The notes under the pieces were generated by a model, which was given only the letters and a program-made list of their open reading frames with translations, was not told the origin of the DNA and searched no databases. Below, piece by piece: positions 1 through 45,786 of a stretch of 45,786 nt of DNA. The DNA comes from Actinospica acidithermotolerans (GTDB taxonomy: Bacteria > Actinomycetota > Actinomycetes > Streptomycetales > Catenulisporaceae), in NCBI RefSeq assembly GCF_018139625.1, contig NZ_JAGSOH010000056.1, positions 1 through 45,786 on the forward strand, in the 5' to 3' direction. Both the position numbers and the translations under genes were made by a program. Position 1 is the first letter of the stretch; the number at the start of each line of letters is the position of its first letter.

Positions 1-132
1 GCCTCAGAATCCGAACGACGCGCCGCGCTTGACCCCTGGCTGCACATCTACAACCATCACCGAGCACACACCGCGCTCAAAGGCCAACCACCCGCCAGCC
101 GCGTACCCAACCTCACAGGACAGAACAGCTAG
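1..132 (+). CDS. IS481-type transposase, C-terminal end only (cut by window edge)
   Basis: Reading frame 1 is open from the first base to a TAG at 130-132 and encodes 43 residues. The piece contains LDPWLHIYNHHRAHTALKG followed by PPASRV, the usual end of an IS481-family DDE integrase/transposase, in which a Y-N-x-x-R-x-H-x-A-L motif precedes PPxSR. The catalytic DDE core would lie to the left of the window, so it cannot be judged whether the gene is intact. A strong hairpin follows at 153-185. No clear terminal inverted repeat of an IS element was recognised in 133-287, so the element's right end is not placed. Family call is by recognised motif; activity is unknown. Confidence 0.75.
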   Translation, partial: ASESERRAALDPWLHIYNHHRAHTALKGQPPASRVPNLTGQNS

Positions 133-152
133 CCGCCCTCCGCCACCGGCCC

Positions 153-185
153 CCGCCCCGCCGCGCGCGAAGCGCGGCGGGGCGG
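153..185 (+). terminator. strong GC hairpin after the transposase end
   Basis: A perfect 14-bp inverted repeat, CCGCCCCGCCGCGC (153-166) and its complement (172-185), flanks the 5-nt loop GCGAA. It lies 20 nt after the transposase stop. There is no clear T-run, as is common for actinobacterial terminators. The remaining bases to 287 hold nothing else recognisable. Confidence 0.5.
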
Positions 186-287
186 TGTCGTCTCCAGCGG
201 CGTTCAACCCTCAGAACACTCCGCGCTGACGACTCACCGCCGCGACCCGGTTGTGCCACGGTCGCGGCCGGTGTCGTCGCCGGGAGG

Positions 288-1676
288 TCAGCCGTTGTGG
301 TGCCGGCCCACGCCTTCGCGGAGGAGGCGGGTGGCCTCGGCCTCGGTGCGCGGGGCGGGGATCTGGACGCCGGGCGGAAGCTGGCGGGCGAGGAGGTCGG
401 CGTAGACCTCCTGCAGGTGGCTCGGCCTGCCGGCGGCCGGTGTGGCGGCGCCGGAGGTCGGCACGACGACGCCGCTGAGCGGGTCGTCGGTGCGGGCGGC
501 GGTGAGCGTCAGGACGCCGCCGACGTCGACGGCCGCGGCGTCGCGGGCGGTGAGGGGCTGCAGGTTCCAGCGGGCCTCGATCGTCTTGAGCACGCTGGTG
601 TGGTCGAAGGGCGTGGCCCCGGCCGGGACGCGGTAGACCGTGCCCGCCGGGATCAGCGGGGAGACCAGCACGGTCGGCACCCGCGGGCCGAAGCGGGTGA
701 AGTCGAAGCCGAACTCGCCCACCGCGTTGTCCGGCGGGGTGGCGTTCGTGGGCGGCGCCACGTGGTCGTAGCAGCCGCCGTGCTCGTCGTAGGTCAGGAT
801 GAACAGCGTCTTGTCCCAGCCGGGTCCGTTGCGCAGCGCCGTGTACGTGTCGTGGATCAGCTGCTCGCCGAGGGCCACGTCGTAATTCGGGTGCTGGCTG
901 TTGCCGGTCGCGCTCCAGGACGGCTCCAGGAACGTGAAGCCGGCCAGGGTGCCAGCGGCGGCGTCGCTCTGGAAGTCGGCGAACAGGCCGAAGTTCGCCG
1001 CCGGGGCCGAGGTCAGGTCAGGGAAGTTGTGCTTGGTCAGCGGTTCGGCGTCGTAGCCGTAGATCTTCCAGGAGACGCCCGCCTTGGTCAGCGACGCGCA
1101 GATCGAGGGAGAGGTGAAGGTCTTCGTCTTGTCGTCCATGTGGCCCTGGCTGGTGCCGGAGAGCACGAACGCGCGGTTCGGCAGCGTCTCCGTCGGCACC
1201 GAGCCGTACCAGTGGTCGCATACCGCGAAGCCCTTGGCCAGCGCGGAGAGCACCGGCAGGGTCTCGGGCGTGAAGCAGCCCATGATGTCCGCCGGCTGCG
1301 TCCCGCCGACGATCGACCAGCCCTCCTTGGCCTCCCAGCCGAGGGTGTACGCGTAGTCGGTGACGAAGCCCTGCATCGTCGCGGTCGCGGGGCTCGGCGC
1401 CGTGTTCGAGCCGAACAGCTGGCTGTTCGTCGCCAGGTAGCCCTCGCCCGGGTCCGCGCCGGGCATGAAGTACGCGTTGGGCGTGGACGGGGTGATCGGG
1501 AAGACCGGAACCGGCTTCCCGTCCGTCCCCGGGTTCGACTCTCCGCCGGTCAGCCCCTCGAACGGCTGGCCGGTCGGCGAGACGTTGCCCGAGTCCTGAT
1601 ACAGGTACCCGAGCATGTGGTCGAACGAGCGGTTCTCCAGCATCAGGACGACGATGTGCTCGATCGAGCCCAACAT
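288..1676 (-). CDS. phospholipase C / phosphoesterase family protein
   Basis: A 462-residue member of the phosphoesterase (phospholipase C/acid phosphatase) family, which hydrolyses phosphodiester or phosphomonoester bonds of phospholipids or related substrates. Seen: the N-terminal ENRSFDH motif (about residues 14-20) that supplies metal ligands, the block DHWYGSVPTETLPNRAF (about 154-170), HPNYD near 262, and the metal-binding TYDEHGGCYDHV near 295. The ATG at 1676 is chosen because GGAGG sits 5 nt upstream; an in-frame GTG at 1697 has no such site. No signal peptide or Tat motif is visible, which is unusual because many actinobacterial relatives are exported. The gene follows a small secreted-protein gene, and the GGAGG site lies just past that gene's stop. 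Substrate cannot be inferred. Confidence 0.85.
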   Translation of the reverse strand: MLGSIEHIVVLMLENRSFDHMLGYLYQDSGNVSPTGQPFEGLTGGESNPGTDGKPVPVFPITPSTPNAYFMPGADPGEGYLATNSQLFGSNTAPSPATATMQGFVTDYAYTLGWEAKEGWSIVGGTQPADIMGCFTPETLPVLSALAKGFAVCDHWYGSVPTETLPNRAFVLSGTSQGHMDDKTKTFTSPSICASLTKAGVSWKIYGYDAEPLTKHNFPDLTSAPAANFGLFADFQSDAAAGTLAGFTFLEPSWSATGNSQHPNYDVALGEQLIHDTYTALRNGPGWDKTLFILTYDEHGGCYDHVAPPTNATPPDNAVGEFGFDFTRFGPRVPTVLVSPLIPAGTVYRVPAGATPFDHTSVLKTIEARWNLQPLTARDAAAVDVGGVLTLTAARTDDPLSGVVVPTSGAATPAAGRPSHLQEVYADLLARQLPPGVQIPAPRTEAEATRLLREGVGRHHNG

Positions 1677-1693
1677 ATAACCCTCCGTCAGAT

Positions 1694-1915
1694 TCACTGC
1701 GCCTTCGTCGAGTGTGGCACGGTGAGGTGACGGGGAGCGTAGGTTGCGTGAAACGCCGGGTGCGGGGATGCGGTGACCTGCGGGTTCTTATGCACTTCCG
1801 GGACCACGACGGGATGGGCGCCGCTCGGTTCGTCGGCCCACGCGATGGGCGCGGCCGCCAGGAGCACCGTCGCGGCTCCGATCCACTTCAGCATCCGCGA
1901 TGCGCGTGACATCAT
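1694..1915 (-). CDS. small secreted protein of unknown function
   Basis: A 73-residue ORF with GGGAGG 5 nt before tandem ATG codons (1915 and 1912). The N-terminus is a textbook signal peptide: basic MMSRASRMLK, a hydrophobic stretch IGAATVLLAAAPIAWA, and likely cleavage after AWA near residue 27. The mature part, about 46 residues, is rich in His, Pro and Val (HPVVVPEVHK, PHPAFHATYAPRH) with no cysteine and no recognised domain. The stop lies 17 nt before the phosphoesterase start, so the two genes are probably co-transcribed. Function unknown. Signal peptide and ribosome site together make it likely to be a real gene. Confidence 0.6.
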   Translation of the reverse strand: MMSRASRMLKWIGAATVLLAAAPIAWADEPSGAHPVVVPEVHKNPQVTASPHPAFHATYAPRHLTVPHSTKAQ

Positions 1916-2002
1916 CTCGGCCTCCCATGCGAAGTCATTCCGTTATGCACAAGAGTCTGCGGTCCGGCGGACGGCGCCGCCCGGGGCGTTAGCCCTTGTG
2001 GG

Positions 2003-2458
2003 TCAGCGCCCGACGGGCCGCCACGGGATCGGCGAGGAGAGCACCATCGTGGACGACGGCGTGCCGTGCTCGGCCAGCCGGTCGATCAGCTCCTCGAACT
2101 CGGTCATGCTCCGCACGGCCACGCGCAGCTGGCAGCAGGAGTCCCCGGTGAGCCGGTGCAGCTCGAGGATCGCCGGGTCGCGCTCGACGGTCTCCGGGTG
2201 CCGCAGCAGGCAGTTCGGCCCGTAGCAGGACATCCGGACGAGCGCGGCCACGGTCCGGCCGACCTTCGCCGGGTCCACGTGGGCGTGGTAGCCGGTGATC
2301 ACGCCCTGCTCCTCGAGGCGGCGCACCCGCTCGGCGACGGCCGGGGAGGACAGGCTCACCCGGCGGCCGAGTTCGTTGAACGACAGGCGGCCGTCGCGCT
2401 GCAGCTCGTCGATCAACCGCCAGTCGGTTACGTCCGGAAACTCGTTTCGCGTAGACAC
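2003..2458 (-). CDS. Lrp/AsnC family transcriptional regulator, divergent from kynA
   Basis: A 151-residue protein with the Lrp/AsnC layout: an N-terminal winged helix-turn-helix (about residues 10-60; LIDELQRDGRLSFNELGRRV, then SSPAVAERVRRLEEQGVI) and a C-terminal RAM/effector domain (about 70-145). Family members bind DNA as multimers and usually sense amino acids. The gene is divergent from kynA-kynU with only 72 bp between starts, so it is the obvious candidate regulator of tryptophan breakdown, with tryptophan or kynurenine as possible effector (inference). It starts at GTG 2458; a TGA lies two codons upstream in frame and no good ribosome site is present, so a leaderless mRNA is possible. 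Four cysteines in the effector half (CYGPNC and CC) are a mild oddity. Confidence 0.85.
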   Translation of the reverse strand: MSTRNEFPDVTDWRLIDELQRDGRLSFNELGRRVSLSSPAVAERVRRLEEQGVITGYHAHVDPAKVGRTVAALVRMSCYGPNCLLRHPETVERDPAILELHRLTGDSCCQLRVAVRSMTEFEELIDRLAEHGTPSSTMVLSSPIPWRPVGR

Positions 2459-2530
2459 CTTTCAACCATAAAGTCTGCTGTCCCGATCGGCCGCCGACGG
2501 CCATTCATCTTTCGCCGCGACTGCGGTTCC
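2459..2530. promoter_or_regulatory. divergent promoter region of the Lrp-type gene and kynA
   Basis: 72 bp separate the two divergent starts. On the minus strand TTTATG lies just ahead of the regulator's GTG and could be a -10 of a leaderless transcript. A short inverted repeat, GGCC-GCCGAC-GGCC, lies in the middle. Neither kynA start has a clear ribosome site. Both promoters and any Lrp-type operator must overlap here; individual elements are not certain. Confidence 0.4.
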
Positions 2531-3250
2531 ATGATTCGCATGACGATCGACCAGGCGGGGCGATCCCGCGTTGCCGCGAGCGAGTACGCCCAGTACGCGT
2601 GCCTCGACGAGTTGCTGCAGCTCCAGTGGCCGCGAACGGAGGCGCCCGCGGAGCTGTCCTTCATCATCACCACCCAGGTGATGGAGCTGTACTTCAAGCT
2701 GCTCCACCACGAGTGGGTCGCCGCCTGCGCGAAGCTCGACGCCGGCGACGTGCGCGGCGCGATCGTCGACCTGCGCCGCGGCCACGGCGTGCAGGACGCG
2801 CTCAACGCCTCCTGGGAGGCCCTGCGCACGCTGACCCCCGCCGAGTTCGACGAGTTCCGCGACGCGTTCGGCGCGGCCTCGGGCATCCAGTCGGAGCTCT
2901 ACCGCGACCTCGAGCAGTCCCTCGGCGTTCCGTACCCGAGCCGGCCCGAGGTGCCGAGCCTGGAGGCGTCGGCCGCCCGGCTGCTGGAGCGGCGCGGCCT
3001 GGCGGGCGGGTGGCGCGAGGTCTACGGGCACTCCGCCGATTACCCGGAGCTAATCGACCTCGGCGAGGCGCTGTTCGACGCCGCCGACCGCTTCACCCGC
3101 TGGAAGCAGCGTCACCTGCTGTCCGTGTGGCGGTCGATGGGCTCGAAGCAGGGCTCCGCCGGCACCTCGGGCGCCGATTGGCTGGCACGCGGCGTGCACC
3201 AGAAGTACCTGGCCGAACTCTGGGACGTGCGCTCGGAGGCGTGGGTATGA
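2531..3250 (+). CDS. kynA: tryptophan 2,3-dioxygenase
   Basis: A 239-residue haem dioxygenase that opens the indole ring of L-tryptophan to N-formylkynurenine, the first step of the kynurenine route. Seen: FIITTQVMELYFKLLHHEW near residue 38, the haem-ligand region WKQRHLLSVWR, and the following MGSKQGSAGTSG, equivalent to the GSKRGTGGSSG loop of other family members. The position equivalent to the substrate-binding His of human and Xanthomonas enzymes (HQxxELW) is Thr here; from memory other actinobacterial TDOs share this. It starts at ATG 2531 or, as likely, ATG 2540, without a clear ribosome site. It overlaps kynU by 4 nt (ATGA), so the two form an operon. No formamidase gene lies beside them. 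Confidence 0.9.
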   Translation: MIRMTIDQAGRSRVAASEYAQYACLDELLQLQWPRTEAPAELSFIITTQVMELYFKLLHHEWVAACAKLDAGDVRGAIVDLRRGHGVQDALNASWEALRTLTPAEFDEFRDAFGAASGIQSELYRDLEQSLGVPYPSRPEVPSLEASAARLLERRGLAGGWREVYGHSADYPELIDLGEALFDAADRFTRWKQRHLLSVWRSMGSKQGSAGTSGADWLARGVHQKYLAELWDVRSEAWV

Positions 3251-4461
3251 CGACTGCCGTGACTGCCGACTCGCTCGTCTCCCGGGCCGCCGACCTCGAC
3301 GCGGCCGACCCGCTCCGCCATTGCCGCGAACGCTTCCTCCTGCCGGAGGGCACGACCTACCTCGACGGCAACTCGCTGGGCGCGCTGCCCGCGGCGGTGC
3401 CCGACGCGATGCGGGACGCCGTCCACCGGCAGTGGGGAACCGGCCTGATCGGGTCGTGGTTCGGCGGGGACGCGGAGTGGTGGGGTCTTCCCGAGCGACT
3501 CGGCGACCGGGTCGGCGCGCTGCTCGGCGCGGCGCCCGGGCAGACCGTCGTCGGCGACTCGACGTCCGTGCAGATCTTCAACACCCTGACGGCCGCGGCC
3601 CGGCTGCGCCCGAACCGGCGGCTGCTGCTCACCGACGCCGGCCACTTCCCGACCGACGCCTACCTCGCCGACTCGGTCGGCGAGATGCTCGGCCTCGAGG
3701 TGCGCCGCGTTCCGGCGGCTCAGCTGCGCGAGGCCCTGGAGGCGGACGGCGACCGCACGGCCGTCGTCGCCTTCCCGGCCGTGGACTTCGCGACCGGCGA
3801 GCGCTGGGACATGCCGGGTCTGACGGCCGCGGCGCACGCAGCGGGCGCGCTCGTCGTCTGGGACCTGTGCCACGCGGCGGGAGCGCTGGAGCTGCAGCTC
3901 GACGCATGGGACGTCGACTTCGCCGTGGGCTGTACGTACAAGTATCTGTCCGGCGGCCCCGGAGCCCCGGCCTTCGCCTACGCGGCTCGCGCGCACCACG
4001 CGATGATGCGGCAGCCGCTCACCGGCTGGACCGGCCACGCCGATCCGTTCGCGATGCGCGGGACGTACGAGGGCGCCGCGGGAATCGGCCGGGCGCGCAT
4101 CGGCACGCCGACCGTGCTCTCCATGCTCGCGCTGGAGGCGGCGATCGGCGCTTTCGACGGCGTGGACCTGGCGACGCTGCGTGCGCAGAGCCTCAGCCTG
4201 ACCGGCTTCTTCATCGAGTGCTGCGACGCGCTGCTCGGCGGCCGCGGCTTCGAGATCGTCACCCCGCGCGAGCCGGAACGGCGCGGCAGCCAGGTGACGC
4301 TGCGTCACCCGGACGCGGTGAAGCTGGTCCCGGCGGCCGCCGAGCGCGGCGTCGTGGGCGACAAGCGCGAGCCCGACCTGCTGCGCTACGGGTTCAACGC
4401 GCTCTACAACACGCACGCGGACGCGGTGCGCGCCGCGACCACGCTGGCCGAGCTGACGTAG
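3247..4461 (+). CDS. kynU: kynureninase
   Basis: A 404-residue PLP enzyme (aminotransferase fold type I) that cleaves kynurenine to anthranilate and alanine. Seen: YLDGNSLGALP near the N-terminus, the phosphate-binding STSVQIFN block, the aspartate loop VVWDLCHAAGA, and the PLP-lysine motif TYKYLSGGPGAP with Lys about residue 232. Length is typical. Its ATG overlaps the kynA stop (ATGA), which indicates translational coupling. With kynA it would route tryptophan to anthranilate, either for breakdown or as a precursor for secondary metabolites. The stop is 11 nt from the stop of the convergent ung gene, leaving almost no room for a terminator. Confidence 0.93.
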   Translation: MTTAVTADSLVSRAADLDAADPLRHCRERFLLPEGTTYLDGNSLGALPAAVPDAMRDAVHRQWGTGLIGSWFGGDAEWWGLPERLGDRVGALLGAAPGQTVVGDSTSVQIFNTLTAAARLRPNRRLLLTDAGHFPTDAYLADSVGEMLGLEVRRVPAAQLREALEADGDRTAVVAFPAVDFATGERWDMPGLTAAAHAAGALVVWDLCHAAGALELQLDAWDVDFAVGCTYKYLSGGPGAPAFAYAARAHHAMMRQPLTGWTGHADPFAMRGTYEGAAGIGRARIGTPTVLSMLALEAAIGAFDGVDLATLRAQSLSLTGFFIECCDALLGGRGFEIVTPREPERRGSQVTLRHPDAVKLVPAAAERGVVGDKREPDLLRYGFNALYNTHADAVRAATTLAELT

Positions 4462-4472
4462 CGCCCCGATAC

Positions 4473-5153
4473 CTAGGGCAGCCGCCAGTCGACCGGCTCC
4501 GCGCCCAGCTGCGCGAGCGCGGCGTTCGCCCGGCTGAAGGGGCGCGAGCCGAAGAACCCGTAGTCGGCCGAACGCGGGCTCGGGTGCGAGGACTCTATGC
4601 ACGGGACGCCGGGGCCGAGCAGCGGGCGCAGGTTGCGCGCGTTGCGGCCCCAGAGGATCGCCACCAGCGGCGTTCCCCGGCCGGCGAGCGCCGTGATCGC
4701 CTGCGCGGTCACGGCCTCCCAGCCCTTGTCCTGGTGCGAGTTCGCGCGCCGCGGGGTCACCGTCAGGGCCCTGTTGAGCAGCAGCACGCCGCGGTCCGCC
4801 CAGGGGCTCAGGTCGCCGGTGGACGGGGCCGGCAGGCCGAGGTCCGCGGAGTACTCGCGGAAGATGTTGACCAGGCTCTCCGGCAGCGGCCGCACCTCGG
4901 GCGCGACCGAGAAGCTGAGGCCGACGGCGTGGCCCGGCGTCGGGTACGGGTCCTGGCCGACGATCAGCACCCTGACGTCCTCGAAGGGCTGCTGGAACGC
5001 GCGCAGCACCTGCGGGCCCGGCGGCAGGTAGCCGCGGCCCGCGGCCAGCTCGGCGCGCAGGAACTCGCCCATCTCGGCGACCTTTCCGGCCACCGGGTCG
5101 AGTGCCTTCGCCCAGCCCGCGTCGATGAGTTCGTGGAGGGGTCGCGCTGCCAT
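4473..5153 (-). CDS. ung: uracil-DNA glycosylase (family 1)
   Basis: A 226-residue enzyme that removes uracil from DNA and starts base-excision repair. Seen: the water-activating motif [17 protein letters not shown] with Asp about residue 68, and the leucine/His loop motif HPSPRSA with His about 190; LLLNRALTV is also typical. Start ATG 5153 is chosen from family alignment ([10 protein letters not shown]); longer in-frame extensions upstream look non-coding. The ribosome site is weak. It is transcribed towards kynU and lies downstream of padR on the same strand but separated by a strong hairpin, so it is probably its own unit. Confidence 0.95.
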
Positions 5154-5252
5154 GGACCGGAACTCTACCGCCCGGTTCCGACAGACCCGGACCACAGTCC
5201 GAGCATGCGCTCCCAATCAGTGTTCTGCGTAGGGCGGCGGTCCTTGTGGGGC

Positions 5253-5284
5253 GGGACGGCCGGTGCGGCGGCACCGGCCGTCCC
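5253..5284 (-). terminator. hairpin terminator candidate downstream of padR
   Basis: A perfect 14-bp inverted repeat, GGGACGGCCGGTGC (5253-5266) and its complement (5271-5284), with a 4-nt loop. It lies 45 nt after the padR stop on the minus strand and before ung. There is no T-run, typical of high-GC actinobacterial terminators. Confidence 0.6.
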
Positions 5285-5328
5285 CTTCGCCGCGGTCCGC
5301 TCGGCGGATCGCCGAGACCGGGCCGGCA

Positions 5329-6063
5329 TCAGGCCTCGTCGACGGGCTCGGCCTCGTCGTCGGCCGGATCGGCGGCGAGGATCTTGTACAGCGCCTGGCG
5401 GGCCTTGATCAGCACCTGCTTGGCCTCCTCGCGCTGCGCAGCCGTGCCGACCTCGTTGACCTGGCGGGTCGCGGCGACCAGCTGGCCCATCAGCTCGCGG
5501 TAGCGCAGGAACTCGGTGAAGCGGGAGTCCCCGGCGCCGGCCTCCCACAGCCGGGCCAGCTGGTCGGCGTTCTCCTCGGCGTGCGCGCGGCCCGCCTCGG
5601 TGAGCGCGAACAGCTTGCGGCCGTCGCCGTCGGTCGGCTCGATCAGGCCCTCGTCCTCCAGCTGGGAGATCGCCGGGTACACCGAGCCCGAGCTGACCCG
5701 CCACAGGCCGCCGGTGCGCTCGTTGATCTCCTGGATGATCTGGTAGCCGTTGCGCGGCTGCTCGCTCAGCAGCGAGATGATCGCCGCGCGCACGTCGCCG
5801 CGTCCGGCCCGGCCGCGTCCGCGGCCTCGGCCGCGCGGGCCGCCGAAGGGGCCGGGACCGGGGCCGAAGCCGAAGTCCGGGCCGCCGAACTGCGGGCCGC
5901 CGGGCGGGATCGGCGGGAAGCCGCCGTGCATGTGGTGGCCGTGCCGGCCGCGCGGGCCGAAGCCCTCCTCGCGCTCGCCGCGGCGACGCTGCTGGTCTCC
6001 GCCGCGGCCACGGCCGCGGCGCTCGGGGTGCGGGCCCTCCAGGCCCGAATCAAACTTCCTCAT
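5329..6063 (-). CDS. PadR family transcriptional regulator with long Gly/Arg/Pro-rich N-terminus
   Basis: A 244-residue protein. The PadR winged helix occupies about residues 90-165 (VRAAIISLLSEQPRNGYQII, SSGSVYPAISQLEDEGLI), followed by a helical dimerisation arm (LWEAGAGDSRFTEFLRYREL and on). Residues 1-88 are low complexity: runs of Gly, Arg, Pro and Phe, with HGHHMHGG and four RG repeats just before the DNA-binding domain. Start ATG 6063 has GGAG 8 nt upstream. PadR proteins repress by binding palindromes near promoters and often respond to small ligands. A CGATATATCG palindrome overlaps this gene's own likely -10, so autorepression is expected. No transporter partner is adjacent; trmB is divergent. 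Confidence 0.88.
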   Translation of the reverse strand: MRKFDSGLEGPHPERRGRGRGGDQQRRRGEREEGFGPRGRHGHHMHGGFPPIPPGGPQFGGPDFGFGPGPGPFGGPRGRGRGRGRAGRGDVRAAIISLLSEQPRNGYQIIQEINERTGGLWRVSSGSVYPAISQLEDEGLIEPTDGDGRKLFALTEAGRAHAEENADQLARLWEAGAGDSRFTEFLRYRELMGQLVAATRQVNEVGTAAQREEAKQVLIKARQALYKILAADPADDEAEPVDEA

Positions 6064-6092
6064 GGGAGGTTCTCCTTCTACATCTTGGTTCT

Positions 6093-6111
6093 GTCGAAGC
6101 ATCTCTTCGAC
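6093..6111. promoter_or_regulatory. inverted repeat in the padR leader
   Basis: GTCGAAG (6093-6099) and CTTCGAC (6105-6111) form a perfect 7-bp inverted repeat with a 5-nt centre, between the padR promoter and its start codon. It could be a second operator or an RNA hairpin in the 5' leader. Its distance from the trmB start makes a role there less likely. Confidence 0.35.
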
Positions 6112-6117
6112 GTGTTA

Positions 6118-6146
6118 ACGATATATCGCTACCTCTCGGAACGCAA
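6118..6146 (-). promoter_or_regulatory. padR promoter with overlapping palindromic operator
   Basis: On the minus strand TTGCGT (6146-6141) and TATCGT (6123-6118) are separated by 17 bp, a good -35/-10 pair. The perfect 10-bp palindrome CGATATATCG (6119-6128) overlaps the -10. AT-rich palindromes of this kind are typical PadR-family operators, so this is the likely autoregulatory site (inference). Confidence 0.55.
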
Positions 6147-6179
6147 GCCCTCCCGGCGAAGCGGCTACCCTTGGAGCAA

Positions 6180-6917
6180 ATGACCACGTCAGCTGACTCC
6201 CGCTCCTCCGTCGCGCTCGCCGGCGACGCCTCGGCGCTCCCGCCGCAGCGCCACATCCGCACCTTCAAGCCGCGCCGTGGCCGGATCACCGCCGCGCAGG
6301 CCGGCGCGCTGGACCGGCTCTGGCCGCAGTGGGGATTGGAGATACCCGCCGAGGGCGAGGAGCTGGACCTGGCCGAGCTGTTCGGCCGGGTCGCGCCGCT
6401 GCAGCTGGAGATCGGCTGCGGCATGGGGGACGCCGTCGTCGCGATGGCCGCGGCGCGTCCGGACTGCGACTTCCTGGCCGTGGACGTGCACACCCCCGGC
6501 CTGGGCAACGTGCTGCGGATGGCCGAGCGGGCCGGGCTGACGAACGTGCGCGCGGCCGCGGGGGACGCGCTGGACCTGCTGCGCTGGCAGATAGGCAGCG
6601 ACGCGCTCGACGCCGTGCACGTCTACTTCCCCGACCCGTGGCCCAAGGCCCGGCACCACAAGCGGCGCATCGTCCGCGGCGACGTCGTCGCCCTGATCGC
6701 GGACCGGCTGCGCACCGGCGGCGCGCTGCACTGCGCGACCGACTGGGCCGAGTACGCCGAGGAGATGCTCGCCGTGCTGAGCGCGGAACCCTGGCTGCGC
6801 AACCGTTTCCCGTCCGGCTACGCGCCGCGGCCCACCCACCGGCCGGTCACCAAGTTCGAGGCGCGTGCGGTCCGCGACGGCAGGGAAGTGTTCGACTTGT
6901 CGTTCGTGAAGATCTGA
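6180..6917 (+). CDS. trmB: tRNA (guanine-N7-)-methyltransferase
   Basis: A 245-residue SAM-dependent enzyme that methylates G46 in the variable loop of tRNAs. Seen: the SAM motif LEIGCGMGDAVVAMA, the acidic LAVDVHTPGLGNVL strand, and the family signature YFPDPWPKARHHKRRIV; the C-terminal region ends with TKFEARAVRDGREVFDL. Start ATG 6180 has GGAG only 3 nt upstream; an in-frame TTG lies at 6171. It is divergent from padR and its 5' region shares that promoter segment. A histidine phosphatase gene follows 25 nt downstream and is probably co-transcribed. Confidence 0.93.
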   Translation: MTTSADSRSSVALAGDASALPPQRHIRTFKPRRGRITAAQAGALDRLWPQWGLEIPAEGEELDLAELFGRVAPLQLEIGCGMGDAVVAMAAARPDCDFLAVDVHTPGLGNVLRMAERAGLTNVRAAAGDALDLLRWQIGSDALDAVHVYFPDPWPKARHHKRRIVRGDVVALIADRLRTGGALHCATDWAEYAEEMLAVLSAEPWLRNRFPSGYAPRPTHRPVTKFEARAVRDGREVFDLSFVKI

Positions 6918-6942
6918 CGGTCCGATACAGGGGGATGATCAC

Positions 6943-7629
6943 ATGTCGGTGGCGACCGAGCTGGTACTGGTCCGGCACGGCCAGGCCGTGGACAACGTCG
7001 AGTACCTGGCCAACCTCACGCCGCACTGCCGCGGACTGACCGCGCGCGGCCACGAGCAGGCCGAACTCGTCGCGGCGCGGCTCGCCAAGCAGATGGCCGG
7101 CCCGCGGCCCTTCGACGTGGTCTGCCATTCCCCGGTCCGCCGCGCCGCCGAGACGACCGAGCACATCGTCGCCGCGCTCGGCCCGGGCGTGCCCGTCGAG
7201 TGCGTGGACGGGCTGCGCGTCGCGGATCACGGCGTCGAGGGCCAGCACCCGTGGGACGCGAGGACGAACCTCATCGGCACGATCCCGCCGCTCGACCCCG
7301 AGACGCCGCCCGCGCCCGGCGCCGAAAGCTGGCAGACCTACCTGGACCGCTCCGGCGGCACGCTGGTGGAGATAGCCAAGCGCTACGAGGGCAGCCGGAT
7401 ACTCGTCGTGGCGCACGCCGAGACCTCGGCCTCGGCGATGCAGACCTTCATGCGGCTGCCCGTGGGCGCGTCACGCTGGACGTACCCGATGATCAGCCAC
7501 ACCGCGCTCAGCGGCTGGCGCCACGAGCACTCGCTGTACTCGGGCGGCGATCCGGCGGGCAACTGGGCCATGCTCTACGTCAACGACGACTCGCACCTGC
7601 CCGAGACCGAGCGCACCTGGGGCAGCTGA
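6943..7629 (+). CDS. histidine phosphatase family protein
   Basis: A 228-residue member of the phosphoglycerate-mutase-like histidine phosphatase superfamily. Seen: the catalytic RHGQ motif (LVLVRHGQAVDN, near residue 10), CHSPVRRAAETTEHI with the conserved Arg, and a second catalytic His in ILVVAHAETSAS. The acid/base region lies around VADHGVEGQHPW. The start has GGGGGA about 7 nt upstream. These enzymes dephosphorylate diverse substrates, so specificity cannot be read from sequence. It lies directly after trmB and is convergent with the ABM-domain gene. Confidence 0.85.
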   Translation: MSVATELVLVRHGQAVDNVEYLANLTPHCRGLTARGHEQAELVAARLAKQMAGPRPFDVVCHSPVRRAAETTEHIVAALGPGVPVECVDGLRVADHGVEGQHPWDARTNLIGTIPPLDPETPPAPGAESWQTYLDRSGGTLVEIAKRYEGSRILVVAHAETSASAMQTFMRLPVGASRWTYPMISHTALSGWRHEHSLYSGGDPAGNWAMLYVNDDSHLPETERTWGS

Positions 7630-7636
7630 GCCGGGC

Positions 7637-7924
7637 TCAGACCTCGCGGTAGTGCTCGACCTTCGGGGTCTCGGCGAAGTAGGGGCCGATCAGCGCCCGC
7701 CACTGCGGGAAGCGGTCGGACTCGCGGAAGTTGACCATGTGCGCCTCCACCGAGTCCCAGCCGACCAGCAGCAGGTAGCTCCCCGGCCGCTCGATCCCGC
7801 GGTGCATGTGCGCCCATTGAAATCCCTCGGTCTGCGCGAGGAGTTCCCTGGCCTGCGCGAACGCGGACTCAAACTTCTCCGCGTCGGCCTCGGCGATGCT
7901 GAATTCGGCGTGCTCGACGATCAT
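7637..7924 (-). CDS. antibiotic biosynthesis monooxygenase (ABM) domain protein
   Basis: A 95-residue small dimeric alpha/beta-barrel protein of the ABM/quinol monooxygenase type. The N-terminal strand MIVEHAEFSI, the ARELLAQTEGFQ helix and strand, and LLVGWDSVEAHMVNFRESDRFPQW are characteristic of family members that act on quinones or other small aromatics, or that serve only as stress proteins. The start at ATG 7924 matches family N-termini; ATG 7939 adds five residues and neither has a clear ribosome site. It is divergent from the UbiE-like methyltransferase with a 47-bp spacer. A link to quinone chemistry is suggestive only. Confidence 0.75.
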   Translation of the reverse strand: MIVEHAEFSIAEADAEKFESAFAQARELLAQTEGFQWAHMHRGIERPGSYLLLVGWDSVEAHMVNFRESDRFPQWRALIGPYFAETPKVEHYREV

Positions 7925-7971
7925 GCGGACAGCGTACATTCCCCGGCCCCGCAGCGGGTAGGAGACCGCAC

Positions 7972-8700
7972 ATGCCGAATCCGGTCGAGGTAGACGCGAA
8001 AGAGCTGTTCAGCGGCCTTCCCCAGCGCTACGACCTGCTGGCGGAAATCTTATCCTTCGGTCAGAACCGGAGATGGCGGCACACGATGGTGGACGCCGCG
8101 CTGCGCATCGCGCCCGACGCGCGGCGGGTGCTCGACGTGGCCACCGGCACGGCCGGCGTCGCGCTGCGCTGGACCGACCGCGCGCCGGTCGAGGTCACCG
8201 GCGTCGACCTGACGGAGCGGATGCTGCTGCGCGGCCGGGAGAACGTGGCCAGGAACCGCAGGGGCGACCGGATCAGGCTGCTGCTGGGCCGGGCCGAGGC
8301 GCTGCCCTTCCCGGACGCCACCTTCGACGCCGTGACCTTCACGTACCTGCTGCGCTACGTCGACGACCCCGCCGCGACACTCGTGGAGCTGGCCCGCGTC
8401 CTCAAGCCGGGCGGCGCGCTGGCCAGCCTGGAGTTCGCCGTGCCGGGCAATCCCGCCTGGCACGCCGCCTGGTACGGCTACACGCGCGCCGTACTGCCCG
8501 CGGCCGGGATGCTCACCGGCGGCCGGGAGTGGGCGAACGTCGGCAGCTTCCTCGGCCCCTCGATCAGCGGCCACTACGCGGCGCACCCGGTCGAGAGCAT
8601 CGTCGGCTACTGGCGCGCCGCCGGGATCGAGGGGGTGCGCGCCCGGCGGATGAGCCTCGGCGGCGGACTGGTGATGTGGGGCCGCAAGGCAGATGGCTGA
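7972..8700 (+). CDS. UbiE/MenG-like SAM methyltransferase
   Basis: A 242-residue class I methyltransferase most like demethylmenaquinone methyltransferase. Seen: LFSGLPQRYDLLAEILSFGQNRRWR (the UbiE-type N-terminal region), SAM motif I LDVATGTAGVAL, the DLTERMLLRGREN loop, LPFPDATFDAVTFTYLLRYVDDP, and LARVLKPGGALASLEF. Start ATG 7972 has GGAG 7 nt upstream. The last 8 bp overlap the start of the membrane-protein gene, so they are co-transcribed. A role in menaquinone or another prenylated quinone fits the neighbouring polyprenyl synthase, but a second menG elsewhere is possible, so the symbol is withheld. Confidence 0.8.
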   Translation: MPNPVEVDAKELFSGLPQRYDLLAEILSFGQNRRWRHTMVDAALRIAPDARRVLDVATGTAGVALRWTDRAPVEVTGVDLTERMLLRGRENVARNRRGDRIRLLLGRAEALPFPDATFDAVTFTYLLRYVDDPAATLVELARVLKPGGALASLEFAVPGNPAWHAAWYGYTRAVLPAAGMLTGGREWANVGSFLGPSISGHYAAHPVESIVGYWRAAGIEGVRARRMSLGGGLVMWGRKADG

Positions 8701-9442
8701 CGCTCCCCGGGCCGCGTTCTACGCGCACCGCGGCTCACCCGCCGCCGACTGGCTCACGATCCTGCACCCGCCCTACACCGCGTGGCATCTGTCCTACGTC
8801 GCGTTCGGCGCGTGCCTTGCTCCGCACATCGACTGGGCCGTGTGCTGGCTGAGCATCGCCGGGTTCCTCCTGGCAGTGGGCATCGCGGCGCACGCCCTCG
8901 ACGAATGGAACGGCCGTCCCCTCGGCACCCGAATCAGCGCACGCGCGCTGTGGACCGCCGCCGTGCTCAGCCTCACCGGCGCCGTGGCGCTGGGCATCGC
9001 GGTCCTCCGGCACGCGGGCCTCGTCCTCATTCCGTTCATGGTCGTCGGCGTAGTCCTCGTGCTCGGCTACAACCTCGAGCTGTTCAACGGCGCCCTCCAC
9101 ACGGATCTCGGCTTCGCGCTCGCCTGGGGCGCGTTTCCCGCGGCGGTCGGCTATGTGGCCCAGGCGCCGCCGTGGACCGTGGCCGGCACGCTCGCTCTCG
9201 TCCTGGTCACGGTCGCCGCCACCGCGCTCTCCGCCGCGCAGCGCCGCCTCAGCACCCCCGCGCGCTCGCTGCGCCGCAAGACACGAACCGTCTCGGGATC
9301 GATCGTTCTCGCCGACGGCACGACTCAGCCCATTGATCGCGCCACGATGCTCGCCCCGCTCGACGGCGCGCTCAAGCTGCTGTCCTCGGCGGTTCCTGCA
9401 CTCGCGGCGGCGCTGCTGCTGGCACGCTGGGCAGGACGCTGA
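8693..9442 (+). CDS. polytopic membrane protein, possibly UbiA-like
   Basis: A 249-residue protein with about 6-7 hydrophobic segments (near residues 50-67, 87-104, 108-125, 135-152, 156-172 and 225-243) and a hydrophilic loop with HALDEWNGRPLGTRIS near residue 66. That acidic loop and the setting between a quinone-type methyltransferase and a polyprenyl synthase recall UbiA-superfamily prenyltransferases, but the classical NDxxD motif is absent, so this is a weak guess. It overlaps the methyltransferase gene by 8 bp. Its last 71 bp overlap the 3' end of the convergent polyprenyl synthase gene. Function is not established. Confidence 0.7.
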   Translation: MADAPRAAFYAHRGSPAADWLTILHPPYTAWHLSYVAFGACLAPHIDWAVCWLSIAGFLLAVGIAAHALDEWNGRPLGTRISARALWTAAVLSLTGAVALGIAVLRHAGLVLIPFMVVGVVLVLGYNLELFNGALHTDLGFALAWGAFPAAVGYVAQAPPWTVAGTLALVLVTVAATALSAAQRRLSTPARSLRRKTRTVSGSIVLADGTTQPIDRATMLAPLDGALKLLSSAVPALAAALLLARWAGR

Positions 9443-10484
9443 CCTGGCTCGTCACGATCTCGACGAGCGCGATCAGCTCCTCGCGAACCGCCTCGTCCGC
9501 CAGTGGCAGCTCCCGCACATGCCCCGCGGCCTCCCGCCCCAGCGCCCGAATCCGCTCCTCCACGGCGGCCCGCGCCCCGCTCCGCACCAGCACCGCCCGC
9601 AGCTCGTCCACCGCGTCGGCCGTCCCGAGCGCCACCAGCTCCTCCAGCGCGCGCTCATCCGAGGACCGGGCCAGCGCCTCGGCCAGCAGCACAGTCCGCT
9701 TGCCGTCGCGAAGATCGTCGCCCGACGGCTTCCCGGTGGCGGCCGGATCGCCGAATGCGCCGAGCAGGTCGTCCTGGAGCTGGAACGCGATCCCGAGGGC
9801 GTCGCCGTACGCCGCGTAGCCCGCCAGCAGTTCCTTCGACGCACCGGCCAGCGCGCCGCCGAACCGCAGCGGCCCGGTCGTCGTGCACGCCGCCGTCTTC
9901 GCCCGCGCCACCTCCATCGCCGCCGCGACGGACGGCTCACCCGAGGCCTGGGTGAGGAGGTCGAGGTACTGCCCGCGCATCGTCAGCGCGCGCATCTCGT
10001 CGTACACCGGCCGTGCCCGAGCCACGGCCGCGGCCGGCACGCCGCACGTCCGCAGCAGCTGATCGGCCCAGACCAGGCACAGATCCCCGGCCGTGATCGC
10101 CGCCGACATCCCGAATCGCGCACCCGACCCGTGCCACGAGCCGCGCCGATGCTCCTGCGCGAACGCGCGGTGCACCGCGGGCGCGCCGCGCCGGGTGGCC
10201 GAGCCGTCCATCACGTCGTCATGGATCAGCGCGCACGCGTGCAGCAACTCGACGACCGCGGCGGCGCCCACGGCGCCCGACGTCTCCGGCACCCCCGCCC
10301 CCCGCCACCCGAGCAGCACGAACCGGGCCCGCAGCCGCTTCCCGCCGCGCAGGACGAGGTCCGCGATCGGCGCGTACAGCCCCCCGACCCGCGAGGAGTC
10401 GCCGTCGGCCTCCGCCAGCCGCTCCGCGAAGAAGCCGCGCAGCACGTCGTCGATCTCGCTCACCTGAGTCTTCACCCCTGCCAC
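9372..10484 (-). CDS. polyprenyl (geranylgeranyl-type) diphosphate synthase
   Basis: A 370-residue trans-isoprenyl diphosphate synthase that condenses isopentenyl diphosphate with allylic diphosphates. Seen: GGKRLRARF near residue 47, the first Asp-rich motif DDVMD (about 89-93) followed by RRG, and the second motif QLQDDLLGAFGD (about 236-247). Residues just before the first motif are HACALIH; product length set by this region would need modelling, but a C20-type product is plausible. The start is GTG 10484, with an alternative GTG at 10475; no strong ribosome site. The C-terminal 24 residues are Pro/Ala-rich, and their codons overlap the convergent membrane-protein gene by 71 bp. A lipid carrier, carotenoid or quinone role is possible. 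Confidence 0.9.
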   Translation of the reverse strand: MAGVKTQVSEIDDVLRGFFAERLAEADGDSSRVGGLYAPIADLVLRGGKRLRARFVLLGWRGAGVPETSGAVGAAAVVELLHACALIHDDVMDGSATRRGAPAVHRAFAQEHRRGSWHGSGARFGMSAAITAGDLCLVWADQLLRTCGVPAAAVARARPVYDEMRALTMRGQYLDLLTQASGEPSVAAAMEVARAKTAACTTTGPLRFGGALAGASKELLAGYAAYGDALGIAFQLQDDLLGAFGDPAATGKPSGDDLRDGKRTVLLAEALARSSDERALEELVALGTADAVDELRAVLVRSGARAAVEERIRALGREAAGHVRELPLADEAVREELIALVEIVTSQVSVLPSVPAAAPPRVQEPPRTAA

Positions 10485-10552
10485 TTACCCGCAATCGCCG
10501 CGTCCCGCCGGAGTAGCCGGAAATTGTCTGAGCGCGATGCGAAGCTGGGGGA

Positions 10553-11134
10553 ATGACGCAACGGAACACGGTAGGCACCGACGAGCGCGAAGTCCTGCTC
10601 GGCTTCCTCGACGCGCAGCGAAAGGCCCTGCGCACGGCACTGCACGGCCTCACCGAGCAGGAGGCGAGGCTCGCCCCGTCGGCGAGCGCGCTCAGCGTGG
10701 CCGGCCTGGTCAAGCACGCCGCCTCCGTCGAGCGCGAGTGGACCGGCATGATCCGGGCACAGCCCAGCAGCAACGACTTCGAGAAGCACGCCGCCTCGTT
10801 CCAGCCCGGCGAGACGTCCGTGGCCGACCTGCTGAAGGACTACGAGCGGGCCGCAGAGGACACGGATGCCGCCATCCTCGCCGCCGAGGACCTCGACCAG
10901 CCCGTCCCGATCCCCAAGGGCGTGCCCTGGTTCCCCAAGGACATCGACGCGTGGAACGTCCGCTGGGTCCTCGTCCACCTGATCGAGGAGACCGCCCGCC
11001 ACGCCGGCCACGCCGACATCGTCCGCGAGTCCGTCGACGGAGCCCAGGCGATCGAGCTCCAGGCGGCGGCCGAGGGCTGGCCCGAGAACGGCTTCATCAA
11101 GCCCTGGCGCCGAAAGGAGCAGGCCGAGGACTGA
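10553..11134 (+). CDS. DinB-like (DUF664) protein
   Basis: A 193-residue four-helix-bundle protein of the DinB/DUF664 type, common in actinobacteria. Seen: LLGFLDAQRKALRTALHGL, LVKHAASVEREW with a metal-ligand His, and HLIEETARHAGHADIVRE with two further His, consistent with the metal-binding triad. Some relatives are mycothiol- or bacillithiol-dependent transferases; activity here is unknown. GGGGGA lies immediately before the ATG. Its stop codon is inside the first copy of the 51-bp tandem array. It is divergent from the polyprenyl synthase gene. Confidence 0.85.
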   Translation: MTQRNTVGTDEREVLLGFLDAQRKALRTALHGLTEQEARLAPSASALSVAGLVKHAASVEREWTGMIRAQPSSNDFEKHAASFQPGETSVADLLKDYERAAEDTDAAILAAEDLDQPVPIPKGVPWFPKDIDAWNVRWVLVHLIEETARHAGHADIVRESVDGAQAIELQAAAEGWPENGFIKPWRRKEQAED

Positions 11135-11385
11135 CCGCGAGTCGCCACCGGCCGTCGTTCTCCGGTGGCGCGGCGACGTGGCTGACCGCGAGTCGCCGGC
11201 CGCCCTCGTTCCCCGGGGGCCTGGCGACGTGGCTGACCGCGAGTCGTCGGCCGCCCTCGTTCCCCGGGGGCGCGACCACGTGGCTGACCGCGAGTCGCCG
11301 GCCGCCCTCGTTCCCCGGGGGCGTGGCGACGTGGCTGACCGTGAGTCGTCGGCCGCCCTCGTTCCCCAGGGGCGCGGCGGCCTGG
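11131..11385. repeat. five tandem copies of a 51-bp unit
   Basis: Copies begin at 11131, 11182, 11233, 11284 and 11335, each starting CTGACCG(C/T)GAGTCG and ending GTGG or CTGG. The inner three are nearly identical; the outer two diverge. The unit is 17 codons long, so several frames stay open on both strands (17-residue repeats such as ADRESPAALVPRG). It starts on the DinB stop codon (CTGA) and fills the space between two convergent genes. Each unit contains CCCCGGGG or a variant. No start codon with a ribosome site supports translation; a minisatellite or RNA/terminator role is more likely. Confidence 0.92.
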
Positions 11386-11407
11386 CGGCCCGGCGGCGCT
11401 GCGCGCG

Positions 11408-12016
11408 TCAGGGGCGCGGACCCGCGGCGCCGGCGGTCGCTGCCCGCTGCGTGCCGTGTTCGCGCTGGTCGCGGAGTTCGCAGAAGCCGTCGGAGCCGAT
11501 GTTCAGGCCGTGGTTCGAGATGTTGTAGACGTGCTCGGTGGCGACGACCCAGGCCAGCTCGCAGATCTGGCGCTCGCTGTAGAACGGGCGCAGGCGCTCG
11601 AAGGTCTCGGGGCGCACGTGCTTGTCGGCGGCGAGTTCGCTCGCGTAGTCGAGCGCGGCGCGCTCGGCGTCGGTGAACAGCGGGCTGGTCCGGTAGGCGG
11701 CAAGGGCGTCGAGACGCTCGGCGCTGATCAGGGACTTGTCCAGGGCGTACCAGCGGGAGAAGTCCTGGCAGAACAGGCAGGCGTTCTCGCCGGCGACGCG
11801 CTCCCTGACCAGGATGACGGTCTCGGCCGGAAGCTCCAGCCTCTTGTCCAGGCGGGAGATCTTCCCCATGAAGCTGAGGAAGCTCAGCGGCATCCGGGTG
11901 CCGTAGATCGCGAACGGCGTGGGGACCTTGCCCATCTGGCGGCGGGTGAGCGCGAAGACGAGCTTGCGCAGCGCGCCGTTCGGGTTCTCGATCGGGGGCA
12001 GGTACGGCTCGGTCAT
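11408..12016 (-). CDS. carboxymuconolactone decarboxylase (AhpD-like) family protein
   Basis: A 202-residue member of the CMD/AhpD fold, which includes decarboxylases and peroxiredoxin-type reductases. Seen: ERVAGENACLFCQDFSRW, the CxxC pair of the family; the His usually three residues after the second Cys is Ser here. The distal helix pattern AALDYASELAADK and ELAWVVATEHVYN are typical. Start ATG 12016 is supported by GAAGG 9 nt upstream. It is divergent from an ECF41-like sigma factor, exactly the arrangement known for ECF41 with CMD-type COE partners, and has a candidate ECF41 promoter. The substrate is unknown. Confidence 0.85.
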   Translation of the reverse strand: MTEPYLPPIENPNGALRKLVFALTRRQMGKVPTPFAIYGTRMPLSFLSFMGKISRLDKRLELPAETVILVRERVAGENACLFCQDFSRWYALDKSLISAERLDALAAYRTSPLFTDAERAALDYASELAADKHVRPETFERLRPFYSERQICELAWVVATEHVYNISNHGLNIGSDGFCELRDQREHGTQRAATAGAAGPRP

Positions 12017-12075
12017 GGTGGTGCGCCTTCTATCGGTGTCGGTCGCTCTTCTGGTGGAACCGCATTCACCGCTAT

Positions 12076-12102
12076 GACCCGCGGCGGACCGCGAATGTGA
12101 CA
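12076..12102 (-). promoter_or_regulatory. candidate ECF41-type promoter of the CMD gene
   Basis: On the minus strand TGTCACA (12102-12096) is followed after 16 nt by GGTC (12079-12076). Published ECF41 promoters carry TGTCACA at -35 and CGTC at -10. The transcript would start about 50-60 nt before the CMD gene start at 12016. The site is in the spacer shared with the divergent sigma gene. Confidence 0.6.
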
Positions 12103-12123
12103 CGGCGTGCGAAACTGACCCGG

Positions 12124-13023
12124 ATGGACGACGTCGAATGGCTCGCCCGGGCCTTCGCCGAGCACCGGGCCCGGCTGCAGGCGATGGCGTACCGCATGCT
12201 CGGATCGTTCGCGGACGCCGAGGACGTGCTGCAGGACGCGTGGCTGCGCGCGAGCACGTCCGATGCGCACGCCGGGGAGATCGAGAATCCGGCCGGATGG
12301 CTGACGACGGTCGTCGGCCGGGTGTGCCTGAACCTGCTGCGTACGCGGCGGACGCGCGCCGAGGAGCCCTGGGAGCTGCACCTGCCCGACGCGGTGGTCA
12401 GTGCCGAGGGCGCGGCGCCGGCGCCGGAGGACGCGGCGCTGCTGTCGGACCGGGTCGGGCTCGCGCTGCAGATCGTGCTCGACGAGCTGGCCCCGGACGA
12501 GCGCGTCGCGTTCGTGCTGCACGACCTGTTCGCCGTGCCGTTCGCCGACATCGCCGCCGTGCTCGGCCGGTCCGACGCCTCCGCGCGGCAGCTCGCCAGC
12601 AGGGCCAGGCGACGCGTCGCCGACGCGGGTACGAGCGCGCCTGACCAGGACGTTCCCGGACAGCGTGCCGTGGTCGACGCGTTCTACGCGGCTGCCCGCA
12701 ACGGCGACCTCGACGGCCTGGTCGCGGTCCTGCACCCCGACGTCGTGGCCCGCGCCGACTTCGGCGGACGACGCCTGCCCACCCCGGCGATGCTCCGTGG
12801 CGCGGACGCGGTCGCCGAGAACGCGCGCATCGGCTTCATTCCCGAAGCGGACCTGCATCCGGTGCTGATCAACGGCGCGGTCGGGACCCTGGTCGTCAAG
12901 CACGGCCGCCCCTTCGCGCTGATGGCGTTCACGGTCGTGGACGGCCGCATCGCCGCGCTCGACGTTTACGGCGACCGTGCGCGGATCGCCCGGCTGGCCT
13001 ATTCGGTCCTGCGGACTCTCTGA
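12124..13023 (+). CDS. ECF41-like RNA polymerase sigma factor with SnoaL-like C-terminal domain
   Basis: A 299-residue sigma factor. Region sigma2 is at about residues 5-75 (HRARLQAMAYRMLGSFADAEDVLQDAWLR), sigma4 at about 115-170 (LDELAPDERVAFVLHDLFAVPF, DASARQLASRARRR), and a SnoaL/NTF2-like extension at about 180-295. In ECF41 proteins this tail modulates activity without a classical anti-sigma factor. The ECF41 marks appear as variants: PWELHLPD in the linker (cf. WLPEP) and ADFGGRR in the tail (cf. DGGG). Start ATG 12124 has no clear ribosome site. The divergent CMD gene with a TGTCACA promoter is the likely target. Confidence 0.88.
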   Translation: MDDVEWLARAFAEHRARLQAMAYRMLGSFADAEDVLQDAWLRASTSDAHAGEIENPAGWLTTVVGRVCLNLLRTRRTRAEEPWELHLPDAVVSAEGAAPAPEDAALLSDRVGLALQIVLDELAPDERVAFVLHDLFAVPFADIAAVLGRSDASARQLASRARRRVADAGTSAPDQDVPGQRAVVDAFYAAARNGDLDGLVAVLHPDVVARADFGGRRLPTPAMLRGADAVAENARIGFIPEADLHPVLINGAVGTLVVKHGRPFALMAFTVVDGRIAALDVYGDRARIARLAYSVLRTL

Positions 13024-13121
13024 CCCCGCCCACGGCGATGCGCGCTTCGTGCGCCGACTCCCGGGGCCGCCGACGTGATGCCAGAATGCGCGTCAGAGCC
13101 CTGAGGGAATGTGGGTATGCG

Positions 13122-16100
13122 ATGGCGGATACCGGTGCGGCGCCGAAGAGCGTCGGGAAGAGCGCCGGCCAGGACGGCGCGTGGCTGCGCAGGCTCCGGA
13201 CGAGCGCGGGCCTGACCCAGGCCCAGCTTGCCGCGCAGGCCGCGGTCGGCGTCCGGACCGTCCGCGACCTGGAACGCGGCGGGGTACGGCCGCGTGCCGC
13301 ATCGCTGCGCAGGCTCGCCGCAGCGCTCGGCATCGACGCCGATCAGCTGGACGAGCTCGCGCACGGAGACTTCCGCACCGGCCGTCCGCCCGCCGCGGAC
13401 GACCCGGACCACCCGGACCACCCGGACGAGTCGGTCTCCACCCGGCTGCGGATCGACGTCCTCGGACCGCTCTCGGTTCGCCGAGGCCCGCGCACCGTCT
13501 CGATCCCGTCGGCCATGCAGCGCACCCTGCTCGGCCTGCTCGCGATCCAGCCCGATCAGGTGGCGGGCGTCGAGGAGATCATCGACACGCTCTGGGGCAG
13601 CGCGCCGCCTCGCACCAGCCGGGAGCTCGTGCACACGTACGTCAGCAGCCTGCGTCGTCTGCTGGCAGCCCCGGGAGCACCCGCGCCCCTGCGCCGCGAG
13701 CCGACCGGCTACCGGCTACGGATCGGTCCGGAGGAATCCGACGCGGCGCACTTCGCGGATCTCGCGGCCCGAGCGCGGCGAGCGGGCGCGGCCGGGGCCG
13801 CGCAGGCCTCCTGGCAGCTGCACGGCGAGGCCCTGGCCTGCTGGCGAGGCCCGCTGTTGGCGGGCGAGAGCGGGTGGGCGGTCCAGCATCCGGCGGCGGT
13901 CTCACTCGGGGCGCTGCGGGTCGCGGTCGCGGTGGAGTGGGCCGACTTCGGCCTCGGCCTCGGCCATTACCGGCGCACGGCGCAGGTGCTGCTGGCGCTG
14001 TGCGCGCAGGAGCCGCTGCACGAGGGACTGGCGGCTCGCCTCATGGTGGCGCTGGCGGGCGAGGGACGGCAGGCCGCGGCGCTCGATCTCTACACGGGGC
14101 TGCGGGAACGGCTGGACACGGCCCTCGGCGTGAAGCCGGGACCGGAGCTCCGGGAGGCGCATCTGCGGGTGCTGCGAGGACGGCTGCCACCGGCGACGCG
14201 GCCGGTCGGCCTCGCGCACTCGACGGGGGCGGCCGGGGGTGAACGCCTGAGCCGGGGCCAGGGCGAGACGTCGAAGCCCGCTGAGTCGGGAGCGGGAAAC
14301 GCGCCGCCGGCTCGCGCCGAGGATCGACCGGGGGAGGAGCCTCGTCAGGCCGCCGCCGCGGTCGCCGCCGTGACTCCGGCGCAGATTCCCGTCGACGTCG
14401 CAGGGTTCGTCGGGCGCGAGGCCGAGTTGCGCGCCCTCGACGCGCTGCTCGCCGCCAACGACGACCACGCCTCGCGGATCGTCGTCATGACGGGCATGGG
14501 CGGTGTGGGGAAGACGGCGCTCGCCGTCCGGTGGGCGCGGGCGGCTCGCGATCGCTTCCCCGACGGTCAGCTGTACGCGGATCTGCGCGGACACGGCGTC
14601 GGCACGCCGGTCCAGCCGGTCGAGGTGATCGCCGGGTTCCTCGGCGCGTTCGGCGTCGCGGCGGCGCAGGTGCCCGGCGACGAGGATCAGGCCTCTGCGC
14701 TGCTGCGCAGCGTCCTGGACCGTCGGCGGGTCCTGATACTCCTGGACAACGCCGCCGACGTCGAGCAGGTCCGGCCGCTGCTTCCGGCGTCGGCCGGATG
14801 CGCGGCGATCGTGACCTCGCGGCGGCGGCTCGGCGGCCTCGTGGCACGGGACGGAGCCGCGGTCGTCGACGTGCGGCCGCTGAGCGCCGCCGAGTCCGCC
14901 GACCTCCTCGCCCGCGCCATAGGCCCGGCGCGCGCGCAGGCGGAAACCGAGGCCGTCGCCCAGATCGCGGACCTGTGCGCGCATCTGCCGCTCGCCCTCC
15001 GGATCACGGCGGCGAACCTCGCCACCCGGCCCGCGCACAGCGTCGCCGACCACGTCACGCGGCTGACCGCCGATGGGCGGCTCGACGCGCTCGCCGTCGA
15101 GGGCGATCCGCACACCGCCGTCCGGGCGACGTTCGAGCTGTCCTGCGCCGCGCTCCACCCCGGCGACCTGCACGTCTTCCGGCTGGCCGGGCTCGCGCCG
15201 GGACCCGACGTGACCGCCGGGCAGGTGGCGGCGCTGGCCGACGTGCCCATCGCCGCGGCGCGCGCGGTGCTCGGGCGGCTCGAGGATCGCAACCTGCTGT
15301 TCGAGTACACGAGCGGCCGGTTCAAGTTCCACGATCTGGTGCGCTTGTACGCGTTCGAACTCGCCGAGGGCGCCGAGAGCGCGCGGTCGCTCGACGACGC
15401 CCGGGACCGGTTGACCGCGTACTACCTCGCGGGCACGTCGCGTGCCGCGCGTCTGCTGTACCCGCACATCCTCCAACTGCCGGGCTACGGCAGCGGACCG
15501 GACTCCGACCGCGACGGCGTCGGTCCGGTCTTCAAGGACGGCCGTGCCGCGCTCGCCTGGCTGGATGCGGAACGTCCCGGCCTGGTCGCGGCCACCGTGC
15601 AGCTCGCGGACGCCGGCGCCGTCCTCCCGGCCCTGGAGCTCGCGGACCGGCTCACCGGCTATCTGCATCTGCGCGGCGACCGCGCCCACTGGCCCACCAT
15701 CGCACGGGTCTCGCTCCAGGTGGCCTCGCAGCACGGCGGTGACACGCAGCTGGCCATGGCGTGGTTGCACTGCGGGATGGCCACGCGTGCTGCCGCGGAC
15801 CAGGAGTCCTCCGCCGGCCACTTCACCCGCAGCGCCGAGGCCGCGCACCGCGCGGGCTGGGTCGCGGGTGAGGCCGTCGCGTTGAACAACCTGGCCACGG
15901 CCCTGTGGGCCCGCGGCCACAAGACCGAGGCGGTGAACCGGCTGGGCGAAGCGCTCGCGTTGCACCGCCTCAGCGGGCGCACCGCCGGCGAGGCCGTGAC
16001 CCTCGCCAACCTCGGCTCGGCCCACATCGAGCTGGCCCGCGACGCCGACCGCGAACTGCGCCGCACTCAGCTCGATCAGGCTCTGGGCCTGATCAACCAG

Positions 16101-16556
16101 TCGTGGGAGCTGCACCGCCGGATCGGCGACCGGCGCAACGAGGCCGAGGCGATGCGGCTGCTGGCCCTCGTGCATCGGGAACTCGGCGACGACGCCCGCG
16201 CCCTCGATCTGGCGCACGCGGCGCTGCGGATGGTCGCCGAGGCGGGGGACCTGCTCTACGAGAGCTCGGCCCACAGCACCCTGGCGACGCTGCTCGCCCG
16301 GACCGGGGAGACCTCGCGCGCTTTCGAAGAACACGAACGCGCCCTGGCGATCGCCCGATCCGCGAACGCGCCGCGCGAGACCGCCGAGGCGCTCATGGAC
16401 ATGGCGGAGACGCACGCACTGCTCGCTCAGTACGACGAGGCCGTGCTGGCCGCGGGCGACGCGCAGGCGGTCACCGCCAGGGCCGATCTCGTCGCGCTGC
16501 GCCGCCGGGCGGACCGTCTCCGGGAACGGCTCACCGGCACCGAACCGGAGCCCTGA
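13122..16556 (+). CDS. AfsR/SARP-type regulator: XRE HTH, OmpR-like wHTH, BTAD, NB-ARC, TPR
   Basis: A 1144-residue multidomain regulator. Order: XRE-type helix-turn-helix (about 20-75; LRRLRTSAGLTQAQLAAQ, VGVRTVRDLERGG), a short linker with PDHPDHPD, OmpR-like winged helix (about 107-180; LRIDVLGPLSVRRG), bacterial transcriptional activation domain (about 190-350), NB-ARC ATPase (about 425-720; P-loop GMGGVGKT at 458-465, Walker B LILLDN near 538-543), then TPR-like helices to the end. SARPs activate secondary-metabolite genes by binding heptamer repeats near -35 boxes. The extra N-terminal XRE domain gives two DNA-binding modules. Start ATG 13122 is preferred by domain boundary; ATG 13086 is possible. 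No biosynthetic cluster is adjacent; the next gene encodes a secreted lectin. Confidence 0.9.
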   Translation: MADTGAAPKSVGKSAGQDGAWLRRLRTSAGLTQAQLAAQAAVGVRTVRDLERGGVRPRAASLRRLAAALGIDADQLDELAHGDFRTGRPPAADDPDHPDHPDESVSTRLRIDVLGPLSVRRGPRTVSIPSAMQRTLLGLLAIQPDQVAGVEEIIDTLWGSAPPRTSRELVHTYVSSLRRLLAAPGAPAPLRREPTGYRLRIGPEESDAAHFADLAARARRAGAAGAAQASWQLHGEALACWRGPLLAGESGWAVQHPAAVSLGALRVAVAVEWADFGLGLGHYRRTAQVLLALCAQEPLHEGLAARLMVALAGEGRQAAALDLYTGLRERLDTALGVKPGPELREAHLRVLRGRLPPATRPVGLAHSTGAAGGERLSRGQGETSKPAESGAGNAPPARAEDRPGEEPRQAAAAVAAVTPAQIPVDVAGFVGREAELRALDALLAANDDHASRIVVMTGMGGVGKTALAVRWARAARDRFPDGQLYADLRGHGVGTPVQPVEVIAGFLGAFGVAAAQVPGDEDQASALLRSVLDRRRVLILLDNAADVEQVRPLLPASAGCAAIVTSRRRLGGLVARDGAAVVDVRPLSAAESADLLARAIGPARAQAETEAVAQIADLCAHLPLALRITAANLATRPAHSVADHVTRLTADGRLDALAVEGDPHTAVRATFELSCAALHPGDLHVFRLAGLAPGPDVTAGQVAALADVPIAAARAVLGRLEDRNLLFEYTSGRFKFHDLVRLYAFELAEGAESARSLDDARDRLTAYYLAGTSRAARLLYPHILQLPGYGSGPDSDRDGVGPVFKDGRAALAWLDAERPGLVAATVQLADAGAVLPALELADRLTGYLHLRGDRAHWPTIARVSLQVASQHGGDTQLAMAWLHCGMATRAAADQESSAGHFTRSAEAAHRAGWVAGEAVALNNLATALWARGHKTEAVNRLGEALALHRLSGRTAGEAVTLANLGSAHIELARDADRELRRTQLDQALGLINQSWELHRRIGDRRNEAEAMRLLALVHRELGDDARALDLAHAALRMVAEAGDLLYESSAHSTLATLLARTGETSRAFEEHERALAIARSANAPRETAEALMDMAETHALLAQYDEAVLAAGDAQAVTARADLVALRRRADRLRERLTGTEPEP

Positions 16557-16689
16557 TATTGCCGGTTTCTGCCGCTCGAATCCGCTGAGCTGGGATGATG
16601 TGACGCAGAACGACTACAGGAGCGTGCCCTGGTCCCACTCCTAGCTTGAGGACAGTCAACAGACCGTCTCCAAGCCAAGGAGCCAGAAC

Positions 16690-17265
16690 ATGTCCACCAA
16701 CATCATTCGCAAGCTGATTCCCACGCGCGCCGACCACCGTGCCGCGCGGCTGCTGGCCGTGGCGGCCCTCGGCCTGGCCACGGTCGGCGGCACCGCCACC
16801 GCGGCCCACGCGGACACCGGCTACTCGCTCACGTGGAGCGGGGAGTACCTCATCACCGCCAGCTACGACTTCCAGAACGTGGCGGTGTCGAACGGCGCCC
16901 TCACCGGCGGCGCTCCGATCATCCAGTGGCCCGCCGACGGCGGCTACGAGCAGGTGTGGCGCTTCGGCTACGAGTCGTACAACGGCGTCTACCAGGGCGC
17001 GTTCATCCAGAACGCGGCCAGCGGCCTGTGCATCAACACCGACGGCGTCGCCGGCGACCAGCTCGACCAGGAGATCTGCTACGACGGGAATTCCAACGAG
17101 CTGTTCAACATCTACGGCAGCCTCGGCGGCTACGACTCGTTCCAGAACACCGGCAGCGGCCTGTACCTCGACGTGAACGGCTACAGCTGGAACGAGGGCG
17201 CCGCGATCGACCTGTGGTACGAGAACAACCAGCCCAACCAGACCTTCGCGACCGTGGCCTGGTAG
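16690..17265 (+). CDS. secreted beta-trefoil (ricin B-like) lectin
   Basis: A 191-residue protein. AAGGAG lies 7 nt before the ATG. Residues 1-42 form a long signal peptide (basic MSTNIIRKLIPTRADHRAAR, hydrophobic LLAVAALGLATVGG, cleavage likely after AHA). The mature 149 residues look like one ricin-type trefoil: QVWRF (a QxW motif), FIQNAASGLCINTDG, DSFQNTGSGLYLDVNG, and a terminal NQTFATVAW; two Cys may form a disulfide. Such domains bind carbohydrates outside the cell; no catalytic domain is fused here. It lies 133 bp downstream of the AfsR-like regulator on the same strand and ends at a bidirectional terminator. Regulation by that protein is possible but unproven. Confidence 0.85.
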   Translation: MSTNIIRKLIPTRADHRAARLLAVAALGLATVGGTATAAHADTGYSLTWSGEYLITASYDFQNVAVSNGALTGGAPIIQWPADGGYEQVWRFGYESYNGVYQGAFIQNAASGLCINTDGVAGDQLDQEICYDGNSNELFNIYGSLGGYDSFQNTGSGLYLDVNGYSWNEGAAIDLWYENNQPNQTFATVAW

Positions 17266-17288
17266 CCGCACCCGGACAGAGCACTGAG

Positions 17289-17318
17289 AAGGGCGGCCCG
17301 TCCTCGGGGGCCGCCCTT
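17289..17318. terminator. bidirectional terminator between lectin and exonuclease genes
   Basis: AAGGGCGGCCC (17289-17299) and GGGCCGCCCTT (17308-17318) form a perfect 11-bp stem with an 8-nt loop. It lies between two convergent stop codons, and AA/TT at the stem base gives short T-runs in both directions. Confidence 0.8.
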
Positions 17319-17353
17319 CGCCATCGCCCGCTGCCGTCGGTACCTGCTCAGCA

Positions 17354-18307
17354 TCAAGCCTTCGCCGCGAGCGCCTTGGTGAGCCGGGAGACCGGACCGC
17401 CGAGGCCGTAGCTCTCGGCCAGCTCCTCCAGCCGCGCCCGGTCGGCGGGCGCGCTCGGCAGCACGGAGTCCACGGGAGTGACAGGCGCGTCGGCACGCAC
17501 GCGCACGACGTCCGGCGCGACCTTCAGATACGTCTCGGCCTCCGCGAGCCGCTTGCGGACCGCCGGCTTGACCGCCGACGCCGGGTCCGCGGCCGCCGCG
17601 AGCAGCCCCGGCAGCGAGCCGTACGCGGCCAGCAGCGCGGCGGCGGTCTTCTCGCCGATCCCGGCCACGCCGGGCAGTCCGTCGCTCGCGTCGCCGCGCA
17701 GGGTCGCGAAGTCAGCGTACTGAGAGCCGGTCACCCCGTACTTGGCCGCGAGCTCCGTGTCGCCGAGCACTTCCAGCTTCGCCACGCCGCGCGCGATGTT
17801 AAATACTCGTACCCTGTCCGCGTCCGAGATCAGCTGGAACATGTCCCGGTCCCCGGTCACGACGTCCACCGGGCCGCCGTCCTCCGCGCGGTGGCGGGCC
17901 GCGTACGCCGCGATCGCGTCGTCGGCCTCGAAGCCGGGCGCCCAGCCGTCCGCGATTCCGAACGCGGCGAGGACTTCCAGCAGCATCGCCACCTGAGGGG
18001 TGAGGGTGTCCGGCACCTCCTCGACGGACGCGCTGCCCTCGCCGCGCGCCTCGGGCGCCGGCTCCCCGACCACCCGGTGCGCCTTGTACGACGGCAGCAG
18101 CGCAACCCGGAACGCCGGACGCCAGTCCGCGTCGAAGCACGCGATCAGCCGGTCCGGCCGATGGTGCGTGACCAGGTGCGAGATGAAGTCGAGGGTGCCT
18201 CGGACGGCGTTCACCGGACGCCCGTCGGGCGCCGTGATCGAGTCCGGCAACGCGAAGAAAGCCCGGAAGTAGAGCGTGGGCGTATCCAGGAGCATCAGCT
18301 GAGCCAC
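17354..18307 (-). CDS. 5'-3' exonuclease (PolA N-terminal-like)
   Basis: A 317-residue flap/5'-3' exonuclease of the FEN type, equal to the N-terminal domain of DNA polymerase I but free-standing. Seen: MLLDTPTLYFRAFFAL, acidic metal ligands in CFDADWRPAFR and FEADDAIAAYA, VVTGDRDMFQLI, and the helix-hairpin-helix LRGDASDGLPGVAGIGEKTAAALL. Expected to remove RNA primers or 5' flaps. Start GTG 18307; ATG 18295 is an alternative and neither has a strong ribosome site. A separate exonuclease of this kind is common in actinobacteria alongside PolA. Confidence 0.92.
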   Translation of the reverse strand: MAQLMLLDTPTLYFRAFFALPDSITAPDGRPVNAVRGTLDFISHLVTHHRPDRLIACFDADWRPAFRVALLPSYKAHRVVGEPAPEARGEGSASVEEVPDTLTPQVAMLLEVLAAFGIADGWAPGFEADDAIAAYAARHRAEDGGPVDVVTGDRDMFQLISDADRVRVFNIARGVAKLEVLGDTELAAKYGVTGSQYADFATLRGDASDGLPGVAGIGEKTAAALLAAYGSLPGLLAAAADPASAVKPAVRKRLAEAETYLKVAPDVVRVRADAPVTPVDSVLPSAPADRARLEELAESYGLGGPVSRLTKALAAKA

Positions 18308-18358
18308 ATTGCAAGGATGTCACGATCGTGTCTAGGCGGCGTGCCACCCTCGCCCGTA

Positions 18359-18390
18359 TTGCGTATCCCTTCAGATCCGGTCCATATACT
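18359..18390 (+). promoter_or_regulatory. weak promoter candidate for the glycosyltransferase gene
   Basis: TTGCGT (18359-18364) and the AT-rich CATATACT (18383-18390) lie upstream of the TTG start at 18430. The gap is 18 bp to CATATA or 20 bp to TATACT, so the pair is imperfect. Confidence 0.3.
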
Positions 18391-18429
18391 GACGTGCCCG
18401 TATACACAACAGGAAGAGGGGGGTGTCGC

Positions 18430-19968
18430 TTGCTTACGCAGCCGGTTACCGCCGTCCCTCTGCCCGCACCGGCGGACACGGTCACCACGAAGCGCCAGCC
18501 CGCGTGGCCGAACCGGCTCTGGCTGCTGCCGGTACTGGTCACGGCGGTCCTCGGGCTGTGGCGCGCGTCCTCGATCGATCTGTGGTGGGACGAGCTGAGC
18601 ACGATCGACATCGCTCGCCGGCCCTTCAGCGGCATCATCGCGACGGCCGGCCACGTCGACGCGGTGCACACCGTCTACTACCTCTTCATGCACGTCTGGA
18701 TCATCCTGTTCGGCGCCTCGCCGATCTCGGTGCGGCTGCCGAGCGTCCTCGCGATGTGCGGGGCCACGGCGTGCACGGCGGTGATCGCCGAAAAGCTCTT
18801 CGACAAGCGCATCGGGCTGACAGCGGCGATGATCTTCGCGCTCATCCCGGGCGTGGCGCGGTACGCGCAGGAGGCCCGGTCCTACGGCTTCGTGGTCCTC
18901 GGCGCCTCGGCCGCGTTCCTGCTTCTGCTGCGCGCATTGGAGCAGCCGAGCCCGCGGCGCTGGAAGATCTACGGCGCGATTCTCGCCCTCACCGGCGCGC
19001 TGAACCTGATCGCGTTGATGGCCGTGGTGGGCCACGCGGTGGCCGTGCTGGTCAAGGCGCGCGCCGAAAGCGACGACCCGGCCACGCGCCGCCGCGACTA
19101 CCTCAGGCCCTTCGTGCTCGCCGTCGGCGTCGCCGTGCTCATCGACCTGCCGGTCATCGTCTTCGGCGCCTTCGAGGCCGACAGCCAGCTCGGCGACCTG
19201 TCGCGCGCGACCGTCTCCGATCTGCCGTCGATGTGGAAGGACATCGGCAACTCGGCCCCCTTCTCGCTCCTCGTGCTGCTCGCCCTGCCGCTGCTGCTCT
19301 CGCACCGCAAGCGGGGCCCCGAGCTGACGATCCTGGCCTCCGCGACGTTCCCGGTCGTCGCGCTCTGGTTCGTCTCGCTGTTCGGCGTCGGCTTCGACTC
19401 CTTCGCGCGCTACCTGCTGTTCGTGCTCCCGGTGTGGGCCATCGCGATCGCCGCCGCCGTGGACCGGCTCTGGCCCGCGCGCAAGGCCGCGCTGATCGCG
19501 GTCATCCTCGTCACCGCGGTGGCGGTGACCTACGACCAGCTGCAGATCCACGGCCACCTGAGCCACTTCAAGTACGACTACCCCGGCGCCTCGGTGCTGC
19601 CCGAGGACTACTCGGCGGCCGCCGCGATCGTCCACGCCAACTACAAGGCGGGCGACGCCGGCACCTTCGGCCAGTCCGTGCACATCGAGCTCGGCGTCAA
19701 CGAGTACCTGCCGGCCGACGAGCAGCTGAGCGACATCTTCACGCAGCGCACCGACGCGCAGGAGAACAGCCTCACGCCGGCCTACTGCACGAGCACCGAG
19801 GCGTGCGTGGACAAGGCCCCGGACCGGGTCTGGATGCTGGAGACCGGCTTCGTCGCGCCCTACGCGGTCGAGCGGGCGGACTGGTCGCTGGCGCTGATGC
19901 TGCAGTACCGCACCGTGCAGGTGTGGCACGTCTGGGGAATCACGGTCACGCTGCTCGAGCGCCGCTGA
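18430..19968 (+). CDS. polytopic membrane glycosyltransferase (GT-C, GT39/ArnT-like)
   Basis: A 512-residue integral membrane protein with roughly 9-11 hydrophobic segments. After the first membrane segment it carries SIDLWWDELSTIDIARRPF, the acidic loop of GT-C transferases that use polyprenyl-phosphate sugars; HTVYYLFMHVWIILFGASPISVRLPSVL and YAQEARSYGFVVL are also typical of the GT39/dolichyl-mannosyltransferase-like group. A hydrophilic C-terminal region (from about residue 370) would lie outside the membrane. Start TTG 18430 is chosen because a GA-rich AGGGGGG tract lies 6 nt upstream; longer forms add non-conserved residues. Acceptor and sugar are unknown; cell-wall glycan or protein O-glycosylation is possible. 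Confidence 0.85.
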   Translation: MLTQPVTAVPLPAPADTVTTKRQPAWPNRLWLLPVLVTAVLGLWRASSIDLWWDELSTIDIARRPFSGIIATAGHVDAVHTVYYLFMHVWIILFGASPISVRLPSVLAMCGATACTAVIAEKLFDKRIGLTAAMIFALIPGVARYAQEARSYGFVVLGASAAFLLLLRALEQPSPRRWKIYGAILALTGALNLIALMAVVGHAVAVLVKARAESDDPATRRRDYLRPFVLAVGVAVLIDLPVIVFGAFEADSQLGDLSRATVSDLPSMWKDIGNSAPFSLLVLLALPLLLSHRKRGPELTILASATFPVVALWFVSLFGVGFDSFARYLLFVLPVWAIAIAAAVDRLWPARKAALIAVILVTAVAVTYDQLQIHGHLSHFKYDYPGASVLPEDYSAAAAIVHANYKAGDAGTFGQSVHIELGVNEYLPADEQLSDIFTQRTDAQENSLTPAYCTSTEACVDKAPDRVWMLETGFVAPYAVERADWSLALMLQYRTVQVWHVWGITVTLLERR

Positions 19969-19972
19969 CCCG

Positions 19973-19999
19973 GCGTCAGGGGCCTGCGGCCCCTGGCGC
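19973..19999. terminator. terminator hairpin between convergent genes
   Basis: CAGGGGCC (19977-19984) and GGCCCCTG (19988-19995) form a perfect stem with a 3-nt loop, extended outward by GCGT/GCGC pairing. It sits in the 46-bp gap between convergent stop codons. Confidence 0.65.
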
Positions 20000-20014
20000 G
20001 GACCCCGCCGGCGT

Positions 20015-21208
20015 CTACAGGAACGTGCGGCCCTCGCCGCGATAGGTCGGCACGGTCGCCGTCACCTTGTCGCCCTCGATCGTGTGCAGCTCGGCGAAGC
20101 GCTCGCACAGCTCGCCGGCCTTCGCGTGCCGGAACCAGACCCGGTCGCCCACGGCCAGGTCGTCCGCCGTCGGGCCGAGCAGCGGGGTCTGCACCTCGCC
20201 GGCGCCCTCCTGCGCGTCGTAGCGCAGCTTCGGCGGCAGGTACGGCTGCGGCAGCCGGTCCTTCCCGGGCACGCCGGACGCCAGGTAGCCGCCGCCGAGC
20301 ACGGTGACCACGCCGAGCCCCGGGCGGCGCACCACCGGCAGCGCGAACAGCGCCGCGGGCCGTCCGCCCACGTTCCGGTAGCCGTCGAACAGGCGCGGCT
20401 TGAACAGGCCGGAGCCCGCCGCGATCTCGGTCACCGCCTCCTCGGCCGCCGTGCGCTCGACCGAGCCGGTGCCGCCGCCGTTGACGAACTCCAGCTGCCC
20501 GATCTCCTTGACCGCCGCCACGATCTCGGCCCGGCGCTCGGCCAGCTCGGCCGCGCTCAGCCCCTGCATCGCGCGCACGGCGAGACCGCGGGCCGGCCTG
20601 CCCGGCGGCCGGTCGCCGACCCCGGCGATCTGCGCCTCGTACGCCATCAGGCCGACCAGCCGCAGGCCGGTCCGGTCGGCGGCCTCGCGGGCCACCGTGC
20701 AGACGGCCTCGACGCTGTGCAGCGGGGAGCGCCGGGCGCCGACCCGCAGCTTGCCGCGCAGCGGGCGCCAGGAGGCGTCGATGTCCACGCTGATCCGCAC
20801 CGGAGCGGCGTCGGGCACCTCGGCCATGACCTTCTCGATCAGGTCCAGCTGCTCGACCGAGTCCGCGGTCAGCGTGATCACGTCGGCGGCCACCGGGTCG
20901 GCGGCCAGCCGGCGGATCGCCGCGCGGTCCGCCGTCGGGTAGGCCACCAGGATGTCCGCGAAGCCGGACTCGGCCAGCCACAGCGCCTCGGGCAGGGTGA
21001 AGGCCATCACGCCCTCGAACCCGTCCATCTCCAGCACCGCCCGGAGGATCTCCCGGCAGCGCACGGACTTGGAGGCCACCCGGATGGGCTTGCCGCCGGC
21101 CCGGCGCACCAGCTCGGCCGCGTTCTCGCGCAGCGCCGCGAGGTCGACCACCGCCAGCGGCGGGTCGAGGTGCGCGGTGGCGTGGTTCAGCCGATCGAGG
21201 TCCTTCAC
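20015..21208 (-). CDS. PLP-dependent amino acid deaminase/aldolase, alanine racemase-like fold
   Basis: A 397-residue fold-type III PLP enzyme related to alanine racemase, D-threonine aldolase and D-serine dehydratase. Seen: PLAVVDLAALRENAAELVRRAGGKPIRVASKSV, in which the Lys of VASKSV is the likely PLP lysine; ILVAYPT; RISVDIDASWRPLRGKLRVGARRSPL; a long FVNGGGTGSVE phosphate-binding loop; and a C-terminal domain with LGGGYLASG and LAVGDRVWFRHAKAGELCERF, where the metal-binding Cys/His of D-threonine aldolase-like enzymes would lie. Start GTG 21208 is chosen by homology; the upstream open frame has no conservation. The exact reaction is not determinable. It stands alone, divergent from the protease unit. 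Confidence 0.82.
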   Translation of the reverse strand: MKDLDRLNHATAHLDPPLAVVDLAALRENAAELVRRAGGKPIRVASKSVRCREILRAVLEMDGFEGVMAFTLPEALWLAESGFADILVAYPTADRAAIRRLAADPVAADVITLTADSVEQLDLIEKVMAEVPDAAPVRISVDIDASWRPLRGKLRVGARRSPLHSVEAVCTVAREAADRTGLRLVGLMAYEAQIAGVGDRPPGRPARGLAVRAMQGLSAAELAERRAEIVAAVKEIGQLEFVNGGGTGSVERTAAEEAVTEIAAGSGLFKPRLFDGYRNVGGRPAALFALPVVRRPGLGVVTVLGGGYLASGVPGKDRLPQPYLPPKLRYDAQEGAGEVQTPLLGPTADDLAVGDRVWFRHAKAGELCERFAELHTIEGDKVTATVPTYRGEGRTFL

Positions 21209-21369
21209 GCTAACGACCCTGCCACGAGCCCGCGGGGCCGGGCGAGAGCGAACGTGTCCCGGAACGGTTTCGAGTTGATGACCGAGAAGAGCGCCGGAAC
21301 TCCGGTATAGGGTGCGTCGTTGATACGTCTTTTCGGCGGGCGCGCGACCCGCCGGTCGGAGGGAGCGGC

Positions 21370-22173
21370 GTGGAATCGCAGGCATTCGGCGCGGACGGGG
21401 GCTTCCCGGACACCGCGGGGCTGCCGCCGCGACCACGTCGTTCACCCGGACGGGTGATCGCCGCGGCCCTCGTCCCGCTGGTCGCCCTCGCGGTGGCCGG
21501 CGTCGGCTTCGCGCTGTCCGGCGGCAGCCCCTCGTACGAGGCGGGAGCGAAGCCGGGATCCGGCGCCGCGGCCGCGGACGTCGCGGCGCGCGCCGTCTGG
21601 CGCAGCGCGGGCGCCGACCGGATCCTGCCCGCGAAGATCGACCGCGAGGGCACCGAGTCGTACTACCGGCTCGCCGTAGACCCGGACGAGTCCTGCGCGC
21701 ACCTGCCCGCCGCGTTCATCAAGGCGCTCGGCGCCGCCGGCTGCACGCACGTCGTGCGGGCCACCTACCTCGACTCGACGGAGTCCGTCGTCGCGACCGT
21801 CGGCCTCGTCGCGGTCGGCGGCACCGGCGCGCAGCGAACGGCGCTGTTCCAGGACTGGACCGCCGACTCGTACGCCCGGCAGTACTCGATGATGCCCTCG
21901 ACGTACCCGGTCCGCTCGACGCTCGCCGCGAGCTTCGGCGACGCGCAGCGGATCGCGTGGAAGTCGGCGATCTCGAACGACGGCTCCTACATCGCGTTCT
22001 CCGTCGCGGGGTTCGCCGACGGGCGCCTCGGCCCCTCGGCCGCGGCATTCGACCTGGGCAACGACTCCGAACTCCAGTCCGACTCGCCGCCGGTCCAGGT
22101 CGCCGACGACCTGTCCGCCTCGACGCTGTCCACGTTCAGCGCCCTCTACTCCCCGAACGGAGCCCACTCATGA
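21370..22173 (+). CDS. membrane-anchored extracytoplasmic protein of unknown function
   Basis: A 267-residue protein starting at GTG 21370 behind GGAGGGAG. Residues 28-50 form one transmembrane segment after a Pro/Arg-rich cytoplasmic tail (PPRPRRSPGR), so the C-terminal 215 residues should be outside. Two Cys in DESCAHLPAAFIKALGAAGCTHVV may form a disulfide. The region VVRATYLDSTESVVATVGLVAV resembles a small alpha/beta domain, but no family is recognised. Its TGA overlaps the ATG of the protease gene (ATGA), so the two are translationally coupled and probably work together, for example as chaperone, inhibitor or substrate (inference). Confidence 0.8.
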   Translation: MESQAFGADGGFPDTAGLPPRPRRSPGRVIAAALVPLVALAVAGVGFALSGGSPSYEAGAKPGSGAAAADVAARAVWRSAGADRILPAKIDREGTESYYRLAVDPDESCAHLPAAFIKALGAAGCTHVVRATYLDSTESVVATVGLVAVGGTGAQRTALFQDWTADSYARQYSMMPSTYPVRSTLAASFGDAQRIAWKSAISNDGSYIAFSVAGFADGRLGPSAAAFDLGNDSELQSDSPPVQVADDLSASTLSTFSALYSPNGAHS

Positions 22174-23450
22174 GGGCGCGGGTGCGCGGGGCACGGACCC
22201 TCGGAGCGCTCGCGGGCGCACTGGCCTGCGTGGCCGCCTCCCTGACGATCGGCGCGTCCCCGGCCGCCGCCGACGCGATCCGGACGGCCGAGTGGCCGGT
22301 CGGCTACCTGGACCTGCCGGCCGCGCAGCGGATCAGCAGCGGCACCGGCGTGACCGTCGCGCTGCTGGACACCGGCGTCGTGCAGGGCCGCGCCGACCTG
22401 ACCGGCCAGGTCACCACCGGACCAGACTACGCGGGCGGCATCGAGAAGCAGGGCGACTCCGGCTGGGGCGAGCACGGCACCTGCATGGCCTCGATCATCG
22501 CCGGCCACGGGCGCAACGGCGGCGGCGACGGCATGCTCGGCGTCGCGCCGGACGCGCACATCCTGTCCGTCCGGGTCATCCGCGACGACGACGCCCCCGA
22601 CTTCGGCCAGGCCACCACCGACTCGACGCCGATCTCGGACGGCATCAGGTACGCGGTGGACCACGGCGCCCAGGTCATATCCATGTCCCTCGGCGGCGAG
22701 GAGTCGGACGCGGGCGACGACTCGTCCGCCGAGTCCGATGCGATCCGCTACGCCCTCGCGCACAACGTCGTGGTCGTCGCGGCGGCCGGAAACGGCGCGA
22801 CGCAGGGCGACCCGGTCTCCTACCCCGGCGGCGAGCGCGGCGTCATCACGGTCGCGGCGGTCGACTCCGGCGGCAACCACGCGAACTTCTCCACGACCGG
22901 CTGGGACGTCGCCGTCGCGGCGCCCGGCGTGAACCTGCCGTGCGACGCGTACAACGCCGACGACGCCTACATGGAGGGCAGCGGCACCAGCCAGGCCACC
23001 GCGTACGTCTCCGGGCTCGTCGCTCTGCTCAAGGCGGAGAATCCAGCGCTCAGCACCGAGCAGATCAAGAGCGTGCTCGAGACGACGGCGAGCGACAAGC
23101 CGGGCGGCGGCCGCGACGACGAGGTCGGCTTCGGCGTGATCGACCCGGTGGCCGCGCTGCGGGCGGCGAAGTCGATGAGCGGCCTGCCGACGGTGCCGAA
23201 GGCCGGCTCGGGCGTCGCCTCCGGCCACTTCGGCTACGGCCCGACCGAGACGGTGACGCTCGGATCCTCCGGGCTGAGCGACCGGGCGCGCGCGGCGATC
23301 GGCGGCGCCGTGCTCATCGCGATCGCGCTCGTCGTCGCGCTGCTGATGCTGCGTCGGCCGAAGCCGCCGCGGTTCGAGGTCGAGATCGTGGAGTTCGTCC
23401 GGCCCCAGGCGCCGCCGTCGGACGGGCCTCGGCTAGGGTCGGACGAATGA
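22170..23450 (+). CDS. mycosin-like membrane-anchored subtilisin protease
   Basis: A 426-residue S8 serine protease. Signal peptide residues 1-35 (LGALAGALACVAASLTIG, cleavage near AAA-DAI); catalytic Asp67 in ALLDTGV, His102 in EHGTCMAS, oxyanion Asn208 in AAAGNGA, and Ser274 in GSGTSQATAYVSG. A C-terminal transmembrane helix (about 376-395) and a short basic/acidic cytoplasmic tail follow. This topology is that of mycosins (MycP), which process type VII secretion substrates, but no esx, eccC or eccD genes are near, so a stand-alone role is equally possible. It overlaps the upstream membrane-protein gene and the downstream SseB-domain gene by 4 nt each. Confidence 0.88.
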   Translation: MRARVRGARTLGALAGALACVAASLTIGASPAAADAIRTAEWPVGYLDLPAAQRISSGTGVTVALLDTGVVQGRADLTGQVTTGPDYAGGIEKQGDSGWGEHGTCMASIIAGHGRNGGGDGMLGVAPDAHILSVRVIRDDDAPDFGQATTDSTPISDGIRYAVDHGAQVISMSLGGEESDAGDDSSAESDAIRYALAHNVVVVAAAGNGATQGDPVSYPGGERGVITVAAVDSGGNHANFSTTGWDVAVAAPGVNLPCDAYNADDAYMEGSGTSQATAYVSGLVALLKAENPALSTEQIKSVLETTASDKPGGGRDDEVGFGVIDPVAALRAAKSMSGLPTVPKAGSGVASGHFGYGPTETVTLGSSGLSDRARAAIGGAVLIAIALVVALLMLRRPKPPRFEVEIVEFVRPQAPPSDGPRLGSDE

Positions 23451-24235
23451 GCGACACCCACGGTCCGGCGCACCAGCGCAATCTGCTCTCCACCGGCTTC
23501 GACGGAGACGACGGGACCGCTGATCCGGCGCTGATCGAGGTGCTGGCGGCGGCCCGGCGCGACGAGGCGGCCGTCTACCCGGCGTACGCGGCGCTCTCCG
23601 GGCGGCGCGTGCTCGTCCCGGTGGTCGCGGTGCTCGGCGAGAGCGAGACGGCCGAGACCCTCGGCCCGGACGGCAAGCCGCTGCGCCGCGACAAGGACAG
23701 CGACATGGCCGTGATCACGCTGGTCGCGGGCGACGGGGTCAAGGCGCTGCCGGCGTTCACCTCGGTGCAGGCGCTGTCCGAGTGGGGCGCGAAGGCCGGC
23801 TACCCGCAGGCGCGGCCGATCCCGGTGACGATAGAGACCGCGGCCGCGGCGACGCTCCAGGAGAACGCGGCGGTGCTGCTGCTCGACCTCGGCGGCCCCG
23901 GCCAGTTCGAGATCTCCGGCAGCGCGCTGCGGGCCTTCGCCCAGCAGCGCAAGCCGCTGCCGCCGTCCGTCGACCCGGAGGTCGTGGACGCGATCAAGCG
24001 GGCGCTCGCCGGCGTTCCCGAGATCGCCCGGGTGCTCGACGACGCCCGGCTCGGCCAGGCGGCGGAGGACGTCACGGTCCTGGCGCTCGGCTTCGTGCCC
24101 GGCACCGATCCGGCGGGACTCGCCGAGCCGCTGCAGCGGGTCGCGACGGCGATCTCCGAGGACGAGCTGCTGCGGGACCGGCTCTCCGGCGGCCTGCAGA
24201 TCGTGATGGCGCCGGACCCGGCCTCGGGCAGCTGA
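23447..24235 (+). CDS. SseB-domain protein
   Basis: A 262-residue cytoplasmic protein with the SseB N-terminal domain (about residues 20-130: ALIEVLAAARRDEAAVYPAYAAL, RRVLVPVVAVLG, MAVITLVAGDGVKALPAFTSVQALSEW) and a C-terminal region (to 262) with VDAIKRALAGVPEIARVLDDARLGQ and DVTVLALGFVP, like the SseB C-terminal domain. SseB-type domains are best known from secretion-linked enhancer proteins but are widespread in actinobacteria with unknown roles. Its ATG overlaps the protease stop (ATGA), making a three-gene coupled unit. It is convergent with the DUF1844 gene, 15 nt away. Confidence 0.85.
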   Translation: MSDTHGPAHQRNLLSTGFDGDDGTADPALIEVLAAARRDEAAVYPAYAALSGRRVLVPVVAVLGESETAETLGPDGKPLRRDKDSDMAVITLVAGDGVKALPAFTSVQALSEWGAKAGYPQARPIPVTIETAAAATLQENAAVLLLDLGGPGQFEISGSALRAFAQQRKPLPPSVDPEVVDAIKRALAGVPEIARVLDDARLGQAAEDVTVLALGFVPGTDPAGLAEPLQRVATAISEDELLRDRLSGGLQIVMAPDPASGS

Positions 24236-24250
24236 GCCGGCCCGACCGGG

Positions 24251-24610
24251 TCAGCCGACCGGTCCGGTGAGCTTCTCGCCCGGGCCCTGACCCGGCGCGT
24301 CGGCCACGGCAGAGGCCTCGCGGAAGGCCAGCTGCAGCGTGCGCAGGCCGTCCCGCAGCGGCAGCGCGTGCTGCGAGCCGATCTCCGGCGCGGCGGCGGT
24401 GACCAGGCCGGCCAGCGCGGTGATCAGCTTGCGCGCCTCGTCCAGGTCCTTCTCCGGCGCGTTCCCGTGCTCGTCCGGCTCGCCGAGGCCGAGCTGCACC
24501 GCGGCGGCGGTCATCAGGTGCACGGCCAGCGTCGCGATCACCTCGACGGCGGGGACCTCGGCGAGGTCGCGCTCCGATACGTCGATCTGCTGCTCGGCCG
24601 TGGTGCTCAC
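24251..24610 (-). CDS. DUF1844 domain protein
   Basis: A 119-residue small acidic/helical protein. The core VEVIATLAVHLMTAAAVQLGLGE, then DLDEARKLITALAGLVTAA, matches DUF1844, a family found next to infC in many actinobacteria. The start is GTG 24610 with AAGGAG 6 nt upstream. Function is unknown. It is transcribed away from infC, so promoters of both lie in the 24611-25018 region. Confidence 0.88.
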   Translation of the reverse strand: MSTTAEQQIDVSERDLAEVPAVEVIATLAVHLMTAAAVQLGLGEPDEHGNAPEKDLDEARKLITALAGLVTAAAPEIGSQHALPLRDGLRTLQLAFREASAVADAPGQGPGEKLTGPVG

Positions 24611-25018
24611 CCTGTACTCCTTATGCTGGTACTCCCGACACGCCAGTGTCGCACGCCCGCGTGGCCGGCCTCGAAGTGCCGGTGCAGTGCCGGGAGTCTG
24701 CTAATCTAGGGATAGCGTCACGTAAGGGACTGCCCCCGGGTGGCCCCGACGCGCAAGTGGAGGGCCCACCTCCCACCTGATCGACCGGCGGTCGATGGGT
24801 ACGGTACCGGCGCGCGATTCGCATTCGCGCGCGACGGCAAGGTGGAGCTCTGCATTGCTTCCGCGAAGGCGGACATTGCGGAGCTTTTTCGTATGCCGAG
24901 GAATCGTCCCAGCCTCCCGGGCGTTTCACGGCGGTGCGGGCTCACCCCGCACCGACCAGCGGACCCGGTACGACGGCTCTCGGCGAGCCTCCGGGACCGC
25001 ATGAACCTAGGAGGCCCC
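24611..25018 (+). promoter_or_regulatory. infC upstream region and likely long leader
   Basis: A 408-bp stretch without a credible gene. TAATCT (about 24702-24707) within CTGCTAATCTAGGG is a plausible -10, which would give a leader of about 300 nt. Downstream are CGACC-GGC-GGTCG (24782-24794) and GCGCGCGA/TCGCGCGC with a 7-nt loop (24810-24817, 24825-24832). A GGAGG at 25010-25014 precedes infC. Long infC leaders are often sites of attenuation or feedback by IF-3 or L20; that is inference here. Confidence 0.4.
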
Positions 25019-25687
25019 ATCAGCGCCGAACCCCGCATCAACGACCGGATCCGCGTGCCCGAGGTGCGCCTGGTCGGCCCGGACGGCCAGCAGGTCGGGA
25101 TCGTCTCGATCCAGGACGCGCTGCGCCTGGCCCAGGAGTCCGACCTCGACCTGGTCGAGATCGCGCCCACCTCGCGTCCGCCGGTGGCCAAGCTCATGGA
25201 CTACGGCAAGTTCAAGTACGAGTCCGCGATGAAGGCCCGTGAGGCGCGCAAGAACCAGGCGCACACGATCATCAAGGAGATGAAGCTCCGGCCGAAGATC
25301 GACCCGCACGACTACGAGACCAAGAAGGGTCACGTCGTCCGGTTCCTCAACGCCGGGGACAAGGTCAAGATCACGATCATGTTCCGCGGCCGGGAGCAGT
25401 CCCGCCCGGAGCTCGGCCGCAGGCTGCTGGACCGGCTCGCCTCGGATGTCGAGGAGCTCGGTTTCGTCGAGTTCGCGCCCAAGCAGGACGGGCGCAACAT
25501 GATCATGGTGCTCGGCCCGCGGAAGAAGAAGGTCGACGCGATGGCGGAGGCCCGGGCCGCGAAGGCCGCCCGCGCCGCGCAGTCCGGCAGGGATGCGGAC
25601 GCCGAGGCGCCGGCCGAGACCGACCAGGCCGCCGAGATCGACGAGACCACCGAGAACGTCGGGTCCGCCGAGGAGACCGCGGAGTAG
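25019..25687 (+). CDS. infC: translation initiation factor IF-3
   Basis: A 222-residue IF-3 if started at ATC 25019 ([19 protein letters not shown]). This codon is preferred because GGAGG ends 4 nt upstream and because actinobacterial IF-3 typically begins at this Ile-Ser; the only nearby standard codon, ATG 25001, would place the GGAGG inside the gene. An ATC/ATT start is a known infC feature allowing autoregulation, since IF-3 discriminates against such starts. Seen: N-domain to about residue 75, the linker [21 protein letters not shown], and the C-domain with [24 protein letters not shown] and [13 protein letters not shown]. An Ala/Glu-rich tail of about 45 residues follows. It heads the infC-rpmI-rplT group. 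Confidence 0.93.
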
Positions 25688-25829
25688 CCTCCGCGCGTCC
25701 CGCGAGACAACCGAATCCGGCGACGGCACAACCCGCCGCCGCCCCGAGGCACGATCGCGCCGCGCCGCCCGCCGGAGAAGGCGGGCGGCGGCGGGATCGT
25801 GACGCGAGATGAGATGGAGAACGGCAGCC

Positions 25830-26024
25830 ATGCCGAAGAACAAGACCCACAGCGGATCCAAGAAGCGCTTCCGCGTGACCGGCTCCGGCAAGATCATGCG
25901 GGGTCAGGCGGGCAAGCGCCACCTGCTCGAGCGCAAGTCCTCGCGCTACACCCGCCGCGTCTCCGGCGAGGTCGTCCTCGCTCCGGCCGACGTGAAGCGC
26001 ATCAAGCGGCTGCTCGGCAAGTAA
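25830..26024 (+). CDS. rpmI: ribosomal protein L35
   Basis: A 64-residue basic protein of the large subunit. [21 protein letters not shown] at the start and KRIKRLLGK at the end are diagnostic. GGAG lies 10 nt upstream of the ATG. It is 142 nt after infC and 101 nt before rplT, the standard order. The spacer to rplT contains a short CCCCT/AGGGG hairpin (near 26051-26070), a possible regulatory or processing element. Confidence 0.97.
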
Positions 26025-26125
26025 CCCCCGGTACCGCGCACCACCCCCTAGACCCCTGATATGCAAGGGGCCGCGCCGCGCCCTGCGCGCCGGCACCGGC
26101 CCCGCCCCCGAGGAGAAGATTCGAC

Positions 26126-26521
26126 ATGGCACGCGTGAAGCGGGCGGTCAACGCCCACAAGAAGCGCCGGGCGATCCTGGAGCAGGCGAGCGGCTACCGC
26201 GGCCAGCGCTCGCGCCTGTACCGCAAGGCCAAGGAGCAGGTCACCCACTCGCTGGTCTACGCGTACCGCGACCGCAAGAAGCGCAAGGGCGACTTCCGCC
26301 GGCTGTGGATCCAGCGCATCAACGCCGCGGCCCGCGCCAACGGCCTGACCTACAACCGCTTCATCCAGGGCCTCAAGGCCGCGGGTGTCGAGGTGGACCG
26401 CAAGATCCTCGCCGACCTGGCCGTCAACGACGCCGCCGCCTTCGCCGCGCTCGTCGAGGTGGCCCAGAAGGCGCTCCCGGCCGACGTGAACGCGCCGAAG
26501 GCCGAGAAGGTCGCGGCCTGA
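26126..26521 (+). CDS. rplT: ribosomal protein L20
   Basis: A 131-residue 23S-rRNA-binding protein needed for early 50S assembly. The N-terminus [20 protein letters not shown], then [17 protein letters not shown], and [21 protein letters not shown] are highly conserved. GAGGAG lies upstream of the ATG. The tail, about 10-12 residues ([11 protein letters not shown]), is slightly longer than in E. coli. Third gene of the infC operon; an rRNA methyltransferase follows 52 nt later. Confidence 0.98.
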
Positions 26522-26573
26522 GCGGCGATCTGCGCCCCGGCCCGATAGCCCGCAGCGATAGAGCGGATTCCGG

Positions 26574-27404
26574 ATGGCAGGCCCGCGCGACGCGGTGATC
26601 ACCTCGGTCAAGTCGACCCGGGTGATCGCGGCGCGCCGGCTTGCCTCCCGTGCCTTCCGGGCCAGGCAGCGGCTCTTCCTCGCCGAGGGCCCGCAGGCCG
26701 TGCGCGAGGCGGCCGCGGAGAAGGGCCTGCTCACCGAGCTGTTCGCCACCGCCGACGCGGCCGCTCGGCACCCGGCGATCCTGGACGCCGCGCACGCCGC
26801 CGGCGCGACCGTCACGATCGCCGCGGACGAGGTCCTGGCCTCGCTCGGCGACACCGTCGCCGGCCAGGGGCTGGTCGGCGTATGCCGGTTCCTGGACCAG
26901 CCGCTCGCCGCGGTGCTGGACCGGCCGGCCAGGCTCATCGTGCTGCTCGCGCACATCCGCGACCCCGGGAACGCCGGCTCCGTGCTCCGCGCGGCCGACG
27001 CCGCCGGCGCCGACGCGGTGCTCTTCAGCGCCGAGTCCGTGGACGTCTACAACCCGAAGGTCGTGCGGACCTCCGTGGGTTCGCTCTTCCATCTCCCGGT
27101 GGTCATCGGCGTCGACCTGGCCGAGGCCACCGCCGCGCTCCGCGGCCGCGGCCTGCGCGTGCTGGCCGCCGACGGCTCCGGCCCTGCGGACCTCGACGAC
27201 GAGGCGGACGGCGGCGCCCTCGCCGCGCCGACCTGCTGGATGTTCGGCAACGAGGCCTGGGGGCTGCCCGAGCCGATCCGCGCGCTGGCCGACGAGACCG
27301 TCCGCGTGCCCATCCACGGCCGGGCCGAGTCGCTGAACCTGGCCACCGCCGCGGCCGTGTGCCTCTATGCGTCGGCGCGCGCCCAGCGGCGCTGCGCCCC
27401 GTGA
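26574..27404 (+). CDS. SpoU/TrmH-type 23S rRNA 2'-O-methyltransferase
   Basis: A 276-residue SPOUT-class RNA methyltransferase. An N-terminal L30e-like substrate-binding region (about 15-105; FLAEGPQAVREAAAEKGLLTELF) precedes the knotted SAM domain: HIRDPGNAGSVLRAADAAGADAVLF (motif 1), VRTSVGSLFHLPV, CWMFGNEAWGLPEP (motif 2) and VPIHGRAESLNLATAAAVCLY (motif 3). All catalytic motifs are intact. It lies in the conserved infC-rpmI-rplT-methyltransferase-kinase-pheST order. Position of the methylated nucleotide is unknown; relatives include TsnR-like thiostrepton-resistance enzymes. Confidence 0.9.
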   Translation: MAGPRDAVITSVKSTRVIAARRLASRAFRARQRLFLAEGPQAVREAAAEKGLLTELFATADAAARHPAILDAAHAAGATVTIAADEVLASLGDTVAGQGLVGVCRFLDQPLAAVLDRPARLIVLLAHIRDPGNAGSVLRAADAAGADAVLFSAESVDVYNPKVVRTSVGSLFHLPVVIGVDLAEATAALRGRGLRVLAADGSGPADLDDEADGGALAAPTCWMFGNEAWGLPEPIRALADETVRVPIHGRAESLNLATAAAVCLYASARAQRRCAP

Positions 27405-27431
27405 TCCAGCTCACCCGGCACGGCCGTCCCA

Positions 27432-27475
27432 CGGCTTCATCCCCGCACCTACCCGCGGCTTCATCCCCGCACCTA
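27432..27475. repeat. two direct copies of a 20-bp sequence
   Basis: CGGCTTCATCCCCGCACCTA occurs at 27432-27451 and again at 27456-27475 (period 24 bp), in the 245-bp spacer after the rRNA methyltransferase gene. The rest of the spacer (27476-27649) shows no gene and no clear promoter. Confidence 0.85.
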
Positions 27476-27649
27476 GACCCGTGAAGACTTGGGCGTATGT
27501 CCGCCAAGGCTGGCGCTACGGTGGCGGTACCGGGAATGATGGGGTGTCAGCGAGGCATGATGGGACCCGGTCCGCGGCGGTCGCCCGGAGTCCCCGGCTT
27601 CGCGGGCAAGGGACGGACATGAGCGGTCAGGGAGAGGACTCAAGTCCAG

Positions 27650-28735
27650 TTGGATTCGAACGTTGCACAGGGACCGGACGACGCCGCGTCCGGGCCGCGG
27701 TACGACGAACTGCCCGACGGCGTCGTCATCGCGGACGCGGGGGGCCGCGTGGCGGTGTTCAACCGCGCCGCGGAGCGCATCACCCGGCTGCGGGCCGCCG
27801 ACGCGCTCGGCCGCCCGCTCGACGAGGCGCTGCCGCTGCTCGACCTCGAGGGCAGGCTGTGGTGGGCCTGCACCGATCCGTACGGGGGCCTGGCCGTGCG
27901 CACGGGCCAGCCGGAGACCAGGCTGCTGCTGCCGGACGGCCGGGACGTCCTGGTCACCGCGCGCTACGTACGGGAGCGCACCGGCCCGATCGAGCGCGTC
28001 GTCATCGGATTGCGTGACACCTCCGCCCGCGCCAGGGTCGAGCGGCGGCACGCCGACCTGATCGCGACCGTCGCGCACGAGCTGCGCTCCCCGCTCACCA
28101 GCGTCAAGGGCTTCACCGCGACGCTGCTCGCGAAGTGGGAGCGCTTCACCGACGACCAGCGCAAGCTGATGCTCGAGACGGTGGACGCCGACGCCGACCG
28201 GGTCACCCGGCTGATCGCCGAGCTGCTCGACATCGCCCGCATCGACTCCGGCCGGCTGCAGCTCGGCTGCTATCCGGTCGACCTGGTGGAGCTGGTGACG
28301 GATCAGACCGCCGGGATGATCGCGGCCGGCCTGCCCGCGGAGCGATTCGACGTACAATCGGTCGAGCTGCCCGCCGTCTGGGCCGACCCGGACAAGCTGC
28401 GGCAGGTCGTGGCGAACCTGCTGGAAAACGCGGTGCGGCACGGCGACGGACGTGTCACGATCGCCTTCGAGGAACTGCCCGAGGACGCGGACGCCGAGCG
28501 GAAGGGAGAGGGCACGCCGATGATCGCGATGACGGTCGACGACGAGGGCCCCGGCATTCCCGAGGCCATGCTCGGCCGGGTTTTCACCCGCTTCTGGCGC
28601 GGCAACCGGCGCGGCGGCACCGGCCTCGGCCTCTACATCGTCAAGGGCATCGTCGAGGCGCACGGCGGCGCCATCACGGTCGGCCGGGCCCCCGGCGGCG
28701 GCGCCCGCTTCCGATTTACCATGCCCGCTGCCTGA
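27650..28735 (+). CDS. soluble PAS-domain sensor histidine kinase
   Basis: A 361-residue kinase with no transmembrane segment. A PAS domain (about residues 15-125; YDELPDGVVIADAGGRVAVFNRAAERITRL) is followed by HisKA with the phospho-acceptor His143 in TVAHELRSPLTSVKG, and HATPase_c with the N box RQVVANLLENAVRHGDG (about 251-267), DDEGPGIP, and GGTGLGLYIVKGIVEAHGG. TTG 27650 is the apparent start but the ribosome site is poor, so the exact N-terminus is uncertain. No response regulator is adjacent. Kinases in this exact position, between rplT/rRNA methyltransferase and pheS, occur in other actinobacteria. A ligand or redox signal through PAS is likely but unknown. Confidence 0.9.
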   Translation: MDSNVAQGPDDAASGPRYDELPDGVVIADAGGRVAVFNRAAERITRLRAADALGRPLDEALPLLDLEGRLWWACTDPYGGLAVRTGQPETRLLLPDGRDVLVTARYVRERTGPIERVVIGLRDTSARARVERRHADLIATVAHELRSPLTSVKGFTATLLAKWERFTDDQRKLMLETVDADADRVTRLIAELLDIARIDSGRLQLGCYPVDLVELVTDQTAGMIAAGLPAERFDVQSVELPAVWADPDKLRQVVANLLENAVRHGDGRVTIAFEELPEDADAERKGEGTPMIAMTVDDEGPGIPEAMLGRVFTRFWRGNRRGGTGLGLYIVKGIVEAHGGAITVGRAPGGGARFRFTMPAA

Positions 28736-28755
28736 CGGAACCCCTTCGGGTTCCG
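28736..28755 (+). terminator. hairpin immediately after the kinase gene
   Basis: CGGAACCC (28736-28743), loop CTTC, and GGGTTCCG (28748-28755) form a perfect 8-bp stem starting at the base after the TGA. There is no T-run. It may end or attenuate transcription before pheS. Confidence 0.55.
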
Positions 28756-28876
28756 GTCCGGGGCAGCGGGCGTTCCCGCCTGCCCGTCGGCCCGCGCCCG
28801 TTAGGATTGGGGCGCCCGCCGAGAAGAGACCGCACGCCGCGATGGCGTGGAAGTAGCGGAAGTAGAGCCGAATCCC

Positions 28877-30013
28877 ATGTCCGCACCGAACAAGAGCTAC
28901 GACCCGGTAGAGGTCGAGGTGCTCAAGCCCGAGGCCGTCGAGAAGGCCAGGGACGAGGCCCTCGCGGCGATCGCCGCGGCCGCCGACCTCGACGCCCTGC
29001 ACGAGGCGGAGATCGCGCACGCGAAGGACCGATCCCCGCTGGCCCTGGCCAACCGCGAGATCGGCGCGCTGCCCCCGGCCGCCAAGGCCGACGCGGGCAA
29101 GCGGGTCGGCCAGGCCCGCGCCGCCGTCTCCAGGGCCGTGGCCGAGCGGCGCGCCGAGCTCGCCGCCGAGCGCGACGCCCGGGTGCTCGTCGAGGAGTCC
29201 GTCGACGTCACGCTGCCCTGGGACCGCGCCCCGCGCGGCGGGCGGCACCCGCTGACCACGCTCACCGAGCGGATCGCCGAGGTCTTCGGCGCCCTCGGCT
29301 GGGAGGTCAACGAGGGCCCCGAGGTCGAGGCCGAGTGGATGAACTTCGACGCCCTCAACATCGGCCGGGACCACCCGGCGCGCAGCCCGCAGGACACCTT
29401 CTTCATCGACACCCCGGGCTACGACCCGGACGTGGACGACGGCCGCGACGCGCTGATCCTGCGCACCCAGACCTCGCCGCTGCAGATCCGCTCGATGCTC
29501 ACCCGCAAGCCGCCGCTGCACATGGTCTCCATCGGCCGCACCTTCCGCACCGACGCGCTGGACGCCACCCACACCCCGGTCTTCAACCAGATCGAGGGCC
29601 TGGTCGTGGACGAGGGCATCGGCATGGCCGACCTCAAGGGCACCCTGGACTACTTCGTGCAGGAGATGTTCGGCGCGGGCCTCACGTCCCGGCTGCGCCC
29701 GAACTACTTCCCGTTCACCGAGCCGAGCGCCGAGCTCGACATGCAGTGCTTCGTGTGCCACGGCTCGTCGGTCGGCGACCCGGACAACCCGTGCCGCACC
29801 TGCTCCTCCGAGGGCTGGATCGAGCTCGGCGGCTGCGGCGTGGTCAACCCGCGCGTGCTCGTCTCGGTCGGCATCGACCCGGAGCGCTACAGCGGCTTCG
29901 CCTTCGGCATCGGCCTCGAGCGGACGCTGATGTTCCGGCACGGCATCGCGGACATGCACGACATCGTCGAGGGTGACGTCCGCTTCACCCTCCCGTTCGG
30001 AGTGGAAATCTGA
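28877..30013 (+). CDS. pheS: phenylalanyl-tRNA synthetase alpha subunit
   Basis: A 378-residue catalytic subunit of the (alpha-beta)2 PheRS. An N-terminal coiled coil (about 1-100) is followed by the class II core: motif 1 [14 protein letters not shown] region, [21 protein letters not shown]-type block, motif 2 [32 protein letters not shown], and motif 3 [15 protein letters not shown]. Cys motifs in [19 protein letters not shown] suggest a zinc-like site seen in some actinobacterial PheS. ATG 28877 fits family starts; the ribosome site is weak (GGAAG tracts). TGATG overlap with pheT couples the pair. No T-box is visible upstream. Confidence 0.97.
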
Positions 30014-32487
30014 TGCGCGTCCCCCTTTCCTGGCTGCGCGAGTACGTCGACCTGCCCGCCGAGGTCTCCGGGCGCGAGCTGGCCGAGAAGCTGATCCCGA
30101 TCGGCTTCGAGGTCGAGACGGTGCACAGCTCGGGCGCCGGCCTGTCCGGTCCGCTGGTCGTCGGCCACGTCCTGGAGATCGAGGAGCTCACCGGCTTCAA
30201 GAAGCCGATCCGCTTCTGCCAGGTCGACGTGGGCGCCGAGAACGGCGGCGTGCGCGGCATCGTCTGCGGCGCGCGCAACTTCAAGGCCGGCGACAAGGTC
30301 GTGGCCGCGCTGCCCGGCGCGGTGCTGCCCGGCGACTTCAAGATCGCCGCGCGCAAGACCTACGACCACGTGTCGGACGGCATGATCTGCTCGGCCCGCG
30401 AGCTCGGCCTCGGCGACGACCACAGCGGCATCATCGTGCTGCCCTCGGACGTGCCGGTCGGCGCGGACGCGATCGAGCTGCTCGGCATTCGCGACGAGGT
30501 GCTGGACATCGCCGTCACCACGGACCGCGGCTACTGCCTGTCCATGCGCGGCATGGCCCGCGAGACCGCGATCGCCTACGGCCTGACGCTCCGTGACCCG
30601 GCGCTGCTGGACACGCCCGCGCCGACCGGCAACGGCTTTCCGGTGACCCTCGCCGATCCGACCGGCTGCGACCGCTTCGTGGCCCGCGCGGTGCGCGGCA
30701 TCGACCCGCTCGCCACCACCCCGCTGTGGATGCAGCGGCGGATCCAGCTGGCCGGCATGCGCCCGATCTCGCTGATCGTGGACATCACGAACTACGTGAT
30801 GCTCGAGATCGGCCAGCCGCTGCACGGCTACGATCTGCACCGGCTGACCGGCGGCATCACCGTCCGGCGCGCCGCGCCGGGGGAGAAGCTGACCACGCTG
30901 GACGACGTCGAGCGCACGCTGCACCCCGAGGACCTGCTGATCACCGACGGGTCCGGCCCGATCGGCCTGGCCGGCGTGATGGGCGGCGCCTCCACCGAGG
31001 TGCACGAGGGCACCGTGGACGTGCTGATCGAGGCCGCGCACTTCGCCCCGGCGACGATCGCGCGCACCGCCCGCCGGCACAAGCTGCCGTCCGAGGCCTC
31101 CCGCCGCTTCGAGCGCGCGGTGGACCCGAACGCGGCCGCGGCGGCCGCCCAGCGCGCCGTCGACCTGCTGGTGCTGCTCGGCCACGGCGAGGCCGACCCG
31201 GAGGTCACGGTCGCCTCGACGCAGCCGCACCCGCCGGCGCCGATCGCGATCGACGCGGAGCTGCCCGGCCGGGTCGCCGGGGTCGCGTACGAGCGGGCCG
31301 CCGTGGTGCGCCGCCTTCAGGAGGTCGGCTGCTCGGTCGAGGGCACCGATGTGCTGTCGGTCACCCCGCCGACCTGGCGCCCCGACCTGACCGACCCGAA
31401 CGACCTGGCCGAGGAGGTCATCCGGCTCGAGGGCTACGACCGGATCCCCTCGCGGCTGCCGACCGCCCCGCGCGGCCGCGGCCTGACGCTGCGCCAGCGG
31501 CTGCACCGCCGCGTCGGCCGCTCGCTCGCCGACGCCGGCTACGTCGAGGTGCTCAACTACCCGTTCGTCGGCAAGGCCGAGCTGGACGCGATGGGCATCC
31601 CGGAGACCGACGCCCGGCGCAGCGCCCTGACGGTGGTCAACCCGATCTCGGACGAGCAGCCACAGCTGCGCACGACGCTGCTGCCCGGCCTGTTCGCGAC
31701 GCTGCGGCGCAATGTGGGCCGCGGCTTCCCGGACGTCGCGCTGTTCGAGACCGGCCTGGTCTACCAGCCGCGCCCGGGCGCCTCGGCCCCGCCGCGGCTG
31801 CCGGTGGACCGCCGGCCGACCGACGAGGAGCTGGCCGCGCTCGAGTCCGCGCTGCCCGACCAGCCGCGGCACGTCGCCGCGGTGCTGACCGGCACTTGGG
31901 AGCGGTCCGGCTGGTGGGGCGAGGGCCGCGCGGCGAACTGGGCCGACGCGGTCGAGGCCGCCCGCACGGTCGCCGCCGCCTGCGGCGCCGAGCTGACGGT
32001 GGACCAGGAGCAGTACGAGCCCTGGCACCCGGGCCGCTGCGCCGTGCTCTCGCTGGACGAGCGCATCGTCGGCTACGCCGGCGAGCTGCACCCGAAGGTC
32101 CTCGAGCAGCTCGGGCTGCCGCCGCGCACCTGCGCGATGGAGCTCAACCTCGACGCGCTGGTGCCGGAGACCGAGGTCCACGTGCGCGGTCCGCGGGTCT
32201 CCGGATTCCCGGTCGCCGCGATCGACGTCGCGCTGGTGGTCTCCCGCGAGGTCCCGGCCGCGGACGTGGAGTCGGCGCTGGTGGCCGGCGCGGGCCCGCT
32301 GCTCGAGTCGGTGCGCCTGTTCGACGTCTACGAGGGCGATCGGATCGAGGCGGGCAGCAAGTCGCTGGCCTTCTCGCTCCGCCTGCGCGCCGCGGACCGC
32401 ACGCTGAAGGCCGACGAGGTCGCGGCCGTGCGGGACGCCGCCGTCGCCTCGGCCGCGCGCCACACGGACGCCGTGCTGCGCGGCTGA
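30013..32487 (+). CDS. pheT: phenylalanyl-tRNA synthetase beta subunit
   Basis: An 824-residue beta subunit that binds tRNA-Phe and edits mischarged Tyr-tRNA. Seen: the N-terminal [12 protein letters not shown], an OB-fold tRNA-binding domain (about 40-155; [13 protein letters not shown]), the B3/B4 editing domain (about 215-375), B5 domains, the catalytic-like core (about 470-700) and the C-terminal FDX-ACB domain ending with [17 protein letters not shown]. Length is as usual. Its ATG shares a base with the pheS stop. A strong hairpin follows 42 nt after the stop. Confidence 0.97.
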
Positions 32488-32528
32488 CGCCGTCGACCGC
32501 CGGCGACGACCGCCGACGATAAATGAGT

Positions 32529-32553
32529 TGCCCGGGCCCCGGCGGCCCGGGCA
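32529..32553 (+). terminator. terminator hairpin after pheT
   Basis: TGCCCGGGCC (32529-32538) and GGCCCGGGCA (32544-32553) form a perfect 10-bp stem with a 5-nt loop, between pheT and the ABC-F gene. Confidence 0.75.
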
Positions 32554-32652
32554 CTCTCGTCTACGTACCTGTCGCCGGCCCGAGGAGCTCCCTGGTGCTG
32601 ATTCGTGAGATGCGTCGGAATCACGATCCCTCGACCTCTCACGGAGCCCCCC

Positions 32653-34260
32653 TTGCCTGCCACAGCACAGTTCTCGTACCTCAAGGCCACCGGCCTTTCG
32701 CTCGCCTTCCACGCTGAGCCCCTGTTCGACGGCGTATCCCTCGCCGTCGGAGCGGGCGACCGGGTCGCTCTCGTCGGCCCCAACGGCGTCGGCAAGTCCA
32801 CGCTGCTGAAGATCCTCGCCGGAAGGCTCGCGCCGAGCGCCGGCCGGGTCGAACTCGGCCCGGGCACCCGCGTCGGCTACTTCGCCCAGCAGGTTCCGGA
32901 CCCCGCCGCGACGGTCGGCGATTTCGTCCGCTCCGCGTTGGCCGAGGTCTTCTCGGTCGAATCCCGGCTGCGCGCACTCGAACGCCGCGTCGCCGACGGC
33001 GACCTCGACGCCCTCGACGAGTACGGCAGCGTCCTCGAACGGTTCGAAGCCCTCGACGGCTGGACCGCCCAGGCGCGCGTCGACGACGTACGCCGTCGCC
33101 TCGACGTCGCCCACCTCCCGGACGACGCGATGCTCGCGCAGGTCAGCGGCGGCGAGCAGGCGCGGCTGATGCTCGCGCGCGTGCTGCTGGCGGATCCGAC
33201 CGTGCTGCTGCTCGACGAGCCGACGAACCACCTCGACGCGGGCGCGATCGACTGGCTCGGCGGCTACCTCGCGCAGTGGACCGGCGGTGTGCTGGTGATC
33301 AGCCACGACCGCGCGTTCCTCGACCGCGTCGCGAACCGAGTAGTGGAGCTAGACGGCATCCACGACGACGAGCTTCAGGAATACGAGGGCGGATACACCG
33401 CGTACAAGGCCGAGAAGCAGGCGCGCTGGCAGAAGCTGCTGCGCGACTACGAGGCGCAGGAGAAGCACCGCTCACGCCTGGCGGCCGATATCGAGGCGAC
33501 CAAGGAGCACTCGCTGACGGTCGAATTCGCCACGACCGACAGCAGCGCCCGTCGCCTCGCGAAGAAGGTCGCGAAGAAGGCGAAGGCGCGGGAACGGCGG
33601 TTGGAGCGCGAGCTGCAGTCGGCGCGCTGGATCGCCGAGCCGCAGACACGTCCGACGCTGAGCCTCGCGTTCCCCACATCCAGGAAGCCGCGGCACGAGT
33701 TCGTCCTGCAGGCCGCTGACCTGGCCGTGAAAGCCGGTTCGCGCACGCTGCTCACCATCCCGGCGCTCGAGATCCGCACCGGCGACCGGATCCTGATCAC
33801 CGGCCCGAACGGCGCCGGAAAGTCCTCCCTGCTCGACGCGATCGCCGCCCGGCTGCCCGATGCCGGAGTCCTCCCGCAGACGCACGACCACCTGCGGCTC
33901 GACACCCCGGTCATCGACCACTTCCGCTCGAAGGTGCCGGTCTACCCGCAGGACGCGGAGAAGATCCTGACGGGCTATCTGTTCGGCGAGGACCAGTGGC
34001 GCGCGCCGCTGCACACGCTCAGCGCGGGAGAACTGCGCAGGCTGCTGCTGGCGATCGTGGTGAACCAGGGAGCCCGCGTGCTGCTGCTCGACGAGCCGAC
34101 GAACTACCTCGACTTCGACTCGCTGGACGTCATCGAGCAGGCCTTGACCGCGTTCACCGGCACGATCGTCACCGTCACGCACGACCGCTACTTCGCGGAC
34201 GCCATCGGCTTCAAGACCAGCTGGCACGTAGCCGACGGCGGTTTCGGAGTGGATATGTGA
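32653..34260 (+). CDS. ABC-F family ATP-binding protein
   Basis: A 535-residue soluble protein with two ABC ATPase domains and no membrane segments. Domain 1: Walker A GPNGVGKST (42-50), signature VSGGEQARLMLARVLL, Walker B VLLLDEPTNHLD. A charged linker follows (YEGGYTAYKAEKQARWQKLL, with Lys/Arg-rich KKVAKKAKARERRLERE). Domain 2: GPNGAGKSS, LSAGELRRLLLA, VLLLDEPTNYLD. ABC-F proteins act on ribosomes as translation factors or protect from ribosome-targeting antibiotics. Start TTG 32653 is chosen because GGAG lies 6 nt upstream. It sits alone after the pheT terminator. Whether it is a resistance protein cannot be told without phylogeny. Confidence 0.9.
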   Translation: MPATAQFSYLKATGLSLAFHAEPLFDGVSLAVGAGDRVALVGPNGVGKSTLLKILAGRLAPSAGRVELGPGTRVGYFAQQVPDPAATVGDFVRSALAEVFSVESRLRALERRVADGDLDALDEYGSVLERFEALDGWTAQARVDDVRRRLDVAHLPDDAMLAQVSGGEQARLMLARVLLADPTVLLLDEPTNHLDAGAIDWLGGYLAQWTGGVLVISHDRAFLDRVANRVVELDGIHDDELQEYEGGYTAYKAEKQARWQKLLRDYEAQEKHRSRLAADIEATKEHSLTVEFATTDSSARRLAKKVAKKAKARERRLERELQSARWIAEPQTRPTLSLAFPTSRKPRHEFVLQAADLAVKAGSRTLLTIPALEIRTGDRILITGPNGAGKSSLLDAIAARLPDAGVLPQTHDHLRLDTPVIDHFRSKVPVYPQDAEKILTGYLFGEDQWRAPLHTLSAGELRRLLLAIVVNQGARVLLLDEPTNYLDFDSLDVIEQALTAFTGTIVTVTHDRYFADAIGFKTSWHVADGGFGVDM

Positions 34261-34271
34261 CCCAGATCACA
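34256..34271. promoter_or_regulatory. CRP-like palindrome TGTGA-N6-TCACA
   Basis: TGTGA (34256-34260), six bases, TCACA (34267-34271) is a perfect match to the CRP/FNR-family consensus. The left half contains the ABC-F stop codon. The SDR gene begins 87 nt downstream, a suitable distance for promoter control. Which regulator binds is unknown. Confidence 0.5.
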
Positions 34272-34357
34272 TCATCTCGCCCCGTTCCCGCGACGGTTTT
34301 GCGCGCCTCGGCCGGTCTGGATCCATGACGAATCCGACCACCTCCGAGGAGGATCCG

Positions 34358-35101
34358 ATGTCAGCTTCCGTGAAGACCGCCGTCGTCACCGGTGCCGGCC
34401 GAGGCCTCGGGCGCGCGATCGCCGCCGCGCTCGTGGCCCAGGGCACGCACGTCGTCGGCATCGCCCGTACCGAGAGCGACCTGCTCGAAGTCCGCGGCGA
34501 ACTGGGGGACGGATTCACCCCGCTCGCCGCCGACGCCACCGACGAGGCACTCGCCCAGCGGGTGATCCGCGAGTATCGACCGAACCTGCTCGTGCTCAAC
34601 GCCGGGGCCGTCCCACCGGTCGGCCCCGTGCACGAGCAGACCTGGGAGTCCTTCAGCCGGAACTGGCACGTCGACACGCGGCACGTGTTCGGCTGGACCC
34701 GTGCCGCGCTGCTCGAACCCCTGGCGCCCGGCAGTGCGGTCGTGTCGATGTCCAGCGGCGCGGCCATCGGCGGATCGCCGCTGAGCGGGGGATACGCCAG
34801 CGCCAAGGCCGCGGTCCGCTTCCTGCGCAACTACGCGGGCGAGGAGTCGCAGCGGGCCGGCCTCGGCATCCGCTTCGTCGCACTGATTCCGATGATGACC
34901 CCCGCCACCGCGGTCGGCTCGGCCGGCGTGGACGCGTACTCCGCACGCCAGGGCGTCGACCGGGATACGTTCGTAGCGAACATGCAGCCGGTCCCGACCC
35001 CGGACCTCGTCGCCAAGGCCGTGCTGGACGTGGTCGCGAACCCCGACAGCGCGGCGGAGTACCTGATCGACGGGAACGGCTCGAACCCGATGCAGCCGTA
35101 G
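34358..35101 (+). CDS. SDR family oxidoreductase
   Basis: A 247-residue short-chain dehydrogenase/reductase. Seen: the NAD(P)-binding TGAGRGLG (11-18), the LNAGA strand, catalytic Ser in [11 protein letters not shown] and the YxxxK motif as YASAK. GAGGAGG lies 5 nt before ATG 34358; the upstream ATG at 34325 lacks a site. Substrate unknown. A SigG-like ECF sigma gene follows 80 nt later on the same strand; oxidoreductases are common partners of ECF sigma factors with SnoaL tails. A CRP-like palindrome lies upstream. The last codons overlap a 16-bp repeat. Confidence 0.88.
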
Positions 35102-35135
35102 CCCGTGGTCCGTGGCCCGCAGCCGTAGCCCGTGG
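35093..35135. repeat. two direct copies of a 16-bp sequence
   Basis: CAGCCGTAGCCCGTGG occurs at 35093-35108 and 35120-35135 (period 27 bp). The first copy contains the SDR stop codon (TAG 35099-35101). A partial third copy (CCCGTAGCC) follows at about 35137. Confidence 0.85.
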
Positions 35136-35181
35136 CCCCGTAGCCTGTCCGCGTTCGAGAAAGGCAGCGAGAAGAGTAGCG

Positions 35182-36174
35182 ATGACCGCCGACGTCGAGT
35201 TCGCCGCGCTGGCCGAGCCGTTCCGGCCGGAGCTGCTCGCGCACTGCTACCGGATGCTCGGCTCGATCCACGACGCCGAGGATCTGGTGCAGGAGACGTA
35301 CCTGCGGGCCTGGCGCGGCTTCGACCGCTTCGAGGGACGCTCGTCCGTCCGGCGCTGGCTCTACAAGATCGCGACGATGGCGTGCCTGACCGCGATGCAG
35401 ACCCGCGCCCGCCGACCGCTTCCCTCGGGCCTCGGCGCGCCCTCCGGCGACCACGGGCCGGCCACGCCGTCCACGCCGTCCACGTCGTCGCCGGAGCCCG
35501 CGGTGGACTGGCTCCAGCCGGTCCCGGACTCGGTCCTGACCGGCGGCGACCCGGCAGGCATCGTGATCGGGCGGACCGGCGTGCGCCTTGCCTTCATCGC
35601 CGCACTCCAACTGCTGTCCGCCCGACAGCGCGCCGTTCTGACGCTGCGTGATGTGCTGGGCTTTCACACGGCCGAGGTCGCCGACATGCTCGACTCGACG
35701 CCCGCGGCCATCGACAGCGCCCTGCGCCGCGCCCGCGCCCGACTCGCCGAGGCGGGCCCGGTCGCCGAGGACCTGGCCGAGCCCGACGAGGCCTCCCGTC
35801 GCGACCTCCTCGACGCCTACGTCGACGCGTTCATCCGCGCCGACCCGGACGCGCTCGTCAACCTGCTCCGCCTCGACGTCGAGATCGAGATGCCGCCGAT
35901 GCCGGCCTGGTTCACCGGCCGCGACGCCGTCATCGGCTTCCTCGCACATAACGTAATGCGCCGCGACGCGTGGCTGATGATCCCCACCAACGCGAACACC
36001 CAGCCGGCCTTCGTCGTCTACCGCCGCGAGCAGGACGGCCGCTTCCACGCGCACGGGATCCAGGTGCTGACCCTGATCGGCCGTCAGGTCAGCCGCATCA
36101 CGACGTTCATCGACGCCTCCCTCGTGCCCGCCTTCGGACACCCGGCCGTGCTCGCCCCAACCGTTCGCGGTTGA
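35182..36174 (+). CDS. SigG-like ECF sigma factor with SnoaL-like C-terminal domain
   Basis: A 330-residue sigma factor. Sigma2 is at about residues 8-80 ([31 protein letters not shown]). A Pro/Ser/Thr-rich linker follows ([10 protein letters not shown] ... [10 protein letters not shown], a feature of SigG-type ECFs). Sigma4 is at about 135-190 ([41 protein letters not shown]), then a SnoaL/NTF2-like tail at about 205-325 ([38 protein letters not shown]). No anti-sigma gene is adjacent; the tail is thought to modulate activity. ATG 35182 follows a GAGAAGAG tract. It probably belongs with the upstream SDR gene. Confidence 0.87.
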
Positions 36175-36257
36175 GGCGCGGGCTCCGCGCCAGGACCCCG
36201 TTTGGTGGCCGTTCCACCGCGGTCCGGCACACCTGACCGCGGCTCACCGGCGCGGCC

Positions 36258-37405
<1,148 letters not shown>

Positions 37406-37409
<4 letters not shown>

Positions 37410-38608
37410 GCCAGCAGACCAACCCGTCCGAGGAGAGCGCGCCGCCCGGAGTCGGCGTGACCGCGGCGGCCGGCTTCCGCGCCTCCGGGACCGCGGTCGG
37501 CATCAAGTCCTCGGGAGCGGCCGACCTGGCGCTCGTCGTCAACGAGGGCCCGTCGCGCGCGGCCGCCGCCGTGTTCACCTCGAACCGGGTCAAGGCCGCT
37601 CCCGTGCTGTGGAGCGAGCAGGTCCTCAAGGCCGGCGAGCTCGACGCGGTCGTCCTCAACTCCGGCGGCGCCAACGCGTGCACCGGGCCCGAGGGCTTTC
37701 AGGACACGCACAAGACGGCCGAGCGCGTCGCCGAGGCGCTGGACACCTCCGCCGCCCGCGTCGCGGTCTGCTCGACCGGCCTGATCGGCGTCCGGCTGCC
37801 GATGGACAAGCTGCTCGGGGGGCTGTTCGCCTCCGTCGGCTCGCTCGCCGCGACGGCCGAGGCCGGGGCGGACGCCGCCGAGGCGATCCGCACCACCGAC
37901 ACACACGCGAAGACCGCCGTCGTCGAGCGCTCCGGCTATGTCGTGGGCGGCATGGCGAAGGGCGCCGGGATGCTCGCGCCCGGCCTGGCCACGATGCTCT
38001 GCGTGCTGACCACCGACGCCGAGGTCCCGCAACCCGAGCTCGACGCGGCGCTGCGCGGCGCCACCGCCCGCACCTTCGACCGGATCGACTCGGACGGTTG
38101 CATGTCGACCAACGACACGGTCATCCTGATGTCCTCCGGCTCCTCCGGCGTCGTCCCCGACCCCTGCGAGTTCGCGCAGGCGGTCGAGGCCGTGTGCGCC
38201 GACCTGGCCAGGCAGCTGATCGCCGACGCCGAGGGCGCCTCGAAGGAGATCGAGATCGAGATCGTCAACGCGGCCAGCGAGGCGGACGGCCTCGAGGTCG
38301 CCCGCTCGATCGCCCGCAACAACCTGCTCAAATGCGCCTTCTACGGCGAGGACCCGAACTGGGGCCGGGTGCTGTCCGCCGTCGGCACGACGAGGGCGAA
38401 GTTCCAGCCGGACGAGCTGTCCGTCGCCATCAACGGCGTCTGGGTCTGCCGCCGCGGCGGCGTCGGCGAGGACCGCGAACTGTGCGATCTGAGCGACCGT
38501 CACGTGCACCTCGTCGTCGACCTCGCCGCGGGCTCCGAGACGGTGACGGTCTGGACGAACGACCTGACCAAGGAGTACGTGCACGAGAACTCGGCGTACT
38601 CCTCATGA
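37406..38608 (+). CDS. argJ: glutamate N-acetyltransferase / N-acetylglutamate synthase
   Basis: A 400-residue ornithine acetyltransferase that recycles the acetyl group from N-acetylornithine to glutamate. It self-cleaves at ATML; here [12 protein letters not shown] with the nucleophile Thr196, and the oxyanion motif STGLIG at 123-128. [12 protein letters not shown] at the N-terminus and [24 protein letters not shown] are typical. Start GTG 37406 has GGAG 7 nt upstream. The ATGA overlap at the end couples to argB. Presence of argJ indicates the cyclic acetyl pathway. Confidence 0.96.
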
Positions 38609-39500
38609 AGACGACCTCGGGCACGGCCCGATTCACCGAGGCACAGGGCAAGGCGCACGTGCTCACGCAGGCGCTGCCCTGGCTCTCCCGCTTCCACGGC
38701 GCCACGGTCGTCGTGAAGTTCGGCGGCAACGCCATGATCGACGAGGCGCTCAAGCGGGCCTTCGCGCAGGACGTCGTCTTCCTGCGCTACGCCGGCCTGC
38801 GCCCGGTGGTCGTGCACGGCGGCGGCCCGCAGATCACCCGAGCGCTCGAGACCTCCGGCATCAAGAGCGAGTTCGCCGGCGGCCTGCGCGTCACCACGGA
38901 CGAGGCGATGCAGGTCGTGCGCATGGTGCTCACCGGCCAGGTGCAGCGCGAGATCGTCGGCCTGATCAACGAGCACGGTCCGTTCGCGATCGGCCTGTCC
39001 GGCGAGGACGCCAACAGCATGACGGCCCGTCAGCGGCACGCGCTGGTCGACGGCGAGCCGGTCGACATCGGCCGCGTCGGCGACGTGGTCACGGTCGACC
39101 CGCAGCTCATCGGCGCGCTGCTGGACGACGGCCGCATCCCGGTCGTCTCCAGCGTCGCCCGCGCCGAGGACGGCGGCGTTTACAACGTCAACGCCGATAC
39201 CGCGGCCGCGGCGCTGGCCGTCGGCCTGAAGGCGGAGAAGCTCGTCGTGCTCACCGACGTCGAGGGCCTCTACGCCGACTGGCCCGCCTCCGACGAGGTG
39301 GTCAGCCAGCTCGACGCGGACGAGCTGGAGAAGCTGCTGCCGAGCCTGACCTCGGGCATGGTCCCGAAGATGGAGGCCTGCCTGCGCGCGGTGCGCGGCG
39401 GGGTCGGCGCGGCGCACGTCCTCGACGGCCGGGTCCAGCACTCGCTGCTGCTCGAGGTGTTCACGGATGAGGGGATCGGCACGATGGTGGTACCGGCGGT

Positions 39501-39504
<4 letters not shown>
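38605..39504 (+). CDS. argB: acetylglutamate kinase
   Basis: A 299-residue amino-acid kinase that phosphorylates N-acetylglutamate. Seen: [10 protein letters not shown] (ATP site), [76 protein letters not shown], and [19 protein letters not shown]. The N-terminal ~28-residue extension is like that in arginine-sensitive hexameric forms, so feedback inhibition is possible. It overlaps argJ and argD by 4 nt each (ATGA), so translation is coupled. Confidence 0.97.
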
Positions 39505-43796
<4,292 letters not shown>

Positions 43797-43840
43797 GCTA
43801 GTCACCGTTACGTCGGAAATCGCAGAGAAGAGTAGAGACC

Positions 43841-45106
43841 GTGACCGACATCGTCGATGAGCTCAAGTGGCGGGGCCTGATCGCCCTGTCCACGGACGAG
43901 GAAGCGCTGCGCAAAGCCTTCGCCGACGGGCCGGTCACCTTCTATTGCGGATTCGACCCGACCGCGCCGAGCCTGCACATGGGCAACCTGGTCCAGCTGA
44001 TCACGATGCGCCGGATCCAGGACGCCGGGAACCTGCCGCTCGGCCTGGTCGGCGGATCCACCGGCCTGATCGGCGACCCGAAGCCGACCGCCGAGCGGAC
44101 GCTGAACTCCAAGGAGACGGTCGCGGAGTGGGTGGACAAGCTGCGCGGCCAGGTCAGCAACATCCTCGACTTCGAGGGTGAGTACGCCGCGCGGATCGTG
44201 AACAACCTGGACTGGACCGAGCCGATCTCCGCGATCGACTTCCTGCGCGACATCGGCAAGCACTTCCGGGTCGGCAAGATGCTCGCCAAGGACGCGGTCG
44301 CGGCGCGGCTGAACTCCGAGGCGGGCATCAGCTACACCGAGTTCTCGTACCAGATCCTGCAGGCGCTCGACTTCCTGGAGCTCTACCGGCAGTACGGCTG
44401 CATCCTGCAGACCGGCGGCAGCGACCAGTGGGGCAACCTGACCGCGGGCGCGGACCTGATCCACAAGGCGGAGAGCGCGACGGTCCACGTCATCGGCACG
44501 CCGCTGGTGACGAAGGCGGACGGCACGAAGTTCGGCAAGACCGAGACCGGAACCGTCTGGCTCGATCCCGAGATGATGTCGCCGTACGCGTTCTACCAGT
44601 TCTGGTTGAACGCGGAGGACGCGAAGGTCGTCGAGTACCTCAAGATCTTCACGTTCCGCAGCCAGGAGGAGATCGCCGAGCTCGAGGTCTCCACGGCTGA
44701 GAAGCCCTTCCTGCGCCTGGCGCAGCGGGCGCTGGCCGAGGACGTCACGAAGCTGGTGCACGGCGCGGAGAACGTCGCGCGGGTCGAGGCGGCCAGCAAG
44801 GCGCTGTTCGGCCAGGGCGACCTGGCCGGCCTCGACGAGCAGACGCTGCGCGCGGCGCTCGCCGAGCTGCCGACCGCCCGGGTGACCGAGCTGCGGCCGG
44901 TCTACGAGCTACTCGCGGACACCGGCATCGTGGCCAGCCGCGGCGCCGCGCGCAGGGCGATCCAGGAGGGCGGCGCCTACCTCAACAACGCCAAGGTCGA
45001 GGAGCTCGAGGCCGCGCCCACCGAGGCCGACCTGCTGCACGGCCGCTGGCTGCTGCTGCGCCGCGGCAAGAAGACGCTCGCGGCAGTCGAGCTGGTGCAG
45101 GGCTGA
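43841..45106 (+). CDS. tyrS: tyrosyl-tRNA synthetase
   Basis: A 421-residue class I synthetase. Seen: [20 protein letters not shown] with HMGN (46-49) for [36 protein letters not shown], and KFGKT (230-234) for KMSKS. The C-terminal S4 domain is at about 355-420 ([25 protein letters not shown]). Start GTG 43841 has GAAGAG upstream. No T-box leader is visible in the 44-nt gap, in keeping with readthrough from argH. It ends at an exceptionally strong terminator before the rrn operon. Confidence 0.97.
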
Positions 45107-45122
45107 CCCCCGCGCAATCGCA

Positions 45123-45167
45123 CCGAGCGGCGCCGTACCTCGACAGGTACGGCGCCGCTCGGCTTTT
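45123..45167 (+). terminator. strong intrinsic terminator after tyrS
   Basis: An 18-bp perfect stem, CCGAGCGGCGCCGTACCT (45123-45140) with its complement (45145-45162), closes a 4-nt CGAC loop and is followed by CTTTT. Classical Rho-independent terminator that insulates the rRNA operon. Confidence 0.92.
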
Positions 45168-45424
45168 CGCCGCATCTGGCCGCGCACGGCCCGATTCCCG
45201 ATACCCCCGCGTACACCGCCGGGGTACGGAATCGGGCCGTTTCGGCGTCCCCGCCGGTAACCGACGGTGCGCCGCCGCGTACCCCTACGTATGCCGTCGC
45301 AGAACCCTGGCTTCCCGATTTGACTCGGCCCGCCGGGCCGCCTAATGTTCATCGAGTCGCCGGAGCGGGTTCCAAGATCCGCAACGGTGGCGGACCCCCT
45401 ACGGGGCAGGCGGAAACGATCCGG
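45168..45424. other. gap upstream of the rrn promoter
   Basis: About 257 bp between the tyrS terminator and the rrn promoter. No gene is credible here. It contains several TACC/GGTA-type short motifs (for example CCGGGGTACGG and GCGTACCCCTACG) and may carry extra rrn promoters or upstream activating sequences, but none is certain. Confidence 0.5.
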
Positions 45425-45453
45425 TCAAACGGTCGCCGAAGATCTGCTAAAGT
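45425..45453 (+). promoter_or_regulatory. rrn promoter
   Basis: TCAAAC (45425-45430), 17 bp, TAAAGT (45448-45453). The -10 with its context CTGCTAAAGT is typical of actinobacterial rRNA promoters; the -35 match is weak. The leader would be about 220 nt to mature 16S. Confidence 0.6.
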
Positions 45454-45679
45454 AGGGGACACCGCGAGGGGGCCGAACGAAACAGGTCGGCTCGGGTGCG
45501 GTAATCCGAAGCGAACGCCGATGAGGCGGGTGCCGGACAATGTCCGGTCACTGCCCCGTGAGTGTGTCTGTTTCTTGAGAACTCAACAGTGTGTCATTTG
45601 TTTACGATGCCAAATGTTTTGCTTTGGCTAGTTTGTCCCGACCCCCGTCGGGATGTTAATTAGCCAGGTTTTGAATTCT
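45454..45679 (+). promoter_or_regulatory. rrn leader with antitermination and processing elements
   Basis: CCGGACA-A-TGTCCGG (45533-45547) is a near-perfect palindrome. TTTCTTGAGAACTCAACAG (45571-45589) is the conserved actinobacterial leader box, presumably for antitermination. TGGCTA (45625-45630) pairs with TAGCCA (45661-45666) around an inner stem CCCGAC-CCCC-GTCGGG (45637-45652), the usual leader processing hairpin before 16S. Confidence 0.7.
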
Positions 45680-45786
45680 TTTTTGGAGAGTTTGATCCTG
45701 GCTCAGGACGAACGCTGGCGGCGTGCTTAACACATGCAAGTCGAACGATGAAGCCCTTCGGGGTGGATTAGTGGCGAACGGGTGAG
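45680..45786 (+). rRNA. rrs: 16S ribosomal RNA, 5' end only
   Basis: GGAGAGTTTGATCCTGGCTC followed by AGGACGAACGCTGGCGGCG and ACACATGCAAGTCGAACGATG are the universal 16S start with actinobacterial signatures. Aligning with E. coli numbering puts position 1 near 45680. The window ends about 107 nt into the gene, in variable region V1. Confidence 0.98.

Follow-up and report, generated by a model that had tools for sequence, protein, structure and literature searches.

A stop-codon-edged 51-bp tandem array in Actinospica acidithermotolerans is probably one of many intergenic minisatellites, which in the sampled genome favour gene 3' ends

The MIRUs of mycobacteria have an edge at a stop codon and are sited between co-directional, translationally coupled genes, and I-shaped (U-less) intrinsic terminators occur in actinobacteria. 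The accessible part of PMC2734929 describes 41 MIRU sites, with elements up to about 100 bp long, and also treats the array ETR-F of the Mycobacterium tuberculosis complex (rnc-fpg1). In the accessible text of the survey by Subirana and Messeguer (2019; PMC6749651), prokaryotic satellites are defined as units of 10-200 nt repeated at least four times, families spread through transposition are described as rare, and a density above 4 satellites per Mb is given for just 18 bacterial species; its main text mentions neither Actinospica nor Catenulispora. Beyond the general and mycobacterial papers cited here, searches of open-licence literature yielded no arrays at gene ends of the present kind in Streptomyces, Catenulispora or Actinospica, and nothing usable on U-less actinobacterial terminators.

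We analysed a window of 45,786 nucleotides from the genome of A. acidithermotolerans (7.9 Mb in 422 contigs), in which five copies of a 51-bp unit lie between two convergent genes (Table 1). The five tandem repeats reported in a preliminary description of this DNA are real: TRF placed the array at 11131-11386 with a period of 51, 5.0 copies, 88% matches, no indels and a score of 393, against 89 for the next-best of the tandem repeats in its 25 rows for the window. A 33-base pattern derived from units 2-5 and allowed up to three mismatches matched those four units only across the window, where the chance expectation was 0 (100 shuffles). Self-identity at a lag of 51 sets in at 11131, the C of GAC, which is the final sense codon of the DinB-fold mycothiol-S-transferase-like gene (MST). 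The onset is thus at the MST stop codon, with CTGA as the first four bases of the unit, as had been described; these are the last base of the gene before TGA and TGA itself, and with this onset every unit carries a TGA. The three inner copies had also been called nearly identical, which held for units 2 and 4 but less so for unit 3, at 46/51 and 47/51 to those two. Units 1 and 5 share 40-45 of 51 bases with the other units, and similar middle copies with most-diverged ends are the usual pattern, in which the middle exchanges and the edges drift. The unit-to-unit differences argue against a simple assembly artefact. G+C content is 79% in the array and 72% in the window.

Table 1. Positions of the array, its neighbours and a selection of further intergenic arrays of the same genome (more exist). 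Entries with an L number refer to other loci of the genome, all others to the window.
Feature	Position	Strand	Remarks
DinB-fold mycothiol-S-transferase-like gene (MST)	10553-11134	+	PF04978, E 6.5e-43; gene call
Unit 1	11131-11181	+	diverged, as unit 5 is; holds the MST stop codon
Unit 2	11182-11232	+	50/51 identical to unit 4
Unit 3	11233-11283	+	
Unit 4	11284-11334	+	
Unit 5	11335-11385	+	right edge of the array
Convergent carboxymuconolactone-decarboxylase-like (CMD/AhpD-like) gene	11408-12016	-	PF02627; gene call
Variable region	11135-17353		genes: CMD-like, sigma factor, SARP/AfsR-like regulator, one more
Further intergenic array	L058:8272-8757		
Further intergenic array	L043:8549-8713		
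Further intergenic array	L063:3739-3939		
Further intergenic array	L063:7049-7198		
Further intergenic array	L066:6482-6699		
Further intergenic array	L087:1789-2135		
Further intergenic array	L092:877-1204		
Further intergenic array	L110:589-940		

Between the array and the stop codon of the convergent CMD-like gene lie 22 bases. The match of this gene to its Pfam family (E 0.0018, 18.6 bits) is below the Pfam cut-off of 23, its closest counterparts in 12 other family genomes are just 28-43% identical, and the family genome search gave no match in congener G001. An ECF sigma factor gene is divergent from the CMD-like gene (both within 11408-13023) and has Sigma70_r2 and r4_2 domains; SnoaL_2 is below the Pfam cut-off, as is the best NCBIfam match, SigJ, below its own. 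An ECF41-type promoter, TGTCACA-N16-GGTC, at 12076-12102 on the minus strand is directed at the CMD-like gene (chance expectation 0.14). In the accessible part of PMC3426412 the ECF41 promoter -10 consensus is given as CGTC, and the sigma factor, CMD-like gene and promoter together fit the ECF41/COE pairing described there. Rfam returned just two matches, both below gathering scores and both outside the array, and among the matches listed in a plasmid search (20 of 57 records) all 20 were confined to the MST gene.

Both congeners (G001 and G002) have the MST gene, with DNA 75-76% identical, and in both the sequence after its stop differs from the array. Same-order matches to the window genes at 7972-11134 and to most of those at 17354-25687 were found in a 20-kb stretch of G002; the exceptions are the window gene at 18430-19968, for which the stretch gave no match, and an additional gene called in G002 immediately ahead of MST. 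Matches are also missing for the four window genes of the variable region, in place of which the stretch has other genes. With synteny on both sides and differing content between, the array therefore sits where the variable region begins on its left, immediately behind the MST stop. The array had no match in any of the 13 other family genomes. The unit had been proposed as a query for further arrays in its own genome; it returned no further copy there, and the arrays present at other loci are unrelated to it. The 33-base pattern was also absent from genome_contigs, a collection from which near relatives may have been left out. None of seven MST loci from other genera (L034-L040) has a similar array; one (L035) carries a weak 39-bp array with a score of 121.

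Like arrays were counted in 51 pieces of the same genome that include the window and total 1,045,786 bases, about 13% of it. This sample is non-random: its contigs were picked for their length or their number, or had come up in other searches. Loci L001-L033 and nine tiny contigs of 384-391 bases (L101-L109) were set aside in this survey, as were L159 and L161-L165 (249-660 bases) in that of G001. The main count took arrays with a period of at least 30 and a TRF score of at least 150; a threshold of 100 was tried separately, and of its 28 arrays 1, 1 and 3 were left without an assigned gap at the three gene-call settings. The sample held 20 intergenic arrays (about 19 per Mb) and 7 coding arrays, the further intergenic ones having periods of 30-170 bp. 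The congener samples held no intergenic array, with four coding arrays in 640,000 bases of G002 and one in 182,612 bases of G001. At the rate of the array's own genome without the window, 19 per Mb, zero arrays in both congener samples would have a probability of about 2e-7, assuming that arrays are independent and the samples comparable. A further genome, G004 (loci L132-L151), held eight intergenic and five coding arrays in 400,000 bases, a density about that of the array's own genome. The contrast with the congeners is confined to longer-period intergenic arrays: a looser count (at least four copies of 10-200 nt, score 50, short and coding repeats included) gave 28 per Mb here, 17 in G002, 33 in G001 and 43 in G004, leaving the congeners unremarkable. 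Because our TRF count is looser (28 per Mb), these densities are not comparable with those in the accessible text of PMC6749651. The units of the 20 arrays are mutually unrelated, except for two neighbouring arrays in one gap.

These arrays favour gene 3' ends. Thirteen of the 20 lie over a gene 3' end against 5.6 expected (p 0.0004), three over a gene 5' end against 8.1 expected (p 0.014), and half (10) are in convergent gaps against 3.6 expected (p 0.0006). With the window left out, the 3' excess (p 0.007 or less) and the convergent excess (p 0.024 or less) held at all nine combinations of gene-call setting and score threshold, and the 5' deficit had p under 0.05 at seven of them and p 0.064 and 0.073 at the other two. 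The G004 sample showed no 3'-end bias (2/8 against 1.5 expected). Such a genome-wide bias is mildly surprising; the window array as an object is ordinary. The arrays reach 4 to 147 bases into the gene 3' end, and an edge exactly at the stop is therefore the shortest case and not the rule. A stop-codon start and a period divisible by three look designed, and the genome-wide context cautions that neither is special.

Seven of the 20 arrays were compared with the congeners. At three of them (L043, L058 and L063:7049) the flanks are adjacent in G002, where the gap between flank matches is 148, 53 and 57 bases, respectively, against 257, 510 and 220 bases here. Three copies of the L058 array each match a single common stretch per congener, over 77-103 of 127 bases and at 70-75% identity, and this stretch lies within the 3' tail of the gene. 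L043 is a weaker case, in which the copies match one congener stretch over 14-16 of 50 bases in G002 and 31-33 in G001. TRF found no tandem array of period at least 30 at the congener loci matching L058 and L043; the congeners thus carry the gene-tail part of each unit once, and part of the unit is all that they show. At L063:7049 the G002 sequence between the flanks has no match to the array, and no ancestor can be seen for the window, L066, L063:3739 and L093 arrays, owing to broken synteny or an unmatched flank. The 84-bp tandem duplication at L060:4626-4793 is exact, with two 100% identical copies; it spans the last 81 bases of a gene plus its stop, has a junction without microhomology and resembles what a newborn array would look like.

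We consider it probable, at roughly 80%, that the window array is a lineage-specific intergenic minisatellite that arose by tandem duplication of the MST stop and its 3' flank and was tolerated with the protein intact. Its units are head-to-tail direct repeats within the minisatellite range of about 10-100 bp and are specific to one locus. The customary proof of a minisatellite is a copy number that differs among strains; at two sibling loci, L058 and L043, the congeners show part of the unit once. The minisatellite option of the preliminary description gains support from the membership of the array in a genome-wide intergenic set biased to gene 3' ends, alongside its anatomy, its absence from the relatives searched, the abundance of sibling arrays and the lack of a coding signal described below. 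The MST stop codon and the next 47 bases would have been duplicated in tandem, and the duplicate would then have grown to five copies through slippage or unequal exchange. The array may be tolerated because the first copy leaves the end of the MST protein unchanged and no promoter is expected between convergent ends, and the stop-codon start would be the edge allowed by selection on the MST coding sequence, not a signal. Like arrays may have arisen separately at many loci, giving a population of mostly unrelated arrays that is absent from the samples of the two congeners. By analogy with its siblings, the window array was probably born by the same route; the mechanism (slippage, unequal exchange or break repair) and near-neutrality are likewise suggested by the siblings. 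Against this account of its birth stands the other sequence after the MST stop in both congeners, where no single-copy ancestor is visible. Should the preference for 3' ends and convergent gaps extend to whole genomes and other lineages, it would mark where tandem duplications arise or are tolerated.

A tentative account, to which we give limited credence, is that the lineage has an active process of tandem copying of gene 3' tails, stop included, which prefers convergent sites and of which the window array is one product. Such copying might take place, for example, at stalls of converging transcription or replication, through template switching or break repair, and it would be absent or weak in the congeners despite the presence of Ku and NucS in all. 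Ku (PF02735) and NucS (PF01939) were considered as the cause of array-rich versus array-poor genomes and rejected; both are present in 14/14 family genomes and therefore provide no contrast.

The array had also been proposed as a terminator of convergent transcription. On such a reading, five GC-rich hairpins without U-tracts would act in series to stop transcription of both MST and the convergent CMD-like gene. The location between convergent genes is suitable, and each unit forms a stable hairpin (-24.5 to -30.6 kcal/mol for sense RNA; weaker, -21.7 to -25.8, for antisense). As controls we folded 200 of the 393 available post-stop 51-mers from this genome (G+C 68%), among which 12% reached -24.5 kcal/mol and 5.5% reached -30; in folding stability the units thus exceed most of the genome's post-stop sequence. 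For the array as a whole, z is -2.1 in sense and -1.6 in antisense, and 93.7% of cells are paired in the stem, compared with 36-55% in slid versions. However, z is -2.5 to -2.8 for units 2 and 4 and just -0.8 to -0.9 for units 1, 3 and 5, and 30% of the controls, which are lower in G+C, have z below -0.8. The control distribution therefore makes the unit hairpins strong but not unique. The GC-rich stem-loop of tandem intrinsic terminators is present and the T-tract after the stem is not: no T-tract terminator-like site was found on either strand, by a scan that is blind to U-less terminators. Covariation was no greater than in shuffles, with only five sequences to compare; both partners had changed in 2 of 19 pairs, compared with 1.2 in shuffles, and 181/500 shuffles gave at least as many. 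Folded at three offsets, with units longer than 130 bases cut to 130, the units of the 20 intergenic arrays averaged z of -0.03 and +0.25 on the two strands; the single arrays L058:8272, L063:3739 and L093 had z of -2.1 to -2.6 at the best offset. The reading is therefore supported by the hairpins and not by a T-tract, covariation or average hairpin enrichment among sibling arrays, and we regard a terminator array as an unlikely explanation. In view of the stable folding of the units and of the whole sense strand, a role is possible; termination would be an incidental side effect and is unlikely to be why the array exists.

Insertion of a mobile or dispersed repeat (MIRU-like or REP-like) at the stop codon is highly improbable. 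In unit size and in its edge at a stop codon the array resembles the MIRUs of mycobacteria, and it sits at a synteny breakpoint, but the reading is largely refuted by the lack of further unit copies in this genome, in the 13 other family genomes and in genome_contigs, and by the unrelated units of the sibling arrays. Coding readings are more improbable still. On these, the array would encode either a frameshifted MST extension or a separate small protein made up of 17-residue repeats, and several frames had been noted as open on both strands; five of six are indeed open across the array because 51 is a multiple of three, the MST frame being the closed one, and mechanical ORFs of 116 aa (11178-11528, plus strand) and 379 aa cross it. 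Openness is uninformative here, since stops are rare at this G+C and stop-free units are frequent by chance, and a period of 51 is not telling, as only 8/20 intergenic arrays (against 7/7 coding arrays) have a period divisible by three. Read-through of MST, which had been suggested, is excluded because its frame meets five further stops within the array, with a TGA in every later unit. The suggested frameshift fails on codon usage: log-odds per codon run from -0.71 to +0.02 in the open frames, the best of which is below the 5th percentile (0.124) of real-gene pieces from this genome (0.346 +/- 0.124, n=3082), and no coding-like open frame follows the stop. Together, the stops and the codon scores led us to reject the read-through, frameshift and small-protein readings.

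Among described systems, MIRUs share with the window array the unit size and the stop-codon edge. They are a dispersed family with homologous units at many sites, whereas the window unit is found at one place only, and the genes flanking it are convergent and not co-directional and coupled. Like the I-shaped terminators of actinobacteria, the array offers a GC-rich hairpin after a stop codon; unlike them, it does so five times over with uneven stems, and its sibling arrays on average lack hairpin enrichment. With five repeats of 51 bp the window array fits the satellite definition in the accessible text of the Subirana and Messeguer survey (PMC6749651), where families spread by transposition are rare; none was seen here. 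ETR-F, as the accessible part of PMC2734929 describes it, ends at a gene start and has a length that correlates with the expression of that gene, whereas the window array is flanked by gene ends on both sides; copy number has been shown to vary for ETR-F, and the window array is known from one genome. The two are alike in being intergenic head-to-tail arrays of units of tens of bases that follow a stop codon, each in one lineage and in a gap that is short in relatives.
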